The notes under the pieces are model-generated. The model worked only from the letters and a program-made list of their open reading frames with translations. It searched no databases and had not been told where the DNA came from. Below, in pieces: positions 1 through 64,000 of a stretch of DNA of 64,000 nt. The position numbers were made by a program, and so were the translations under genes. This DNA comes from [Mycobacterium] stephanolepidis (GTDB lineage: Bacteria > Actinomycetota > Actinomycetes > Mycobacteriales > Mycobacteriaceae): assembly GCF_002356335.1 (NCBI RefSeq), contig NZ_AP018165.1:744001-808000 (forward strand). Reading direction: 5' to 3'. Position 1 is the stretch's first letter. Every line of letters begins with the position of its first letter.

Positions 1-99
1 GTCTTGCGCGGCACCGCCGACGAAGCGCTCATCGAGCAGATTCTTGGTGTGGTTCGCGCGGCGAGCATGGTGGACCAGCGAAAAGTGAGGGAACGATGA
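1..99 (+). CDS. C-terminal end of an upstream gene (partial)
   Basis: The frame starting at base 1 is open and stops with TGA at 97-99. The visible 32 residues end in MVDQRKVRER. The stop overlaps the ATG of the following SDR gene in an ATGA, so the two genes are probably translationally coupled and belong to one operon with the crotonase behind them. Too little is visible to assign a family. The operon partners suggest a CoA-thioester enzyme such as an acyl-CoA dehydrogenase or CoA ligase, but that is a guess from context only. Confidence 0.6.
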   Translation, partial: VLRGTADEALIEQILGVVRAASMVDQRKVRER

Positions 100-866
100 A
101 CCGAGAAACTTTCTCCAGCCTGTTCGACCTCACCGGGCGTACGGTGATCGTGACCGGGGGCACCCGTGGAATCGGGCGATCTCTCGCCGAAGGTTATGCC
201 TGTGCGGGTGCCAATGTGGTTGTTGCAAGCCGTAAACCGGAAGCGTGCACCGAGACGGTCGAGCATCTGCGCTCCCTGGGTGGGCGGGCACTGGGCGTAC
301 CGACGCACACGGGCGACATCGAGTCGCTGGAACACTTGGTGCAGGCCGCCGTCGAGGAGTTCGGCGGTATCGACGTCGTGGTGAACAATGCCGCCAATGC
401 ACTCACCGAACCGGTGGGCGCATTCACCGTCGACGGGTGGGACAAGTCTTTCGGTGTGAACCTGCGGGGGCCGGTGTTTCTGGTGCAAGCCGCGCTGCCG
501 CATCTGGTGACCAGTCGACATGCGGCGGTGCTCAACGTCGTCTCGGTGGGCGCCTTCATGTTTGGCCAGGGCGTCTCCATGTACTCGGCGGCCAAGGCCG
601 CACTGGTCTCCTACACGCGGTCTGCGGCGGCCGAGCTCGCTTCGCGGGGAGTGCGTGTCAACGCACTAGCCCCCGGCGCGATCGACACCGACATGGTACG
701 CAAGACCCCGCCCGCAGAGGTGGAACGAATGGCCAACGCCAACCACCTCAAACGGCTCGGACTCCCCGACGAAATGGTGGGTACCGCACTGCTTTTGACA
801 TCCGATGCGGGCAGCTACATCACCGGTCAGACCATCATCGCCGACGGAGGGTTGGTGGCCCGGTGA
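96..866 (+). CDS. SDR-family NAD(P)-dependent oxidoreductase
   Basis: A 256-residue classical short-chain dehydrogenase/reductase, the usual length for the family. The cofactor-binding motif TGGTRGIG lies at residues 20-27, the NNAAN motif near 97-101, and the catalytic Ser150, Tyr163 and Lys167 (YSAAK) are in place. The C-terminus has the common GQTIIADGG ending. It probably oxidises or reduces a hydroxy/keto group on a lipid or acyl-CoA in the cytosol; the substrate cannot be read from the sequence. It overlaps the partial upstream gene by an ATGA and the downstream crotonase by a GTGA, which points to a co-transcribed beta-oxidation-like module. Confidence 0.9.
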   Translation: MNRETFSSLFDLTGRTVIVTGGTRGIGRSLAEGYACAGANVVVASRKPEACTETVEHLRSLGGRALGVPTHTGDIESLEHLVQAAVEEFGGIDVVVNNAANALTEPVGAFTVDGWDKSFGVNLRGPVFLVQAALPHLVTSRHAAVLNVVSVGAFMFGQGVSMYSAAKAALVSYTRSAAAELASRGVRVNALAPGAIDTDMVRKTPPAEVERMANANHLKRLGLPDEMVGTALLLTSDAGSYITGQTIIADGGLVAR

Positions 867-1675
867 TTCGCACGGAGCATCGCGACAACGGAATCCTGGT
901 GGTCACGATCGATCGTCCCGAGCGCCGTAATGCACTCGATCCGCAGACGGTGGCCGAGCTGCACTCCGTGGTCGAGAAGACCGATGGCGACCCCAAGGTG
1001 CGGGTGGTGGTTCTCACCGCAGTTGGCGCATCATTTTGTGCCGGGGCCGATCTGAAGTCGCTGCCCACTGATTTCACCAATATCGGGGCGACCTCCACGG
1101 CCGCGCTGCTCGGTGCCACCGACTCGGAGCTGGTGCGTACGCTGGCGGCTCAGGAGTTGATGGCCTCGCTGTTCGAACGGATTCACCGGATGCGTCAGCC
1201 CGTCATCGCTGCTGTCAATGGACACGCGGTCGGTGGCGGGTTCGCATTGGCGCTGGCCTGCGATATCCGGTTCGCCTGTCCGGAGGCCTCATTCGGTGCC
1301 GTGTTTATTCGTCATGGGGTGTCCAACTGCGATATGGGAACCAGCTATCACCTGCCACGGTTGGTGGGTGCGGCCCGCGCCGCGGAGCTGATGTTGACCG
1401 GACGGGTGTTCGGTGCCGACGAGGCGCAACGGATCGGCTTGATCTTCGACGTGGCGCCCGCCGAAACCCTCCTTGACGCGGCGATTGCGAAGGCCGAAGA
1501 AATCGCCGTGCACTCACCCCTGGCGGTATGGATGACCAAAGAGACGATGTGGCAGACGGTCGACGCGCCGAGCCTGCGTCATGCGCTGGATCTGGAGAAC
1601 AGGACCCAGGTGATGTGCACTGCCACCGGGGAATTGCGCCGGTCCTTCGACGCTTTTCGGGAGGGGCGCACCTAG
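863..1675 (+). CDS. Enoyl-CoA hydratase/isomerase (crotonase) family protein
   Basis: A 270-residue crotonase-fold protein. The oxyanion-hole segments are recognisable: CAGADLKSL early, and AAVNGHAVGGGFALALACDIRFA in the middle. The start is the GTG at 863, which overlaps the SDR stop (GTGA); a longer open frame upstream is only a shadow of the SDR gene. The position that usually carries the hydratase glutamate (FG-x-P-E) reads FGAVF here, so a classic hydratase mechanism is doubtful and an isomerase or other crotonase reaction is possible. Its stop shares the palindrome CTAG with the stop of the convergent TetR gene, so the genes overlap by 4 bp. Confidence 0.88.
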   Translation: MIRTEHRDNGILVVTIDRPERRNALDPQTVAELHSVVEKTDGDPKVRVVVLTAVGASFCAGADLKSLPTDFTNIGATSTAALLGATDSELVRTLAAQELMASLFERIHRMRQPVIAAVNGHAVGGGFALALACDIRFACPEASFGAVFIRHGVSNCDMGTSYHLPRLVGAARAAELMLTGRVFGADEAQRIGLIFDVAPAETLLDAAIAKAEEIAVHSPLAVWMTKETMWQTVDAPSLRHALDLENRTQVMCTATGELRRSFDAFREGRT

Positions 1676-2316
1676 TCCTCTGCCGGAGGTCCGGCCAGGA
1701 TAGCGGTCACCATGTCGATGAGCTGCGCATTCATCTGCCCGTCGTCGAGATAGGTGCCACTCAGGGACATCAGTCGATTGGTGTGCGCGATGTCGCCAAG
1801 AACTACGCAGGTCAGTGTGACCGCCTGGGTGACCCCGAATCGGATTGACGGCAGTGAGGCGTTCGGGCGCAGCCGCACGATCAGCTCCTGAAGTCGCGCG
1901 GCTTGAGGTTGAAAACTCACACTCATCGGGATCAATGCGGGGTGCCCGCCGATGAGGAGCTTGCCGAGGGTGGAAAGCCATGCGGTTCCGCCCTCTTCGC
2001 CGATTTCCGACAGCGGGACGACGATCGCCTCGGCGATGGCGCGCAGTGTCCCGGTCTTCTCGGCGATGTCCAACAACGCGAACCGGCGCTTTTCGAGCTG
2101 ATTCAAGTATTTATCGAGCAGCGCCTCGATCAGACGCTCCTTGGACCCGAAGTGATAGTGCACCGACGCGACATTGGTGCCGGCCGCCGCCATGATGGCG
2201 CGTAGTGACACCGCATCCACACCACGTTCGGCGAACAGCCGCTCGGCGGCGCTGAGCAATCGCTGATCGGTGGAATCATGTGCAGCGGTGGCTGTTTCAG
2301 ATGCTATGTCGGTCAT
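1672..2316 (-). CDS. TetR/AcrR-family transcriptional regulator
   Basis: A 214-residue repressor-type protein. The N-terminal helix-turn-helix is clear, with LLSAAERLFAERGVDAVSLR followed by IMAAAGTNVASVHYHFGSKE. The longer open frame upstream is rejected because the ATG at 2316 overlaps the stop of the preceding crotonase (ATGA) and starts a normal TetR N-terminus. It is the last gene of a six-gene reverse operon, so it is probably autoregulated and controls the thiolase/DUF35 genes in response to a CoA thioester or a related lipid. The ligand-binding half is divergent and gives no clue to the effector. Confidence 0.88.
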   Translation of the reverse strand: MTDIASETATAAHDSTDQRLLSAAERLFAERGVDAVSLRAIMAAAGTNVASVHYHFGSKERLIEALLDKYLNQLEKRRFALLDIAEKTGTLRAIAEAIVVPLSEIGEEGGTAWLSTLGKLLIGGHPALIPMSVSFQPQAARLQELIVRLRPNASLPSIRFGVTQAVTLTCVVLGDIAHTNRLMSLSGTYLDDGQMNAQLIDMVTAILAGPPAED

Positions 2317-3095
2317 TGCCCGGTGAACCGCGCCTCTCTCTTCTCGCGGAATGCGGTCAACCCCTCGCGCGCATCGGCGGAGCTGATTACCTGGCGGGTC
2401 AGGCGGGCCTCGATCGCGCGGGCGTCTTCCTCGGCGATCCAACCGCTGTGCACCACGGCTTCCTTGGCATTGCGCACCGCCAGAGGGTCATTGCGCACCG
2501 CGCGTTCGGCGAGGCTGCGCGCCTTGTCCAATGCGGTGCCCGCTGGGACCACGTGGCCCACCAGGCCGAAATGATAGGCCTCTTGAGCGGTGAGCGGCTC
2601 GCCCGTGAGGATCATCTCCATGGCCTTGGTGTAGGGAATCTGCCGTTTGAGCCGGACCATGGACCCGGCACCGGGCACCAGCCCACGCTGCACCTCCGGA
2701 AGGCCGAACGTTGCCTGCTCGTCGGCAACACGGATATCGTTCTGCTGCAACATTTCACATCCGCCACCCAGGCACGCGCCGTTGACCGCCGCGATGAGCG
2801 GCTTGGTCAGGGTATGGGTGAGTAGCAGTCCCTTGCCTATGGCGGCGGGGTCGAGTGGCGGCGCGGAGCCGTCCCGGACCATCCAGCCATCACTGAGATC
2901 ACCTCCTACGCAGTAGGCGCTACCGGCGCCGGTGATGATGGCCGCCCGGATGCCGTCGTCCCCGTCGATCTCGTCCCAGGCCTGGGCGAGCTGTCCCACC
3001 ATGTTGGTGGACAGCGCATTTCGTCGATGCGGACGGTTCATGGTCAAGACGATCGGGCCGTCACGCTCGACGATGAGTTCTCGATCTTCGATCAT
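2313..3095 (-). CDS. Enoyl-CoA hydratase/isomerase (crotonase) family protein
   Basis: A 260-residue crotonase. It shows the oxyanion-hole segments (YCVGGDLSD and AAVNGACLGGGCEM) and an intact FGLPE segment with the catalytic glutamate, so hydratase activity is plausible. The C-terminus has the usual FREKREARFTGQ tail. The start at 3095 overlaps the stop of the upstream thiolase-like gene (ATGA) and the stop overlaps the TetR start. In this operon it likely hydrates an enoyl-CoA whose product is then cleaved by the thiolase-like/DUF35 proteins encoded just upstream; that role is inferred from the neighbours. Confidence 0.88.
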   Translation of the reverse strand: MIEDRELIVERDGPIVLTMNRPHRRNALSTNMVGQLAQAWDEIDGDDGIRAAIITGAGSAYCVGGDLSDGWMVRDGSAPPLDPAAIGKGLLLTHTLTKPLIAAVNGACLGGGCEMLQQNDIRVADEQATFGLPEVQRGLVPGAGSMVRLKRQIPYTKAMEMILTGEPLTAQEAYHFGLVGHVVPAGTALDKARSLAERAVRNDPLAVRNAKEAVVHSGWIAEEDARAIEARLTRQVISSADAREGLTAFREKREARFTGQ

Positions 3096-4246
3096 GGTTT
3101 GTCGCACCCCACCACCCACAAAGCATGGAACTGCGATGCGCCGCCCATGGCATGGCCTATCGCGCGTCTGGCACCGTCGACTTGATGTTCTCCCGCCAGC
3201 CCGCGCACCTGCAACGCGGCCTCGGCGAACCGAAGCAGGCCGGTCGCGCCGGTGGGGTTGCCCGAGAGCACACCACCGGACGGATTGATCGGATGTCTGC
3301 CCTCGAACGCGGTGTGGCCCTCGTCGACGGCGCGCCAGCCCGATCCCTCGGGAGCCAGTCCGATGTTCTCCATCCACATCGGCTCATACCAACTGTAGGG
3401 GATGTAGAGCTCGGATACGTCTGCCTCGGTGGCCGGGTCGGTGATCCCCGCCTCGCGGTACGCCGCGGCGGCGCACTCCTGCCCGGCACGTGGATTCACC
3501 TCATCGCGGCCTGCGAAATGTCCTGTCTCGGTGCGCCATCCGGTGCCGTGAATCCAGGCGGGCGGTCGCGGCGCATGCGTCGCGAACAGTTCGGAAGAGA
3601 CGACGACCGCACACGAGCCGTCGGATGACGGGCAGGATTCCAGGAACCGGATGGGATCCCAGAGCATCGGCGAGCTGCGTACCTCCTCGACGGTGATATC
3701 GGGTTTGTGGATATGTGCGTAGGGGTTACGGATGGCGTTGAGACGATGATTCACCGCGACTTGCCAGCCGATGTGTTCCGGGGCACCCGAGCGGCGGATG
3801 TATTCGCGGATAACGGGTGCGAAATGCCCACCCGCGCCGGCACCCAGCTGGGCACTGAACGGCAGCGGCCGGGACAGTGCCCAGGTGAAGTTGCCTTCTG
3901 ACTCTTTGGAATACGCGACCACCAACACCCTTCCGGCAAGTCCCGCCTGCACCAGATGTGCGGCATAGATGGCCGCATGCCCTCCGACGCTGCCACCGGT
4001 GAACACCCGGGTGACCGGCAGTCCGCGCGCGCCCATCGCGTCGGCGAGGTATAGCTCGGGGTTCATCACGCCGTCGAAGAGATCGGGAGTCTTGGCGAGC
4101 ACGATCGCGTCGATATCACCGAACGTCAGCTCTGCATCGGCCAGCGCGCCGTCCACCGCTTCGCGGACCAGGGCCGCGATGCTGACCTCACGCTTCTTGG
4201 CCTGCTTGCTTTGTCCGACACCGACTACGGCGACGCGGGCGCTCAT
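3092..4246 (-). CDS. Thiolase-fold (lipid-transfer-protein/SCP-x-like) enzyme
   Basis: A 384-residue thiolase-superfamily protein of the type annotated as lipid-transfer protein or acetyl-CoA acetyltransferase. The region that holds the nucleophilic cysteine in true thiolases reads VTRVFTGGSVGGHAA, with no cysteine. The C-terminal half keeps HPINPSGGVLSGNPTGATG and AIGHAMGGASQ. The steroid side-chain aldolase Ltp2 also lacks thiolase catalysis and works with a DUF35 partner, so a retro-aldol cleavage is the best inference here. The ATG at 4246 overlaps the stop of a second thiolase-like gene. Substrate unknown. Confidence 0.85.
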   Translation of the reverse strand: MSARVAVVGVGQSKQAKKREVSIAALVREAVDGALADAELTFGDIDAIVLAKTPDLFDGVMNPELYLADAMGARGLPVTRVFTGGSVGGHAAIYAAHLVQAGLAGRVLVVAYSKESEGNFTWALSRPLPFSAQLGAGAGGHFAPVIREYIRRSGAPEHIGWQVAVNHRLNAIRNPYAHIHKPDITVEEVRSSPMLWDPIRFLESCPSSDGSCAVVVSSELFATHAPRPPAWIHGTGWRTETGHFAGRDEVNPRAGQECAAAAYREAGITDPATEADVSELYIPYSWYEPMWMENIGLAPEGSGWRAVDEGHTAFEGRHPINPSGGVLSGNPTGATGLLRFAEAALQVRGLAGEHQVDGARRAIGHAMGGASQFHALWVVGCDKP

Positions 4247-5313
4247 CCGCTCGCCTCCATGAGACACACCAGATTGTGCTGCAGCGCAGAGCCGTTGGTG
4301 GCATGGGCAAGTGCTCGAGTGGCTCGCCCCTGCATGATCACGCGAGCCGATTCGCCAATGCGGATCAAGCCGGTAGCGGTGGCGGGTGCACCCGCCAGCG
4401 GCCCACCGGATGGATTCACGAGCACGTTGTCGATGCCAAAGGTTTTGGTGAGTAGCGGTTCCACATAACTGTATTCGGTGTGCAGCTCGGCGACTTCCAC
4501 ACTGGCGGCAGTGAAACCGGCCATGGCAGCTGCCTTCTCGGCGGCGATGCGTGCCGAGTCCACTACCGCGAGGTCCCGCGATCCGGGATAGTGCGTGTCC
4601 ATCCGGTGATCGATCGCCCTGATCCACGCCGGACGCCGGGCCAGGCGACGTGCCACGTCACCGGTGGCCAGGATCAGCACTGCGGCGCCGTCACCGACCG
4701 GTGCCACATCGTGTGGACGCAGTGGCGAGGCGATGTACGGCTGATCCAGCAGCGATTCGACCCCCGGAGCACCTGCCCTGAGCGCGAAGGGATTTGACAA
4801 AGCATCGGTCAGTGATTGGTTCACCACATCGGCCATCTCGCGCTCTGTGGTGATACCGGCCTCGATGACGGCCGTCGCCTGCAGGCCGGCGATTGCATGC
4901 CGATGCGGATGAAGGGGAGTCAGATAGTAGGGATCCAGTGAAGCGGGCGCCACCTGGTCCAGGTCGGCGGGCAGCGCGCCGCGGCCGATGCCGTACACCA
5001 GGGCGATATCGCCGTGGCCCAGTTGGAGCCATGACCAGGCCTCGTAACACGCCCATGCGGCATCCATTTCGACATGGGATTCCGATATCGGAGGCCAGGC
5101 GCCGACAGCGTCGAGGGACTCGATGTACGCGAAGGTACGGCCCTCGAAAAAGTCATGGCTACCCGAGGCGTAGAAGTCGATGTCCGCACGGCGCAGTGCT
5201 ACCTGCTCAAGGGCCTCGCGGACCACGGGTAACAGAATCTCGGCCATATCGTCGCGTAGATTTGCTGCAGTACAAGCCGATTGGGCAAAAGAAACCACGG
5301 CAACATCACGCAT
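4243..5313 (-). CDS. Thiolase-fold protein, second copy in the operon
   Basis: A 356-residue thiolase-like protein related to its downstream neighbour. The segment expected to contain the active cysteine reads HVEMDAAWACYEAW; its only cysteine is displaced from the usual nucleophile position. The C-terminal half has AELHTEYSYVEP, VNPSGGPLAGAPATATG and ALAHATNGSALQ, parallel to the first copy. Start chosen at ATG 5313, which overlaps the end of a DUF35 gene by 8 bp. Two adjacent thiolase-like subunits beside two DUF35 genes suggest a heteromeric acyl-CoA lyase complex. The reaction is inferred, not demonstrated. Confidence 0.83.
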   Translation of the reverse strand: MRDVAVVSFAQSACTAANLRDDMAEILLPVVREALEQVALRRADIDFYASGSHDFFEGRTFAYIESLDAVGAWPPISESHVEMDAAWACYEAWSWLQLGHGDIALVYGIGRGALPADLDQVAPASLDPYYLTPLHPHRHAIAGLQATAVIEAGITTEREMADVVNQSLTDALSNPFALRAGAPGVESLLDQPYIASPLRPHDVAPVGDGAAVLILATGDVARRLARRPAWIRAIDHRMDTHYPGSRDLAVVDSARIAAEKAAAMAGFTAASVEVAELHTEYSYVEPLLTKTFGIDNVLVNPSGGPLAGAPATATGLIRIGESARVIMQGRATRALAHATNGSALQHNLVCLMEASG

Positions 5314-5782
5314 GGGCGGCCTCGTTCGATACCGGCCGGAAGTAGCGGATGCTCTGCATGCTGGCACCGAGGTTCTCGTCGGTCACCCAGACCGGCTCTA
5401 CGGTCATGCCGATGTGGACGAGGTCCGGCTCGGTATCTCCGATCATGTGCATGAGTCTGTTGTCGGCGCCGTGCAACTGGATGTGCGCCACTGCGTAGGG
5501 CGGCGTGAACACTTGCCCCGGAAAGGGGAAGCTCACGATGCAGAAGGTCTCCACCGTTCCCGTCCCCGCAAGGGGGTACGGCTCACCCAGTTCCGTCAGG
5601 CACCGCGAACAGAATTGCGGCGCAGGACAGTACGCGCGTTCACAGCCAGGGCATTGGCGTGCCAGCAGGCGTCTCTGCGCCAGTCCGCGCAGGAAGATCG
5701 AACGACCGGATCCAGCGACATAGGTGTAGTCCATGCGAAACGGACTGGCGATCGAGGACACCGGTTCGGGTAGTGCGGTCAC
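5306..5782 (-). CDS. DUF35 OB-fold protein with zinc ribbon
   Basis: A 158-residue member of the DUF35/acyl-CoA-associated OB-fold family. The N-terminal rubredoxin-like zinc ribbon is intact: Cys44-x2-Cys47 and Cys58-x2-Cys61 (QCPGC and FCSRC). An OB-fold follows, containing GTGTVETFCIVSFPFPG and PPYAVAHIQL. The start is the GTG at 5782, overlapping the stop of the upstream gene (GTGA). Proteins of this kind (for example ChsH2 in steroid degradation) bind thiolase-like partners to form aldol-lyase complexes, which fits the two thiolase-fold genes directly downstream. Confidence 0.85.
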   Translation of the reverse strand: MTALPEPVSSIASPFRMDYTYVAGSGRSIFLRGLAQRRLLARQCPGCERAYCPAPQFCSRCLTELGEPYPLAGTGTVETFCIVSFPFPGQVFTPPYAVAHIQLHGADNRLMHMIGDTEPDLVHIGMTVEPVWVTDENLGASMQSIRYFRPVSNEAAHA

Positions 5783-6234
5783 AGCCGGCCCACCGGTTCG
5801 AAGCAGACGATATCGGTGATGGCGCCAACACGGTCCGGGCGCCATCGTGCGACAACGGGCAGTCCCGTTTTCATGGTCAGGGGATTGCCGCCGACATCGA
5901 CGGCGTGGAACATCGCGTTAGTGGTTCCGTCTATGCGGATAAGCGCCCATGCGAAATCATCCTGCAGCTCGTCTGCCGGCCGTGACCGCACCCAGGTCCA
6001 TTGCAGGACAACGCCCTTGGGTTCGAGTTCCACCAATTCGCCGGTAGGGCCGGCATCGGCCGGGTCGAACTCGAGCACCGGGCACAACACCTGGCCATGG
6101 ATCGTCCGCACTCCGAACAGTCGCGCGTCGCGTAGCCCGCCGAGGAAGGCGCCGATCTTGGGGCCGACGGTGCGTTCAAATCCGAACTCGATCGTGTACG
6201 GCGCGCGCAGGGATTCGGAGGATTGGTCGGTCAC
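5779..6234 (-). CDS. DUF35-type OB-fold protein lacking the zinc ribbon
   Basis: A 151-residue protein related to the DUF35 OB-fold family by its second half (GVVLQWTWVRSRPA, FAWALIRIDGTTNAMFHAVDV, PVVARWRP). Only one cysteine is found in the region where a zinc ribbon would lie, so the metal site is absent. It is the first gene of the reverse operon that runs to the TetR gene at 1672, starting at ATG 6234 after a short upstream region with inverted repeats. It probably acts with the zinc-ribbon DUF35 protein and the two thiolase-like proteins as a structural or substrate-binding subunit. Confidence 0.78.
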   Translation of the reverse strand: MTDQSSESLRAPYTIEFGFERTVGPKIGAFLGGLRDARLFGVRTIHGQVLCPVLEFDPADAGPTGELVELEPKGVVLQWTWVRSRPADELQDDFAWALIRIDGTTNAMFHAVDVGGNPLTMKTGLPVVARWRPDRVGAITDIVCFEPVGRL

Positions 6235-6252
6235 AGGCCTCCCGACGAGGTT

Positions 6253-6279
6253 CTATCAATTGATTGAATCGAGCGATAG
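6253..6279. promoter_or_regulatory. Inverted repeat upstream of the thiolase/DUF35 operon (possible operator)
   Basis: CTATC at 6253-6257 is mirrored by GATAG at 6275-6279, and the palindrome TCAATTGA lies at 6256-6263. The element sits about 20-45 bp upstream of the first operon gene, where a TetR repressor would bind. The regulator encoded at the end of the operon is the obvious candidate, but this is inferred from position only. Confidence 0.4.
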
Positions 6280-6346
6280 GACCGTAACACGGCAGTGATG
6301 GCGGCCACAGATTTACGTGGACACCAATGTGACAAGGTGATGCCGG

Positions 6347-7312
6347 TTATCGCGGAGGGGGTGGCTTCAAGGCCTTTTCGAGCTGAGGCGTCAGTTGTTC
6401 CAGCGCATAGATCCGAGCCAGTGGGCCGCCGAGCCGAAGGGCGTTCACCACCGGACTGTCTGCCGGGATGTAGACGGCGCGCCCCTCGGTGACCGCACGT
6501 AGATCTGCAAGACCATTGGTGGACTTCGCCTGCTGTTCGGTGGCTCCCACCACCACCAGGAGGTCCTCGTCGGCCTTGGCCTTCAGTTCGCCATCCGGTA
6601 CGTGGCCGGAGTATCGCTGGCTCAGGAACCCCAGTCCGTCGAAGACTGCGCGACGTGGGTCGCGGAAACCCAACAGGAAGGTGCCTTGTCCGTCTGCGAC
6701 CCAATCGACCACCGCCGTGCGGTTGACCCAATGCTGGTGCCCGGTACGTATCTGGTTGTACCGAGTCCCAACCTCTTCGGATCGCATGCGCGCCCGATCG
6801 GACTTGCCCAGGGCCCGGCCAATGGTGAAGAGCTGTGTATACCAAGGTGTCTCGGCACGATCGATTCGGTCCTCCGAGACCACCGTCGGCGCGATCTTCG
6901 TCAATCTGTCGTAACTGGGTCTGTCGATATCGGCGCCGGTGGCCAGGATGACATCGGGTTTGGCGGCGGCGATGGCGTCGAAGTTCAGCTCTGAGCCCGA
7001 GACGACGGGGGGATAGGAGACCTCCGGAACGACCCAGGGGTACATCGGATACTCCGGCAGCGTGGACCGGACGCCGACGGGTTTGGTGCCCAACGACTGC
7101 ACCAAGTCTTGGTCGTTCCATCCGAGGGTGACGACGCGGTTAGGTCGTGTCGCGAGGAATGCTCCGCCGTACCTGTGGGGGATGCTGAGCGGGAAGCCGT
7201 CCGGAGTCAACGTCGGCGGCGCGGCGGGCGGCGGACTTTGGTTGCGAGAACACCCGGCAAGGGCCAGCAGCGTCAGCATCGCGGCAATGACGCGCCATCC
7301 GGCTGTTGCCAT
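6347..7312 (-). CDS. fecB2: Periplasmic iron/siderophore-binding lipoprotein, FecB2-like
   Basis: A 321-residue ABC-transporter substrate-binding protein of the cobalamin/Fe3+-siderophore class. The signal peptide ends in the lipobox LALAGCS, so the mature protein is lipid-anchored outside the membrane. Typical features are RVVTLGWNDQDLVQSLGTKPVGV near the N-terminus and FDAIAAAKPDVILATGAD. A proline-rich stretch follows the lipobox. Start at ATG 7312 is supported by a -10-like TAGTTT 7 nt upstream (leaderless). M. tuberculosis Rv0265c (FecB2) is the likely counterpart. No IdeR iron box was seen upstream and no permease or ATPase genes are adjacent. Confidence 0.8.
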   Translation of the reverse strand: MATAGWRVIAAMLTLLALAGCSRNQSPPPAAPPTLTPDGFPLSIPHRYGGAFLATRPNRVVTLGWNDQDLVQSLGTKPVGVRSTLPEYPMYPWVVPEVSYPPVVSGSELNFDAIAAAKPDVILATGADIDRPSYDRLTKIAPTVVSEDRIDRAETPWYTQLFTIGRALGKSDRARMRSEEVGTRYNQIRTGHQHWVNRTAVVDWVADGQGTFLLGFRDPRRAVFDGLGFLSQRYSGHVPDGELKAKADEDLLVVVGATEQQAKSTNGLADLRAVTEGRAVYIPADSPVVNALRLGGPLARIYALEQLTPQLEKALKPPPPR

Positions 7313-7319
7313 GCCGAGC

Positions 7320-7325
7320 AAACTA
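7320..7325 (-). promoter_or_regulatory. -10 element TAGTTT, leaderless start of the FecB2-like gene
   Basis: Reading the minus strand, TAGTTT is followed by 7 nt and then the ATG at 7312, the spacing expected when transcription begins at the first base of the start codon. No Shine-Dalgarno sequence is present. Confidence 0.5.
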
Positions 7326-7540
7326 CCATCGGCCGGCGCCGATATACGAATGTGATCGCAATCGGCTCGGGGTGAATCGAACGACCGGGCATCGGGTTGC
7401 ACGCCTGCCACCTGCGGGAACGTCACCAGGCGGGATGTTGTTTGCTGGCCGTTGCCATTGACGCTGGGGTGGGACCTTCATACGTTTGCGCCGTTCCCAG
7501 CTCGTGCTACGGGTCAGAGCAACAGTGCAATAGGAAGCCG

Positions 7541-8530
7541 ATGATTAAGCATCTCACCCGCCGCGCGACGGTCGCCCTCGTCGTGGCAGCCGCGGCGATG
7601 TCGCCTGCCGCCTACCCGGCAGTGGCCGATACGGCAACGCCGCTCAACGGCCTGTTCGCGTTGTCACCCGGCAGCTGCGCGGAGGGCCGAGCCACCGGCT
7701 CCTACTTCCGCATGATCTTGCCCGCCGGTGACGCGTCCGGCCCCTACCTCGCCAACGGCGATTCGATGTGCTCGGATAACACAGTCACCCTGCTGGCGCC
7801 CGGTACCGATGGTGGCCTGAAGTCGGGTGAGTATCAGCCGCAGCCTGGCAACGCATTCGATGGAAACGGAAATGCGGTGTCCGGCAGCATTACCCAGCCA
7901 GTCAAGTTCTACGGTGTGGGCTTTTCCACGGCGTCGAACCAAACCGATCCACAGACCGGCCAGGGCACTGCCACTCCCCAGATCACCGTCAGTGGCAACA
8001 AGCTCGGCGGTGACCTCAGTGCTTTCGGTGTGACCTGGAACAACCAGGTGTTCAACCAGGGATCGCCGAAACCCGGTGGCGCATTCCCGGGTAAGACCAC
8101 ACCGGTGACCGGCACCTACGACCGCAACACCGGCGCATTCATCGTCGAGTGGACCAGCCAGATCGTGGGCGGTCCCTTCAACGACTTCACCGGACTATGG
8201 CACCTGGTCGGCAAGGTCGGGGGCAGCCCCGGTGGCGCAGCTGTGGCCGAACCGCCACCCCCTCCTCCGCCGGGCGCCCCACCGGCAGCGGCGGATGCGC
8301 CGCCCGCGGTGGCCGCGCCGGCGGCCCCCGGGCAGGTTGTTGTGCAAGCTGGACAACAAGTGGTGGCACCGCCACCGCTGTCGGCCGGCCAGCAGCTCAT
8401 CGCGCTGCCGGTTGACGACAATCCCCGCACCATCACTCCGCCATGGGTCATTGCCCTGTTGGTGTTCGTGGCGATCGGCGGCGGAATTCTGTTCGTGGTG
8501 GGGGAGCGGATCTTCAGCCGTGGCCGCTGA
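7541..8530 (+). CDS. Secreted, C-terminally membrane-anchored protein of unknown function
   Basis: A 329-residue exported protein. Start chosen at ATG 7541 behind an AGGAAG ribosome site; it begins a clean signal peptide (MIKHLTRRATVALVV..., cleavage likely after AVA near residue 29). Residues about 32-235 form an extracellular domain related to the protein at 9527-10306: both contain an ALxPG start, DGGL-x-x-G-x-YQ, NQ/RxxFNQG and IVGGPFN-x-FTG-x-WHL. A Pro/Ala-rich linker follows, and a hydrophobic helix near 300-322 ends in a basic tail. First gene of a four-gene cluster; function unknown. Confidence 0.83.
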   Translation: MIKHLTRRATVALVVAAAAMSPAAYPAVADTATPLNGLFALSPGSCAEGRATGSYFRMILPAGDASGPYLANGDSMCSDNTVTLLAPGTDGGLKSGEYQPQPGNAFDGNGNAVSGSITQPVKFYGVGFSTASNQTDPQTGQGTATPQITVSGNKLGGDLSAFGVTWNNQVFNQGSPKPGGAFPGKTTPVTGTYDRNTGAFIVEWTSQIVGGPFNDFTGLWHLVGKVGGSPGGAAVAEPPPPPPPGAPPAAADAPPAVAAPAAPGQVVVQAGQQVVAPPPLSAGQQLIALPVDDNPRTITPPWVIALLVFVAIGGGILFVVGERIFSRGR

Positions 8531-9545
8531 GAGGTTGGCTGAGACGTCTCAGCCGGCCCTGCCTTCGTACGCCGACATCGTCGGTGAGGAGGCTGTTGTC
8601 GCCGAGGCCGGACCGGCCCCACGGCCCCGGTGGCGGTTTGTCGCGCTCATCGCGCTTGGTGTGCTGCTATTCGCGTTGCCGGTGGTCACCGGGATGTTCA
8701 CACGTGCCGCGGGCGGTCAGCAGCTGCTGACCGAGTTCCGCCCGTTTGTGTCCTCGGAGGTGATCGCCAAGTTCCGCGGTTACCTGGACACCGTCGACGC
8801 GGCTCGTACCGATGTGCAGGCGACCCAGTCGATCGCGGGAGGGCATTACGAGCGACTGGATACCTTTGTGGCGCAGTATCCGTCGATTCGTCAGGATATG
8901 AACGGTCTGCTCGATGCGGTCGATGGTCAGATAGGTAACTACGGGCAGTTGCGAGCCGTGGGCCCGTTCGATGTGCTGCCGTTCCTGCTGGCGGTGCCGG
9001 GACTGGTCTTGGTCGGCGCCGGTGTGTGGGGACTTCGGCGCACTAGCAACGGCGAAAAGGCTTTCGGTGCCCGGATTCTCGCGATCCTCGCGGCGGCTGT
9101 GCTCATCGCCGTGCCCTTTGCGGACGGGCTCTTTTCCCGTGCCCCGGCGGGTGCGCAGCTCATTGACGCGTTCACCCCGATCATGACTCACGAGCGGGTG
9201 GCCGCGGTACAGCGACACTTCGTGGTGCTGGTCGCGGCGGAAGGGGAATTGGACACCCAGTTCCTGGGTGATCTGCGGCAGCATGACTCGGCCCGCGCGG
9301 TCCCGGGTATCGACGCCTTCGTTTCGCAATGGCAGCCCATGACAGCGGATTTCGCTTCGCTGATCGGGGTGATGGCCGACAACGTCGACAATTTCGGCAG
9401 GGTAGTGGCGCTGGATCGGATCACGGCCCCGCTGGGATTCCGATCATTCAACTACTTCGGGTGGCTTTTCCTCGTGCCCGGTGTGCTGGCGGCCGCTGCC
9501 GCTATTGACGTGAAAGGAGCCGCACGGTGGCCCAGAAAACGATGA
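8520..9545 (+). CDS. Four-helix membrane protein with internal duplication
   Basis: A 341-residue integral membrane protein. The GTG at 8520 overlaps the preceding gene by 11 bp and has GGGGGAG upstream. Predicted helices lie at about 40-57, 152-172, 184-202 and 310-328, each pair enclosing a roughly 95-105-residue extracytoplasmic loop. The halves are related: ALPVVTGMFTRAAGGQQLL-x-EF in the first matches AVPFADGLFSRAPAGAQLI-x-AF in the second, and QIGNYGQL...FLLAVPGLVL matches NVDNFGRV...LFLVPGVLA. It is probably the membrane partner of the two secreted paralogues on either side. No family name recognised. Confidence 0.83.
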   Translation: MAAERLAETSQPALPSYADIVGEEAVVAEAGPAPRPRWRFVALIALGVLLFALPVVTGMFTRAAGGQQLLTEFRPFVSSEVIAKFRGYLDTVDAARTDVQATQSIAGGHYERLDTFVAQYPSIRQDMNGLLDAVDGQIGNYGQLRAVGPFDVLPFLLAVPGLVLVGAGVWGLRRTSNGEKAFGARILAILAAAVLIAVPFADGLFSRAPAGAQLIDAFTPIMTHERVAAVQRHFVVLVAAEGELDTQFLGDLRQHDSARAVPGIDAFVSQWQPMTADFASLIGVMADNVDNFGRVVALDRITAPLGFRSFNYFGWLFLVPGVLAAAAAIDVKGAARWPRKR

Positions 9546-10306
9546 CGCGCGGCACATTTGGTGTGGCGCTGGCGGCCGTGGTGCTGGTGACGGCTCCGGC
9601 CTGTGGATCGGAGAAGCCGACCGAGTCTCCGCTCACCGGGCTGCTGGCATTGGAGCCCGGGAAGATCGAAGGGAACAAGCTCAGCGGCACCTGGTTCAAG
9701 ATGGTGCAGCCGGGCGGCAACCCCCAAGAGGGTCCGTTCATGCCCAATGCGAATTCTCCTGTGCCGCAAGCGGCTGCAACACTGCTCTCGCCCGGCGCGG
9801 ATGGCGGTTTGGTACTGGGCGATTACCAGGGTGAGCCGGATCCAGCGTTCGATGAGGCCACCGGGTACTCACTGGCGGCCCGCGTCACACAGCCGACGAA
9901 GTTCTTCAATATCGAGTTCGGTATCTCCACCAACAAGATCGACCCGCAGACCCAGCGCGAGCTGCCGGCGCCCTCGGCCACGGTGGCCGGCGACCAGATC
10001 TCGGCGGACGTGTCGGCATGGGCCGCCTCGTGGAACCGTCAGGAGTTCAACCAGGGCGCGCCCAAGCCGAAACCCAAGGAGCAGGCACAGATTCCCGGTG
10101 AGGCACGCGCCAAGCAGGTGTGGGAGTTCGTAGCCGGGCGCTGGGTCGGCCGCGACTCCGTGGACGGCGAAAGCCCCAAAGCCACCGGTACATACGACAA
10201 GGACACCAAGAAGTTCACTCTCGACTGGACGAGTCTGATCGTGGGTGGACCGTTCAACAGCTTCACGGGAGTGTGGCACCTCGAAGGCGTGGTGAAAGAC
10301 CGATGA
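9527..10306 (+). CDS. Exported protein, paralogue of the protein at 7541-8530
   Basis: A 259-residue exported protein starting at GTG 9527 with AAGGAG 8 nt upstream; it overlaps the previous gene by 19 bp. A signal sequence ends near VTAPACGSEK; the cysteine could be lipidated, although the residues before it are not a canonical lipobox. The mature part (LLALEPG, DGGLVLGDYQG, EFNQGAPKP, IVGGPFNSFTGVWHLEG) is clearly related to the ectodomain of the first gene in the cluster but lacks its proline-rich linker and C-terminal helix. Function unknown; likely works with the membrane protein encoded immediately upstream. Confidence 0.82.
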   Translation: MAQKTMTRGTFGVALAAVVLVTAPACGSEKPTESPLTGLLALEPGKIEGNKLSGTWFKMVQPGGNPQEGPFMPNANSPVPQAAATLLSPGADGGLVLGDYQGEPDPAFDEATGYSLAARVTQPTKFFNIEFGISTNKIDPQTQRELPAPSATVAGDQISADVSAWAASWNRQEFNQGAPKPKPKEQAQIPGEARAKQVWEFVAGRWVGRDSVDGESPKATGTYDKDTKKFTLDWTSLIVGGPFNSFTGVWHLEGVVKDR

Positions 10307-11349
10307 GTTCGACACCGGCAGAAGAGACGGCTCCGATCGCAGCTCCGATTGCTTCCGTTGGGGGCAGGCCCACCAAAGAACGCGTATTCGGGATAGCCGT
10401 AAGGGTATTCGCTGCCATTACCGTGATCGGCAGCGTGGCCGCCATTACCCAGCTCTCGTATTCGCCTGCGCGTGCGCCCATCGTCGGATACCAGATCGTG
10501 AACCGCGACGGATCGATTCCCGAAGGTGCCATCCCGATCCCGGTACCCCCGCCGGGACCGCAATTGATTGCGCCGCTGCCGCGCCCTCAGGTGCCTTCGC
10601 ATCCACCGGGTCAGGCTGCCGGACCGTTTGGTGCGCTGCCTTCGGTGACCGACCGCGGGCTTCCGATATCCGTCGCGCAGCCCTGCCCCTTCGGCTGGCC
10701 GGCGCCCGGCCCGGATGAGCAGGGTGGGCTGGCTTCGCTGATCGACGTAGCTCCGGCCGCGGGTGTGTTCTCCTCGGAGGCGTTCGCTCCGGCTACGGCG
10801 TATGAACCGATCCTGAAGATGATGGGTCCGGTGCTGGCTCGGATCTCCCCGCTGCTCTCCCGGCATCCGTGGGCGATCGACCAGTTCGTCACCCGTTTCC
10901 AGACGGTCATGGTGCGCGTTCTCGAGGCGATCCTGCCCTACTACGGCCCCTACCGGAACGATGTCCTGAAGGCCGAGGGCGACCTCGCGAAGGCGTTGAC
11001 TCCCTTCCTGGAAAGCCTGTACAACACGCCGACGGCGCAATGCCTCGTCGCCTGGGAGGCACAGCGCATTCGGGACGCCCGTGGGGGCCGCCCGCCGGCG
11101 CTGCGCCTGCATGATCTCGGCAAGGTGATCGACCTGTATCGCTCGACGCACTGGCGTGAGGGTGACGACGATCCGCCACCCGCGCCGCTCCCGGCCTACG
11201 AGTTCACGCCGGCGCCCGCGCCGCCACCGCCGTCGGATGCTCCGGCCGCCCCGAGCACGTCGCGACCGGTGATCCCCAACTTCCCGACACCGACCCCCGC
11301 CCCGGCGCCCACACAGACGTCCTCACCGGCCATCTCCTCGTCTCTCTAG
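10303..11349 (+). CDS. Proline-rich single-pass membrane protein of unknown function
   Basis: A 348-residue protein overlapping the preceding gene by ATGA. One hydrophobic helix near residues 28-48 follows a short cytoplasmic N-terminus. Then come a Pro-rich segment (IPIPVPPPGPQL), a globular helical region (ILKMMGPVLARISPLLSRHPWAIDQ..., residues about 165-270) with two cysteines, and a long Pro/Ala/Thr-rich C-terminal tail like those that cross the mycobacterial cell wall. Last gene of the four-gene envelope cluster. I do not recognise the family; the architecture suggests a periplasmic or wall-spanning component. Confidence 0.78.
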   Translation: MSSTPAEETAPIAAPIASVGGRPTKERVFGIAVRVFAAITVIGSVAAITQLSYSPARAPIVGYQIVNRDGSIPEGAIPIPVPPPGPQLIAPLPRPQVPSHPPGQAAGPFGALPSVTDRGLPISVAQPCPFGWPAPGPDEQGGLASLIDVAPAAGVFSSEAFAPATAYEPILKMMGPVLARISPLLSRHPWAIDQFVTRFQTVMVRVLEAILPYYGPYRNDVLKAEGDLAKALTPFLESLYNTPTAQCLVAWEAQRIRDARGGRPPALRLHDLGKVIDLYRSTHWREGDDDPPPAPLPAYEFTPAPAPPPPSDAPAAPSTSRPVIPNFPTPTPAPAPTQTSSPAISSSL

Positions 11350-11356
11350 CCGCACT

Positions 11357-11374
11357 TCCCAACCAACGGGTTGA
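11357..11374. promoter_or_regulatory. Operator-like sequence upstream of far, shared with fadA
   Basis: TCCCAACCAACGGGTTG at 11357-11373 is identical over 17 bp to the left part of a perfect palindrome at 15861-15880 in front of fadA. Here the right arm is incomplete (GGTTGAG). It lies 20 bp upstream of the far start codon. Two copies in front of lipid-catabolism genes suggest a common repressor site; the regulator is not identified. Confidence 0.5.
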
Positions 11375-11392
11375 GTGGCTAGGGTGACCCTC

Positions 11393-12484
11393 ATGGCTGA
11401 CACTGGTGTCAAGACAGGCCCTCTCGCGGGCGTAAAGGTGATCGAGCTCGGCGGTATCGGCCCTGGGCCGCATGCGGCGATGATGTTGTCCGACTTGGGG
11501 GCAGACGTCATTCGGGTGCGCCGTCCCGGGGGTCTTGCCATCCCCGCCGAGGAGACGGATCTGTTTCACCGCGGGAAGCGCCTGGTCAACCTGGACGTCA
11601 AGAAAGACCCGGAGGCGCTGCTGGCGCTTGTCGACAAGGCCGATGTACTGCTGGATCCTTTCCGGCCCGGGGTGTGCGAGCGAATCGGGATCGGACCGGA
11701 GGAGTGCGCCAAGCGCAACCCGCGGCTGATCTTCGCCCGGATGACGGGCTGGGGCCAGAATGGCCCGATGGCCGACCGTGCGGGCCACGACATCAACTAC
11801 CTGTCGCTGACCGGCGCTCTGGGGTCGATGGGCTACAAGGACCGTCCGCCGATGCCGCCGATGAACCTCGTAGCGGACTTCGGTGGTGGCTCAATGCTTT
11901 TGGTGCAGGGCATCCTGGCTGCCCTGTACGAGCGTGAGAAGTCGGGCAAGGGGCAGGTCATCGATGGTGCGATGGTCGACGGAGTGAGCCAGCTGGCTCA
12001 GATGCAGTGGACGATGTACAACAACGGCCTGCTGTTCGACGAGCGGGAGTCGGGGCTGCTCGACGGTGGGGCACCGTTCTACGGCACCTACGAGACCGCC
12101 GATGGCAAGTACATGGCGGTGGGATCCATCGAGCCGCAGTTCTTCGCGATTTTGGTGCAGGGCCTGGGGCTGGACCCCGACAGTGTTCCGTTCCAGCTCG
12201 ACAAGGCGCGCTACCCCGAGATGCGCAAGCTGTTCGACGATGCGTTCAAGACCAAGACCCGTGACGAATGGACCGACATCTTCATCGGTACCGACGCCTG
12301 CGTGTCACCCGTGCTCACCTGGGGCGAGGCCAAGCAGAACGCGCACCTTCGCGATCGCGGCACCATCACCGATGTCAACGGCGTGACCCAGGCCGCGCCG
12401 GCGCCGCGCTTCTCGCGGACGCCGAGCGGGCCCATCGAGGCGCCGCCGAAGGACACGACCGAGCTCACCGATATCGGCTGGTGA
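11393..12484 (+). CDS. far: CaiB/BaiF-family CoA transferase / alpha-methylacyl-CoA racemase-like (Far)
   Basis: A 363-residue class III CoA-transferase-fold protein; M. tuberculosis Far (Rv0855) is about the same size. The N-terminus PLAGVKVIELGGIGPGPHAAMMLSDLGADVIRV and the segment GMTG-x-GQ-like ARMTGWGQNGPMADRAGHDINYLSLTGAL are typical. It probably racemises 2-methyl-branched acyl-CoA so that methyl-branched lipids can enter beta-oxidation. ATG 11393 is preferred over GTG 11375 because it starts the conserved domain sooner and has AGGGTG upstream. It is followed by an esterase and dapC, as in the Rv0855-Rv0858c order. Confidence 0.87.
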   Translation: MADTGVKTGPLAGVKVIELGGIGPGPHAAMMLSDLGADVIRVRRPGGLAIPAEETDLFHRGKRLVNLDVKKDPEALLALVDKADVLLDPFRPGVCERIGIGPEECAKRNPRLIFARMTGWGQNGPMADRAGHDINYLSLTGALGSMGYKDRPPMPPMNLVADFGGGSMLLVQGILAALYEREKSGKGQVIDGAMVDGVSQLAQMQWTMYNNGLLFDERESGLLDGGAPFYGTYETADGKYMAVGSIEPQFFAILVQGLGLDPDSVPFQLDKARYPEMRKLFDDAFKTKTRDEWTDIFIGTDACVSPVLTWGEAKQNAHLRDRGTITDVNGVTQAAPAPRFSRTPSGPIEAPPKDTTELTDIGW

Positions 12485-12553
12485 CTTAGCCAAGATTGTC
12501 GGTACTAGGTACTGGTAGTCTCGCCCCAAGCAATGACGCTATGAGGAGGCTCG

Positions 12554-13627
12554 ATGACCACTGCCCGACACGCCGCCGAATCCCGGCTGGCCACCGCCGT
12601 CACCTACGCGGGGCCGGAATGGATGGGCAAGGCCAATTGGCATTCGGTGGCCGAGACCTATCTGTTCAAGGCGGTGGGTAAGCCGGGTCTTTATGCGCTG
12701 ACCCGCTTGATGCTGGCCGTCAACCGCCGGTTCCCCGATGCCCTGCTGAATCGGCGATACGACGGACTTGAGCGTCTCATGGGCTGGGTGCCCGGTGTGT
12801 CCGGAACCCGCACGGAGACTGTGCAGTTGCCGAACTGCGTGGCCGAATGGACGTGGAATGCCAAGAATGAGCCGGGGCCGGACGCGCCGGTGGTCATCTA
12901 CTTCCACGGGTCGGCATTCATCGCGTTGGGGATCAACAGCCATCGGCCGTTGGTCAGCCATATCGCGCGGGACTCCGGTGCGAGGGCGCTGAGCGTGGGC
13001 TACCGGTTGTGCCCGCGCAACCTGGTCGAAGACGCCGTCGCCGACGGCGTCGATGCGTACCGCTACGTACTGAGCCAGGGCGTCGCCCCCGAGAACATCG
13101 TGCTCGCAGGCGATTCGGCCGGAGGCTTCCTGGCGGCCATGACCGCCATCGCGGTGCGCGATGAGGGCTTGACACCGCCCGCGGGATGCGTGCTGATCTC
13201 GGCGGCCACCAACAACGACATGGAGCCGAAATACGCTGCCGCCAAACGCGTCGGCGATGCCATGTTCCCCGTCGACTTCTTGAAGATGATCAACGACGTG
13301 TTCCTGCTGCGCAACGGCGCACGCGAGCCCGGGCCGTGCCCGGCGGATGCCGACCTGACCGGACTGGGCCCGTTCCTGCTGCAGGTCGGCTCACAGGAAG
13401 CGTTGCGGCCGGACTCCGAACTGCTGGCGGAACGTCTTGTCGCTGCGGGAGTTCCGGTGCGGTTGCAGATATTCGACCGTGCTATTCACGTGTTCCAGGT
13501 GTTCGCGGCGACCAACCCCGACGCCCGGCGCGCGGTGGGAGAGATCACCGAGTTCATCAAGATCCTGCCGGGACTGGCCAAGGCGCGCCAGCGCCCCGAC
13601 GCGATCGCGACCGGTCTAACCTCCTAG
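12554..13627 (+). CDS. HSL-family alpha/beta hydrolase (esterase/lipase)
   Basis: A 357-residue hormone-sensitive-lipase-type hydrolase. The oxyanion motif appears as FHGSAF (a variant of HGGGF), the nucleophile elbow is GDSAGG, and the aspartate and histidine come late in the chain (VGSQE... and AIHVFQ). A strong ribosome site AGGAGG precedes ATG 12554. It probably hydrolyses acyl esters of lipids in the cytosol; many mycobacterial Lip proteins share this architecture. The 3' end overlaps the convergent dapC gene by 12 bp. Which Lip protein it corresponds to is not resolved. Confidence 0.88.
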   Translation: MTTARHAAESRLATAVTYAGPEWMGKANWHSVAETYLFKAVGKPGLYALTRLMLAVNRRFPDALLNRRYDGLERLMGWVPGVSGTRTETVQLPNCVAEWTWNAKNEPGPDAPVVIYFHGSAFIALGINSHRPLVSHIARDSGARALSVGYRLCPRNLVEDAVADGVDAYRYVLSQGVAPENIVLAGDSAGGFLAAMTAIAVRDEGLTPPAGCVLISAATNNDMEPKYAAAKRVGDAMFPVDFLKMINDVFLLRNGAREPGPCPADADLTGLGPFLLQVGSQEALRPDSELLAERLVAAGVPVRLQIFDRAIHVFQVFAATNPDARRAVGEITEFIKILPGLAKARQRPDAIATGLTS

Positions 13628-14794
13628 CCGGGCCAGGCGGGATATCGCCTCGTCGATCACCGCGTCACGTTTTGCAAAGGTGAACCGCACCAGGTGATTC
13701 CATTGATCGGCCGTGTCGGTGTTGGGGTCGCAAAAGGCGCTTACCGGAACCGCTGCTACGCCAACGGTTTCCGGTAGGCGCCGACAAAGTTCTGCGCTGT
13801 CGCTGAATCCCAGGGGGCGCGGATCTGCGCAGACGAAGTACCCGCCGTGGCTGCTGTGCACCTCGAAGCCCAGGCCGGTGAGCGCCTCAGTGAGACGATC
13901 GCGCCTGCGCTGCAAGGACTCTCGTAGATTCTTCACCCAGGCCTGTTCGGTGTCGAGGGCTACCGCTACCGCCGGCTGAAACGGCGCACCGCCGACGTAG
14001 GAAAGGAACTGCTTGGCGGCGCGCACGCCCGTGATCAACTCTGTTGTGCCACAAGCCCAGCCGATCTTCCAGCCGGTGCAGTTGAACGTCTTGGCGGCGC
14101 TGGAGATCGTCACGGTGCGATCGGCCATCCCGGGCAGACCGGCCATGGGTGTCTGGGTGCGCCTATCGAAGAGCAATCGCTCGTACACCTCGTCGGAAAT
14201 GACCAGCAGATCGTGTTCGACCGCCAGCTCAGCGACCCGTGCCAACTCGGAGTCGGTGAACACCTTGCCCGTGGGATTGTGCGGAGAGTTGATGATCAGT
14301 GCCGCGGTCCGGGGTGTGATGGCGGCCGCGAGCGCGTCGGTGTCTAATGCGAAGCCCGCTCCGTCGGGAACGAGTGGCACCGGGACGCGGACGGCGCCCG
14401 CCATGGCCACCACGGCGGCATACGAGTCGTAGTAAGGCTCGATCAAAATGACCTCGGAGCCGGGTTCGACGAGGCCGAGGACCGCGCCCGCGATTGCTTC
14501 GGTGGCGCCGACGGTGACCAGCACCTGCGTATCCGGATCGAGTTCCTCGCCATAGCGGGCGAGTCGGTCGGCGGCGATGGCCCGGCGCAGTTCGGGAACG
14601 CCCAACCCGGGCGGGTATTGATTGAGGCCCGAACGGATGGCCTGCTGTGCCGCGTCCAGCATGGATGCGGGCCCGTCTTCGTCGGGGAAACCCTGGCCCA
14701 GATTGATTGCGTCGTGTCGGACGGCGAGGGCCGACATCTCGGCGAAGATCGTTGCGCCGAAGGGGCGCAATCGTTTGACGGTCTTCGGGTTCAC
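13616..14794 (-). CDS. dapC: PLP-dependent aminotransferase, DapC-like
   Basis: A 392-residue fold-type I aminotransferase. The motifs are classical: QYPPGLGVPELRRAIA, TVGATEAIAGA, SPHNPTGKVF, ISDEVYERL, the PLP-binding lysine in SSAAKTFNCTGWKIGW, and a late arginine near LVRFTFAKR. Its position between far and fadA matches Rv0858c, which is annotated as N-succinyldiaminopimelate aminotransferase in lysine/peptidoglycan-precursor synthesis. The start is the GTG at 14794. Other members of this subgroup transaminate methionine or kynurenine, so the precise substrate rests on synteny. Confidence 0.88.
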   Translation of the reverse strand: MNPKTVKRLRPFGATIFAEMSALAVRHDAINLGQGFPDEDGPASMLDAAQQAIRSGLNQYPPGLGVPELRRAIAADRLARYGEELDPDTQVLVTVGATEAIAGAVLGLVEPGSEVILIEPYYDSYAAVVAMAGAVRVPVPLVPDGAGFALDTDALAAAITPRTAALIINSPHNPTGKVFTDSELARVAELAVEHDLLVISDEVYERLLFDRRTQTPMAGLPGMADRTVTISSAAKTFNCTGWKIGWACGTTELITGVRAAKQFLSYVGGAPFQPAVAVALDTEQAWVKNLRESLQRRRDRLTEALTGLGFEVHSSHGGYFVCADPRPLGFSDSAELCRRLPETVGVAAVPVSAFCDPNTDTADQWNHLVRFTFAKRDAVIDEAISRLARLGG

Positions 14795-14848
14795 GCTGGC
14801 CCGTGTTCGGTGCTACCCGGCTTCATGCCGGGCAGCCTACCGGCGGAC

Positions 14849-15256
14849 CTAGCAGCTGGGCGGTTCGAAGGACAGGTCGGTATCCGGTATCGGGCAGAAG
14901 TAGTGACTGAATCCGGGATTGCCACGGTCCCGGTTGTCCACGAAGACCTCCACATCCCGGTCCGCCCGGTACACCCGGTAGTAGGTGGTGGTGTCCTCGA
15001 GGAAGAAATTGGCGACGGTGGTTGTCAGCTCCGCGCCGGTGCCCGTGGCGCGGGCATGACGCATGCAGTTCAGGTAGTCCGGGGGGATCTCGTGTGACGG
15101 CGGCAGCATGCGCAGCCGGCCACAATTCTGCAGCGGTGCGCGCTGCTCGAATGCGGTGTCGGGGGACAGGGGTTCCGGCTCGGCCTGTGCTGCCGGCGGA
15201 CACACGGCGGCGGCAACCGACAAGGTCGCCGTCGCGATGCAGAGTCGTGTGAGCAT
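14849..15256 (-). CDS. Small exported protein of unknown function (tandem paralogue 1)
   Basis: A 135-residue secreted protein. The start at ATG 15256 gives a signal peptide (MLTRLCIATATLSVAAAV..., likely cleaved after AQA). The mature part has CGRLRMLPPSHEIPPDYLNCM, AELTTTVANFFLEDTTTYYRVY, EVFVDNRD and SHYFCPIP...PSC. The pattern of four cysteines and the TYYRV/EVFVD core are shared with the next gene at 15363-15836, so this is a tandem pair. The longer open frame upstream is a shadow of that neighbour. No function is known to me; it probably sits in the cell wall or culture fluid. Confidence 0.72.
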   Translation of the reverse strand: MLTRLCIATATLSVAAAVCPPAAQAEPEPLSPDTAFEQRAPLQNCGRLRMLPPSHEIPPDYLNCMRHARATGTGAELTTTVANFFLEDTTTYYRVYRADRDVEVFVDNRDRGNPGFSHYFCPIPDTDLSFEPPSC

Positions 15257-15362
15257 CGCTTCAGGCTTGTCGCCCACGGTGTGAAAGCGGGAGGTTTCGG
15301 CGAAATCTCGTCGAAGAGCACCGCACAGCGTGTGCCCGCTTGGGGGTCGCACCCCAGACGGC

Positions 15363-15836
15363 CTATCGATCCGGCTGCAATGCGGGGTCGGGGCAGCTCG
15401 GGTTTGGCCTGTAGTCGGTGGATGCGGCCCAGCAGAAGAAATGACTCCAGCCGAAATTGCTGAACTGGTCGCCGCTGTAGTCAATGAAGATCTCGACCTG
15501 CTGCTGTGGGGAGAACACCCGGTAGTAGGTGGTGACGGGATCGCCCTCGATCGTGGATTCGACGATCTTGAGTTCGCCGCCACGGCCCGAGGCCCTGGCG
15601 ACGTTCATGCAGTCCTTTTGTGTGGCGGGCACCGCATGGCTGTTGAACCCAAAGGTGTAGGACCCGCAGCTGGGTAGCGGGGTGCGATCGGTAAATGCTT
15701 TAGGTGGTGGTGTCGGCTTGCGGTGGCCTGGGCCATCGGCGACCTGGTGCCAGCCCATCCACACCGCGAATATCGACAGAACCGCAATGGCGCTGATGAG
15801 CACGCGTCCTAGCGGTAGAGAGCGAGCCCGCAGCAC
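15363..15836 (-). CDS. Small membrane-anchored exported protein (tandem paralogue 2)
   Basis: A 157-residue protein beginning at GTG 15836, with an uncleaved-looking N-terminal helix (VLISAIAVLSIFAVWMGW). Its extracytoplasmic domain resembles that of the downstream gene: CGSYTFGFNSHAVPATQKDCM, GGELKIVESTIEGDPVTTYYRVF, QVEIFIDYSGDQF, WSHFFC and PSC. The start is supported by a minus-strand TACGCT 6 nt before the GTG (leaderless). The gene diverges from fadA, whose operator palindrome lies in the shared region. Unknown function. Confidence 0.72.
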   Translation of the reverse strand: MLRARSLPLGRVLISAIAVLSIFAVWMGWHQVADGPGHRKPTPPPKAFTDRTPLPSCGSYTFGFNSHAVPATQKDCMNVARASGRGGELKIVESTIEGDPVTTYYRVFSPQQQVEIFIDYSGDQFSNFGWSHFFCWAASTDYRPNPSCPDPALQPDR

Positions 15837-15842
15837 ACTTCG

Positions 15843-15848
15843 AGCGTA
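15843..15848 (-). promoter_or_regulatory. -10 element TACGCT, leaderless start of the gene ending at 15363
   Basis: On the minus strand TACGCT is followed by 6 nt and the GTG at 15836. This fits a TANNNT leaderless mycobacterial promoter and decides between two adjacent GTG codons. Confidence 0.45.
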
Positions 15849-15860
15849 CCGTCATCAGAT

Positions 15861-15880
15861 TCCCAACCAACGGGTTGGGA
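15861..15880. promoter_or_regulatory. Perfect 20-bp palindrome upstream of fadA (operator)
   Basis: TCCCAACC and GGTTGGGA form 8-bp perfect arms around AACG. The site is 140 bp before fadA and about 25 bp before the divergent small exported protein. Seventeen of its bases recur exactly in front of far at 11357. A dimeric repressor of fatty-acid catabolism is the likely ligand (inference). Confidence 0.6.
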
Positions 15881-16020
15881 GGGCTGCTTACCATGGGGAC
15901 GCCACCCTGGTCTAACGTAAGGCTGTCTCGGCGAAACTGACCCGGAGTCAACCCGGCGTCACAAGGCCGCGGCACCTGCACCACATGCCCCATACGCACC
16001 CCCTATAAGGACGTATACCC

Positions 16021-17229
<1,209 letters not shown>

Positions 17230-17244
17230 GGAGAACCAGAACCA

Positions 17245-19404
17245 ATGAGTGCAAACACAATTCAGTGGGAAAAGGATGCCGACGGCATCGTCACCCTCAC
17301 CCTGGACGACCCCAACGGTTCGGCCAACGTCATGAACGACGACTACAAGCAGTCGATGGCCGCGGCCGTCAAGCGCCTTGTGGAAGAGAAGGATTCGATC
17401 ACCGGCGTGGTGGTCACCAGCGCCAAGAAGACCTTCTTCGCCGGTGGTGACCTCACCAAGATCATCCAGATTCAGCCGGAGAACGCCCAGGAAGCCTTCA
17501 ACGAGGTCGAGGAGATCAAGAAGGACCTGCGCACGCTGGAGACCTTCGGTCGTCCGGTCGTGGCCGCCATCAACGGTGCCGCCCTCGGTGGTGGCCTGGA
17601 AATCGCGTTGGCCACCCATCACCGGATTGCGGCCGATGTCAAGGGATCTCAGATCGGCCTGCCCGAGGTATCGCTGGGCCTGCTGCCCGGCGGCGGTGGT
17701 GTCACCCGCGTGACCCGCATGCTCGGCATCCAGAACGGCTTCGTCACCGTGCTGGCGCAGGGCACCCGGTTCAACCCGACCAAGGCCAAGGAAGTCGGCC
17801 TGATCGATGAGCTGGTTGGCTCCGTCGACGAGCTGATTCCCGCCGCCAAGGCGTGGATCAAGGCGAACCCGGAGGCCGTGCAGCGCTGGGATGTCAAGGG
17901 ATACAAGATCCCCGGTGGCACCCCCTCCACGCCGGCGCTGGCGGCCATCCTGCCGTCGTTCCCGTCGAACCTGAAGAAGCAGCTCAAGGGCGCGCCGATG
18001 CCGGCCCCGCGGGCGATCCTGGCCGCCGCGGTCGAGGGTGCCCAGGTGGACTTCGACACGGCCAGCCGTATCGAGAGCCGTTACTTCACCAGCCTGACCA
18101 CCGGCCAGGTCGCCAAGAACATGACGCAGGCGTTCTTCTTCGACCTGCAGACCATCAACGGCGGCGGGTCACGTCCGGACGGCATCGCCAAGCAGGAGAT
18201 CAAGAAGATCGGTGTGCTGGGCGCGGGCATGATGGGTGCCGGTATCGCCTACGTCTCGGCCAAGGCCGGTTACGACGTCGTGCTGAAGGACGTCTCGCTG
18301 GAGGCGGCTCAGAAGGGCAAGGGCTACTCGGAAAAGCTTGAGGAGAAGGCTCTTTCGCGCGGCAAGACCACCGCGGAGAAGTCCGCGGCGCTGCTGGCCA
18401 AGATCACCCCGACCGCCGACCCCGCCGATCTGGCCGGTGTCGACTTCGTGATCGAGGCGGTCTTCGAGAACACCGAGCTCAAGCACAAGGTGTTCCAGGA
18501 GATCGAGGACATCGTCGAGCCCAACGCACTGCTTGGCTCCAACACCTCCACCCTGCCCATCACCGGGCTTGCTTCGGGTGTGAAGCGCCAGGAAGACTTC
18601 ATCGGCATCCATTTCTTCTCGCCCGTCGACAAGATGCCGCTGGTGGAGATCATCCGCGGCGAGAAGACCTCCGACGAGGCGTTGGCCCGGGTGTTCGACT
18701 ACGTGCTGGCCATCAAGAAGACCCCGATCGTCGTCAACGACAGCCGCGGCTTCTTCACCTCGCGCGTTATCGGCACCTTCGTCAACGAGGCCGTCGCGAT
18801 GCTGGCCGAGGGCATCGAGCCCTCGACCATCGAGCAGGCCGGCAGCCAGGCCGGATACCCGGCACCGCCGCTGCAGCTATCGGATGAGCTGAACCTGACG
18901 CTCATGCAGAAGATCCGCAAGGAGACTGTCGAGGCGGCCAAGGCCGAGGGCAAGGACCTGCCGGACGACCCGGCCGGCCGTGTCATCGACACGCTGGTCG
19001 AGGCGGGCCGCCCGGGCCGCCTGGGTGGTGCCGGCTTCTACGACTATGCGGACGGCAAGCGCACCGAGCTGTGGCCCGGGCTGCGGACGACGTTCAACAC
19101 CCGATCGGGTGCTGACGCGGCCAACCCGCCGCTGCAGGACCTCATCGACCGCATGCTGTTCGCGGAGGCCATCGAAACGCAGAAGTGTTTCGTCGAGGGC
19201 GTGTTGACCTCGACCGCTGACGCCAACATCGGCTCGATCTTCGGCATCGGCTTCCCGCCGTGGACCGGCGGTGTGCACCAGTACATCGTCGGATACGAAG
19301 GGCCGGCCGGTAAGGGCAAGGCCGGATTCGTGGCTCGCGCAAAGGAATTGGCCGCCAAGTACGGTGACCGCTTCAACCCGCCCGCGTCGCTGCTGGACGC
19401 GTAG
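17245..19404 (+). CDS. fadB: Multifunctional fatty-acid oxidation protein FadB
   Basis: A 719-residue fusion with an N-terminal crotonase domain (AAINGAALGGGLEIALATHHRIA, GLPEVSLGLLPGGGG) and a C-terminal 3-hydroxyacyl-CoA dehydrogenase whose NAD site is GVLGAGMMGAGIAYVSAKAG near residue 320, followed by IGIHFFSPVDKMPLVE. It hydrates enoyl-CoA and oxidises the 3-hydroxyacyl-CoA. It matches Rv0860 in length and position, 15 bp behind fadA, and ends at a strong intrinsic terminator. It forms the alpha subunit of the beta-oxidation trifunctional enzyme. Confidence 0.95.
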   Translation: MSANTIQWEKDADGIVTLTLDDPNGSANVMNDDYKQSMAAAVKRLVEEKDSITGVVVTSAKKTFFAGGDLTKIIQIQPENAQEAFNEVEEIKKDLRTLETFGRPVVAAINGAALGGGLEIALATHHRIAADVKGSQIGLPEVSLGLLPGGGGVTRVTRMLGIQNGFVTVLAQGTRFNPTKAKEVGLIDELVGSVDELIPAAKAWIKANPEAVQRWDVKGYKIPGGTPSTPALAAILPSFPSNLKKQLKGAPMPAPRAILAAAVEGAQVDFDTASRIESRYFTSLTTGQVAKNMTQAFFFDLQTINGGGSRPDGIAKQEIKKIGVLGAGMMGAGIAYVSAKAGYDVVLKDVSLEAAQKGKGYSEKLEEKALSRGKTTAEKSAALLAKITPTADPADLAGVDFVIEAVFENTELKHKVFQEIEDIVEPNALLGSNTSTLPITGLASGVKRQEDFIGIHFFSPVDKMPLVEIIRGEKTSDEALARVFDYVLAIKKTPIVVNDSRGFFTSRVIGTFVNEAVAMLAEGIEPSTIEQAGSQAGYPAPPLQLSDELNLTLMQKIRKETVEAAKAEGKDLPDDPAGRVIDTLVEAGRPGRLGGAGFYDYADGKRTELWPGLRTTFNTRSGADAANPPLQDLIDRMLFAEAIETQKCFVEGVLTSTADANIGSIFGIGFPPWTGGVHQYIVGYEGPAGKGKAGFVARAKELAAKYGDRFNPPASLLDA

Positions 19405-19419
19405 GTACCGCTCAACGGC

Positions 19420-19457
19420 ACTACAGCCGCTCACCCTCCGGGGTGGGCGGCTGTAGT
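19420..19457 (+). terminator. Intrinsic terminator of fadA-fadB
   Basis: A hairpin begins 15 nt after the fadB stop. Its arms, CTACAGCCGC... at 19421 and ...GCGGCTGTAG ending at 19456, pair over 16 bp with one G-U, closed by a TCCG loop and followed by TCGTTTT. This is unusually good for a mycobacterial terminator. Confidence 0.85.
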
Positions 19458-19737
19458 CGTTTTACGGCTCGTCGCGACGGTGCGGACGGAGCCCGCCCAT
19501 ACGTGTCCCCGAAGATTCAGCAGATTTAGAGGCGGTTACCAGAAGTCGGCGATCAGGGGGAGTGGTCCACGCCACAAAGGGGGTGGCTGGCGCGGTGGCC
19601 CACAAAAAATCACCCAGATCTCGCACGTTCTCTGATGGCACTACATACATAGTTATTGATACTTCGCGTAACCAGATATAAATGGCCAGGTCATAGGGTA
19701 TTTCTATGTGGCAGATATATTTGCGGGAATTGGGTTA

Positions 19738-19752
19738 CCGTAAGACTTACGG
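19738..19752. promoter_or_regulatory. Palindrome CCGTAAG-A-CTTACGG
   Basis: Seven-base arms surround one base, about 195 bp upstream of the PapA-like gene. The core CCGTAA...TTACGG recurs at 32146-32158. Likely a regulator-binding site. Confidence 0.5.
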
Positions 19753-19771
19753 GAAGTTGCTGTCATATGGC

Positions 19772-19786
19772 GTAACGCGGCGTTAC
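19772..19786. promoter_or_regulatory. Palindrome GTAACGC-G-GCGTTAC
   Basis: Seven-base arms surround one base, 34 bp from the centre of the preceding palindrome. That spacing is close to three helical turns, so bound proteins would lie on nearly the same face. Likely a second regulator site. Confidence 0.5.
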
Positions 19787-19945
19787 CCACAGTTCACTAG
19801 CTATCTCTTTGATGGAACGTACCTTTGCGAGATATTTATTCGAATCGCTGCTCGCGATGATTAATCTCGTTGCCGTCCGCACTGTCGCAGGCAAATCGAG
19901 CATGGTCACGCTCGTAGTCCAGATCGCTGAACAGGAATAGGGACG

Positions 19946-21337
19946 ATGGTTACACTCGGAACGATCCACGATTGGCGCCCCAAGCCGGGAACCGTCATTT
20001 CCTGGAGCGCTTCGCCAGGCGCCCGCCAGGCCGCCGCGCAGGCTCCCGCCAGCACGGTGCCGCCCAGCTATCAGCAGGCCCAGCATGTGCGTTCGTACCG
20101 AGATCTGGCTCGTCAGGATCGCGAGATGGCCCGCCTGGGAATCGGCTCCTGGGATGTCCCGGGTGTCTGCGATATCGATGCCATGACCGCGGCGATCAAC
20201 GCACATCTGCGACGGCACGACACCTACCACTCGTGGTTCGAGTTCGACACGGCCGACAACATCGTCCGGCATGTGATCGAGGATCCGGAGACCATCGACT
20301 TCGTGCCGCAGGATCACGGGCTGCAGGGGCCCGACGAGATCCGCGCGCACCTGCTGCGTACCTCGGGTACTCCGCTCTCGTGGGACTGCTTCACGTTCGG
20401 GGTGATTCAACGTGCGGACCACTTCACGGTGTACCTGAGCGTTGACCATCTACATACCGACGGCATGTCGACCGGCATCCTGTACGTGGAGATCCAGCTG
20501 ATGTACGCCAGCCTGGTACACGGCGCGGCACTGGAGCTTCCGGCTCCCGCGGGGTATCTGGATTTCTCCGCCCGTGAGCGTGCGCATAACCAGTCCATGA
20601 CCCTGGACTCCTTCGAGGTGCAGACCTGGCTCCGGTATGCGCGAGACAACGGCGGCACCCTGCCCGACTTCGTCCTGCCGCTCGGCGACCGATCTGTGCC
20701 GAACGTCGGCGGCATGGTCGCCGCCCCGCTGCTCGACGCCGAGCAGACCGTGGCGTTCGAAAAGGCTTGTGAACAGGCGGGTGTGCGATTCAGCGGTGGT
20801 GTGTTCGCCTGCACCGCGCTGATCGACCGCGAGCTCACCGGCGCCGACGCCTTCTACGGCATCACCCCGTACGACACCCGCAGCACCGCCGAGGAGCAGA
20901 TGTCGGTGGGCTGGTACGCGAGCTTCATTCCCTTCGTGGTGGATATGTCGGAGGACTCCTTTGCGCGGGTCGCGCGATCGGCGCAGAAGTCGTTCGACGA
21001 ATGCCAGCCGCTGGCCAAGGTTCCGTTCGAGCGCGCGTTGGAGCTCGCCGGTCCGGAGTCGGGGCTGGCCGCCCCCGAATACGTGGTTCCGATGGTGTCT
21101 TTCCTGGATGCGCGCAAGATCCCGGTCAGTGCCGAATGGGATCGCATCAATGGCGGAATCTACGGGGACAGCCGTTCTTCCGATCAGGTGTGTATGTGGG
21201 TCAACAGGTTTGAGAATGAGACCAACCTGACCATCTCGTTCCCCGACAACGCTGTCGCCCGTGAATCTGTGTCGCGCTATTTCGATGTGGCTCGCAGGGT
21301 GTATCAGCGTGTCGCGCAGTCACAGTTCGCTTCCTGA
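19946..21337 (+). CDS. PapA-family polyketide/trehalose-lipid acyltransferase
   Basis: A 463-residue condensation-domain-like acyltransferase. The N-terminus (LGTIHDWRPKPGTVISWSASP, PPSYQQAQHVR, INAHLRRHDTYHSWFEF) matches the PapA1/PapA2/PapA3 type that acylates trehalose-based glycolipids. The catalytic HxxxD motif is DHLHTDG near residue 167; the late DFGWG motif is not obvious. The ATG follows an AATAGGGAC ribosome site. It heads an operon with a beta-lactamase-fold protein, a second HxxxD acyltransferase and an MmpL exporter, so it probably acylates a lipid that the MmpL then exports. No polyketide synthase lies in this window. Confidence 0.88.
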   Translation: MVTLGTIHDWRPKPGTVISWSASPGARQAAAQAPASTVPPSYQQAQHVRSYRDLARQDREMARLGIGSWDVPGVCDIDAMTAAINAHLRRHDTYHSWFEFDTADNIVRHVIEDPETIDFVPQDHGLQGPDEIRAHLLRTSGTPLSWDCFTFGVIQRADHFTVYLSVDHLHTDGMSTGILYVEIQLMYASLVHGAALELPAPAGYLDFSARERAHNQSMTLDSFEVQTWLRYARDNGGTLPDFVLPLGDRSVPNVGGMVAAPLLDAEQTVAFEKACEQAGVRFSGGVFACTALIDRELTGADAFYGITPYDTRSTAEEQMSVGWYASFIPFVVDMSEDSFARVARSAQKSFDECQPLAKVPFERALELAGPESGLAAPEYVVPMVSFLDARKIPVSAEWDRINGGIYGDSRSSDQVCMWVNRFENETNLTISFPDNAVARESVSRYFDVARRVYQRVAQSQFAS

Positions 21338-21388
21338 TTCCGCGGCATCGCGGCCGCATTTGAGCAGCAGTGAAAGGTTGGCACCGTC

Positions 21389-22588
21389 ATGAGCACAAGC
21401 CTTGATGTCGCGGTGAATGGAACCAGCTCACCGGACTTCGACAATGTTCGGCGCGCGTTCGCACTGAATTTTCTGGAGAACGACGAGCTGGGCGCGGCGG
21501 TCGCGATCTGGGTTGACGGCGAGCTTGTCGTCAATCTGTGGGCCGGATGGGCCGACGAGGCGCGCACCCGTCCCTGGACCGAAGACACCTTGGCGCCGGT
21601 GTATTCGGGCACCAAGGGATTGATGAGCACCTGCGTGCACATGCTGATCGAGCGCGGTGTGCTCGACCTGCATGCGCCGGTCGCGCGGTACTGGCCCGAA
21701 TTCGGCCAGGCCGGTAAGGAATCCATCACGCTGGCGATGGTTCTCGGGCACCGCTCGGGTGTGATCGGGCCGCGCACCAGGTTGACGCCGGAGCAGGCCG
21801 CCAACTGGGACGAAGTGTGCGAGCACATCGCCAGAGCGAAACCGTGGTGGGAACCCGGCACCGCGCAGGGCTACCACATGGCGACGTTCGGGTTCATCCT
21901 GGGCGAGGTCGTCCGCCGAACCACGGGCAAGACGCTCGGACAGTTCCTGCGCACCGAGATTGCCGAGCCGTACGGGCTTGACGTACATGTCGGGCTGCCG
22001 CACAGCGAGCACCACCGGTGCGCGGAGCTGGTCAACAAGCCATTCCTGCGCGATGTGTTCCGCGGCGCGCCTGGGGAGTTCGAGTGCATGAGCGACCACC
22101 CACTGGCGGGCCCGCTCATCTCGGGTGACTTCATCCCCGATGACGAGATAGCGCGTAAGGACATTGCGATGTGGCGGGCGCTGGAGTTCCCCGGGACCAA
22201 TGCCCACGTTTCGGCGCTTGGCATGGCGACCTTCTACAACGCGATGGCGCTCGGCAAGCTGCTCAGCCACGATCACATGGATGTGGTGCGGGTGTCGCAG
22301 GGCGGATTCGATCCCGACGTAGTGCTGGGACCCCGGGTGGCCAACCACGGATGGGGCTTGGGCTACATGCTCAATCAGCGCTGCTATGCCGGGCCAAACC
22401 AGAAGACCTTCGGGCACGGCGGCTCTGGTGGCTCATACGCCTTTGTCGACCTCGAGCACCGCATCGGCTACTCGTATGTGATGAACCAGTTCGATGTGAC
22501 CAAGGCAGATGCCGATCCTCGTAGTGTGCGGCTGATCAACGAGCTCTACGCCACGTTGGGGGTGTCGCCGGCGGGAGAGTCGCTGTGA
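21389..22588 (+). CDS. Beta-lactamase-fold serine hydrolase (class C-like esterase)
   Basis: A 399-residue penicillin-binding-protein/beta-lactamase-fold hydrolase. The SxxK nucleophile is Ser73-Gly-Thr-Lys76, the second motif is YHMATFGFILGEVV, and the KTG-equivalent is HGGSGGS. No signal peptide is visible, so it is likely cytosolic. Members of this group are more often esterases or transesterases than lactamases. Its place between two acyltransferases suggests an acyl-transfer or editing step on the same glycolipid, as beta-lactamase-like proteins do in some polyketide and statin pathways; this is inference. Confidence 0.85.
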   Translation: MSTSLDVAVNGTSSPDFDNVRRAFALNFLENDELGAAVAIWVDGELVVNLWAGWADEARTRPWTEDTLAPVYSGTKGLMSTCVHMLIERGVLDLHAPVARYWPEFGQAGKESITLAMVLGHRSGVIGPRTRLTPEQAANWDEVCEHIARAKPWWEPGTAQGYHMATFGFILGEVVRRTTGKTLGQFLRTEIAEPYGLDVHVGLPHSEHHRCAELVNKPFLRDVFRGAPGEFECMSDHPLAGPLISGDFIPDDEIARKDIAMWRALEFPGTNAHVSALGMATFYNAMALGKLLSHDHMDVVRVSQGGFDPDVVLGPRVANHGWGLGYMLNQRCYAGPNQKTFGHGGSGGSYAFVDLEHRIGYSYVMNQFDVTKADADPRSVRLINELYATLGVSPAGESL

Positions 22589-23949
22589 CGGCCACGATTC
22601 CGGCCGTCGTTAACCCGTCGCGCACGAAAACCCTGTCGATCTCTCATCTGGACTTCGTCGATCAGGCGTCTTTCCTGGGGTTACGAGCCACCGAGCTGTC
22701 CACGTTGGGGCAGATGGTCTGGATCTACGAACGCGATATCGACACCGATCGGTTGCGCAGATTCCATGCCAACCTCGGCCTGGGATTGTTCGGTCGTCGA
22801 ATTGAACGTTCCCGCTTGCCTTTCGGTCGCCACCGCTGGGTACTGGACACGGCGTGCCACCCCATCGACGTCGAGCTCGCACCATTGCCGCGCGCTGAAC
22901 TGCAGGATTGGGTGCACCGGCATGCCCAGCTGCCGATCGATCCCGAGCACGGCCCGTCCTGGCGTCTCGGTGTCACCCGATTCACCGACGGTGCGACCGC
23001 GGTGAGCCTGGTGGTCTCGCACAGCATCGCCGACGGCGTGGGCATGTGCCGGGCAATCGCCGATGCCGCCAATGACGCGAACCTTCCGTTGGGTTACGCG
23101 GCACCGCAGTCGCGTAAGCGCATGCGCAGCGTGCGGGAAGACTTGCGGCGCACCAGGTATGACCTGCCGGATACCGCGCGGGCCTTTCGCAAGGCCACCA
23201 AGATGTTGAACTCGCGCCGCCAGGACATCAAGCATGCGGGCCGGCCCGCTACCGAGGAGCACATCGAACAGATTCCGGCGGTGACCGTGTATCTGGACGA
23301 AACCCATTGGGATGCACATGCACGTGAGCGTGGCGGTACCAGTAACTCGCTAGTGGGTGCGTTTGCCGCTCAGCTCGCCACCAAAGTGGGCAGGCTCGGT
23401 CCTGACGGCCGGGTCACTTTGTCCATGCCCGTCAATGAGCGCACCGAGGGCGATCACCGTGCCAACGCCATGACATCGGTGATGTTCGCGATCGATCCCG
23501 CGGAACTGACCACCGATCTCCGCGGAATCCGCAGAGCCACCAAGGAGGTGCTCTCCGGCCTACGGGACGCACCGGACGAAAAGTGGGCACTGCTCCCGCT
23601 GACGCCATTCATCCCGAAGGCGGCCGCACGCCGGCTTGCCGATGTGGCGTTGGAGTACAGCGACTATCCCGTCGGATGTTCGAATGTGGGGCCGCTGGAT
23701 CCCGATGTGAATCGTCCCGACGGGACGCATGCCGACTACGTGTTCTGCAAACTGGCCGAGCAGCGGGTGCGGCCCGACAAGGTGCTGAGCACCTACGGGC
23801 AGCTCTTCCTCGCGTCCGGGAGGGTCAACGAGAAGATCTTCCTGGCCGTTGTCGGCTACCAGCCCGATGTGATCGAATCACGCGCTGACCTGACCAATCT
23901 GCTGACCGAGACGCTCGAGGACTTCGGCATGCGCGGTGTGATCGAGTAG
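22585..23949 (+). CDS. HxxxD condensation/WS-DGAT-like acyltransferase
   Basis: A 454-residue member of the CoA-dependent acyltransferase superfamily. The HxxxD motif is SHSIADGVGM near residue 146. The middle shows SMPVNERTEGDHRANAMTSV and the C-terminus CSNVGPLDPD, more like wax-ester/condensation enzymes than the PapA copy upstream. The GTG at 22585 overlaps the previous stop (GTGA) with GGGAGAG before it. It probably adds a second acyl chain to the lipid handled by this operon. The substrate is not evident. Confidence 0.8.
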   Translation: MTATIPAVVNPSRTKTLSISHLDFVDQASFLGLRATELSTLGQMVWIYERDIDTDRLRRFHANLGLGLFGRRIERSRLPFGRHRWVLDTACHPIDVELAPLPRAELQDWVHRHAQLPIDPEHGPSWRLGVTRFTDGATAVSLVVSHSIADGVGMCRAIADAANDANLPLGYAAPQSRKRMRSVREDLRRTRYDLPDTARAFRKATKMLNSRRQDIKHAGRPATEEHIEQIPAVTVYLDETHWDAHARERGGTSNSLVGAFAAQLATKVGRLGPDGRVTLSMPVNERTEGDHRANAMTSVMFAIDPAELTTDLRGIRRATKEVLSGLRDAPDEKWALLPLTPFIPKAAARRLADVALEYSDYPVGCSNVGPLDPDVNRPDGTHADYVFCKLAEQRVRPDKVLSTYGQLFLASGRVNEKIFLAVVGYQPDVIESRADLTNLLTETLEDFGMRGVIE

Positions 23950-23951
23950 TC

Positions 23952-26900
23952 GTGGCGGACAACACAGGTGGTATCTACGGACTGATCGCTCGGATCGTCC
24001 GGAAGGCCCCTGTCGCCGTCATCGGGGTATGGATCGGTCTGGCCGCCGTCCTGGCGCTGACCGCCCCCTCTCTGCAGAAGGCCATCGAGGAGCACCCCGT
24101 CGACCTGCTGCCCAAGGATGCTCCCGTCATGGAGACCACGCGGCAGATGGTCGAATCGTTCCAGGAGTCGGGCGCGCAGAACATTCTGTTGATCGTCCTG
24201 ACCAACGAGAACGGGCTGACCCCCGCCGACGAGCAGACCTATCGAATCCTCGCGGCCCGAATGCGTGAAGACACCCGCGATGTGAGCATGGTGCAGGACT
24301 TCATCACCAAACCGATGCTGCGCGAGATGATGTCGAGCACCGATGGCAAGGCGTGGTATCTGCCGGTGGGGTTGCAGGGTGAGCTTGCCACCCCCGAATC
24401 CGGCAAGGCCTACGTGGGCGCCCTGAAGATCATCAGGGAGGCGACTGCAGGCACCACCCTGAACGCCTTCACGACCGGGCCTACCGCGACCGTCGGGGAT
24501 TTGACGGTGGTCGGAGAGCGCGACCTGCATAAGGTCGAAATCACCACGGCAGCTTTGGTTCTTCTCATCTTGCTGATCGTCTACCGCAATCCGGTGACGA
24601 TGATGCTGCCGCTGGTGGTGGTGGGGGTCTCGCTCGGCATCGCCCAGGCAGCCGTCGGGGGACTGGCGCAGATGGGTCTGAGTATCTCGAATCAGACGCT
24701 GACCTTCATGACCGCGATGATGATGGGCGCGGGCGTCGACTACGCGGTCTTTCTCATCAGCCGATATCACGAATACGTCAAGCAGGGCATGGATTCCGAT
24801 AATGCGGTGACCGCCGCATTGGAATCCATAGGCAAGGTGGTCGCGGCCTCGGCGGCGACGGTGGCGGTGACCTTCCTGGGCATGGGCTTCACCAAGTTGG
24901 GGATCCTGTCCACCATCGGTCCGGCACTGAGTGTGTCCATCCTGATCGCGTTCGTGGCGTCGGTGACCTTCCTGCCCGCGGTGCTGTTCCTGGTGGGACG
25001 CCGAGGCTGGGTCAAGCCGAGAAAGGCATATGCCAACAAGATTTGGCACCGTTCGGGCATCAACATCGTCAAACGCCCGGGCGCACACCTGGCCGTCAGC
25101 CTGGTCATCCTGATCATCCTGGCCACCTGCGGCGCAATGGTGAAGTTCGGATACGACGACCGCAAGAACCTGCCGCCCTGGGCCGACAGCAATCTGGGCT
25201 ATGCCGCGATCGAGAAGCACTTCCCGGTGAATTCGACCTTGCCGCAATACCTCTACATCAAGTCCCCGCACGATCTACGCACCCCGCGTGGGCTGGCAGA
25301 CCTGGAGCAGATGGCCGCGCGGGTGAGTCAGGTCCCCGGTGTGGACAAGGTGCGCGGTATCACCCGCCCCACCGGTGAACCGCTGGAGGAAGCCAAACTG
25401 TCTTATCAGGCTGGTGAGGTCGGCGGGAAGCTGGGCGATGCGTCGAATCTCATCGATGCCCGCACCAGGGACTTGGACAAGCTCGCGGCGGGCGGACACA
25501 CGTTGGCGGACAAGCTCGGTGAGGTCCGCAACTCGGTGAAGAACTCGCTGGGGACGGCGCGAGCACTGGTCGAGGTGCTGGCGCAGTTACGCGGCAGCGG
25601 CAGGACGGGCACCCTCGCCGATCTGGATTCGGTGGACAAGCTGGTCAGCAGCATGCATTCCCTCGGGGACGCCATCGAGGCCAATGCCCAGGGCGCCAGC
25701 GAGGTGTATGGCTGGATAGAACCCGTCGCTCGTGTGCTGGTCGGAAACCCGGCCTGTGAGATGGACCCCGCGTGCCGCTCCTCGCGCGACGAGATGAACA
25801 AGTTCCTGGAGACCAAACAGGATGGCACCAGGGACAGGATCGTCGAGCTCGGCCGTGAACTGAAGGCCGTCGACAACGACAAACAGATCAGTTCGACCAT
25901 CGCCCGACTGCGCACCGCGCTCAACGCCATTGACACGAATCTGCGCCGGTTGGGGCTGTCCGACTCCTACGGCATCCAACAGAAGTTCGCCGAAGTCCTG
26001 ACCGGGGTCAACTCGCTGGCCGATGGCAGCGCACAGCTGGCCGAGGGTGTGCAGATGCTGGTGGACCAGACCAAGCAGATGGGCGGCCAGTTGGGTGATG
26101 CCTCAACGCTCCTGGTCGCCGCCAAGCGCGATGCGGCACCCGGATCGATGTCCGGCTTCTACATCCCGCAGCAGGTGCTCACCCAAGACTCCTTCAAGAC
26201 CGCCGCGGCGGCGTTTGTCTCGGCCGATGGGCATGCGGTGCGTTATCTGGTGCAGAGCAACCTGAATCCGTTCAGTCCCGAGGCGATGGATCAGGTCCGC
26301 GCCATCCAGGATGCGGCCCACAGCGCACAACCCAACACCACACTGTCCGACGCGTCCATCTCGATGGCCGGGTTGTCGGCGATGTACAACGACATCCGCA
26401 ACTACTACAACCACGACCTGCGGTTCATCATCGTGCTCACGGTGATCGTGGTGCTGCTCATCCTCGTCGCGCTACTGCGGGCCATCGTCGCGCCGCTGTA
26501 TCTCATTGGTTCGGTGATCATTTCGTACGCCTCGGCGGTGGGTATCGGGGTGATCGCGTTCCAGTTCATCGGTGGACAACCGTTGAGTTGGAGCGTGCCG
26601 GGTATGGCGTTCATCGTGCTGGTCGCGGTGGGCGCAGACTACAATCTGTTGTTCATCTCGCGCATCCGTGACGAGTCGCCCGACGGCATCCGTTCCGGGG
26701 TCATCAAGACGGTCAAGTCGACGGGCGGTGTGATCACCTCTGCCGGAGTAATTTTCGCCGCTTCGATGTTCGGCCTGCTGATCGGAAACTTGCAGTCGAT
26801 GGTCGAAGCGGGCTTCATCATCGGGATGGGCCTGCTCCTGGATACCTTCCTGGTGCGCACCATCACCATTCCTGCTCTGGTTGTGCTGTGTGGGCAGGCC

Positions 26901-27083
26901 AACTGGTGGCCCTCGGCGATCGTGGAACCTTGGTTCCAGAAACATTTTTCGCGCTCGACGCCCGACGACCGCGATGCGGTGCCTCCGGAGTCGGAGGAGC
27001 CTGAGTGTCCTAGCGGCGATCCGATACCCGAGGAGCCGCTGATTTCCGTTTCCCGCGAAGCCGAGCTCGCAGGCCGTCGATGA
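23952..27083 (+). CDS. MmpL-family RND lipid transporter
   Basis: A 1043-residue MmpL protein of typical length. Both halves have the RND layout, with a first helix near residues 20-38 and a large periplasmic loop. The proton-relay Asp-Tyr pairs are in GAGVDYAVFLISRYHEY (Asp263-Tyr264) and VAVGADYNLLFISRIRDE (about residue 896). The C-terminus is a charged cytosolic tail rich in Pro/Glu/Ser. It should export the lipid made by the three preceding genes across the inner membrane. No mmpS partner is adjacent. Its 3' end overlaps the convergent tetR gene by 74 bp. Confidence 0.93.
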   Translation: MADNTGGIYGLIARIVRKAPVAVIGVWIGLAAVLALTAPSLQKAIEEHPVDLLPKDAPVMETTRQMVESFQESGAQNILLIVLTNENGLTPADEQTYRILAARMREDTRDVSMVQDFITKPMLREMMSSTDGKAWYLPVGLQGELATPESGKAYVGALKIIREATAGTTLNAFTTGPTATVGDLTVVGERDLHKVEITTAALVLLILLIVYRNPVTMMLPLVVVGVSLGIAQAAVGGLAQMGLSISNQTLTFMTAMMMGAGVDYAVFLISRYHEYVKQGMDSDNAVTAALESIGKVVAASAATVAVTFLGMGFTKLGILSTIGPALSVSILIAFVASVTFLPAVLFLVGRRGWVKPRKAYANKIWHRSGINIVKRPGAHLAVSLVILIILATCGAMVKFGYDDRKNLPPWADSNLGYAAIEKHFPVNSTLPQYLYIKSPHDLRTPRGLADLEQMAARVSQVPGVDKVRGITRPTGEPLEEAKLSYQAGEVGGKLGDASNLIDARTRDLDKLAAGGHTLADKLGEVRNSVKNSLGTARALVEVLAQLRGSGRTGTLADLDSVDKLVSSMHSLGDAIEANAQGASEVYGWIEPVARVLVGNPACEMDPACRSSRDEMNKFLETKQDGTRDRIVELGRELKAVDNDKQISSTIARLRTALNAIDTNLRRLGLSDSYGIQQKFAEVLTGVNSLADGSAQLAEGVQMLVDQTKQMGGQLGDASTLLVAAKRDAAPGSMSGFYIPQQVLTQDSFKTAAAAFVSADGHAVRYLVQSNLNPFSPEAMDQVRAIQDAAHSAQPNTTLSDASISMAGLSAMYNDIRNYYNHDLRFIIVLTVIVVLLILVALLRAIVAPLYLIGSVIISYASAVGIGVIAFQFIGGQPLSWSVPGMAFIVLVAVGADYNLLFISRIRDESPDGIRSGVIKTVKSTGGVITSAGVIFAASMFGLLIGNLQSMVEAGFIIGMGLLLDTFLVRTITIPALVVLCGQANWWPSAIVEPWFQKHFSRSTPDDRDAVPPESEEPECPSGDPIPEEPLISVSREAELAGRR

Positions 27084-27678
27084 CTATCGCGAGTCCATCC
27101 TCGAAGTCGGCATCGAAGTCGGGTTCGTAAAGCTCTGAGAAGACCTCCAAGATCGCCGGATACTTCTGCAGATCGAGTTTGGCGATCAGATTCTCTTCGG
27201 TGTACGGATTGGGCCCCGGATACTCCGAGCCATCGCGGGCCTGCTGTTCGATGGTGAAACCGATTGTGTAGTGGTGGATCACGGGAGACAGCCGGGCCGC
27301 TTCGCGAACAGTGAACCCGGCCGACGTCATGGCATCGAGCATCGGCTCCAGCATGTCGGCTGCGTTGGTCACAAAGGTGCCTGCCAGGATTCGGGCGCCC
27401 TGGTGGTAGCGCAGCATCGCCTGCCGTAGGGCACGAGCGCCGTTGGCCAGGAAGATATCCCATGGCGCAGAGGTGTCGTCGAAGGCATCATGGGCATCGC
27501 TCATGATCGCCTCACCCATGAGGTCGATGAGCTCGCGCCGATTCTTCACATGCCAGTACAGCGCCGGTGCCTGCACTCCGAGGGATGCCGCCAATGCCCG
27601 CATGGTGAGGCCGTCGCTGCCCTTCTCGTCCAGCAGGGCCAGCCCGGCCCGCGCGATCGTCTCCCGATTCAAAATCAC
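27010..27678 (-). CDS. TetR-family regulator, TetR_C type
   Basis: A 222-residue regulator. Its N-terminal helix-turn-helix reads ARAGLALLDEKGSDGLTMRALAASLGVQAPALYWHVKNRREL, the TetR/tetracycline-repressor subtype. The GTG at 27678 follows a -10 TAAGGT by 6 nt (leaderless). A 13-bp palindrome at 27688-27700 lies over the shared promoter region with the divergent monooxygenase gene, so it probably represses both. The ligand is likely an aromatic compound or drug acted on by the monooxygenase. The last 74 bp overlap the end of mmpL on the other strand. Confidence 0.88.
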   Translation of the reverse strand: MILNRETIARAGLALLDEKGSDGLTMRALAASLGVQAPALYWHVKNRRELIDLMGEAIMSDAHDAFDDTSAPWDIFLANGARALRQAMLRYHQGARILAGTFVTNAADMLEPMLDAMTSAGFTVREAARLSPVIHHYTIGFTIEQQARDGSEYPGPNPYTEENLIAKLDLQKYPAILEVFSELYEPDFDADFEDGLAIVIDGLRARLRGKRKSAAPRVSDRR

Positions 27679-27684
27679 GTTGAC

Positions 27685-27690
27685 ACCTTA
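27685..27690 (-). promoter_or_regulatory. -10 element TAAGGT of the tetR gene (leaderless)
   Basis: On the minus strand TAAGGT is followed by 6 nt and the GTG start at 27678. It overlaps the TetR-type operator, which would allow autorepression. Confidence 0.5.
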
Positions 27691-27700
27691 ACATTGTTAA
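27688..27700. promoter_or_regulatory. Operator palindrome TTAACA-T-TGTTAA
   Basis: Perfect 6-bp arms surround one base, between the -35 and -10 boxes of the monooxygenase promoter and across the -10 of tetR. The position is ideal for a divergently encoded TetR repressor. Confidence 0.7.
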
Positions 27701-27743
27701 AGTAATTATGGATTCAATACCAATAACGACGTTAAGGAGAATT

Positions 27744-29213
27744 ATGACCGAGCATGCAGTGGTCATCGCAGGTGGAGGCCCGACCGGGCTGATGCTGGCC
27801 GGTGAGCTGGCTCTCGCCGGTATTGACGTTGCGGTGTTGGAACGCCGGGGCAGCCACGAGGAGGTGGGATCGCGTGCGGCGGGCGTGCACTCGCGCACCA
27901 TCGAGGTGTTCGATCAGCGTGGGATCGCCGAGAGATTCCTCTCCCAGGGGATGACCGGCCAGGTCACCCATTTCTCGGGGATCTTCATGAGCATCGAGGA
28001 TTTCCCCACCAGGCACCCGTACGCACTGGGCCTGCTTCAGCACTACACCGAGAAGACCTTGGCGGCGTGGATCACCGAACTCGGCGTGCCGATCTACTAC
28101 AACGCCGAGGTCGTCGGGTTTACCCAGGACGACTCCGGTGTCGATGTGGAGCTTGCCGAGGGGCGCGCGCTGCGTGGGCGGTACCTCATCGGATGCGACG
28201 GCGGACGCAGCACCATCCGTAAGGCGGCGGGGATCGGATTTCCCGGCCATGATCCGTCGTGCTCGGCGATGCTGGTGGACGCCCAGATCACCGAGCAACC
28301 GCTTGAGTTCGGCCTGCTGCGCAAGCCGGGACAATCCTTCCTCGGAATCCTGCCTTTCGAGGAAGGATGGTGCCGCTTGGTATTCAGCACCGATCTTGAC
28401 CGATTGGGCGTCGAGCCGACATTGGAAGAGGCGAAGGAAGCGCTCATCGCCATCGCTGGAACGGATTTCGGGCTGCACAGTCCACGCTGGATGTCACGTT
28501 TCTCCGATATGACTCGTCAGGCCGACCGGTACCGTGACCGCCGCTTGTTCCTTGCCGGAGATTCCGCGCATATTCATTTCCCGTTCGGCGGACAGGGGCT
28601 GAACACCGGTGTTCAAGACGCGGTGAACCTGGGATGGAAACTGGCGGCGGTGATCAAGGGAGAAGCCCCGGACTCACTGCTGGACACCTACCACTGCGAG
28701 CGCCATCCGGTGGCCGAAAGGGTGCTGCACAACACCATGGCTCAAACACCGTTGTCCGACGCCGGGCCGCGGATGGATGCACTGCGTGACATCGTGGCCG
28801 ATCTGCTGGCGATGGACGAGCCGCGCAAGCGCATCGCCGGCATGATGAGCGGCCTGGACATCCACTATGACCTGGGTGAGGGACATCCGCTGCTGGGGCG
28901 CCGCATGCCGGACCTGGATGTGGTCACCCCGGATGGCCCCACCCGCGTCTACCCCTATCTGCACACCGCCCGTTCCGTGGTGTTCAACTTCGGTGAGCCG
29001 CAGAGTCTGAACGTCGACGGATGGGCCGGCCGGGTTCAGCTGGTTGACGCGAAATACTCAGGTGCATGGGATCTTCCGGTGCTCGGTGAGGTGTCGGCTC
29101 CGGAGGCGGTGCTGGTGCGACCCGACGGGTATGTCGCCTGGGTGGGGGAGGGCTCCGATGCCGGCCTCGGCGAAGCGCTCACCCGCTGGGTGGGATCTCC
29201 CTCCCCGGCGTAG
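27744..29213 (+). CDS. FAD-dependent aromatic-ring monooxygenase (PheA/TfdB type)
   Basis: A 489-residue class A flavoprotein hydroxylase. The ADP-binding fingerprint GGGPTGLMLAGELALAG is at residues 10-26, the DG motif is IGCDGGRSTIRKAAGI, and the GD motif is RLFLAGDSAHIHFPFGGQGLNTG. A C-terminal thioredoxin-like domain is present (VVFNFGEP...VLVRPDGYVAW). Start chosen at ATG 27744 with AAGGAGA before it. Its size and layout resemble rifampicin monooxygenase and other drug- or phenol-hydroxylases; the substrate is unknown. It is induced, by inference, through the divergent TetR protein. Confidence 0.88.
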   Translation: MTEHAVVIAGGGPTGLMLAGELALAGIDVAVLERRGSHEEVGSRAAGVHSRTIEVFDQRGIAERFLSQGMTGQVTHFSGIFMSIEDFPTRHPYALGLLQHYTEKTLAAWITELGVPIYYNAEVVGFTQDDSGVDVELAEGRALRGRYLIGCDGGRSTIRKAAGIGFPGHDPSCSAMLVDAQITEQPLEFGLLRKPGQSFLGILPFEEGWCRLVFSTDLDRLGVEPTLEEAKEALIAIAGTDFGLHSPRWMSRFSDMTRQADRYRDRRLFLAGDSAHIHFPFGGQGLNTGVQDAVNLGWKLAAVIKGEAPDSLLDTYHCERHPVAERVLHNTMAQTPLSDAGPRMDALRDIVADLLAMDEPRKRIAGMMSGLDIHYDLGEGHPLLGRRMPDLDVVTPDGPTRVYPYLHTARSVVFNFGEPQSLNVDGWAGRVQLVDAKYSGAWDLPVLGEVSAPEAVLVRPDGYVAWVGEGSDAGLGEALTRWVGSPSPA

Positions 29214-29214
29214 T

Positions 29215-30216
29215 GTGGCGCGGGTGGCCGAGACACTGGAGTTCGGAGTCTTCATCCCGCAGGGCTGGCGCCTGGATCTGGTAGGCATCGCGCCGCAGCG
29301 CCAATGGGACGTCATGCGCGATCTGGTCCGCTATGCGGAGGACGGTCCGTGGGACTCGGTGTGGGTCTACGACCACTTCCATACCGTGCCGGTGCCCACC
29401 GACGAGGCGACTCATGAGGCGTGGACGCTGATGTCCGCCTTCGCGGCAGTGACCTCGCGAATCAAGCTCGGGCAGATGTGTACGGCGATGGGGTACCGAA
29501 ACCCGGTGTATCTGGCGAAGATCGCCGCGACAGTGGACATCATCTCGGGCGGACGCACCCAGATGGGTATCGGTGGAGGCTGGTACGAGCACGAGTGGCG
29601 CGCCTACGGCTACGGCTTTCCGGATGCCGCCGAGCGCCTCGGCCGACTGCGCGAAGGGGTGCGCATCATGCGTGACGCCTGGCGGGATGGACGTGTCACC
29701 CTGGACGGTACCTACTACCAGGTCGACGATGCCATTGTGGCCCCCAAGCCACTGCAGCCCAAGGGCATTCCGCTATGGATCGCCGGTGGCGGCGAGAAGG
29801 TGACATTGCGGATCGCGGCACGATATGCCCAGTACACCAACTTTGGGCAGACTCCCGAGGAATTCGAACACAAATCGAAAATTCTTGCGGCGCACTGTAA
29901 GGACGTTGGCACCGACTTCGATGCGATTGTTCGAAGCGCCAACATGAACGTCGTCATCGGCGCCGACGATGCCGAAGTCGCGGACCGGCTGGCGGCCATC
30001 AAGGCGCGGCTGGTGCCCGTTGTCGGCGAGGACATCGCCGATGTCACGGTTGGCAATCTGACCGCGACCGCCGGAACTCCCGAGCAGATCGCAGAGCGTC
30101 TTGCCGAGTTCCGCAGGTTGGGTCTGGGCTATGCGATATGCAATTTCCCGGAAGCGGCGTATGACCGTTCCGGAATAGACTTGTTCGTGCGCGAAATAGT
30201 TGCCAGCCGTGTGTAA
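29215..30216 (+). CDS. LLM-class F420-dependent oxidoreductase
   Basis: A 333-residue luciferase-like flavin/F420 oxidoreductase. Recognisable parts are ETLEFGVFIPQGW, SVWVYDHFHTVP, IKLGQMCTAMGYRNPVYLAKIAATVDIISGGR, GIGGGWYEHEWRAYGYGFP and IPLWIAGGGE, all typical of the TIGR03560-like F420 group. The start is taken as GTG 29215, one base after the monooxygenase stop; GTG 29224 in the same frame is also possible, and neither has a clear ribosome site. It is probably co-transcribed with the monooxygenase and acts on the same xenobiotic or lipid. Confidence 0.87.
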   Translation: MARVAETLEFGVFIPQGWRLDLVGIAPQRQWDVMRDLVRYAEDGPWDSVWVYDHFHTVPVPTDEATHEAWTLMSAFAAVTSRIKLGQMCTAMGYRNPVYLAKIAATVDIISGGRTQMGIGGGWYEHEWRAYGYGFPDAAERLGRLREGVRIMRDAWRDGRVTLDGTYYQVDDAIVAPKPLQPKGIPLWIAGGGEKVTLRIAARYAQYTNFGQTPEEFEHKSKILAAHCKDVGTDFDAIVRSANMNVVIGADDAEVADRLAAIKARLVPVVGEDIADVTVGNLTATAGTPEQIAERLAEFRRLGLGYAICNFPEAAYDRSGIDLFVREIVASRV

Positions 30217-30226
30217 TTGAGTTAAT

Positions 30227-30241
30227 TAGACGCACTGTCTA
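30227..30241. repeat. Inverted repeat TAGAC-gcact-GTCTA
   Basis: Five-base arms with a 5-base spacer lie just after the F420 oxidoreductase stop and about 120 bp before the next gene. It could be a small operator or a weak hairpin; no U-tract follows. Confidence 0.35.
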
Positions 30242-30360
30242 TTAAGGATTCATCGCCGGACAATCTCGCTTGAACGAATGCTCTGGCGATTCGAATTGAT
30301 CCGATAGTACTTTGCGCGTGAATCGTTTTGCGCCTGCTATCGGACAGGGTGTTCACGCTC

Positions 30361-32118
30361 ATGAGAGTTCTACGGTTCTTGGTTGTCGTGTCCGTCCTAG
30401 TGGCCGTCGGTATAACATTTCCATCTGTCTCGCAAGCAGATACGGCCATCGAAGCTGAATCTATGTCCTATACCAGCGGAGGCGGGGGAGCCTGGGCGGA
30501 CGGTGGTGCATCCGGTGGCACCCTGTTGGGTCTCTACGGCCGGAATGCTATTGCCACAAACACGGTGTGGCTCCAAACTTCGTCGAGAATAGTTATTCGG
30601 GCGCGTGGGCAACAATGTCTGGGCGCGCCGGCCATGCGCATCAGCGTCGACAATGCCGAGGTGGGCAATTTCACCGTATCGGCAAATGGCCTGACCGATT
30701 ACACGGTGGATTTGTCCATCGCCGAAGGGTCGCATTCGATCACCATTACGAACAGCGCGGCGTACAGCACGTTCTTCTGCGGCCGAATGCTGGTGCTGGA
30801 CAAGGTGACGGTGGTGTGGGCCGGGCCGGCCACCACCACGCCGACAACCACGACGGCGCCGCCCTCGGACTGCGTCGTGAATGAGTACCAGGCCAGCTAC
30901 TACAACAACACCGCGTTGAGCGGTGACCCGGTGGTGCGACAGTGCGAGACATCGGTGGGTGGCCATTTTCGAAGTGCCGCACCGGTATCCGGCGTCAACA
31001 CGTCGAACTGGAGTGCCCAATATGTCGGAACGATCCACTTTCCGGTCAATGGCAACTACGTGTTCAGTGCCGACACCGGGAACATGGCGGTACGGGTGTG
31101 GCTTGACGGACAGCTGGTGATCGACAAGGGGACGGTGAGCTGGGGCAGAAATCTGGCCGCCAAGAACGTCACCGCGGGTGATCACGCGGTTCAGGTCGCC
31201 TTCTGGAAGTCGTCTGGCGATTCCTTCGAGTTCTTCTCGGTCTCGCAAATGGGGCCGGGACCGACCAGCACCAACGGCAACTACTTCTCGGCAGACTCCT
31301 TCTGGAACACACCGATTCCCGCCGACGCCCAGATCGACTCTCGCTCCGACGGTTGGGTGGCGATGCTGGGAAACCAGAATGGCATCTCGCTGAACAGCAG
31401 CACGTGGACGCAACCCATCTATATCGCGCCACCGGGCACCCCTACCCGCGCCATCCGAATCACGAACTCGAACAAGAACCTGACTGTTCCGTACCTGCCG
31501 TCCTATAGGGCGAGCCCTGACGGTGACAGCGCGCTGATCATCGTGGATCAGGCGAAGGGATGTGCCTACGAGCTGGAGATGTTCAACAATTCCTCCTCGG
31601 CGGTGGCCTCCGCCTCCTATCACGCCTACACCGGCACCGGCGGACACACGTCGGGGCCGGCCCATGCGGGCGGCGAGCTGTCCTGGTTGGCCGGGCTCAT
31701 CAGATCGTCGGAGGTGAGCGCCGGCGGCATCAACCATGCGCTGCGCTACGCGCTGCCCATCGGTTCACCACGATTCGTTTATCCGGGCACCCGTTCCGAC
31801 GGCACCACACCCGGCGGCATTCCACAGGGGACCAGGATGCGGCTCGACCCGTCCCTGAATCTGGACCAGTTCGCCCTGACGCCGTTCCAGCGGATGGTGG
31901 CCGTCGCCTTGCAGAACTACGGTGGCTACAACGCCGATACCGCCGGGGTGCTCGCCGTCGCCACCGAGAACACCATGGCCTCGGCACCGTTCAACCTGCC
32001 GCTTTCGGGGCTGCCGCAGGCCCTCATCCAGCACCTGCAGTTCCTCAAACCCACTGTGGCGTCTTCTGACATCCGGTTGGACGAGCAGGCCGACCAGACT
32101 TGTGCGCAACAGCAGTAG
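30361..32118 (+). CDS. Exported protein with carbohydrate-binding module, PA14 domain and conserved C-terminal domain
   Basis: A 585-residue secreted protein. Start chosen at ATG 30361 for its signal peptide (MRVLRFLVVVSVLVAVGITFPSVSQA). Residues about 30-160 look like a calcium-type xylan-binding module (IEAESMSYTSGGGGAWADGGASGG... and SLAEGSHSITI-like). A Thr/Pro linker (TTTPTTTTAPP) leads to a PA14 domain near 175-295 (YQASYYNNTALSGDPVV, GNYVFSADTGNMAVRVWLDGQLVID). The last 280 residues match the C-terminal domain of the lipoprotein at 32670. It probably binds envelope glycans; no catalytic motif was recognised. Confidence 0.82.
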   Translation: MRVLRFLVVVSVLVAVGITFPSVSQADTAIEAESMSYTSGGGGAWADGGASGGTLLGLYGRNAIATNTVWLQTSSRIVIRARGQQCLGAPAMRISVDNAEVGNFTVSANGLTDYTVDLSIAEGSHSITITNSAAYSTFFCGRMLVLDKVTVVWAGPATTTPTTTTAPPSDCVVNEYQASYYNNTALSGDPVVRQCETSVGGHFRSAAPVSGVNTSNWSAQYVGTIHFPVNGNYVFSADTGNMAVRVWLDGQLVIDKGTVSWGRNLAAKNVTAGDHAVQVAFWKSSGDSFEFFSVSQMGPGPTSTNGNYFSADSFWNTPIPADAQIDSRSDGWVAMLGNQNGISLNSSTWTQPIYIAPPGTPTRAIRITNSNKNLTVPYLPSYRASPDGDSALIIVDQAKGCAYELEMFNNSSSAVASASYHAYTGTGGHTSGPAHAGGELSWLAGLIRSSEVSAGGINHALRYALPIGSPRFVYPGTRSDGTTPGGIPQGTRMRLDPSLNLDQFALTPFQRMVAVALQNYGGYNADTAGVLAVATENTMASAPFNLPLSGLPQALIQHLQFLKPTVASSDIRLDEQADQTCAQQQ

Positions 32119-32145
32119 GGCCCATTGTTTACAACCCAACCGATA

Positions 32146-32158
32146 CCGTAAGTTACGG
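32146..32158. promoter_or_regulatory. Palindrome CCGTAA-G-TTACGG over the promoter of the SRPBCC gene
   Basis: Six-base arms surround one base. The site overlaps the -10 hexamer TAAGTT of the next gene and ends 2 nt before its ATG, so a bound protein would block initiation. The same arms occur at 19738. Confidence 0.5.
32149..32154 (+). promoter_or_regulatory. -10 element TAAGTT, leaderless start at 32161
   Basis: TAAGTT is followed by 6 nt (acggga) and the ATG, the spacing of a leaderless mycobacterial transcript. Confidence 0.45.
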
Positions 32159-32160
32159 GA

Positions 32161-32646
32161 ATGCCTTCGCTTGACGCAGTCGATGAAGCCTTCCTGTCCA
32201 GCGCTCCTGTGCGAGCCAGTCACACCATCTCGGTACCGGTGTCCGCCGACACCGTGTGGCGTGAGCTGACCAACGACACCACGTTGCGGTGGTTGGCGCC
32301 GGGTATCAGGGTCGTGTGGGGTAGCCCCCGCGCCGGGGTCGGAGCGGTCCGCAAGATCGGGCCCGCCGTGGGACCCAAGGTGAACGAGCACTACTTCCTC
32401 TGGGAGGAAGGACGGCGGAAGGCCTTCTACGTGACGAGCATGCCGGTCCCGGCTCCCGGCTTGCGTGCCTTCGCCGAGGACTACGTGGTGACGCCGACGG
32501 ATCGCGGTGCCGACTTCACGTGGGCGTGGGCCATCGACGGCACGGGACCGATTCGTAATGCCACCCCCGCGGTGAACGCCATCGTCGGATTCTCGATGAA
32601 GCGCACCCAGAGGTACTTCGACAAGATTGCCGCCGCCGGAAGGTAA
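32161..32646 (+). CDS. SRPBCC (START-like) family protein
   Basis: A 161-residue polyketide-cyclase/START-type domain protein. It shows the opening ASHTISVPVSADTVWRELTNDTTLRWLAPGI, a central IGPAVGPKVNEHYFLWEEGRRKAFYV, and the long C-terminal helix (IVGFSMKRTQRYFDKIAAAGR). Such proteins enclose a hydrophobic ligand in the cytosol; the ligand is not predictable. The gene lies between two genes for exported PA14 proteins that share a domain, and may be co-regulated with them. Its promoter carries a palindrome at 32146. Confidence 0.85.
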   Translation: MPSLDAVDEAFLSSAPVRASHTISVPVSADTVWRELTNDTTLRWLAPGIRVVWGSPRAGVGAVRKIGPAVGPKVNEHYFLWEEGRRKAFYVTSMPVPAPGLRAFAEDYVVTPTDRGADFTWAWAIDGTGPIRNATPAVNAIVGFSMKRTQRYFDKIAAAGR

Positions 32647-32657
32647 GCGTTCGCCCG

Positions 32658-32663
32658 TACAGT
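32658..32663 (+). promoter_or_regulatory. -10 element TACAGT, leaderless start at 32670
   Basis: TACAGT is followed by 6 nt and the GTG of the PA14 lipoprotein gene. No ribosome-binding site precedes the GTG. Confidence 0.45.
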
Positions 32664-32669
32664 GAATCC

Positions 32670-34019
32670 GTGCGCGCGTTCGTTCTGCTTGCGGTGTTCC
32701 TGGTGGTGGCGGCCTGTGCCCCTGCCCGGAACGAGACGGACGTTGCGGCCCAGAACCCTTGCGATGTAGGTCAATACTGGACGCGGTACTACAACAACAC
32801 TGATCATTCCGGCACCGCGGTGCTCGCCCGATGCGAGTACTCGGTCGGCGGGAACTTCGCGGGATCTCCTGCACCGGGTGTGCGGGCCGACCGATTCTCG
32901 GCCGATGCCACCGGCTCGCTGCGATTCCCGGTGACGGGCCAGTATCAGATCGCCTCGATGAGCGGTGGTGTCGTCGCGCGCGTATGGCTGGACGACGAGC
33001 TGATCTTCGATCATGCCAATACCCGTGACTGGGGGACCGATCTCGCCACACGCACCGTCGAGGCCGGTGTGCATGCGGTCCGCGTCAGCTATGCCGGTAC
33101 CAGCGGGCCTGCGGTGCAAGAGTTCTCGGTGTCTCAAGTCGCGCTTGGCCCGGCTTCGGACAACGGCAACTACTTCGCGGCGAATTCATTCCTGAATCAG
33201 CCCCTCCCGCCCAATCCGGCGGTCGACCCGCGCTCGCCGAATTGGGTTGCCGCGCTGATGCATCACCCAGATGTCAAGGGAATCGACGTCAACGAGGACA
33301 TCTGGACCACCGCCGTGTACCACGCGCCCGCGGGCACCCCGACCCGGACCGTCGCCGTCCGTAACAGCGGGAAGTCGATCGATATCCCCTACCTGCCGCA
33401 TTATCTGCCCACCCAGGACGCCGACGCCCATATCGCGATCATCGACGACACCACCGGGTGTGAGTACGAATTCCAGTCCTTCAAGCCGGATGCGATGTCG
33501 GCCATCGCCCAGGCCACCTACCGGGTGAACATCGGATCGGGCGGACATGTCAGCGGGCCCGCGCATTCGGGCGGCGAGCTGTCCTACCTGGCCGGTCTGA
33601 TCACGCCGGAGGATGTGCACGCCGGGGTGATCGATCACGCGCTGCGATTCGCCATCCCGATCAACGCGCCCACCTACGTGTACCCGGGTACCCGATCGGA
33701 CGGCACGGTGACCGATGGAGTGCCGGAGGGGATCAGAATTCAGCTCGATCCGGCCCTGGATTTGCGAACGCTGAACCTGAGTCCCTTCCAGCAGATGGTT
33801 GCGACGGCCCTACAGAAGTACGGCGCGTTCGATGCCGATGTCGCGAAGACCTTCTCGCTGACGGCGCGCAGCGTGATCGACGGCACCCGGTATCCGACCC
33901 GAATCGACGATCTGCCGCGCGAGTTGATCGGGCACCTTCGGTTCCTGACGCCCTCGATCAGCTCCACGGACGTCCAGCTGGACACCGCTGCGGACCAGGG
34001 CTGCCGACAGCAGCGCTAA
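32670..34019 (+). CDS. PA14-domain lipoprotein with conserved C-terminal domain
   Basis: A 449-residue lipoprotein: the signal peptide ends in VVAACAP (lipobox V-A-A-C). A PA14 domain follows at about 30-150 (YWTRYYNNTDHSGTAVLARCEYSVGG, GQYQIASMSGGVVARVWLDDELIFDH). The C-terminal 280 residues parallel the protein at 30361: NGNYFAANSFLNQPLP, IDDTTGCEYEFQSF, GGHVSGPAHSGGELSYLAGLI, HALRFAIPI, YPGTRSDGT and FQQMVATALQKYGAFDAD. It lacks the N-terminal carbohydrate-binding module of its paralogue. Likely a surface glycan-binding or glycan-modifying protein of unknown activity. Confidence 0.82.
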   Translation: MRAFVLLAVFLVVAACAPARNETDVAAQNPCDVGQYWTRYYNNTDHSGTAVLARCEYSVGGNFAGSPAPGVRADRFSADATGSLRFPVTGQYQIASMSGGVVARVWLDDELIFDHANTRDWGTDLATRTVEAGVHAVRVSYAGTSGPAVQEFSVSQVALGPASDNGNYFAANSFLNQPLPPNPAVDPRSPNWVAALMHHPDVKGIDVNEDIWTTAVYHAPAGTPTRTVAVRNSGKSIDIPYLPHYLPTQDADAHIAIIDDTTGCEYEFQSFKPDAMSAIAQATYRVNIGSGGHVSGPAHSGGELSYLAGLITPEDVHAGVIDHALRFAIPINAPTYVYPGTRSDGTVTDGVPEGIRIQLDPALDLRTLNLSPFQQMVATALQKYGAFDADVAKTFSLTARSVIDGTRYPTRIDDLPRELIGHLRFLTPSISSTDVQLDTAADQGCRQQR

Positions 34020-34033
34020 TCTGGTAACGCTGA

Positions 34034-34039
34034 TACCCT
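34034..34039 (+). promoter_or_regulatory. Extended -10 element TGaTACCCT, leaderless start at 34047
   Basis: TACCCT preceded by TGA (extended -10) is followed by 7 nt and the GTG start of the acyltransferase gene. No Shine-Dalgarno sequence is present. Confidence 0.5.
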
Positions 34040-34046
34040 TCTTTCG

Positions 34047-35192
34047 GTGTCGCGACGCTCTGTGGCTGCTTATGACTCCTTTCTGGCCACGAGAAAATTC
34101 GGGGCTCTGGACGGCCTGCGGGCGCTGAGCGTCCTGGCGGTGATCTGGCACCACACCTCCGGGACACCCGGTCCGAGGATCTCGCACAGCGGATTCATGG
34201 GCGTGGACTTCTTCTTTGCGATCAGTGGCTTTCTCATTACCACGCTGCTGGTGCGTGAACGTGATCGCACAGCGGACATCTCGCTGCGAAACTTCTATGT
34301 GCGCAGGGCGTTACGAATCTTCCCGTTGTACTACGCGGTGCTGGCCCTGTATGTCTTGCTGGTGTTCGCCACCGAACGCGGTACGCCGAAGGGCGAGCAA
34401 TTCTTCCGGAATCTGCCCGCATTCCTGACCTACACCGTCAACTGGTTCGTCGACCTATCCGCCGGTACCTCGGTGCCGTTCTACTTTTCGTGGTCGCTGT
34501 CCACCGAGGAACAGTTCTATGTGTTGTGGCCGCCGCTGTTGGTCGGCGCGCTGCTCTTGGGCAAGGGGAGAATCGGGCCCCCGCTCGCCGTGCTGTTCGT
34601 CCTGGTCGCGGTATCGGTCGGTGCGGGTATGTTCCTGGATACCCGGGTGCTGCCGTGGCGCATTCTCGCGAGCCTGTCCTTGCCCATCCTGCTCGGCGCC
34701 GCGTCCGCGATCGTGGTGAACATGCGTCGTGGCTACGCGGCGGTTTCCGCGGTGCTGGGGTGGTGGTGGTCCGCCCCGGCGATGTTCGCGGCGATGCTCG
34801 GCGCGCTGTGGTTCGGTGCGCCGCCCTGGTCGATACAGATCATCATGGTCACCGCGGTCACCGCCGTGACCATCCGCGAGGACACCCCCATGCACCCGAT
34901 ACTGACCTGGAGGCCTCTGGCATTCATCGGTGTCATCAGCTATGGGATCTACCTGATGCACATGTTGTGCGCCAACGTCGTTCGCCGCGTGGTGCACGAG
35001 GAGCAGGGGTTGGCACTGTGTGCCGGAACGACGATTCTCGTCATCGCCGTTGCCTATGTGAGCTTCCGGTACTTCGAGACACCCCTGCTGCGCATCAAGC
35101 GCCGCTTCGAATCATCCGCAGAGCGGTCCGGTGACGAACTGTCCCGGACCGCTAACCGATTGCCGGTCCGAGCAGATCGTCGGCATCGGTGA
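34047..35192 (+). CDS. OafA/YrhL-like membrane acyltransferase (acyltransferase family 3)
   Basis: A 381-residue integral membrane protein of about ten helices. The family signature is clear: LDGLRALSVLAVIWHHTSG near residues 17-35 with the catalytic histidine, FMGVDFFFAISGFLITTLL, FYVRRALRIFPLYYAVL and WSLSTEEQFYVLWP. These enzymes acetylate or succinylate surface glycans and glycolipids at the membrane. Its position behind two exported PA14/glycan-binding proteins fits a glycan-modifying locus. The last 41 bp overlap the end of the XPB helicase gene on the other strand. Confidence 0.92.
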   Translation: MSRRSVAAYDSFLATRKFGALDGLRALSVLAVIWHHTSGTPGPRISHSGFMGVDFFFAISGFLITTLLVRERDRTADISLRNFYVRRALRIFPLYYAVLALYVLLVFATERGTPKGEQFFRNLPAFLTYTVNWFVDLSAGTSVPFYFSWSLSTEEQFYVLWPPLLVGALLLGKGRIGPPLAVLFVLVAVSVGAGMFLDTRVLPWRILASLSLPILLGAASAIVVNMRRGYAAVSAVLGWWWSAPAMFAAMLGALWFGAPPWSIQIIMVTAVTAVTIREDTPMHPILTWRPLAFIGVISYGIYLMHMLCANVVRRVVHEEQGLALCAGTTILVIAVAYVSFRYFETPLLRIKRRFESSAERSGDELSRTANRLPVRADRRHR

Positions 35193-36804
35193 TTCGGTAG
35201 CCGTAACCCTGCTCGGCTAGGAACCGCTGCCGGTGAGCCGCGTATTCGGCGTCGAGGGTGTCGCGCGACACCACCGAATAGAAGTACGCCTGTCCGCCGT
35301 CTGCCTTCGGCCGTAGCAGCCGCCCAAGTCGCTGCGCTTCCTCTTGGCGTGAGCCGAACGTGCCCGAAACCTGAACCGCTACAGCCGCTTCCGGCAGGTC
35401 GATGGAGAAGTTGGCTACCTTGGAGACCACCAGCGTGGCGATCTCCCCGCGCCGGAAAGCGTCGAAGAGCTCTTCGCGTTCGGCGTTCTTGGTGGAGCCC
35501 TGGATCACCGGGGCGTCCAGCTCGGTGCCCAACTCGTCGAGCTGATCAAGGTAGGCGCCGATCACCAGCGAGGGAACTCCCGGATGGCGGGCCAGGATCG
35601 ACTTCACCACGTTGATCTTCGTGTGGGCCGTCGAGCACAGTTTGTATCGCTCGTCGGCCTCGGCCGTCGCGTAGATCATCCGTTCGTTCTCGGTGAGGGT
35701 GACCCGCACCTCGATGCATTCGGCGGGGGCGATCCAGCCCTGTGCCTCAATGTCTTTCCACGGGGCGTCATAACGCTTGGGCCCGATGAGGCTGAAAACA
35801 TCGCCCTCGCGACCGTCCTCCCGGATGAGGGTGGCGGTCAGTCCGAGGCGGCGGCGCGACTGCAGGTCTGCCGTCATCCGGAACACCGGAGCGGGCAGCA
35901 GATGCACCTCGTCATACACGATCAGACCCCAGTCCCGGCTGTCGAACAGTTCCAGGTGGCGGTACTCGCCCTTGGTGCGCCGGGTAATCACCTGATAGGT
36001 CGCGATGGTGACCGGCCGAATCTCCTTGCGTTCGCCCGAGTATTCGCCGATCTCCTCTTCGGTCAACGAGGTCCGCGCGATCAGCTCTCGTTTCCACTGC
36101 CGCCCGGCGACGGTGTTGGTCACCAGGATCAGGGTGGTCGCCTGGGCCTTGGCCATCGCCGCGGCACCGACCAGCGTCTTACCGGCACCACAGGGCAGTA
36201 CCACCACGCCGGAACCGCCCGCCCAGAACGAGTCGGCCGCCATCTGCTGATAGTCCCGAAGCTCCCAGCCATCCTGGGCCAGGCTGATCGGGTGAGCCTC
36301 ACCGTCCACGTATCCGGCGAGATCCTCTGCTGGCCAGCCGATTTTGAGCAGCATCTGCTTGACGCGGCCACGCTCGCTGGGATGCACCTGCACGGTGTCG
36401 TCATCGATACGGGTGCCGAACATGGGAGCGAGCTTCTTATGCCGCAGCACCTCTTCGAGGACGGCGCGATCCAGGCTCACCAACGTCAGGCCATGCGCCG
36501 GATGCTTGATGAGCTGCAGTCGCCCGTAGCGGGCCATGGTGTCGACGATGTCCACCAGCAGCGGTTGCGGTACCGCGTAACGGGAGAAGGTGACCAGGGC
36601 GTCGACAACCTGCTCGGCGTCATGCCCGGCGGCGCGGGCGTTCCACAGCGCCAGTGGAGTGATGCGGTAGGTGTGCACGTGCTCGGGCGCGCGTTCGAGC
36701 TCGGCGAAGGGGGCGATCGCCTGGCGCGCCGCATCTGCCTGGTCGTGATCGACCTCCAGCAGCACGGTCTTATCGGATTGGACGATCAGCGGTCCATCGG
36801 TCAT
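35152..36804 (-). CDS. xpb: XPB-type DNA helicase (Ercc3)
   Basis: A 550-residue SF2 helicase matching M. tuberculosis Rv0861c, a 3'-to-5' DNA helicase of the XPB family thought to act in repair. Walker A is LPCGAGKTLVG (203-213) and the DEVH box is at 298-301. Later motifs are GLTATLIREDGREGD, VVSKVANFSIDLPEA and SGTFGSRQEEAQRLGRLLRP. Start chosen at ATG 36804 (MTDGPLIVQSDKTVLLEVDH), 7 nt after a TATCCT -10; the upstream ATG at 36834 is disfavoured. It is encoded next to its usual partner at 37289. Confidence 0.95.
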   Translation of the reverse strand: MTDGPLIVQSDKTVLLEVDHDQADAARQAIAPFAELERAPEHVHTYRITPLALWNARAAGHDAEQVVDALVTFSRYAVPQPLLVDIVDTMARYGRLQLIKHPAHGLTLVSLDRAVLEEVLRHKKLAPMFGTRIDDDTVQVHPSERGRVKQMLLKIGWPAEDLAGYVDGEAHPISLAQDGWELRDYQQMAADSFWAGGSGVVVLPCGAGKTLVGAAAMAKAQATTLILVTNTVAGRQWKRELIARTSLTEEEIGEYSGERKEIRPVTIATYQVITRRTKGEYRHLELFDSRDWGLIVYDEVHLLPAPVFRMTADLQSRRRLGLTATLIREDGREGDVFSLIGPKRYDAPWKDIEAQGWIAPAECIEVRVTLTENERMIYATAEADERYKLCSTAHTKINVVKSILARHPGVPSLVIGAYLDQLDELGTELDAPVIQGSTKNAEREELFDAFRRGEIATLVVSKVANFSIDLPEAAVAVQVSGTFGSRQEEAQRLGRLLRPKADGGQAYFYSVVSRDTLDAEYAAHRQRFLAEQGYGYRITDADDLLGPAIG

Positions 36805-36811
36805 TCGGTCC

Positions 36812-36817
36812 AGGATA
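36812..36817 (-). promoter_or_regulatory. -10 element TATCCT, leaderless start of the XPB helicase gene
   Basis: On the minus strand TATCCT is followed by 7 nt and the ATG at 36804, which supports this start over the ATG 30 nt upstream. Confidence 0.5.
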
Positions 36818-36856
36818 GTGATGCCCGGGGACATTGGCGGGTGCTGTATGCCCTGC

Positions 36857-36862
36857 TAGATT
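36857..36862 (+). promoter_or_regulatory. -10 element TAGATT, leaderless start at 36869
   Basis: TAGATT is followed by 6 nt and the GTG of the DUF2628 gene. It diverges from the XPB promoter 40 bp away. Confidence 0.45.
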
Positions 36863-36868
36863 GCTGCG

Positions 36869-37267
36869 GTGACGACACCACAAGACCGCAGCACCCTGGC
36901 CGAGATTTGGCAGCGCCGGTTCGCGTTCTACGACCAGTACGCCGCAGCGCCGACGAAAGAAGAGGCGAATGCCATCTTCCGGGCGGGGTCGTTCTGGACT
37001 CGTGTCCGCTTGACCAGTAATTTCCTGGCCTTTTTCTTTGGCCCGATCTACTTCTTCGTCAAGGGGATGTGGCGCAAGGGCCTCGTGTTGTTGGGGATCA
37101 CGGTGAGTGTCAGCGTCGCGCTGGGGGTTCTGGGGGCCTCCGACAGCGTGACGCGCGCCTTCTCCTTTGGCTTTGCTGCGCTGTTCATGGGAATCGCCAA
37201 CCAGGCCTACTACCTGCACTGGGTACGCAAGAGTGAGTCCTGGAATCCTTTCGAGGGTGTCCGCTGA
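36869..37267 (+). CDS. DUF2628-type small membrane protein
   Basis: A 132-residue protein with a soluble N-terminus (TTPQDRSTLAEIWQRRFAFYDQYAA) and a helix cluster: FLAFFFGPIYFFVKGMWRKGLVLLGI, VSVALGVLGASDSVTRAFSFGFAALFMGIANQAYYLHW. The FFFGPIYFFVKGMW-K stretch is typical of DUF2628. Members are small inner-membrane proteins without a known role. It sits between the two oppositely oriented helicase-related genes and is transcribed against them. Confidence 0.8.
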   Translation: MTTPQDRSTLAEIWQRRFAFYDQYAAAPTKEEANAIFRAGSFWTRVRLTSNFLAFFFGPIYFFVKGMWRKGLVLLGITVSVSVALGVLGASDSVTRAFSFGFAALFMGIANQAYYLHWVRKSESWNPFEGVR

Positions 37268-37288
37268 GGGGTTAACCAGCCCTCACGG

Positions 37289-39514
37289 TCAGGACGGTGG
37301 GGAAACCGCGGTGATGCGGTGAATCGCGAAGTCGCGGATTCGCCCTGCGGCGGTATCAAAGGCCGACAGCTGCCCACCGCGCACGCTGATCGGATTGACC
37401 ACGCGCGAGGACGCCACCCCGGCCGGGTCCACATACCCGATCAACACACTGGTTTGAGCCTTGGCGGACTGTTGCAACAACGCCACCGCATGCGATGGCT
37501 CGATGCGAACACCGTCGTGATCGCCTACTGCCCGTAACGCCTTGACCACCGCGGCGGCCGCGGGCTCGCTGAGCACCGGTGGCGTCCAGCCCATCCGGTG
37601 CGGCTGCGGTGTCACCCGGGCGCGATGCGTCCGCAGCGCCACGATCGTTCCGGTGGCATCTTCGGCAGCGGGGGCGAAGCCGGCCGAGCGCAACCCGGCC
37701 ACCAGCTCGGCCAACGGAGCGAAGGACACCGCGACCGTCGGGGCCAGCAGCCGCAGCCCCAGATCCTCGGCCAGTGTCGATGCCATCACCTGGGTCAGCA
37801 GGGCCACGTCATCGCAGCGCAGGAACGAGCTGGCTACCCCGGCCCGAAGCTGTCCGTGCCGTCGCGCGACATCGTCGATGAGATACGTCAGCGATTGGGG
37901 GACAGGGGTTTTGGAGCGTGAACCGAAGAAACTGTGTAGAGACGTCGCGGTCCGCCCCGAGTCCAGCGCGCGGCGGATGCTCGCCTCGCTGACCCGAAAG
38001 ACGCTGGCCGCCCCCGCCGATTCGAGGTCCGCCACCGCCGTCAGCTCCAGTTCCACCTCGCGTGTCAGCGGTCCGGGTGCTACGACCGTCAGGTCGGCCT
38101 GCACCAGGAAGTGATCGATGGGGGTGGGTAGCGCCTTGTCCATCGCGGCCAGCGTCGCGGCCTCATCGCCGGCACTGTCCAGGAAGGTGCGCACGTGCGT
38201 CGTCAAGGCGCCGCGCCCGATCACTCCCATTGTCGTCGCCTCGAACAGCAGGGCCGTTACCGGTTCCACACCCAGCCGGCCGCCCCAGCGCGGCCGGCGC
38301 CACCGCATCACCCGCGACGTTTCCTCGGTCCGCAATCCTTGCCCGGGCTCCAGCTCGCCGAGGATCTCCAGCAGTAGCTTGCGATCATGCGGCGCTGCCG
38401 TCGAGCGGAGTGAATCAGAAAGGGCCGCAATGGGTTTATCCTCGCTGGTGCGCTTACCTATCAGATCCGGTCGCGCCGCCAGCATCAGCCAGGCCGACAT
38501 GAGCCGTAACCAGCGGGTTGCGGTGGGCAGCTCGGCGAAGCGGTCGGCCTGTACGGTCGGCGCCCAATGCCAGCCCTCGGCATCGGTCTCGATATCGGGG
38601 TCACCGACCGCGATCAGCTCCGCGGCCGCCAGCACCTCCAGCAGTAGTCCCATCCGACTGTCGTCGATGCCCGTCGCCTTCGCGAGCCGTTTGACCTCGC
38701 GCACCCCCAAACCGCCGCTGCGCAGCTGCGGGGCCGGGTTGACCCCGAGCTCGTCGAGCAGCAGGCCCACCTCGCGCAGGAGATCGAGGGCGGCACCGGC
38801 GGCGGCGGCATCGGTTTCGGCCTGGGTCGCCGTCGTGGTCTCGACGGTGGGGGGCTGCAGCCGGTCTGGCTCCTCACCGCGGAGCAGCTGTGCCACGAAC
38901 CTAGGCAACAACACCGTCTCGTCGTCGATGCGCTGCAACAGCCCGGCGGCCAGTAGCCGCTGCACCGGACGATCCGGCGGGGCGTCGGGCGCGGCATCCC
39001 GGGTGCGACCGATCGGGGATCCCGCGATGAGTGCCCGCAGCAGCTCCATCTCGCGTTCATCGGTCGCCTCCAGGGCTGCGCGCGCGGCGTCATAGGAGTC
39101 CGGGGTCTGCTCGCTGATCACCTGACCAACCACCCAGGGCAGACCCAACCGTGTTTCTCCCGCCAGATGGAGTTCGCGATCCCCCCACACCAGCGCCAGC
39201 TCACGCAGCCGGTCCAGGGTGGCACGCACCTGCAGCTCGGTGGCGCGACCGTCGACCTGGGTGAGCACCTCCGAGAGCCGAATACCCGTGATGTCCGCAC
39301 GCGCCACCAGCAGCGCATCCAGCACCGCCAGGGTCAAAAAGTCCAGGCTGTCGGTCGCCGCGCGCACCGATTGGCGTGAGAGCGCCCGGCCCGCCAGCGC
39401 CGCCAGTGAACCCGGAGGTGGCGAGGCCAAATCGGGTCGCAACTGGACCAGCCGCACCAACTGTTCGTCTGGCAGCTGGCGCAACCAGGTAGCCAATGCC
39501 GCATCCTCACTCAT
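37289..39514 (-). CDS. XPB-associated helicase C-terminal-domain protein (Rv0862c-like)
   Basis: A 741-residue protein corresponding to Rv0862c, annotated as an XPB/Ssl2-like helicase-associated protein. It has no Walker motifs of its own. The sequence is mostly helical with winged-helix-like repeats (LATWLRQLPDEQLVRLVQLRPDLASPPPGSL, DFLTLAVLDALL, RELALVWGDRELHL) and a C-terminal part with IRRALDSGRTATSLHSFFGSRSKTPVPQSLTYLIDDVARRHGQL. It is probably an accessory factor of the adjacent XPB helicase. ATG 39514 lies 8 nt after a TACGCT -10 element. Confidence 0.85.
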   Translation of the reverse strand: MSEDAALATWLRQLPDEQLVRLVQLRPDLASPPPGSLAALAGRALSRQSVRAATDSLDFLTLAVLDALLVARADITGIRLSEVLTQVDGRATELQVRATLDRLRELALVWGDRELHLAGETRLGLPWVVGQVISEQTPDSYDAARAALEATDEREMELLRALIAGSPIGRTRDAAPDAPPDRPVQRLLAAGLLQRIDDETVLLPRFVAQLLRGEEPDRLQPPTVETTTATQAETDAAAAGAALDLLREVGLLLDELGVNPAPQLRSGGLGVREVKRLAKATGIDDSRMGLLLEVLAAAELIAVGDPDIETDAEGWHWAPTVQADRFAELPTATRWLRLMSAWLMLAARPDLIGKRTSEDKPIAALSDSLRSTAAPHDRKLLLEILGELEPGQGLRTEETSRVMRWRRPRWGGRLGVEPVTALLFEATTMGVIGRGALTTHVRTFLDSAGDEAATLAAMDKALPTPIDHFLVQADLTVVAPGPLTREVELELTAVADLESAGAASVFRVSEASIRRALDSGRTATSLHSFFGSRSKTPVPQSLTYLIDDVARRHGQLRAGVASSFLRCDDVALLTQVMASTLAEDLGLRLLAPTVAVSFAPLAELVAGLRSAGFAPAAEDATGTIVALRTHRARVTPQPHRMGWTPPVLSEPAAAAVVKALRAVGDHDGVRIEPSHAVALLQQSAKAQTSVLIGYVDPAGVASSRVVNPISVRGGQLSAFDTAAGRIRDFAIHRITAVSPPS

Positions 39515-39522
39515 CGGTCACC

Positions 39523-39528
39523 AGCGTA
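39523..39528 (-). promoter_or_regulatory. -10 element TACGCT, leaderless start at 39514
   Basis: On the minus strand TACGCT is followed by 8 nt and the ATG of the helicase-associated gene. Confidence 0.4.
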
Positions 39529-39577
39529 GAGGCGGGTTGGGTTCGCCGTCGGCCCCCCGGCCTGCCACAATGGCTTC

Positions 39578-39751
39578 GTGGCTGACAAAGAGCAATACGT
39601 CGACAACGGCTGGCCCGCACATGTGGACGGTGAGCACGCGGTCTCCGAACTCGCGGCCGACCGCACCGGGGCGCTGTCACCCTTCGGCGACATCGAGTTC
39701 CCGGTGGAGTCTGTGCCCTACGTGCACCCCGTCACCGTCATCAACAAGTAA
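39578..39751 (+). CDS. Small conserved protein (Rv0863-like), 57 residues
   Basis: A short gene running from GTG 39578 to TAA 39749-39751. The product starts [20 protein letters not shown] and continues with [12 protein letters not shown] and [12 protein letters not shown]. It is acidic and soluble, with no signal peptide. It occupies the place of Rv0863, just before moaC2, and ends 2 bp before the moaC GTG, so it is probably co-transcribed with the molybdopterin genes. Its function is unknown. The codon pattern (G/C at third positions) and the tight spacing support a real gene. Confidence 0.7.
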
Positions 39752-39753
39752 CG

Positions 39754-40266
39754 GTGTCCGACGGTCTTCGCGACAGCGAGGGGTCCACACCTGACCGTCT
39801 CTCCCACATCGACGAGCACGGGTCCGCGCACATGGTCGACGTGTCGGCCAAGCAGGCCACCACGCGCGAGGCGGTCGCAGCCGGACGCTTCGTCACCACC
39901 CCGGACGTCCTGAAGTTACTGGCGGACGGCACGCTCCCCAAGGGCGACGCCGTCGCCACCGCTCGTCTGGCCGCCATCATGGCCGCCAAGCGCACCAGCG
40001 AGCTCATCCCGCTGTGTCATCAGATACCGCTCACGGGCATCGACGTGGATTTCCAGATCGACACCGCCAACGGATCCATTCACATCACCGCCACCGCACG
40101 CACCAAGGACCGGACCGGGGTCGAGATGGAAGCGCTGACCGCGGTGACGGTCGCCGGACTGACCCTGCACGACATGGTTAAAGCGGTCGACCCGGCATCG
40201 CGTATCGACGATGTCCGGGTACTGCGCAAAGAGGGCGGCAAGACCGGAACATGGACCCGACCCTGA
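39754..40266 (+). CDS. moaC: Cyclic pyranopterin monophosphate synthase MoaC
   Basis: A 170-residue MoaC, which completes cyclic pyranopterin monophosphate formation in molybdenum-cofactor synthesis. Conserved blocks are [46 protein letters not shown]-like with the LCHQIPL motif, and [30 protein letters not shown] with the catalytic lysines. Starts at GTG 39754. It overlaps mog by 16 bp. Corresponds to moaC2 (Rv0864). Confidence 0.95.
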   Translation: [170 protein letters not shown]

Positions 40267-40736
40267 GATCAGCGCGGGTGATCGTGGCCTCCACCCGGGC
40301 AGCCACCGGCCAATATCCCGACAAGACGGGGCCCGTCATCGCCGAATGGCTTGGTGGGCAAGACTTCCGTGTTGAAAAGCCGATCGTCGTGCCGGACGGA
40401 GACGCGGTAGGGGAGGCCATTCGTTCGGCGTTGGCGGATCGGGCTTCACTGGTCATCACCACCGGTGGTACCGGACTGTCACCCACGGATGTCACTCCCG
40501 AACAGACGGCCGCGCTGCTGGACTATCAGATACCCGGCCTGGCCGACGCGATCAGACGCTCGGGTCCGCCGACCGTACCCACCAGCATCCTTTCGCGCGG
40601 CGTGTGCGGAGTCGCCGGTCGTACTTTGGTGGTCAACCTGCCCGGCTCCACCGGCGGGGTGCGCGACGGGCTTGCGGTGCTCGAGGGCGTGCTGGGCCAT
40701 GCGCTAGACCAGATAGCCGGGGGTGATCACGTATGA
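40251..40736 (+). CDS. mog: Molybdopterin adenylyltransferase-like protein (Mog/MoaB)
   Basis: A 161-residue MoaB/Mog-family protein that adenylylates molybdopterin before metal insertion. The substrate-binding motif [15 protein letters not shown] is complete, followed by [28 protein letters not shown]. It starts at ATG 40251 inside the end of moaC and overlaps moaE by ATGA, so the three genes are translationally coupled. Corresponds to Rv0865 (mog). Confidence 0.93.
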
Positions 40737-41161
40737 GCGCTAGCGTCACTCGAGCACTATTGACCGCCGAGCGCATCTCACTGATCGAGCACGAGCAACT
40801 CGTCGATCATGAATCAGCAGGGGCTACAGTCGGATTCGTAGGCAACGTGCGGGACCACGACGGCGGTAAGACCGTGCTGCGGCTGGAGTACTCGGCGCAT
40901 CCGTCGGCCCAGCAGGTGCTGACCGATGTGGTGGAACGCATCGCCGCAGAGGCAGATGGTGTGCGTGCGGTGGCGGTGAGTCACCGCATCGGCGCACTGA
41001 CGGTCGGTGAGGCGGCTTTTGTGGTGGCGGTGAGCGCCGACCATCGCCGTCGGGCATTCACCACCTGTCAGCGCCTTGTCGACGATGTGAAGGCAGCGCT
41101 GCCGGTATGGAAGCACCAGTTCTTCGCCGACGGCAGCGACGAGTGGGTGGGGTCGGCCTGA
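40733..41161 (+). CDS. moaE: Molybdopterin synthase catalytic subunit MoaE
   Basis: A 142-residue MoaE, the large subunit of molybdopterin synthase, which receives sulfur from the thiocarboxylated C-terminus of MoaD. Typical features are [55 protein letters not shown] and the end [23 protein letters not shown] with the catalytic lysines. Corresponds to moaE2 (Rv0866). Its small partner moaD is encoded 4.6 kb away on the opposite strand (45759-46007). Confidence 0.94.
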
Positions 41162-41212
41162 AAAATCCGGGCACCGATTGGGGTCTGGTACCTAAAAACC
41201 CAGATCAGGGCG

Positions 41213-41239
41213 TTGACAGTCCCGTGGGTACAGTAACTT
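41213..41239 (+). promoter_or_regulatory. Promoter of the lipase gene (TTGACA / TAACTT)
   Basis: TTGACA at 41213-41218 and TAACTT at 41234-41239 are 15 bp apart, and the ATG follows 9 nt later without a ribosome site, consistent with a near-leaderless transcript. Confidence 0.45.
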
Positions 41240-41248
41240 TCTTGGTTC

Positions 41249-42556
41249 ATGAGCACTCCAGTGCAACCGAGACACCGCAATACGGCTCCTGCACCCCAGA
41301 TTTTCCCGCACCCCGGTAAACGTCCGGCGCACCCCGACGACGATCCCTTCCATTGCCCACCTGACGGCTTCTGGGATGCGGAACCCGGATCAGTTCTGCG
41401 TGCCCGCCCGGCAGATATCGGATTCCTGGGGCTGTTACGTCAACAGGTAACCGCCTGGCAATTGCTGTTTCGCACCACCGATCCGCATGGCGCGCCTGAA
41501 GTCTCGGTCACCACGGTGTTGGTGCCCGCTACCCATGACCCGCACTCTCCACGCCTGTTGGCGTACCAGTGTGCGATCAACTCCAGCCAGCGATCCTGCT
41601 TTCCCTCCTATTGCCTGCTGCAGGGTGCGCGGGGCCCCTTCGCCAATCCGCAGATCGAATTGTTGTTGATGGCCGCCGCGTTGCGGCAGGGCTGGATCGT
41701 GAGCGTCGCAGACCACGGTGGACAGCCGGGCCGTTATGTCGTCGCACGCCAACCCGGTTACCACGTACTGGACGGTTTGCGGGCCACGCAAGAGTTCGCC
41801 GAGCTGCGACTTCCGGCCGATACGCCTATCGGGCTGTGGGGATACTCCGGTGGCGGGCTTGCCAGTTCGTGGGCGGCCGAGATGGCGCCTAGCTATGCCC
41901 CCGAGCTCAACATCGTCGCGGCGGCGTTGGGTTCACCGGCCTCGGACCCCGGCAAGATCTTGGAGCGGGCCGACGGAGGACTGTTCGCCGGACTGGGCTT
42001 TGCGGCCATCTCTGCATTGCGTGGAAGCTATCCGGCGCTCGATTCTGTGTTGACGCAGCACCTTACGTCCAAGGGCGAGAAGATCATGACGACGGTGCGG
42101 GAACTGTCGACCGGACAGGCTGTCGGACGGTATGTGATGCGCAACCTCGATCGTTATGTGGACCTGCCCATTGCCGATCTCATGGCGCTGCCCGATGTCG
42201 CCGCCATGAGTGAAGATCTGCGCCTGGGCAAGGTGGCGCCAACCTGCCCGGTGTACATCTACACCGCGGTGCACGATCAGCTCGTGGGCGTCGACGAGGT
42301 GGATCGCCAGGCCGACTTCTATGCCACGCATGGCACCGACGTCACCTACCGGCGCGACCGGCTCAGCGAACACGTATCACTTGTCCTTCTGGGCGCGCCT
42401 GCCGCCTTGCGATGGCTGGCGCAACGCTTGGAAGGTATGGAACCCGAATCTGGCACCCGCACTGTGGGATCCATGCTCGCCTCGATACCCGCGCTATGGA
42501 CCATCGCGGTGATGTCGACGGCGGCGGCCCGTGTACTCGCGGGCCGCCAACTGTAA
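41249..42556 (+). CDS. Secretory-lipase-family (LIP) alpha/beta hydrolase
   Basis: A 435-residue hydrolase of the LIP family (the Candida secreted lipase type). The nucleophile elbow is LWGYSGGGLASSWAAEMAP, preceded by VSVADHGGQPGRYV; a late TAVHDQLVGVDEVDRQ holds the acidic residue, and the histidine is probably in SEHVSLVLLG. No clear N-terminal signal peptide is seen; the C-terminus has a hydrophobic stretch (LASIPALWTIAVMSTAAARVL). It is inserted between moaE and rpfA relative to the M. tuberculosis order. Likely a triacylglycerol or ester lipase. Confidence 0.85.
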   Translation: MSTPVQPRHRNTAPAPQIFPHPGKRPAHPDDDPFHCPPDGFWDAEPGSVLRARPADIGFLGLLRQQVTAWQLLFRTTDPHGAPEVSVTTVLVPATHDPHSPRLLAYQCAINSSQRSCFPSYCLLQGARGPFANPQIELLLMAAALRQGWIVSVADHGGQPGRYVVARQPGYHVLDGLRATQEFAELRLPADTPIGLWGYSGGGLASSWAAEMAPSYAPELNIVAAALGSPASDPGKILERADGGLFAGLGFAAISALRGSYPALDSVLTQHLTSKGEKIMTTVRELSTGQAVGRYVMRNLDRYVDLPIADLMALPDVAAMSEDLRLGKVAPTCPVYIYTAVHDQLVGVDEVDRQADFYATHGTDVTYRRDRLSEHVSLVLLGAPAALRWLAQRLEGMEPESGTRTVGSMLASIPALWTIAVMSTAAARVLAGRQL

Positions 42557-42558
42557 GC

Positions 42559-43266
42559 CTATGCCCGTTCGACGATCACCGTGTACACGGGGACGTAGAG
42601 CAGCGGATCGTCGACATCTCGTTCCAGCCGGTCGAGTATTTCGGGGTCTCCACGGTAGGTTCCACGAATCGTGTTGAGGAACTCGGCCTTTGGTGCCGCC
42701 ATCGTGGTCGGGTTCAGCTGTAGCACGGTCCACCCATTGGCGGTCAGCGTCTGCTCGATGTCCTCCGCCCGCAGGGCGTTCTGGAACGGTGTCGGCACGC
42801 CGTGGACTCCGCCGTGCGCGAAACACCATATGTACCAGCGTGCTCCAGGGCGCGTGGCGCGGTGCAGGGCGCTCGCGTACTTCGCGGTTCCCTCATTGTC
42901 GAAGCAGTGGTAGACGCCGCTGTCGATCACGGTGTCGAATCTCGAGTCCCAGCCGTCGAGCTTGGTCGCATCGGCGACTTGGAAGTCGATGGTGACGCCG
43001 GCTGCTGCGGCCCGGCCCTTGGCCTGTTCGATTGCGGAGGGTGCGAAGTCCAATCCGGTGACGTTAAAGCCCTGTTGGGCAAGGTAAATAGCGTTGTCGC
43101 CGAGCCCGCAGCCGATGTCCAGGACGTCGCCGCGAACCGCGCCGAGCAGAGCCAGCTCCTTGATGCGGGGTTTGGCGTCCTTGGAATCCCACGGGACGAT
43201 GGGCCCGCCGTCCTTGGTGCTCTCTCGGTACAGATCCTCAAATGTGTTCTGAGTGGGTGCGGTCAT
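42559..43266 (-). CDS. Class I SAM-dependent methyltransferase (tandem copy 2)
   Basis: A 235-residue methyltransferase. Motif I is VLDIGCGLGDNAIYLAQQG, followed by VTGLDFAPSAIEQAKGRA and VADATKLDGWDSRFDTVIDSGVYHCF. It closely resembles the gene immediately upstream (43272-44060) and starts with the same MTAPT residues, so the two are a tandem duplication. They are separated by 5 bp and probably co-transcribed. The C-terminal third is the divergent part, which suggests different substrates. It converges on the lipase gene with a 2-bp gap. Confidence 0.87.
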   Translation of the reverse strand: MTAPTQNTFEDLYRESTKDGGPIVPWDSKDAKPRIKELALLGAVRGDVLDIGCGLGDNAIYLAQQGFNVTGLDFAPSAIEQAKGRAAAAGVTIDFQVADATKLDGWDSRFDTVIDSGVYHCFDNEGTAKYASALHRATRPGARWYIWCFAHGGVHGVPTPFQNALRAEDIEQTLTANGWTVLQLNPTTMAAPKAEFLNTIRGTYRGDPEILDRLERDVDDPLLYVPVYTVIVERA

Positions 43267-43271
43267 GACAT

Positions 43272-44060
43272 TTAGCCTCTTTCTGCGACGATACTGAAAA
43301 ACGGCATGTGGATGATGTCGTCATCCAGCTGTTGGAGACGCGCAAAGGTCTTCTGCGCTTGTTCTGCCACGCCCGGGCGTTGATAGCGCTCACGCATATC
43401 GGCAGGCATCTGCTCGGGATCGATGTTGGGCAGTGCGGCGCCGACAAACGCCGCTCGTGATCCGAGATAGGTTGTCCGGCCGAAGTATTGGATGTTCCAC
43501 TTGGCGTCGGATAGCACGCTCTTGATCTCTTCGGGATCTTGTACGCCGAATGGCATCGCGATGCCATTCACGGTGCCGTCGCCAAAGCAGGCGATGAACC
43601 AGCGCGCACCCGGTCGAGTGGCCCGGTGCAGTGCGTTCGCGTATTGCTGATGACCTTCGTGGTCGAAACAGTGATATACGGCGCTGTCGATCACGGTGTC
43701 GAACCGCCCGTCCCAGCCGTCGAGCTTGGTCGCATCGGCAACCTGCAGATCGACGGTCACACCCGCGGCGGTGGCCCGTTGCTTCGCCTGATCGATGGCC
43801 GAGGGGGAGAAGTCCAGACCGGTGACCGACAGGCCTTGCTGAGTGAGATAGATGGAGTTCTCGCCGAGCCCGCAGCCGATATCCAAGATGTCGCCGCGCA
43901 ACGCGCCGTACGCGGCGAGCTCTTTGATCCGCGGTTGCGCATCCCTGATATCCCATGGCACGCCCGCGGCGGGAGCGCCCTCGAACATGGGTTTGCCGTT
44001 GTAGACAGCTTCGAATGTCTCTTGACTGGGAACGTCCGGGGGAGTGGTCGGTGCCGTCAT
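43272..44060 (-). CDS. Class I SAM-dependent methyltransferase (tandem copy 1)
   Basis: A 262-residue methyltransferase with motif I ILDIGCGLGENSIYLTQQG, VTGLDFSPSAIDQAKQRA and VADATKLDGWDGRFDTVIDSAVYHCFDHEGH. The start at ATG 44060 is fixed by a promoter whose -10 (TACTTT) ends 7 nt before it, which also rules out the long open frame running upstream through rpfA. Similar to its downstream twin over most of its length. The substrate is unknown; mycobacterial relatives modify small metabolites or lipids. Confidence 0.87.
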   Translation of the reverse strand: MTAPTTPPDVPSQETFEAVYNGKPMFEGAPAAGVPWDIRDAQPRIKELAAYGALRGDILDIGCGLGENSIYLTQQGLSVTGLDFSPSAIDQAKQRATAAGVTVDLQVADATKLDGWDGRFDTVIDSAVYHCFDHEGHQQYANALHRATRPGARWFIACFGDGTVNGIAMPFGVQDPEEIKSVLSDAKWNIQYFGRTTYLGSRAAFVGAALPNIDPEQMPADMRERYQRPGVAEQAQKTFARLQQLDDDIIHMPFFSIVAERG

Positions 44061-44067
44061 GTTCACC

Positions 44068-44095
44068 AAAGTACGCCTCGAAGCCGGGGCGTCAA
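44068..44095 (-). promoter_or_regulatory. Promoter of the methyltransferase pair (TTGACG / TACTTT), leaderless
   Basis: On the minus strand TTGACG (44095-44090) and TACTTT (44073-44068) are 16 bp apart and the ATG follows 7 nt later, so transcription should start at the A of the start codon. Confidence 0.6.
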
Positions 44096-44145
44096 CCCTC
44101 TTGACACTGGGCCTAGGCTTCTCGTCGAAAGGGTTACCCCGCAAC

Positions 44146-44182
44146 GAAAATCGCCCCGGCCGTGAGGGCCGGGGCGATTTTC
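44146..44182. terminator. Intrinsic terminator downstream of rpfA
   Basis: A perfect 16-bp stem (GAAAATCGCCCCGGCC pairing with GGCCGGGGCGATTTTC) encloses a GTGAG loop. The A and T tails make it usable on both strands, but it lies 11 bp after the rpfA stop and mainly serves that gene. Confidence 0.88.
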
Positions 44183-44193
44183 TGGTGTATGAC

Positions 44194-45457
<1,264 letters not shown>

Positions 45458-45458
<1 letters not shown>

Positions 45459-45494
45459 CATACCCGAGGGACGGAGCTCGGTGCGCGGGTATGG
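45458..45494 (-). repeat. Inverted repeat CCATACCCG / CGGGTATGG next to the riboswitch
   Basis: Nine-base perfect arms with a 19-nt loop start exactly at the 5' edge of the aptamer. It may be an extra stem of the leader or compete with P1. Confidence 0.55.
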
Positions 45495-45758
45495 ACTTCG
45501 GATGACGGTACGTGCCCGCGCGCGTCTCGTCATGTTGGACATTCCACGGTGTTTCGTCCACGGCGGGGTGGGTTTATTCCCGCCAGTGGTGAGGTCTGCG
45601 CAGGTTATTGGGTGGCTCCACCACTCCGTGTCCGTGCCGTGATACTTCCGTGACCTTCCGATGTGTGTTGTAGATCACGAAATTGCCGGGGAATCTCTAT
45701 GCGCAACTCTCAGAGTCGCCTTAGAGCTTCCTTAATAAAAGGATGGGCCAGCGCACTT

Positions 45759-46007
45759 CTATCCACCAGCGAACGGAGGCAGAACATCCACGATAGAGCC
45801 TGATTCCGGGCGGTGGGAGCGGTCGCGGACGGCCACGCCGTCATAGAGAAAGGAACAACGCGCCAATACGCGTTCCAGTTCCGGTCCTTTTGCGGCCAGC
45901 TGGCGCGTCAGGTCGTCGAAAGAAGCCCCCGTGGGGAGCTCCACGGTCTCCTCTTCGATGCCTGCGGCGTTCGCGGCTGCGGCGAAATACCGGACCCGGA
46001 TGCTCAC
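45759..46007 (-). CDS. moaD: Molybdopterin synthase sulfur-carrier subunit MoaD
   Basis: An 82-residue ubiquitin-fold protein ending in the functional Gly-Gly (VLPPFAGG), whose C-terminus is thiocarboxylated to supply sulfur to molybdopterin. Other matches are VRYFAAAANAAGIEEETVELP and FLYDGVAV-x-DRS. The GTG start at 46007 directly abuts the moaA stop, so the two are co-transcribed. Corresponds to moaD2 (Rv0868c). Its partner MoaE is encoded at 40733. Confidence 0.93.
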   Translation of the reverse strand: MSIRVRYFAAAANAAGIEEETVELPTGASFDDLTRQLAAKGPELERVLARCSFLYDGVAVRDRSHRPESGSIVDVLPPFAGG

Positions 46008-47000
46008 CTAGCCGCCGATCGCGCTCATGGGACGGTCCGGCTGCAGGAAGGACGGGTCATTGATCCCGTGTCCCGGCTTCTTTCCCCACATGGCGGCCTG
46101 CCAGGCCGAGGCCACTGCCGCGTCGTCGGCGCCCGAGCGGAGCAGCCCGCGCAGGTCCGTCTCGGTGGTGGCGAACAGGCAATTGCGTATCTGACCGTCG
46201 GCCGTCAGCCGGGTGCGGTCGCAGTCCCCGCAGAACGGTCGCGACACCGAGGCGATGATCCCGACCGTGGCGGGACCCCCGTTGACCAGCCAGCGTTGTG
46301 CTGGAGCGCTGCCACGAGGCACCGGATCCGTGCTCAAGGTGAATTCCCGGCTCAGGGCGGCGTGGACCTCGTCGGCCGTCACCATGTGAGCGCGGCTCCA
46401 GTGGTGCCCGGCATCCAGTGGCATCTGTTCAATGATCCGCAGCTCGAATCCGTGCTCCAGACTGAATCGCAGTAGCTCGACCGAGTCCTCCTTGTACTGC
46501 TCGGGCGTCAGCACGGCATTGATCTTTGTCGGGGTCAACCCGGCAGCGCTCGCGGCTTCGAGGCCGGCGAGAACGTCGGTCAGCCGGTCGCGGCGGGTGA
46601 TAGCGGCGAAGCGATCCGCATCCAACGTATCCAGCGACACGTTGATGCGGTCCAGCCCGGCGTCTCGTAGCGCGGCGGCCTTGCGGTCCAGGCCGATGCC
46701 GTTGGTGGTCAGCGCGATATCCGGACGTGGCGACAGCGCGGCCACCGCGGTGATGATTCGCTCTAAGTCCTTGTATATCAACGGCTCTCCGCCGGTGAAT
46801 CGGACGCTACGGATTCCGAGCTCGCTCACCGCGATGCCGATCAGCCGGATGTATTCGTCGGCGGTGAGCAGTGCGTCGCTGCGCAGCCAGTCCAATCCCT
46901 CTGCTGGCATGCAGTATGTGCAGCGCAGATTGCACCGGTCGGTCAAGGACACCCGTAAGTCGGTCGCGATGCGGCCGAACGAATCGATCAACGGGGTCAT
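46008..47000 (-). CDS. moaA: GTP 3',8-cyclase MoaA
   Basis: A 330-residue radical-SAM enzyme that starts molybdenum-cofactor synthesis from GTP. The SAM cluster motif is CNLRCTYCM with Cys23, Cys27 and Cys30. The second 4Fe-4S site is CGDCDRTRLTADGQIRNCL, and the protein ends in the required Gly-Gly. GGEPL and NTLDAD-like VSLDTLD blocks are present. Start chosen at ATG 47000 because it follows a TACGCT -10 by 6 nt; the longer frame adds no conserved sequence. Corresponds to moaA2 (Rv0869c). Confidence 0.95.
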   Translation of the reverse strand: MTPLIDSFGRIATDLRVSLTDRCNLRCTYCMPAEGLDWLRSDALLTADEYIRLIGIAVSELGIRSVRFTGGEPLIYKDLERIITAVAALSPRPDIALTTNGIGLDRKAAALRDAGLDRINVSLDTLDADRFAAITRRDRLTDVLAGLEAASAAGLTPTKINAVLTPEQYKEDSVELLRFSLEHGFELRIIEQMPLDAGHHWSRAHMVTADEVHAALSREFTLSTDPVPRGSAPAQRWLVNGGPATVGIIASVSRPFCGDCDRTRLTADGQIRNCLFATTETDLRGLLRSGADDAAVASAWQAAMWGKKPGHGINDPSFLQPDRPMSAIGG

Positions 47001-47006
47001 AAGTCC

Positions 47007-47012
47007 AGCGTA
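47007..47012 (-). promoter_or_regulatory. -10 element TACGCT, leaderless start of moaA
   Basis: On the minus strand TACGCT is followed by 6 nt and the ATG at 47000, which supports the short start of moaA. No molybdenum-cofactor riboswitch fits in this short leaderless region. Confidence 0.5.
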
Positions 47013-47092
47013 GCGACCACTTGCGTGCGCCGAGTAGGATGACCAGTCACCGCGTCCTATTTGGGGCGCGTTAATCATGTGAGGTGAGTGCA

Positions 47093-47506
47093 GTGCCAAC
47101 CGGCAAGGTCAAGTGGTACGACGCCGAGAAGGGCTTCGGCTTCCTGTCGCAGGAGGACGGCGAGGACGTGTACGTCCGGTCCTCTGCGCTGCCTGCTGGC
47201 GTTGAGGGGCTCAAGGCCGGTCAGAAGGTCGAGTTCGGCATGGCTGCGGGCCGCCGTGGTCCGCAGGCGCTGAGCCTCAAGTTGATTGACGCGCCGCCCT
47301 CGGTGCAGAAGACGCGCCGCGAGAGCAGCGGGCCGGTGAACCATAAGCACACCACCGATGAGCTGCACGGCATGATCGAGGACATGATCACCCTGCTGGA
47401 GGGCACGGTGCAGACCGAGCTGCGCAAGGGGCGGTACCCGGATCGCAAGATCGCCCGCAAGGTGTCCGAGGTCGTGCGCGCCGTCGCCGCTGAGCTGGAC
47501 GCCTGA
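47093..47506 (+). CDS. cspB: Cold-shock-domain protein CspB-like
   Basis: A 137-residue protein with an N-terminal cold-shock domain ([30 protein letters not shown], containing the RNP1-like KGFGFL and RNP2-like VYV) and a C-terminal helical extension ([49 protein letters not shown]) not found in the short Csp proteins. It corresponds to Rv0871. GTG 47093 is preferred over GTG 47084 because AGGTGAG lies at the right distance and the product then begins PTGKVKWYD. It should bind single-stranded nucleic acid. Confidence 0.92.
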
Positions 47507-47531
47507 CCTGACATCCATCCGCGCCGAGGAT

Positions 47532-48227
47532 GTGATCGCGGCGCTCGATGCCATCGGTGATCCCGGCCGGGCCGAGAAATCCGCGCGGTTCTTCAAGACC
47601 GGACCGGGCGAGTACGGCGAGGGCGACGTCTTTGTCGGTGTGTCCGTACCCGAACAGCGCGCGCTGGCGCGACAGTTCCGTGGCATCGGACGCGAGGCGG
47701 TGGTGCGGCTGCTGGCCAGTGAGGTGCACGAGCACCGATTGACGGGGCTGATTCTGGCGGTGTGGGAGTTCGCGCATGCCAACGGCGCCGAACGCGATGC
47801 CTGGGTACAGATGTACCTGCGGCAGGTCCGTGGCGGCCGGGTGAACAACTGGGACCTGGTCGATTCCTCGGCTGAGCAGATTCTGGGTGAATGGCTTGTC
47901 GGCCAGGACTATTCGCCGCTGCTGCAACTAGCGGCAGAAGATGACCTCTGGCGTCGGCGGGTGGGCATCATCGGCACCTTCGCCTTCACCAAACGTGGTG
48001 ACGCGCAACCCCTTCTCGCGGTGGCATCGCTGGTGATCGACGACCGGCGTGACCTCATCCAGAAGGCCTACGGCTGGATGCTGCGTGAAGCCGGAAAGCG
48101 TTGTGGTACCGAGATTCTCCTCGGTTACCTCGATGCACACGCCGCCGCTATGGGTCGCACCGCACTGGGCTATGCCACCGAGCATCTGGATGCCGCGGCA
48201 CGCGCGGAGTATCGCGCTCTGCGCTAG
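47532..48227 (+). CDS. DNA alkylation repair protein (AlkD-like HEAT-repeat fold)
   Basis: A 231-residue all-helical protein of the AlkC/AlkD type. The start motif AEKSARFFKTGPGEYGEGDVFVGVSVPEQRALARQF, the NNWDLVDSSAEQILGEWL segment and WRRRVGIIGTFAFTKRGD match the family, including tryptophan and aspartate residues that contact alkylated bases. It likely excises or flips 3-methyladenine-type lesions. GTG 47532 is the first start codon in frame after the cspB stop. The stop codon shares CTAG with the convergent DUF2771 gene. Confidence 0.88.
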   Translation: MIAALDAIGDPGRAEKSARFFKTGPGEYGEGDVFVGVSVPEQRALARQFRGIGREAVVRLLASEVHEHRLTGLILAVWEFAHANGAERDAWVQMYLRQVRGGRVNNWDLVDSSAEQILGEWLVGQDYSPLLQLAAEDDLWRRRVGIIGTFAFTKRGDAQPLLAVASLVIDDRRDLIQKAYGWMLREAGKRCGTEILLGYLDAHAAAMGRTALGYATEHLDAAARAEYRALR

Positions 48228-48736
48228 TTCTGCCAGACCGTGGCCACGGACCAGATTGCGTGGGTGACCTCCAACAGGTCGCCGGTCTCGGTCTGAACCA
48301 CCGTCGGGAGCTTGATTTCCAGACCCACCAGTCGCCGCCCCTCGCCGTCGATCGTTGGGATTGTCACGGCGGTTCGATGGTCGCGGTACACGCTTGATTC
48401 GGCCCGCTTGTGGTCGACGTCGTCCACCGGCGCATAGATCCTGGACAGCATCCATGGCGCCTGGGCGATGCGCCCATCTACCGAAAGTTGCACGGGTTCA
48501 TGAGCGTTGACGGCCAACTGGACGGTGTGTCCGGGCGGGTCACACTGGTCCAGCTTGTTCTTGTCGCAGTACTGATAAGGCGCGGCATGGATGACGGTGC
48601 CGTGGGTGAATGCGCTGATCTCGGGCCGCTCCGCCGGGCCTTCTCTATGCTCGTGCAGCTGCCAGGCGATGAACCCCACCATCGCGGCAGCGGTCAGCAC
48701 CAGGACGGCGGCAAGTGCCGCCAGTTTTGCCTTCAC
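48224..48736 (-). CDS. DUF2771 exported/membrane-anchored protein (Rv0875c-like)
   Basis: A 170-residue protein with an N-terminal hydrophobic segment (LAALAAVLVLTAAAMVGFIAWQL) that is a signal anchor or signal peptide. The extracytoplasmic part has APYQYCDKNKLDQCDPPGHTVQLAVNAHEPVQLSVDG and ends in DLLEVTHAIWSVATVWQN. It matches the DUF2771 family found in mycobacteria and relatives; function unknown. GTG 48736 overlaps the MFS transporter stop (GTGA), so the two genes form one unit, as with Rv0875c-Rv0876c. Confidence 0.85.
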   Translation of the reverse strand: MKAKLAALAAVLVLTAAAMVGFIAWQLHEHREGPAERPEISAFTHGTVIHAAPYQYCDKNKLDQCDPPGHTVQLAVNAHEPVQLSVDGRIAQAPWMLSRIYAPVDDVDHKRAESSVYRDHRTAVTIPTIDGEGRRLVGLEIKLPTVVQTETGDLLEVTHAIWSVATVWQN

Positions 48737-50433
48737 GCGACTACCTTGCCACCCTCTTGTTCGGCCATCACCGGGCGGTTACCGCCCAGGCCCGGAATCA
48801 GGGAGGCGCCGCGGAAGCTGGCCAGCGTCTGCGCCAGGCCGAGGATGAGCACCGCGGATATCACCGTGAATCCCACCCACAGATCGGTGTAGATCATCAC
48901 GCCGATAGCGCCACCGAGTACCCAGGACAGCTGCAGCAGCGCCTCGGAACGCCCGAACGCCGACGCCCGGGATTCCTCGGGCAGGTCATCTTGCAGTGAG
49001 GCGTCCAGGGACGCCTTCGCGATGGCGCTGACTCCCGATGTCACCAGTGTCGCGAACACCACGACCGCCAGAACTCCGGTAACCGCCGCCGCGAGCGCCA
49101 CCACCGTGACCGCGCCGGCGCACCGCACGACAAGCAGGGCGGGGCGACCGAGCTTGAGCCGGGCGCTGGTGGCATTGCCCGCGAAGTTCCCGATGCCGGC
49201 GGCGGCGCCGATCATGCCGAGCATCGCGAGTTGTTGGAAGCCGTGTGCGTCATGGGATTTGGCGACGAAAGCCGGGTACAGCGTGAGGAAACCCACCATT
49301 ACCTTGATGGTGCTGTTACCCCACAGCGCGGTGATGATGTTGCGGCCCAGTGGCTGGCGGATCTTGTCCTGCTGCTTATGGGAGCGTCGGAGCAGGATCG
49401 TCGGGTGTTCACCGTCGTCGCCGTGGTAGCCGAAGGTGGTGGGCACCTCACCGGCGGTCACCTCGACCCACTTGGGGATGCGCATGGACGACCAGGCGCC
49501 CACTGCCGCAGCGGCCATCACGGCGAAAAGCGCTCCGGGTAACTGGAATACCCGGGTGAACGTGAGCTCGAAGGCGCCGGCGATGGCGCCGCCCACGATG
49601 GTCCCGCCGACCAATCCGAAGGTCGTGAGCCGTGAGTTGACGCGCACCAGGTCGATGGTCGGCGGCAGCACCCGCGGTGTTACTGCGCTTCGCAACACGC
49701 CAAAGGATTTGGACAGCACCAGCATTGACAATGCGCACGGATACAGCACCCAGGGCGGGAAGCTGCCGCTGGCACCGTCGTAGTTGGCGATCATGATGAC
49801 GGCCAGCGCGATGCGCAGCCCGAATGAGGCCGCCAACGCCGCCCGGCGCCCATGTTGCAGGCGATCCAGTGCGGGACCGATCAGCGGGGCGATAACGGCG
49901 AACGGGGCAATGGTGATGAGCAGGTACAGCGCCACCTTGCTCTTGGACTCGGCGGTGGCGGCGGCGAAGAAGAGTGTGTTGGCGAGGGCCACCGCCATCG
50001 CGGCATCCACCGCAAAGTTGGCCATCACCGGATAGGTGAGCGCGGTCAGGCCGGATTTGTCGGCGCCGTCGGCGGTCGCGGCCTTGTGGAACAACCCGTA
50101 CATCCGCGAGCCCATTTCGCGGCTGCGCATGGCGGCCACCCGGGTGACCGTCAGCTTCGGCGGGATCTCCCGCTCAGGCGAAGGACGCCGCCGCGACTCT
50201 TCCCGGCGTTCCTGGCCCAGCGGCGGCAGATACCGGTTCGATGAGCCGCTCGCGCGACCAGGATCGCGCTTCGATGAGCCGCTCGCGCGAAGAGGGTCGC
50301 GCGGGGCGCCGCCCGTCGGATAGTTGGCCATACCGGGGTGGGAGTTCGCGTCGCGCGGATCCTGATTTCGGCGGCGAGATGGGGAGTCACTACTGCCTTG
50401 GCGGTTCCCGAACCGCGCGTAGTCGTCCCGCAC
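48733..50433 (-). CDS. MFS-family membrane transporter (Rv0876c-like)
   Basis: A 12-helix major-facilitator protein with an unusually long, Arg/Ser/Pro-rich cytosolic N-terminus of about 110 residues before the first helix region (SGLTALTYPVMANFAVDAAMAVALANTLFF). The start is set at GTG 50433 (RDDYARFG), 9 nt behind AGGGAC, giving 566 residues; ATG 50331 is a shorter alternative. The N-terminal tail contains a 33-bp tandem duplication. Substrate unknown. It diverges from the DUF3027 gene. Confidence 0.82.
   Translation of the reverse strand: MRDDYARFGNRQGSSDSPSRRRNQDPRDANSHPGMANYPTGGAPRDPLRASGSSKRDPGRASGSSNRYLPPLGQERREESRRRPSPEREIPPKLTVTRVAAMRSREMGSRMYGLFHKAATADGADKSGLTALTYPVMANFAVDAAMAVALANTLFFAAATAESKSKVALYLLITIAPFAVIAPLIGPALDRLQHGRRAALAASFGLRIALAVIMIANYDGASGSFPPWVLYPCALSMLVLSKSFGVLRSAVTPRVLPPTIDLVRVNSRLTTFGLVGGTIVGGAIAGAFELTFTRVFQLPGALFAVMAAAAVGAWSSMRIPKWVEVTAGEVPTTFGYHGDDGEHPTILLRRSHKQQDKIRQPLGRNIITALWGNSTIKVMVGFLTLYPAFVAKSHDAHGFQQLAMLGMIGAAAGIGNFAGNATSARLKLGRPALLVVRCAGAVTVVALAAAVTGVLAVVVFATLVTSGVSAIAKASLDASLQDDLPEESRASAFGRSEALLQLSWVLGGAIGVMIYTDLWVGFTVISAVLILGLAQTLASFRGASLIPGLGGNRPVMAEQEGGKVVA
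50237..50302 (-). repeat. 33-bp tandem repeat in the MFS N-terminal tail
   Basis: Two copies in phase with the reading frame share a 21-bp identical core (50237-50257 and 50270-50290) and encode the repeated RASGSS-(K/N)-R motif. Its length being a multiple of three keeps the gene open and allows slippage. Confidence 0.8.
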
Positions 50434-50470
50434 GCATCGATTGTCCCTCACGGTGAGAAGATGGTCAGCG

Positions 50471-51208
50471 ATGGACATCACTATCTCCGGCCGCGACGCC
50501 CTCTATACCTGTATCGACCAGGCTCGTACGGCCATCGTCGAGTTCAGTGGGGAGACCGTGGGCAAGTACCTCGGGGCCTCCTCCGAGAGCACTGATCTGC
50601 ACGCGTTGACTCACCGCTTCGAAGCCGATCTGCCGGGGTACCGCGGATGGCACTGGGAGGTGGTGATGGCCGCGGCACCCGGCGCCACCGTCGCGACCGT
50701 CAGTGAGGTGGTGCTTGTTCCGGGCACCGAGGCGCTGCGCGCACCGAACTGGGTGCCCTGGGAGGAGCGCATCCGCCCGGGCGACCTGGGCCCCGGCGAC
50801 CTTCTCGCCCCGCCGCCCAACGACCCTCGCCTGGTACCCGGATACACCGACAGCGGAGATGCGCAGGTCACCGAGACCGCGGGTGAGATCGGGTTGGGGC
50901 GTAAGCAGGTGCTGAGCCTGACCGGGCGTGTCGACGCCGCACAGCGGTGGTTCGACGGCGACTGCGGTCCGGACACCGAGATGGCGCGCGCCACCCGCCG
51001 GGTGTGCCGATCCTGCGGCTTCTACCTGCCGCTGGCCGGCTCACTGGGTGTCGCCTTCGGGGCGTGTGCCAACTCCATGTCGGCCGACGGCCGTGTCGTG
51101 CACATCGAGTACGGCTGCGGCGCTCATTCCGACACGCCGCAGCCACTCAACTCCGCGATGCCGTTGTACGAGCCCTTTGACGACGGCGTCCTGGATCTGG
51201 CGGACTAA
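50471..51208 (+). CDS. DUF3027 protein (Rv0877-like)
   Basis: A 245-residue protein of the actinobacterial DUF3027 family. It has the conserved WHWEVVMAAAPGATVATVSEVVLVPGTEALRAPNWVPWEERIRPGDLGPGDLL block, a CRSCGFYLPLAG segment, and FGACANSMSADGRVVHIEYGCGAHSD, with paired cysteines that could bind zinc. Start at ATG 50471, which begins the conserved region. Soluble, function unknown. Its stop overlaps the stop of the convergent SRPBCC gene by 4 bp. Confidence 0.85.
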   Translation: MDITISGRDALYTCIDQARTAIVEFSGETVGKYLGASSESTDLHALTHRFEADLPGYRGWHWEVVMAAAPGATVATVSEVVLVPGTEALRAPNWVPWEERIRPGDLGPGDLLAPPPNDPRLVPGYTDSGDAQVTETAGEIGLGRKQVLSLTGRVDAAQRWFDGDCGPDTEMARATRRVCRSCGFYLPLAGSLGVAFGACANSMSADGRVVHIEYGCGAHSDTPQPLNSAMPLYEPFDDGVLDLAD

Positions 51209-51666
51209 ACGCCTTCTGCGGCTGCTTTGATCCTGGCCAGCGACGTCCGCATGCCCTCCAGCAGTGCCTCGTCGAACACCTCGGTGCCGCCGAGCATCAA
51301 ATTCTGCAGGTTGGTGGAGATCGCTGAGCGCTTCTCACCCATCACCCGACGCTCGGTGACCCTGGTGCCACCGGCCGCGGTGGGCTCCAGCTCGTAGCTC
51401 CACTCGCTCAGGTTGTCTTTGACGTGCCAGGCAAGACGCTTGTTGGGCTCGACGGCGGTCAGCACGGCACGCGTCGGCCATACCTTCCAGCCCTTGCGGT
51501 TGTAGTTGACGACATTGGTGCCCGCCTGCACGGGTCCGCGCACGAACATCTTGCGGGTCTGTGGGCTCCACCGCGGCATGTTCTCCAGATCGGCGATCAA
51601 TCCCCATACCTTCTCCACCGGCGCATTGATCTCGACGGCGGTTTCCAGCAGTGATGCGTTGGGCAT
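51205..51666 (-). CDS. SRPBCC (polyketide cyclase/START-like) family protein
   Basis: A 153-residue helix-grip-fold protein: ASLLETAVEINAPVEKVWGLIADLENMPRWSPQTRKM at the start, TRAVLTAVEPNKRLAWHVKDN and SYELEPTAAGGTRVTERRV in the middle, and a long C-terminal helix. An AGAGGAG ribosome site precedes ATG 51666. The fold holds a hydrophobic ligand, and members range from lipid carriers to cyclases. It is one of two SRPBCC genes in the window (the other at 32161); they are not close paralogues. Corresponds in position to Rv0878/Rv0879-region genes. Confidence 0.87.
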   Translation of the reverse strand: MPNASLLETAVEINAPVEKVWGLIADLENMPRWSPQTRKMFVRGPVQAGTNVVNYNRKGWKVWPTRAVLTAVEPNKRLAWHVKDNLSEWSYELEPTAAGGTRVTERRVMGEKRSAISTNLQNLMLGGTEVFDEALLEGMRTSLARIKAAAEGV

Positions 51667-51706
51667 GAGATTGCTCCTCTTCCGGGATATTGCGGGGTTG
51701 GTTCGG

Positions 51707-51952
51707 CTACAGGCCGGTTTGTGCGCCGCGTGAGCCGCGCCGCACTGCACGAACTTGTAGCAGGACGATGACGGTGCCCAGCGCGCCGGTACCGAGTCCG
51801 GCGAGCGTTATGGGACGCCAGCTCTCGAGCGCAGGAATGGTGAAGGCGATGATGTTGGCAATGAGCCACAGCACTGTGCCTGCGACGACAACCGGCCACG
51901 GATTGAGCAGTGCGGCCGGGAGCGGGGGCGGTTGGGGCGCGGGGGTGTCCAC
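51707..51952 (-). CDS. DUF2530 small membrane protein (Rv0879c-like)
   Basis: An 81-residue protein with two predicted helices (PWPVVVAGTVLWLIANIIAFTI and ITLAGLGTGALGTVIVLLQV) after a Pro-rich N-terminus, ending in a basic RAVRRGSRG tail. This is the DUF2530 layout. GTG 51952 is the start; a weak -10-like TATGCT lies 9 nt upstream. Function unknown. Located between the SRPBCC gene and the divergent marR gene. Confidence 0.8.
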   Translation of the reverse strand: MDTPAPQPPPLPAALLNPWPVVVAGTVLWLIANIIAFTIPALESWRPITLAGLGTGALGTVIVLLQVRAVRRGSRGAQTGL

Positions 51953-52019
51953 TAGATGCGCAGCATACGTGGCACGAACTACACGGGGCTAGGTCCCTGT
52001 GAAAGCCCTGGACGTGCCG

Positions 52020-52025
52020 TAAGGT
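52020..52025 (+). promoter_or_regulatory. -10 element TAAGGT, leaderless start of marR
   Basis: TAAGGT is followed by 7 nt (ttgggcc) and the GTG at 52033, with no Shine-Dalgarno sequence. Confidence 0.5.
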
Positions 52026-52032
52026 TTGGGCC

Positions 52033-52464
52033 GTGAGCGACCCCGATGCCCGGTTGGCCAGCGATCTCTCGCTTGTTGTCATCCGCCTGGCCCGGCATCT
52101 GCGGTTCCGGCGCGCGGATTCGCCGGTCTCGTTGACGCAGTTGTCGGCATTGGCGACGTTGCTTAACGAGGGGGCGATGACCCCGGGTGCGCTGGCCGCC
52201 CGCGAGCGTGTGCAGCCGCCGTCGATGACGCGGGTGATCGCCTCGTTGGCCGAGCTCGGGCTGGTGGAGCGCTCGGCGCATCCGACCGACGGGCGCCAGG
52301 TAGTTGTCTCGTTGTCGGAGGCGGGTGCCGATATCGTGCAGGCCGATCGCAGCGCCCGCGAGGAGTGGTTGCGCGAGCACCTGGACGATTTCACCCCGGA
52401 GCAACGGGTGGTGCTGCGGCAGGCGACCGACCTGCTGTCGGCGCTGGTCAATGAAAACGGTTAG
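52033..52464 (+). CDS. MarR-family transcriptional regulator (Rv0880-like)
   Basis: A 143-residue winged-helix regulator. The DNA-binding region is [65 protein letters not shown], with the typical DGRQ wing. It dimerises through the terminal helices and usually responds to phenolic or oxidative signals. An MFS drug-type transporter gene starts 34 bp downstream and is the probable target, a pairing I do not recall in M. tuberculosis, where Rv0880 is followed by the rRNA methylase. Confidence 0.9.
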
Positions 52465-52484
52465 CTGACAATCTCGTTAGTCTC

Positions 52485-52490
52485 TAAAAT
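52485..52490 (+). promoter_or_regulatory. -10 element TAAAAT, leaderless start of the MFS gene
   Basis: TAAAAT is followed by 8 nt and GTG 52499. A small inverted repeat TTAG-tct-CTAA (52477-52487) overlaps its start and could bind the MarR protein encoded upstream. Confidence 0.5.
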
Positions 52491-52498
52491 GATTCACC

Positions 52499-53821
52499 GT
52501 GGCTGACCGCGGCGGGATATTCGTATCGCTGCGCACACGTAACTACCGGCTATGGATCAGCGGTCAGATGGTGTCGCTCGTCGGCACCTGGATGCAGCGC
52601 GTGGCGCAGGACTGGCTGGTGCTGGACCTCTCGCACGGCAACGCCTTCCTGCTCGGTGTGGTCATGGCGTTGCAATTCGGGCCGACGCTGTTGCTATCGG
52701 TGTGGGGCGGAATGCTGGCCGACCGCTACGACAAGCGCCGGATGCTGATGTTGACGCAGGCGTTGATGGCGCTGTTCGCGTTGACGGTGGGGCTTCTGCA
52801 GGTCACCGGGCTTGTCCGGATCTGGCATGTGATGGCGGTGGCCTTCGCGATGGGATGTGCCGCGGCAATCGAGGCACCCACCAGGCAATCCTTCACCATT
52901 GAGATGGTGGGCCCGGACCGCCTGCCCAACGCGGTCGGACTCAACTCCATGGTGTTCAACCTCGCGGGCATCATCGGGCCCGCGATCTCCGGGGTGTTGA
53001 TCGGGCTCGTTGGTACCGGCTGGGTCTTCCTCCTGAACTTCGTCAGTTTCATCGGTGTGGGCATCGCGTTGTGGCGCATGCGGCTTGACGAGCTGCACCC
53101 GAGTGAACCTGTTCCGCCGGCTAAGGGGCAACTGCGTCAAGGATTTTCGTACGTGTGGCACCGTCGCGACCTGTTCATGATCATGCTTACCGTGTTCCTG
53201 GTCTCTACATTCGGGCTGAATTTCTCGCTGACCCTTGCGGTGCTGGCACGAGAGACCTTCGGTCGCGGCGCCGAGTCATACGGGCTGCTCTCGACGGCGC
53301 TGGCGGTCGGCACATTGTTGGGCGCCACCCTGGCTGCCCGGCGCACCGAGAAGGTGCGTATGAATTTGTTCTACAGCGCCGCTATGGCTTTCGGGGTTTC
53401 CGAGGCTGTCGTCAGTGCGATGCCCACGTATCTTTCGGTGGCCATAGCGCTCATCCCGACGGGTCTACTTGCGCTGACGTTCACCACGTCGGCGATGAAT
53501 ATCATTCAGCTGTCCGTGGATTCGCAGCTGCGGGGAAGGGTGATGGGCATTTACATGGTGGCTTTCCTGGGTGGCACTCCGCTGGGCAGCCCGTTGGTGG
53601 GCTGGTTGGCCGATCTGCACGGCGGGCGGATGCCGCTGCTGATCGGCGGGGTGGTGTCGGTGGCTGCCGGGCTGACCTGCGCGGTGTATCTGCGCCGTCA
53701 CCCGTGTCCGGTTGTCGCCGAGGTGGTTCCCGAAGGCGGTCAGATACGTGCCGGGCTTATTCCGCCCGCCCCGGTCGCCACCCCGGTGTGCGAACCGACG
53801 CCGCTGGCGAGGCGGGTGTAG
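52499..53821 (+). CDS. MFS transporter, EntS/MFS_3-like exporter
   Basis: A 440-residue major-facilitator protein with about 12 helices. The N-terminus SLRTRNYRLWISGQMVSLVGTWMQRVAQDWLVL and the loop WGGMLADRYDKRRMLMLTQ (motif A) are typical of the MFS_3/enterobactin-exporter branch. IEAPTRQSFTIEMVGPDRLPNAVGLNSMVFNLAGIIGPAISG is also diagnostic. It likely exports a small molecule or drug under control of the preceding MarR protein. It is followed directly by the methylase gene (no gap), so read-through is likely. Confidence 0.9.
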   Translation: MADRGGIFVSLRTRNYRLWISGQMVSLVGTWMQRVAQDWLVLDLSHGNAFLLGVVMALQFGPTLLLSVWGGMLADRYDKRRMLMLTQALMALFALTVGLLQVTGLVRIWHVMAVAFAMGCAAAIEAPTRQSFTIEMVGPDRLPNAVGLNSMVFNLAGIIGPAISGVLIGLVGTGWVFLLNFVSFIGVGIALWRMRLDELHPSEPVPPAKGQLRQGFSYVWHRRDLFMIMLTVFLVSTFGLNFSLTLAVLARETFGRGAESYGLLSTALAVGTLLGATLAARRTEKVRMNLFYSAAMAFGVSEAVVSAMPTYLSVAIALIPTGLLALTFTTSAMNIIQLSVDSQLRGRVMGIYMVAFLGGTPLGSPLVGWLADLHGGRMPLLIGGVVSVAAGLTCAVYLRRHPCPVVAEVVPEGGQIRAGLIPPAPVATPVCEPTPLARRV

Positions 53822-54634
53822 GTGCTGGTCATCGATATCGACAACGCTGCCGATCCACGTTTGGACAGCTTCCGCGATCTCAACAGTGTCGACCGCAGGC
53901 CCGATCTGCCCAGTGGGAAGGGGCTGGTGATCGCCGAGGGTGTATTGGTGGTGCAACGCATGCTGGCCTCACGATTCGCACCTTTTGCCCTGTTGGGTAC
54001 CGACCGTCGATTGACCGAGCTTGCAGGCGATCTCGAACCTGTCGATATTCCGTACTACCGGGCAAGTCCAGAAGTCATGGCGGAGGCCGTTGGCTTTCAC
54101 CTCAACCGTGGGGTACTTGCCGCGGCGAGGCGACCCGTAGAACTGTCGGCGACCGAACTCATGCGGACCGCGCGCACGGTGGCGGTGCTGGAAGGCGTCA
54201 ACGACCACGAGAATCTGGGTTCGATTTTTCGCAACGCCGCGGGAATGGGAGTGGATGCGGTGCTCTTTGGCAGCGGGTGCGCGGACCCGCTGTACCGCAG
54301 GGCGGTGCGGGTATCGATGGGGCACGCACTGCTGGTGCCGTTCGCTCGTCTTCCGGAATGGCCGAAGTCGTTGTACAGATTGCGGGACAACGGTTTCCGA
54401 TTGTTGGCGATGACGCCTGCCGGCGACTCGCGGTCGCTGGCCGATGTGATCCCGCCACTTCATAACGAGAGGGTGGCCCTGATGGTGGGCGCCGAGGGGC
54501 CTGGGTTGACCGACGTGGCTTTGCGTGCCAGCGATTTCCGCGTGCGCATCCCGATGGCCAACGGCACCGACTCGTTGAACGTGGCCACCGCCGCGGCATT
54601 GGCGTTTTATGAGCGCGCTAGGCTCGCGCCGTGA
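53822..54634 (+). CDS. SpoU-family (TrmH-like) rRNA/tRNA 2'-O-methyltransferase
   Basis: A 270-residue SPOUT methyltransferase. An N-terminal substrate-binding part (GLVIAEGVLVVQRMLAS) precedes the knot domain with its three motifs: LEGVNDHENLGSIFRNAAGMGVDAVLFG, VALMVGAEGPGLTD and IPMANGTDSLNVATAAALAFYERAR. It transfers methyl from SAM to a ribose 2'-OH in RNA. Corresponds to Rv0881. GTG 53822 follows the MFS stop directly; the 3' end overlaps the DUF2537 start (GTGA). Confidence 0.93.
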   Translation: MLVIDIDNAADPRLDSFRDLNSVDRRPDLPSGKGLVIAEGVLVVQRMLASRFAPFALLGTDRRLTELAGDLEPVDIPYYRASPEVMAEAVGFHLNRGVLAAARRPVELSATELMRTARTVAVLEGVNDHENLGSIFRNAAGMGVDAVLFGSGCADPLYRRAVRVSMGHALLVPFARLPEWPKSLYRLRDNGFRLLAMTPAGDSRSLADVIPPLHNERVALMVGAEGPGLTDVALRASDFRVRIPMANGTDSLNVATAAALAFYERARLAP

Positions 54635-54942
54635 CCGGCGACAAGCAGCCCGCACGACGGACAAAGAGCTCGGCGGATTCCGACACCCCATGGGTCGAGG
54701 GCATCGTCTCGGCGATGTGTGTGGCCGTGGTGGTAGCGGTGGGTGTGGTGGTACTGAGCCTCGGATTGGCGAAGGTGCATCCGCTGTGGGCAGTCCTGCT
54801 CAATATTGTTGCAGTGGGCGGTCTTTCGCCAACGTTATGGGGTTGGCGGGAACGCCCCGTGTTGCGATGGTTCGTGCTGGGCATCGCGATCGGAATCGCC
54901 GGCGGATGGCTGGCGGCCGTGGTGACCGCCCTGATCGCCTAG
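54631..54942 (+). CDS. DUF2537 small membrane protein (Rv0882-like)
   Basis: A 103-residue protein with a charged N-terminus and three hydrophobic stretches (IVSAMCVAVVVAVGVVVLSLGLA, PLWAVLLNIVAVGGL, FVLGIAIGIAGGWLAAVVTALIA). It fits the DUF2537 family of mycobacteria, function unknown. GTG 54631 overlaps the methylase stop, so the two are coupled. Converges on sepH with an 11-bp gap. Confidence 0.82.
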   Translation: MTGDKQPARRTKSSADSDTPWVEGIVSAMCVAVVVAVGVVVLSLGLAKVHPLWAVLLNIVAVGGLSPTLWGWRERPVLRWFVLGIAIGIAGGWLAAVVTALIA

Positions 54943-54953
54943 GGCAGCTCTGG

Positions 54954-55766
54954 TTAATTCTGTCCGCTGGAGCGAACGCCGAGTAGCACGTCTTCCCAGG
55001 TGGGTACCGCAGGCTTGTTCCGTCGTGAGCGGCGTGGCGCGGGAGTCGGCTCGACGTCGTTGACTTCCTCGACCGGCTCAGGTTCGCGGACGGGCTCGGG
55101 CTGCGGTGCGGGGCGCTCGTTGAACAACTCCGGTTCGGGCTCAGGAAGAAGCGGAGCCACCGGCGCGACGGTGCGCAGGCTGCGGGTGAAGGTCGGGTCG
55201 ATGAGCTCCCGGGCGGAATCATCGAGTGCGGTCACCGTGCCGCCATGTGCCCCGGGGGTGAATCGGAAGTGCGCCTTGTTATCCGACCGGCCGGCTCGCC
55301 ATTGCAGCTGGACGGTCCATCGGCCGTCTTCGACCTTCCAGGCGTCCCACTCGATGGCATCGGGATCAAGTCCTCGCGCGAACATTGCGCCGGCAACGGT
55401 ATCGGCGAGCGAGTTGACGGTGGGGCCGTCGCTGCGCACGGGGTGGGCCGCGGTTGCCATCTCGGCGGCGCGCTGCCGTTCCAGCAATACAGGATGGGCG
55501 AACCGTTCGATCCGGGCGACATCGACTCCGGCGGTGGTGGCGACTTGCTGCACGGTGGCACCGGCCCGGATGCGGGCCTGAATTTCCCGGGGTCGCAACG
55601 AGCTCTCCATTTCGATCTGGATCTGCCCGAGGCGGGACAGATCACCCCGGGCAGCTGCGCGGAGCCTGTCGTCGGCGTCGATGACGAACTTGTCGCTGCC
55701 GTTGGCATCCTGGCAGACCACTCGCTTGCCGTCGGCTGATAGGCCGATGACTTTCAGTTCGCGCAC
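54954..55766 (-). CDS. sepH: Septation protein SepH (DUF3071)
   Basis: A 270-residue actinobacterial cell-division protein. The N-terminal DUF3071 region (RELKVIGLSADGKRVVCQDANGSDKFVIDADDRLRAAARGDLSRLGQIQIEMESSLRPREIQARIRAG) contains the helix-turn-helix TVQQVATTAGVDVARIERFAHPVLLERQRAAEMA that interacts with FtsZ. An acidic, Pro-rich linker leads to the conserved C-terminal PTWEDVLLG motif. GTG 55766 has a perfect GAGGAGG 5-10 nt upstream, so the longer frame is rejected. Corresponds to Rv0883c; SepH bundles FtsZ filaments at the septum. Confidence 0.94.
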   Translation of the reverse strand: MRELKVIGLSADGKRVVCQDANGSDKFVIDADDRLRAAARGDLSRLGQIQIEMESSLRPREIQARIRAGATVQQVATTAGVDVARIERFAHPVLLERQRAAEMATAAHPVRSDGPTVNSLADTVAGAMFARGLDPDAIEWDAWKVEDGRWTVQLQWRAGRSDNKAHFRFTPGAHGGTVTALDDSARELIDPTFTRSLRTVAPVAPLLPEPEPELFNERPAPQPEPVREPEPVEEVNDVEPTPAPRRSRRNKPAVPTWEDVLLGVRSSGQN

Positions 55767-56078
55767 GATGTCCTCCTCGCCCTGGCCTGGATGGCCCAGT
55801 TCTTGGGACCTTAGTGCAGGTAGAGGGCCATTCCGCGGTGACACGCGGGGGTGTGGGCTACTTGCTTTTGTGGACAGTTCGCGCTATGTGACGCATGTGG
55901 CAGGTGTTGTTTGCCACCGGTATCGATCGCGTCGACCCGGCAGGGTCGGTCTGGGCGGTGAGCCACCTCGCGCAGGCCGGGACGACCGGCACATGAGAGG
56001 CGCCAGAATCCTGCTGTTTGGAGGTCTAGCCGGGTAGCGCGGATCTGTCGCGGTTACCCGGCTAGACGCCCATCTGCC
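55767..56078. other. Gene-free region between sepH and lpqH
   Basis: The 312 bp hold the sepH upstream region, a small inverted repeat GTGGCA / TGCCAC (55897-55917), and the lpqH terminator at 56024. No convincing coding frame is seen. In M. tuberculosis serC would follow sepH; it is not here. Confidence 0.6.
56024..56067 (-). terminator. Long hairpin terminator downstream of lpqH
   Basis: GTCTAGCCGGGTA (56024-56036) pairs perfectly over 13 bp with TACCCGGCTAGAC (56055-56067) around an 18-nt loop that can itself pair through CGCG. It lies 11 bp after the lpqH stop. There is no long U-tract. Confidence 0.75.
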
Positions 56079-56540
56079 TTATGGGCAGGTGACCTCGATT
56101 TCGAATGGCTTGTTGGAAGGCTGCATCGGGTTGGCCATGTCCACGGCGATGGCAGTGCCCTCGATGTGGTACTTCTTTCCGTCCTTGGTGGCCTTCGCGT
56201 TCGCTCCGGGGGTGCCTTCGGAGAATGCCAACGACTGCCCATTGAGGCTGCCCAGGCCCGCGGACTTCACCGTCGGGGAATCGCCGTCCGTCACCACCGC
56301 GCCGAAGCCCTGGGCGCCGCTGCCGATGACGATGTTGACGTTGCCGTTTGAGGCCTGGCAGATGACGGCACCCTCGATCTTCTGCTCCTTGCCGTCGATG
56401 ACGACCCTGGCGCTGCTGTTGGTTGCCACCGCGCCGCCGTTGCCACTGACCGTGGTGCTGGACTTATCGCTCGAGCAGCCGACCAAACCTGCGGCGATAA
56501 CCGCCGCGCCGCCAATGGCGACCACAAGCCCACGCTTCAT
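56079..56540 (-). CDS. lpqH: 19-kDa lipoprotein antigen family protein LpqH
   Basis: A 153-residue lipoprotein with signal peptide MKRGLVVAIGGAAVIAAGLVGCSS; the lipobox is LVGC. The mature sequence follows the LpqH family closely: VVIDGKEQKIEGAVICQASNGNVNIVIGSGAQGFGAVVTDGDSPTVKSAGLGSLNGQSLAFSEGT and the ending VDMANPMQPSNKPFEIEVTCP. LpqH is a surface-exposed, TLR2-active lipoprotein of unknown cellular role. An AAGGAG site precedes ATG 56540, and a strong hairpin follows the stop. M. tuberculosis lpqH (Rv3763) lies in a different context, so this is a relocated or additional copy. Confidence 0.93.
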   Translation of the reverse strand: MKRGLVVAIGGAAVIAAGLVGCSSDKSSTTVSGNGGAVATNSSARVVIDGKEQKIEGAVICQASNGNVNIVIGSGAQGFGAVVTDGDSPTVKSAGLGSLNGQSLAFSEGTPGANAKATKDGKKYHIEGTAIAVDMANPMQPSNKPFEIEVTCP

Positions 56541-56630
56541 TGCGTTCTCCTTATGTGTGATGAGGGGTGGAGCCGAACAGGAGAAGTATGGGGTCGTGAG
56601 GGGGTGTGGTCTGCGGAATCGCAGGTATAC

Positions 56631-56939
56631 CTACGTACCCAGATTTGAGATGTCGATGCCTGCCGACAACAGGATCACCACGACCACGGTCAGGGTGGTC
56701 AGAGCGATGGGCCTGCTGCCGTGATGCCAGTGCCCTCGGGCCAGCGCGTGATGGCGCACGGTGCTGATGGCGGCGATTCCGAGCACGACCGCGGTCGCGA
56801 TTAATGACGCCCCCGCGGTCTGTTTGTGGATGAGTGCGTGGGTCAGAAATACCGCGGCGGTTCCGGCTGCGGCCAGCCCGGTGCGAAGCCACGCCAGCGC
56901 CGTACGTTCGACGGCGTGAGTCTCGGGGTCCGTCCTCAT
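56631..56939 (-). CDS. DUF202 small membrane protein
   Basis: A 102-residue three-helix protein with the DUF202 signature in its N-terminus: ERTALAWLRTGLAAAGTAAVFLTHALI. The second and third helices are SLIATAVVLGIAAISTVRHHAL and IALTTLTVVVVILLSAGI. The family (for example YidG/YidH in E. coli) has no firmly known function. Start at ATG 56939 overlaps the stop of a second DUF202 gene (ATGA), so the two probably form a pair in the membrane. Confidence 0.85.
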   Translation of the reverse strand: MRTDPETHAVERTALAWLRTGLAAAGTAAVFLTHALIHKQTAGASLIATAVVLGIAAISTVRHHALARGHWHHGSRPIALTTLTVVVVILLSAGIDISNLGT

Positions 56940-57280
56940 CGATAGAAGACGGCAATCGACGCCAGGATCGCGACGAGTCCGATGCTGACTGCGAGCAGGG
57001 GCACCAGCAGGGTGCCCTTGAGGGGTTGGTCCCGGTCCATCCGGTCTTTCACATCGCGCCAATGAACATATGCGCCGATGGACACCACCACTGCCAGGGC
57101 CAGGCAGGATGCCGCCAATACATGTCGGACCCCGGCGTGGTGAAACGGTTGGACGAGGGTTTGTACCGCCACGCCGCCGGCGAGTAATCCGAGGGCGGTC
57201 CGGATCCACGAGAGGAACGTGCGCTCGTTGGCCAGCGTAAAGCGGTAGTCGATCTCGTGATCTTCGTGCGGTTCTGTCAC
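56936..57280 (-). CDS. DUF202 small membrane protein (YidH-like)
   Basis: A 114-residue protein in the chosen form, starting at GTG 57280: MTEPHEDHEIDYRFTLANERTFLSWIRTALGLLAGGV. The DYRFTLANERTFLxWIRTALG block is diagnostic of DUF202. Three helices follow. Open frame continues upstream to ATG 57343, which would add 21 residues without conserved content; the start is uncertain because neither codon has a strong ribosome site. Function unknown. Divergent from the saccharopine-dehydrogenase-like gene. Confidence 0.78.
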   Translation of the reverse strand: MTEPHEDHEIDYRFTLANERTFLSWIRTALGLLAGGVAVQTLVQPFHHAGVRHVLAASCLALAVVVSIGAYVHWRDVKDRMDRDQPLKGTLLVPLLAVSIGLVAILASIAVFYR

Positions 57281-57386
57281 CCCGACCAACTTACCGAGCG
57301 TGAGACCGGTGGCGGGACGAGTTGGATTCTCCATATCTATCATTTAAAAAACGATCGTATTTAGTTCGATAGGTAATATGGGGCGC

Positions 57387-58616
57387 ATGAAGATTTTGGC
57401 GTTGGGTGGAGCAGGGGCGATGGGGGCTGTCGCCGTGCGGACCGCTCGAGAAATACCGGGCATCGAAGAGATCGTCATCGCCGACCGCGACCTCGGCGCG
57501 GCCGAAGGATTGGTGCGGCAGTTGGGGGCGGGCCGTGTACCGGTCCGGGCTGTTCAGGTCGACGTCACCGATGACGCGGCATTGCGCGCCGTCCTGGGGA
57601 CGGTTGACCTCGTACTGAATACCGTTGGGCCATACTTCCGTTTCGGGCTGACGGTGCTGCTTGCGGCGATCGAGACAAGAACGCACTATCTGGACATCTG
57701 CGACGACTGGGAGCCGACGTTGCAGATGCTTGAGCTCGATGAGACGGCGCGCGAATACGGCGTCTGTGCGGTGATCGGTATGGGCGCGAGTCCGGGAATC
57801 AGTAACCTGCTTGCCGCCACGGCCGCAGCGGAATTCGATTCGATCCACGACATCTACACGGCGTGGCCCGTGGACGTCGGCACCGACGGGGACGACACCG
57901 AAGGCAAGGCTCAGTTGCTCGGCTCCGGTGGCAGGCCAACTGCTGCGGCGGTGCATTGGATGGAGCAGGCCAGCGGCACCATCACCGCGGTGGGGGACGG
58001 GCAGCTCGTCGAGCAGCGTCCGCTGGCCCCTGTCGCGTTGGACCTGCCCGCCGGACATCGGGGTACTGCCTACTCGATCGGCCATCCGGAGCCGATCACG
58101 CTGCGGCGCAGTCTGAAACCGATCGGCACCGTTCTGAACCTCATGGTCATCAAACCGTGGACGGTGGCCTATCTCGACACGCTGCGTCGTGATATCGACA
58201 CCGGACTACTTACGCGGGAACAGGCCGCTGCGGCGTTCGCGGTCCCCGGAATGCGGCGTGCGGTGCGCTCGGCCTATGCGGCTGTTCGCTTGCGGGGGCC
58301 CGGGACCCTGCCACCGTTCTTTGCCGCAGTCGTCGGTGAACGGGGCGGAGATCGTCATACCGCGCTTGCGCGCCTGAATCTAACCGGACCACAAGCACAA
58401 CCGATGAGAAGCGCGTTACGTGACATGGCCCGCATCACCGGTGTGCCCCTGGCCCTCGGGATGGCACAGGTGATCGATGGCACTGCGCGCCGCGTGGGAG
58501 TTCACCCGCCCGAGGCGGTTATCGAGCCACGGCGGTTCTTCGCCGACCTTGGGACGGCGCTGGGGTGTGCGCCGGGGATCCCGCCGTATCTGGTTGAGCA
58601 TGCGCCGCGGCCCTGA
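57387..58616 (+). CDS. Saccharopine-dehydrogenase-like NAD(P) oxidoreductase
   Basis: A 409-residue protein with an N-terminal Rossmann fold (KILALGGAGAMGAVAVRTARE) and the saccharopine-dehydrogenase pattern: VDLVLNTVGPYFRFGLTVLLAAIETRTHYLDICDDWEP and VIGMGASPGISNLLAA. The C-terminal half is divergent. ATG 57387 is preferred (GGGG 5 nt upstream); ATG 57378 is possible. True lysine metabolism is unlikely; actinobacterial relatives act on lipids or unknown substrates. It is followed by a PaaX-like regulator gene, which may control it. Confidence 0.82.
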   Translation: MKILALGGAGAMGAVAVRTAREIPGIEEIVIADRDLGAAEGLVRQLGAGRVPVRAVQVDVTDDAALRAVLGTVDLVLNTVGPYFRFGLTVLLAAIETRTHYLDICDDWEPTLQMLELDETAREYGVCAVIGMGASPGISNLLAATAAAEFDSIHDIYTAWPVDVGTDGDDTEGKAQLLGSGGRPTAAAVHWMEQASGTITAVGDGQLVEQRPLAPVALDLPAGHRGTAYSIGHPEPITLRRSLKPIGTVLNLMVIKPWTVAYLDTLRRDIDTGLLTREQAAAAFAVPGMRRAVRSAYAAVRLRGPGTLPPFFAAVVGERGGDRHTALARLNLTGPQAQPMRSALRDMARITGVPLALGMAQVIDGTARRVGVHPPEAVIEPRRFFADLGTALGCAPGIPPYLVEHAPRP

Positions 58617-58618
58617 TT

Positions 58619-58639
58619 CGTTCGGCGGTTCACCGAACG
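58619..58639. promoter_or_regulatory. Inverted repeat CGTTCGG-cggttca-CCGAACG
   Basis: Perfect 7-bp arms with a 7-nt spacer lie between the saccharopine-like gene and the PaaX-like gene, 45 bp upstream of the latter. It could be the regulator's own operator or a hairpin that ends the preceding transcript; it lacks a U-tract. Confidence 0.45.
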
Positions 58640-58683
58640 TAGGATGATTGAACACAATACAGCGGCTTTCATGAGGTGAACGT

Positions 58684-59544
58684 TTGGACATCCAACACGT
58701 CCTGAACTCCGATATCTCCACCCGCAGCGTCGTCGAGAGCATGATCCGTGAGGACGCGACGATTTCCGCCGGCGAGCTCTACGACGTCGCCGGCATCTTG
58801 GGCATGAGCGACCAGCAGGTCCGATTGTGTGTCAAACGCCTTGTTGCCGAGGGCCGTTTCACGCAGGAGGGGCGGGGGCGCAGGGCGATTCTGTATGCGA
58901 CGGGGGCGACGAGGAACTCACTGGAACCGGACCTGGAATACGTGCGCTACATGTACGAGCAGGATCGCGGCCTCGCACCGTGGGATGGGTGTTGGCACCT
59001 CATCGCATTCGCGGTACCCGAATCGGCCCGTACGGCACGCGATGCCATGCGCGACGCGATTCTGCGGTTGGGAGGTGCGCCGATCCAGGGTGGCTTGTAT
59101 GTGTGCGCCAATGCCTGGGAAGCCCGGATCGCGGACACCGCCGAACAACTCGGCGTGACCGAGCACGTGACGTCGTTCACCACGACCGACCTCGCACTGG
59201 GTGGCCGATCGGAAGCTCGAGAGCTGGCCGACCGACTCTGGCCGGTCGACGCAATCGCCGAGCGCCACCGCAGGCTGCTGGCGGTGGCCGAAGCTGTTCT
59301 TCCCGCGATTCGCACGGCGTCACGAACCGAACTACTCACTCTCGCCGTGGCGCTGGCGGCAGAGTTCACACGGGCGGTTGAACCCGACCCGCTCCTGCCG
59401 CCGCAGCTGCTCCCACAGCCGTGGGTGGGCGCGGCCGCGCGTGCGGCGGTCGCCGCGTGCTGGGCAGAGCTTGCGAAAACCGAAGCCGAACAACCAATCC
59501 GATTGTTCGGATGGTATGCCGATGCGATTCAGCAGATCATCTGA
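58684..59544 (+). CDS. PaaX-family-like transcriptional regulator
   Basis: A 286-residue protein resembling PaaX, the phenylacetyl-CoA-responsive repressor. The N-terminal winged helix reads SVVESMIREDATISAGELYDVAGILGMSDQQVRLCVKRLVAEGRFTQEGRGRRAIL, and the central part DGCWHLIAFAVPESARTARDAMRDAILRLGGAPIQGGLYV matches the PaaX middle domain. Translation starts at TTG 58684, supported by GAGGTGA 5 nt upstream. No paa genes are nearby, so its ligand is probably another acyl-CoA or aromatic compound. Confidence 0.82.
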   Translation: MDIQHVLNSDISTRSVVESMIREDATISAGELYDVAGILGMSDQQVRLCVKRLVAEGRFTQEGRGRRAILYATGATRNSLEPDLEYVRYMYEQDRGLAPWDGCWHLIAFAVPESARTARDAMRDAILRLGGAPIQGGLYVCANAWEARIADTAEQLGVTEHVTSFTTTDLALGGRSEARELADRLWPVDAIAERHRRLLAVAEAVLPAIRTASRTELLTLAVALAAEFTRAVEPDPLLPPQLLPQPWVGAAARAAVAACWAELAKTEAEQPIRLFGWYADAIQQII

Positions 59545-59920
59545 ACGGCGCTGTGCGCCGCATCCGAGCCAGTGCGACACCGCCCAGCACGGCGCCGAGA
59601 AAGGTTAGTGCGAACCAGAACCAGCTCCATGACGGTGGCAGCGGAAACAGCAGGGACACCGCCAGGGCGTACGCGCCGACCGCTAGGTGAAGGCGCAGCA
59701 CACCGTGAAGACTCGCCAATGTCACCGCAGAGGTGATGCGCCGCAAGACAACCAACTTGGCGGTGAACATTCCGAGCAGAAAAGTCAGTCCGAGCAGCTG
59801 GACCCACAGCGGCGGGGCGCCCGTCCACGGTGAGGAAAACGGCAGCGTCGCCGCCGCGAGTAGCACCGCACCCGCGGCCTCGCAGAACGTCAGCCGTCGT
59901 ATGAGGACCCCACTGCTCAT
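59537..59920 (-). CDS. Small four-helix membrane protein of unknown function
   Basis: A 127-residue hydrophobic protein with about four helices (FCEAAGAVLLAAATLPF, PLWVQLLGLTFLLGMFTAKLVVL, LHLAVGAYALAVSLLFPL, WFWFALTFLGAVLGGVALARM). The first helix contains a Glu-Ala-Ala-Gly motif and basic residues lie between helices. Start at ATG 59920, 5 bp after the stop of the hydrolase gene, so the two are probably co-transcribed. I do not recognise the family. The 3' end overlaps the PaaX-like gene by 8 bp. Confidence 0.65.
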   Translation of the reverse strand: MSSGVLIRRLTFCEAAGAVLLAAATLPFSSPWTGAPPLWVQLLGLTFLLGMFTAKLVVLRRITSAVTLASLHGVLRLHLAVGAYALAVSLLFPLPPSWSWFWFALTFLGAVLGGVALARMRRTAPFR

Positions 59921-59925
59921 CACGT

Positions 59926-60981
59926 TCAGCGCACCGGCTGCCTCGCAACGTAATTCCGTAGGTTTTCCAGGTAGCCGGGCGCGTAGAGCGAACGTGGGAA
60001 CAGCACCGCGACCATCGTCGAGCGCCAATTCTGATCGTTGTCCAAATCGGCCTTCACGATGTTGTGTGATGCGTTGGGGTAGCGCTGCACCGTCAGCTGC
60101 TGTGGCGGCAGGATCCGACGGTAGATCTGTTCGGTCTCGTCGACATCGACATTCAGATCGTCGTCGCCGACTGCGAGCAGAACCGGCGTCGTGACGAGCG
60201 GCAGGATGTCGGTGACATCGGACCGAAAATTCTTGCGGACGAAGTTCCAGCGATCGGCGGACATGGGATCAGAATCCTGCTGCGCCGCAAGGTACTGCTC
60301 GTAGGTCGCGTCGTCACGCAGTAGTCGCAATCCCGTCTCGCGGCGATTCAACGCGGTGGCGATCTCGGATTCGGAGGCGCCACGGTGTCGAAGATCGGCG
60401 AGTAGGTGGTATCTCCCTTGTCGTAGCCAATTCACCGCTGCGCCAACGAGAATCACGAACTGTAGATCCGGCCGGCGCGAGGCGATCTCGGGTACCACCC
60501 ATCCGCCTTGGCTGATACCCCATATCCCGATCCGCCGCGGGTCGATATCGGTGCGCTTGCGCGCCCAGTCGATCGCTTCCTCCGCTTCGTTGGCCCGGTC
60601 GTGCATGCTTTGATTCAGCCAATTACCCGGAGCGCCTTGGATTCCCGGCTTGTTCCAGGACAGCGAGGCATATCCCGCCTTGGCGAATGATTCCCAGATC
60701 GGTTCGTAGAAGCCGTCTCGTGTCGCATTCGCCGCGCCGTCGCCGTGCACGAACACGACCAGCCCGAACGGGGCGGCGCCGTGCCGGGGTAAGGCGAGTA
60801 TCGCCTGAAGTGGCCCAGTCGAGCCGGGGATGGTCACCTGTTGCGTCCTGATCGCGAAGTCGTTCGCGCAGATCACCCAGCCACCTGTGCCCAGTATCAG
60901 TGCGATGACGCAAACCACGGTGATGAGGAGCCGCGCGCGCCGGCGATTCGACCGAAAGGAGGCACCAAAACTATCGAACAC
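59926..60981 (-). CDS. Membrane-anchored alpha/beta hydrolase
   Basis: A 351-residue hydrolase with an N-terminal signal anchor (RLLITVVCVIALILGTGGWVICA) after an Arg-rich start, so the catalytic domain lies outside the membrane. Key motifs are VVFVHGDGAANATRDGFYEPIWESFAKAGYASLSWNKPG, the nucleophile elbow GIWGISQGGWV, an acidic residue near VGDDDLNVDVDE, and the histidine in NASHNIVKAD. It resembles dipeptidyl-peptidase/acyl-hydrolase types. GTG 60981 lies 6 nt behind TACGAT (leaderless). Confidence 0.86.
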   Translation of the reverse strand: MFDSFGASFRSNRRRARLLITVVCVIALILGTGGWVICANDFAIRTQQVTIPGSTGPLQAILALPRHGAAPFGLVVFVHGDGAANATRDGFYEPIWESFAKAGYASLSWNKPGIQGAPGNWLNQSMHDRANEAEEAIDWARKRTDIDPRRIGIWGISQGGWVVPEIASRRPDLQFVILVGAAVNWLRQGRYHLLADLRHRGASESEIATALNRRETGLRLLRDDATYEQYLAAQQDSDPMSADRWNFVRKNFRSDVTDILPLVTTPVLLAVGDDDLNVDVDETEQIYRRILPPQQLTVQRYPNASHNIVKADLDNDQNWRSTMVAVLFPRSLYAPGYLENLRNYVARQPVR

Positions 60982-60987
60982 TAGACG

Positions 60988-60993
60988 ATCGTA
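60988..60993 (-). promoter_or_regulatory. -10 element TACGAT, leaderless start at 60981
   Basis: On the minus strand TACGAT is followed by 6 nt and the GTG of the hydrolase gene. The 10-mer ACGATCGTAT around it is repeated at 57351-57360. Confidence 0.5.
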
Positions 60994-61023
60994 TATGAAT
61001 CAATATTTATGTGGAACGTGTCG

Positions 61024-62040
61024 TCACATCAGACGCGCCCGTGGCGGAGCGCCGTGCCAGCGCGTGTAGGCGTGCGTGAATGCCGCGGGTTCGGAGTACC
61101 CCAGACGGTCGGAGACTTCTTTCACGGTGAGCCCGTTGGCGAGGAGCTCCTTGGCCAGGGTCTCGCGTACCTCGTCGAGCAGTGCCCGATAGGAGGTTCC
61201 CTCGCGTGCCAGCCGACGGTGCAGCGTGCGCTCGGCGATGTGCATGCCCGCGGCGATGTGGCCCATGGTGGGCACCTGCCCGGGGACTCGAAGCAGCTGG
61301 TGGCGCACCTCACCGGCGATACCGTCACGGGAGCGCCGTTGTTCGAGAAGCTCCTCGCACTGGCGCACGCACAGGGCGGCCGTGTGCGGATCGGCGGTCG
61401 GCAACGGTGCCGCCAGCAGCTCGGTGGGAAACACCAGCGCGTTTCGCGGCGATTCGAACTCGACGGCGAGTAGCTCGGCCAGGAGGCGCAGGGGCGTGTC
61501 GGGACCGCTCCGAAGCTGCACGCGTGCTCCTACCGGCATCGCGCCGCCGAACAGGATGGGAACTATGCCGGCGATCGCCGCCAGATCGCGTTCCAGTAGA
61601 AACCGGCGGACATCGGGCGGGATGTCGCTCTCGTCGAGATCGAAAATGCTGTCCGCGTCGCCGATGGTCAGCGTGAAGCGGTGAAATGTCGAACTGAGCT
61701 GACTGAAACGTAACCCGACCGCGAGCGCGTCGCGCATGGTCGGGCTGGACAGCAGTGCGAATCCCAAGATTCCAGCACTGGCGATTTGATAACGGGTACC
61801 CACCTCGATCCCGAGCCCCACCGGATCTCCCGTGAGCGCCAACAAGTTCCGCACGATCTGCAGTTCCTGAGCCCCGCTCACGACGGCATCGGGCCCTACC
61901 AGGTCGGCGTCGGTGAGGCCCGTCTCCGTCAGGCATAGGTCCGTGCCGAAACCGCGGTCTCTGGCCGCTTCGACGAGGTTCCGTGTCGCGGTGGGCGAGC
62001 GCGGATAGTCCCAGAATGGGCGACCACCATCATCGGGCAC
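61024..62040 (-). CDS. AraC-family regulator, VirS-like
   Basis: A 338-residue regulator of the AraC branch with an N-terminal arabinose_bd-like domain (GTRYQIASAGILGFALLSSPTMRDAL...) and a C-terminal double helix-turn-helix (GHIAAGMHIAERTLHRRLAREGTSYRALLDEVRETLAKELLANGLTVKEVSDRLGYSEPAAFTHAYTRWHGAPP). VirS of M. tuberculosis has the same length and layout and diverges from the mymA operon. Here the gene diverges from an SDR and a BVMO, so it probably activates them in response to a fatty acid or acid stress. GTG 62040 is leaderless-type. Confidence 0.88.
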   Translation of the reverse strand: MPDDGGRPFWDYPRSPTATRNLVEAARDRGFGTDLCLTETGLTDADLVGPDAVVSGAQELQIVRNLLALTGDPVGLGIEVGTRYQIASAGILGFALLSSPTMRDALAVGLRFSQLSSTFHRFTLTIGDADSIFDLDESDIPPDVRRFLLERDLAAIAGIVPILFGGAMPVGARVQLRSGPDTPLRLLAELLAVEFESPRNALVFPTELLAAPLPTADPHTAALCVRQCEELLEQRRSRDGIAGEVRHQLLRVPGQVPTMGHIAAGMHIAERTLHRRLAREGTSYRALLDEVRETLAKELLANGLTVKEVSDRLGYSEPAAFTHAYTRWHGAPPRARLM

Positions 62041-62046
62041 TGTCCG

Positions 62047-62052
62047 AATTTA
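62047..62052 (-). promoter_or_regulatory. -10 element TAAATT, leaderless start of the AraC gene
   Basis: On the minus strand TAAATT is followed by 6 nt and the GTG at 62040. Only 71 bp separate it from the divergent SDR start, so both promoters share control sequence. Confidence 0.5.
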
Positions 62053-62099
62053 TCAAGTCTTTGGCGGATGAAGTCATTCAATGCTGGATGTGCGATCAA

Positions 62100-62105
62100 T
62101 ACGTT
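62100..62105 (+). promoter_or_regulatory. -10 element TACGTT, leaderless start of the SDR gene
   Basis: TACGTT is followed by 6 nt (caggcc) and ATG 62112. This supports the short start over the longer frame from 61983, which would overlap the AraC gene. Confidence 0.5.
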
Positions 62106-62111
62106 CAGGCC

Positions 62112-62954
62112 ATGGCAAGGACGTCTGATCACATGTTCGGGCAGGTGGCGGTCATCACCGGCGGCGCCAATGGCATTGGTGCCGAGGTGGCGCGGCAGCT
62201 ATCGCGGCGGGGAGCTTCGGTGGCGGTGCTGGATCGGGACGCAGCCCGGGCGGATGCACTGGCTGCTGAGTTGGGGGACGGGGTGGCCGGGTTCGCCGCC
62301 GATGTCACCGATCCCGAATCGATCGCCACGGCAATGGACGCTGTTGTCCAACGATTCGGTGGAATCGACATCGTGCTCGCGAACGCGGGCATTGCCGGGC
62401 CCATCGCGACGGTCGCGAGCGTTCGGCCGCAGGAGTGGCAGCAGGTGATCGATGTGAACCTGGTCGGTGTGTTCCACACCGCACGGATCGCTATTCCGCA
62501 CGTTCGGGCGCGACGCGGATACGTGATGGTGGTGGCCTCCGCGGCGGCCGGGCTCCCGGGTCCGACCTTCAGTGCCTACATGGCCGCTAAGTGGGGTGTC
62601 GAGGCGCTGGCGCGCGCATTGCGAATCGAGCTGTCCGATAGTGGAGTCGGTGTCGGTATCGCGTATTTCGGGCTGATCGACACCGAGTTGGGGAATTCGA
62701 TAGCGGGTAACCACGGTCTTGGGGCCATCATGTCCACCCTCCCGGATTTTGTTGGGAAGGCTGCTCCCGTCAGCACCGCCGGCACGGCCATTGTCGAGGG
62801 CATCGCACGGCGCAGCCGTCGGGTGTACGCACCTCGCTGGGTGCCGCTGCTGCTGGACCTGAGGACGGCCGTCTATCACCTAGACGGACTTCTCGGCCGA
62901 AATAGACGACTACGGAAGGCGATTCGCGAAGCGGATGCGGGGGTAGCGGCATGA
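62112..62954 (+). CDS. SDR-family oxidoreductase (SadH-like)
   Basis: A 280-residue classical SDR. TGGANGIG near residues 16-23 binds the cofactor, LANAG is present near 94, and the catalytic Ser/Tyr/Lys lie in VVASAAAGLPGPTFSAYMAAKWGVEA. The C-terminal extension (VYHLDGLLGRNRRLRKAIREAD) is found in SDRs of lipid and acyl metabolism. It overlaps the BVMO gene by ATGA. With the AraC regulator upstream this recalls the M. tuberculosis virS-mymA-sadH locus, whose products modify mycolic-acid-type lipids; that role is inferred. Confidence 0.88.
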   Translation: MARTSDHMFGQVAVITGGANGIGAEVARQLSRRGASVAVLDRDAARADALAAELGDGVAGFAADVTDPESIATAMDAVVQRFGGIDIVLANAGIAGPIATVASVRPQEWQQVIDVNLVGVFHTARIAIPHVRARRGYVMVVASAAAGLPGPTFSAYMAAKWGVEALARALRIELSDSGVGVGIAYFGLIDTELGNSIAGNHGLGAIMSTLPDFVGKAAPVSTAGTAIVEGIARRSRRVYAPRWVPLLLDLRTAVYHLDGLLGRNRRLRKAIREADAGVAA

Positions 62955-64000
62955 TGCGCCGGTCACCCTCTGTCGCGATCGTCGGAGCCGGCATGTCCGG
63001 TCTGTGTATGGCGGCAATGCTGCACCAGGCGGGCATTACCGATGTCACCATTCTAGAGAAGGCGGATGAGGTCGGCGGCACCTGGCGAGACAACACCTAC
63101 CCCGGCCTGAGCTGTGATATCCCTTCTCGTTTTTACCAATTCACCTTTGCGCCGAAGCCGGACTGGTCCAGGTTCTTCTCGCCAGGGGGCGAAATCGGTG
63201 AGTACTTCCGGCGCTTCGCCACCGAGTTCGACATTCGCCGACGCATTCGGTTCGGCACCACGGTCACCGAGGCCCGCTTCGAGGACGGCCGGTGGCGGGT
63301 GCGGACCGATCAAGGCGATGTCCTGGTCGTCGACTTCTTGATCTCGGCCACCGGTATCTTGCGGGAACCGCGATATCCGACCATCAACGGACTCGCCGAT
63401 TTCCACGGGCCGGTGATGCATTCGGCGCGCTGGGACCACTCCTTCGACCCCAAGGGAAAGCGCGTCGCGGTAATCGGTACCGGATCGACGGGGGTTCAGA
63501 TCGTCTGCGGCCTCGAACCGGTTGTGGGCGAGCTGAAACTGTTTCAGCGCAGCGCCCAATGGGTGGTGCCGGTCCCCAATCCGTCCTATACGAAGTTGGC
63601 GGACATGGTGCGGGCCAAGGTGCCCATCCTCAGTGCGGCGGCGTACCACGGATACCGCAGTGTGTTCGAATTCCTTGCCGCGGCGTTGGTTCGTCCCGGC
63701 TGGCAACGCCGCCTGATCTCGGCACTGTGCAGGGCCAACCTGCGGACCGTGGCGGATCCGGACTTGCGGCGCAGGCTCACCCCGGACTACCAGCCGATGT
63801 GTCGCAGGCTGGTGATATCCGCGGGCTTCTATCGCGCGATGCAGCGTCCCCATGTCGCACTGGTGGACACGGCGATCGATCACGTCGAAGAACAGGGGAT
63901 AGTGACTGCCGAGGGTCGGCTACACAAGGTGGATGCCATGGTGCTGGCCACCGGATTCGATGCACATGCTTTCATGCGCCCGATGAATCTTTTTGGGCAA
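62951..64000 (+). CDS. Baeyer-Villiger-type flavin monooxygenase (partial, runs off the window)
   Basis: The frame opens at ATG 62951 (overlapping the SDR stop) and stays open for 350 codons to the window edge. The FAD site is IVGAGMSGLC at residues 9-18, the motif EVGGTWRDNTYPGLSCDIPS follows, the BVMO fingerprint FxGxxxHxxxW is FHGPVMHSARWDH, and the NADPH site is VIGTGSTGVQ. It inserts oxygen into ketones or oxidises lipids, using NADPH. MymA (Rv3083) is the likely type. The C-terminus, about 130 residues for this family, is missing. Confidence 0.9.
   Translation, partial: MMRRSPSVAIVGAGMSGLCMAAMLHQAGITDVTILEKADEVGGTWRDNTYPGLSCDIPSRFYQFTFAPKPDWSRFFSPGGEIGEYFRRFATEFDIRRRIRFGTTVTEARFEDGRWRVRTDQGDVLVVDFLISATGILREPRYPTINGLADFHGPVMHSARWDHSFDPKGKRVAVIGTGSTGVQIVCGLEPVVGELKLFQRSAQWVVPVPNPSYTKLADMVRAKVPILSAAAYHGYRSVFEFLAAALVRPGWQRRLISALCRANLRTVADPDLRRRLTPDYQPMCRRLVISAGFYRAMQRPHVALVDTAIDHVEEQGIVTAEGRLHKVDAMVLATGFDAHAFMRPMNLFGQ

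What the first reader, a model, noticed from the sequence alone, without database searches (positions are those of the whole stretch)
7541..11349. Undescribed four-gene envelope cluster with paralogous secreted proteins around a duplicated membrane protein
Genes 1 and 3 encode related exported domains (shared DGGL, FNQG and IVGGPFN-FTG-WHL blocks). Gene 2 is a four-helix protein made of two related halves, and gene 4 is a single-pass Pro-rich protein with a long wall-spanning tail. All overlap or nearly overlap. Two ectodomains matched to two halves of one membrane protein suggest a defined 2:1 or pseudo-symmetric complex at the cell surface. I recognise no known system.
Basis: partly seen in the sequence, partly recalled or inferred. 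Interest (0 to 1): 0.72.

Follow-up and report, generated by a model that had tools for sequence, protein, structure and literature searches.

The report
Undescribed mycolata envelope lipid-handling gene cluster
Four overlapping genes in a Mycobacteroides genome encode a conserved cell-envelope machine of no named family, probably one that moves a fatty molecule between the membrane and small barrel-shaped carrier proteins on the cell surface.

Summary
Genes 1 and 3 encode related exported domains (38% identity over 249 residues). Gene 2 is a four-helix membrane protein of two related halves (hhalign E 9.5e-26). Gene 4 has one N-terminal helix and a conserved domain. None matches Pfam, NCBIfam or PADLOC above cut-off. 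In a family sample 41 of 401 genomes match; 37 of those 41 keep g1-g2-g3-g4 in order on one strand. In 14 of 41 an ABC ATPase gene follows gene 4; one genome fuses genes 3 and 4. Distant actinobacteria keep the core, one with sortase-type anchors on the barrels. The unit that gene 2 duplicates occurs alone in a phosphatidylinositol-synthesis cluster, in one lineage. The gene 2 model resembles eukaryotic Tweety proteins, one of which speeds lipid transfer; the gene 3 model resembles YceI barrels. Both fold matches are weak. Most likely it is an envelope lipid-transfer complex (confidence 0.45).

The parts
7541..8530 (+). gene 1: exported barrel domain (about 7643-8218), Pro/Ala-rich stalk, C-terminal membrane anchor (about 8447-8503)
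   Evidence: orthologue clade in tree
8520..9545 (+). gene 2: four-helix membrane protein, two repeated TM-ectodomain-TM units (about 8634-9026 and 9072-9506)
   Evidence: model; fold matches
9527..10306 (+). gene 3: lipoprotein-like exported barrel protein, paralogue of gene 1
10303..11349 (+). gene 4: N-terminal membrane helix (about 10384-10461), Pro-rich spacer, conserved domain with two Cys (about 10678-11088), Pro/Ala-rich tail
   Evidence: fusion to gene 3 in L056

Best explanation
The cluster encodes one envelope complex that moves a lipid or other hydrophobic molecule between the outer leaflet of the plasma membrane and barrel-shaped carriers outside it. Gene 2, a duplicated two-helix unit whose membrane helices run on into a helical ectodomain, would draw the molecule out of (or put it into) the membrane. 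The gene 3 lipoprotein and the gene 1 anchored barrel would receive it and pass it on. Gene 4, seen here only in the mycolic-acid family, would be an exported partner of gene 3. In Tsukamurella, some Gordonia and one further genome an ABC-2 type transporter would supply the molecule or the energy. Shown by sequence: conserved operon, export signals, duplication, one fusion, ABC linkage. Inferred: physical complex, lipid as ligand, direction of transfer, identity of the lipid (an inositol phospholipid is a guess from single-unit relatives).
Confidence: 0.45

Rival explanations
1. A capture-and-expel system for toxic hydrophobic molecules: the barrels bind antibiotics, peptides or oxidised lipids outside the membrane, and the membrane protein, with an ABC transporter where present, clears them from it.
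For: BcnA-type lipocalins, among the best barrel matches, raise antibiotic resistance (PMC5350466, title and start of abstract) and are generally linked to a membrane protein gene, lcoA, in detoxification of lipid radicals (PMC9113575, start of abstract; listing). The best NCBIfam model for the ABC ATPase is lantibiotic protection. The patchy distribution (8 of 59, 25 of 98 and 11 of 16 genomes in three genera) fits an accessory function.
Against: The ATPase scores 158-166 bits against a cut-off of 310. No PADLOC match. Single-unit g2 relatives sit in a phospholipid-synthesis cluster, which this reading does not predict.
Confidence: 0.22
2. A surface scaffold: the barrel domains are displayed wall or surface proteins (adhesins or wall-binding domains) and gene 2 only anchors or assembles them.
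For: In G749 two double-barrel relatives carry LPNTG or LAFTG sorting signals beside sortase genes. g1 of the window has a stalk and a C-terminal anchor.
Against: g2 keeps its ectodomain units, with 12 invariant positions in 24 sequences, and its family also occurs without barrels, so it is more than an anchor for them. The Tsukamurella-group g1 proteins (198 aa) lack stalk and anchor. The ABC linkage is unexplained.
Confidence: 0.18
3. A membrane-shaping or vesicle-forming complex, as proposed for the prominin and Tweety proteins.
For: Same fold match; Prom1 and Ttyh1 induce extracellular vesicles (PMC11405016, abstract and passages).
Against: Rests on the weak fold match alone; it does not explain the barrel partners or the ABC genes.
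Confidence: 0.08

Closest known systems
Tweety homologues (TTYH1-3)
   Same: Predicted architecture of gene 2: helices that run from the membrane into a helical ectodomain, aligned with the part of TTYH after TM1 (PMC8361169 passages). Proposed partner logic: membrane protein plus soluble lipid carrier.
   Different: Four helices instead of five; bacterial; visible internal duplication; no sequence match found (inconclusive); the carriers would be barrels, not apolipoproteins.
YceI / BcnA / BcnB bacterial lipocalins (PF04264)
   Same: They are the eight best VIA rows for the gene 3 model (that 7bwl, titled antibiotic sequester, is of this family is recalled). Exported; encoded beside a membrane protein, as bcnA generally is beside lcoA (PMC9113575, start of abstract).
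   Different: No YceI match among 37 members at E <= 10 and no profile similarity; 5 of 5 genomes searched, which carry the cluster, also hold true YceI genes elsewhere.
LanFEG / BcrAB-type ABC-2 transporters (type names recalled)
   Same: Partner ATPases match ABC_tran, partner permeases weakly ABC2_membrane_4.
   Different: ATPase below every curated NCBIfam cut-off shown (25 of 185 and 25 of 179 rows); fused to the permease in the Tsukamurella group; absent beside 27 of 41 loci and beside the window's cluster.

Membership tests
Tweety homologues (TTYH) | recognisable sequence homology | tested here: inconclusive
   PDB sequence search with the g2 profile gave only claudin at E 1.6; no Tweety family among the 25 of 37 Pfam rows shown
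Tweety homologues (TTYH) | five transmembrane helices, N terminus outside | tested here: not met
   four hydrophobic segments in window g2; of 41 g2 proteins, window included, 34 score four, 6 three, 1 five by a simple hydropathy scan
Tweety homologues (TTYH) | TM2-TM5 bundle continuing into a helical ectodomain | tested here: inconclusive
YceI (PF04264) | match to the family profile | tested here: not met
   no YceI row for 37 members at E <= 10; hhalign against 10 YceI proteins, probability 0.5%
YceI (PF04264) | lipocalin-like barrel | tested here: inconclusive
YceI (PF04264) | binds a hydrophobic ligand in the barrel | not testable with these tools
   needs purified protein
Lantibiotic-immunity ABC transporter | ATPase above the curated cut-off of the family model | tested here: not met
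   157.9 and 166.3 bits against 309.75
Known or candidate anti-phage defence system | match to a PADLOC model | tested here: not met
   0 of 4 proteins at E <= 0.01

The most novel reading that the evidence does not exclude
A bacterial counterpart of Tweety-type lipid exchange: a duplicated membrane extractor whose single-unit relative belongs to phosphatidylinositol lipid synthesis, working with dedicated barrel carriers, and giving some mycolic-acid bacteria a so far unrecognised route for moving an inositol lipid or lipoglycan through the envelope.
Probability: 0.15. Interest if true: 0.88.

Novelty: new variant of a known kind. Interest (0 to 1): 0.62.

Why it matters
How lipids cross from the plasma membrane to the outer layers of mycolic-acid bacteria is only partly known (general knowledge). 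A conserved operon whose membrane part looks like a lipid-transfer protein and whose partners look like lipid-binding barrels would be a concrete candidate, testable in environmental Gordonia or Williamsia strains. If the Tweety resemblance is real, it would also give that eukaryotic family a bacterial relative or analogue with a traceable origin by duplication.

Tried and rejected
Known family: rejected; no Pfam, NCBIfam or PADLOC match above cut-off. PHROGs was not run. Membership of YceI: rejected at sequence level. Defence system: no support. Plasmid-borne system: the one plasmid record with a match carries ftsY, and the five proteins of its cluster match a 4.9 Mb contig at 100% (L086), so it is probably chromosomal sequence.

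Wider neighbourhood: apart from the ABC gene, no gene directly beside the cluster recurred across genera in a crude clustering of reading frames. Three genes of what look like very common fatty-acid-metabolism families (my reading, no Pfam run) recur loosely, 1.1-6.7 kb away and in varying orientation: acyl-CoA-dehydrogenase-like in 7 of 44 loci, short-chain-dehydrogenase-like in 6, enoyl-CoA-hydratase-like in 5, the last two including the window. No control was made, so I do not count them for or against.

ABC permease elsewhere: no match in G001, G002, G553 and G372, weak matches in G595, G331, G622, G305 and G437. That search also missed the fused permease of G437's own cluster, so its absences say little. 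A permease-like gene beside g4 in G622 (L074) is convergent and no ATPase was seen beside it, so it was not counted. Contig-end cases: four genomes of the G553 genus with g1 only (G688, G699, G727, G733) break at contig ends, and G683 too, so they are no evidence that the genes separate.

Literature: the listings showed no paper on this cluster. Only searches were aimed at it (a sequence motif; Tweety with mycobacteria), and most papers of subscription journals are not in that library, so I cannot say that it is unpublished.

Limits of the counts: the genome search scored only 5 or 6 candidates per genome in the large samples, so absences are soft. The tree left out L012, L023, L055, L091 and the g1 of L066; its bootstrap had not settled. 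L066 (g1 frame split) and L079 (ABC frame split) are counted as having those genes. Starts of relatives were placed by script and may be off, which affects the gap counts.

Full report
What is there. The window comes from a Mycobacteroides genome or close kin (inference): its g3 has relatives 89-94% identical in M. franklinii and five other Mycobacteroides or Mycobacterium contigs, and 76% in one M. chelonae contig. Four overlapping + strand genes lie at 7541-11349. g1 is an exported domain with a Pro/Ala-rich stalk and a C-terminal anchor; g2 a four-helix membrane protein; g3 a lipoprotein-like protein related to g1; g4 a protein with one N-terminal helix, a Pro-rich spacer, a conserved domain and a Pro/Ala-rich tail. 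g1 and g3 are 38% identical over 249 residues, E 8e-57. The halves of g2 are related: E 6e-14 in the window protein, E 9.5e-26 as profiles of 24 sequences. The window's g3 has a Cys at the expected lipoprotein position but no standard lipobox by a simple pattern (19 of 41 g3 proteins match it); that Cys is nearly invariant in the alignment of 37 sequences (36 of the g3 family plus the window's g1).

Not a named family. Pfam and NCBIfam give nothing above cut-off for any of the four, PADLOC nothing at E 0.01, and the best Pfam value among 37 barrel-family members is 0.0066. Six of 24 g2 proteins touch the SPW repeat model (best E 3.2e-4), which I take as a generic two-helix resemblance.

Distribution. 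The g3 search found 599 relatives at E <= 0.001; the 120 listed include Nocardia, Gordonia, Williamsia, Tsukamurella, Aldersonia, Antrihabitans and Mycobacteroides. Whole-genome samples: 41 of 401 in the family of G001; 4 of 298 in the order (single-sequence query); 1 of 41 in the GTDB genus of G001, namely G001 itself; 8 of 59 in the genus of G622, Gordonia by contig-length match, two of them with g1 only; 25 of 98 in the genus of G553, Nocardia by contig-length match, including one decayed remnant and four contig-end cases; 11 of 16 in the genus of G437, Tsukamurella by identity of the cluster to a named record; 3 of 396 in the phylum.

Operon. Of the 41 matched loci, 37 have g1-g2-g3-g4 in that order on one strand. 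The four exceptions are a remnant (L023), a contig end between g1 and g2 (L055, with g1 on another contig, L091), a g3-g4 fusion (L056, one reading frame of 542 residues) and a locus with g1 followed by a permease gene but no g2-g4 (L090). Neighbours overlap or lie within 20 bases in 34 of 38 g1/g2 pairs, 36 of 40 g2/g3 pairs and 12 of 39 g3/g4 pairs. The fusion puts the g4 domain outside with g3, provided it is not an assembly error. g1 and g3 form two clades of 39 rows each, support 100/100.

ABC partner. In 14 of 41 loci an ABC ATPase gene follows g4. These are the 11 Tsukamurella-group genomes, where ATPase and permease-like part form one protein of 491-499 residues (in L079 the reading frame is split), and G432, G309 and G552, where a separate permease gene follows. 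Two further loci of the G622 genus, L107 and L108, show the same. In the g3 tree the 14 loci form one group, 97/99. No such gene lies beside g4 in the window or in the other loci. A permease search in eleven genomes found none in G001 or G002, but it also missed the fused permease in G437, so this says little.

Distant relatives. In the phylum sample G749 and G844 carry g1-like proteins beside g2 proteins. In G749 two proteins each contain two barrel domains and end in a sorting signal (LPNTG or LAFTG), and each lies next to a gene with a Pfam Sortase match (E 2e-27, 1e-26); one of the two is directly followed by g2 and a g1/g3-like lipoprotein, the other lies about 21 kb away. So the barrels are exported and, in that genome, probably wall-anchored. 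No g4 relative was found in the fetched stretches; one short ABC-like match (30 residues) lies in L119 about 0.6 kb beyond the last barrel gene. The g2 halves of these genomes are 41-46% identical.

Origin of gene 2. A g2 profile matches 16 of 396 phylum genomes, 13 of them without a g1/g3 match. In the reading frames of these 13, 7 show a single unit and 6 show two (one of the six is partly masked). In five close-kin genomes the single-unit gene lies after a CDP-alcohol phosphatidyltransferase gene and a myo-inositol-1-phosphate synthase gene (5 of 5) and before a family 4 glycosyltransferase gene fused to a PHP domain (4 of 5; contig end in the fifth). Pfam was run on the L130 proteins and one L132 protein; the rest were matched to those by BLASTP. 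The single unit is similar to both halves of distant g2 proteins (E down to 8e-24) and to the window's g2 (E 2e-13). This points to inositol phospholipids, in one lineage.

Reading. Three weak or indirect lines agree on lipid handling: a barrel like lipid-binding YceI, a membrane protein like a lipid-transferring TTYH, and single-unit relatives in a phospholipid-synthesis cluster. The ABC linkage fits export or extraction of a hydrophobic molecule. I therefore take the cluster as an envelope lipid-transfer complex, confidence 0.45, with capture and extrusion of toxic hydrophobic molecules as the main rival. Physical association is likely but unproven. The lipid and the direction of transfer are open.

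Noticed in passing
L130-L134 (e.g. L130 7052-11677): An unnamed 160-residue two-helix protein lies in a cluster with CDP-alcohol phosphatidyltransferase, myo-inositol-phosphate synthase and a glycosyltransferase fused to a PHP domain.
   Followed up: partly
L116 8149-10880 and L117 9305-13934: Sortase genes next to double-barrel surface proteins with LPNTG or LAFTG signals; the region also holds what look like lipoate-binding, DsrE-like and heterodisulfide-reductase-like genes (recalled from sequence, not tested).
   Followed up: partly
L056 7394-9022: Genes 3 and 4 form one reading frame of 542 residues in G569.
   Followed up: yes
L090 9596-11124: Gene 1 is followed directly by an ABC-2-like permease gene; genes 2-4 and the ATPase are missing there.
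   Followed up: partly
L023 8151-9255: Shortened remnants of genes 2, 3 and 4, and no gene 1 match.
   Followed up: partly
L012 (NZ_LR134461.1): A record labelled Tsukamurella plasmid holds ftsY and this cluster, with proteins 100% identical to those on a 4.9 Mb contig (L086); probably a mislabelled chromosome piece.
   Followed up: partly
window 6347-7426: Divergent gene upstream looks like an iron-siderophore-type binding lipoprotein (my reading of the sequence, not tested).
   Followed up: no
44 loci, window included: Acyl-CoA-dehydrogenase-like, short-chain-dehydrogenase-like and enoyl-CoA-hydratase-like genes recur loosely 1.1-6.7 kb from the cluster in 7, 6 and 5 loci (family names by my reading).
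   Followed up: partly
G517, G723, G724, G729, G746 contigs: g1 and g3 lie on different contigs in these Nocardia-group assemblies, perhaps because of the low-complexity tail of gene 1.
   Followed up: no
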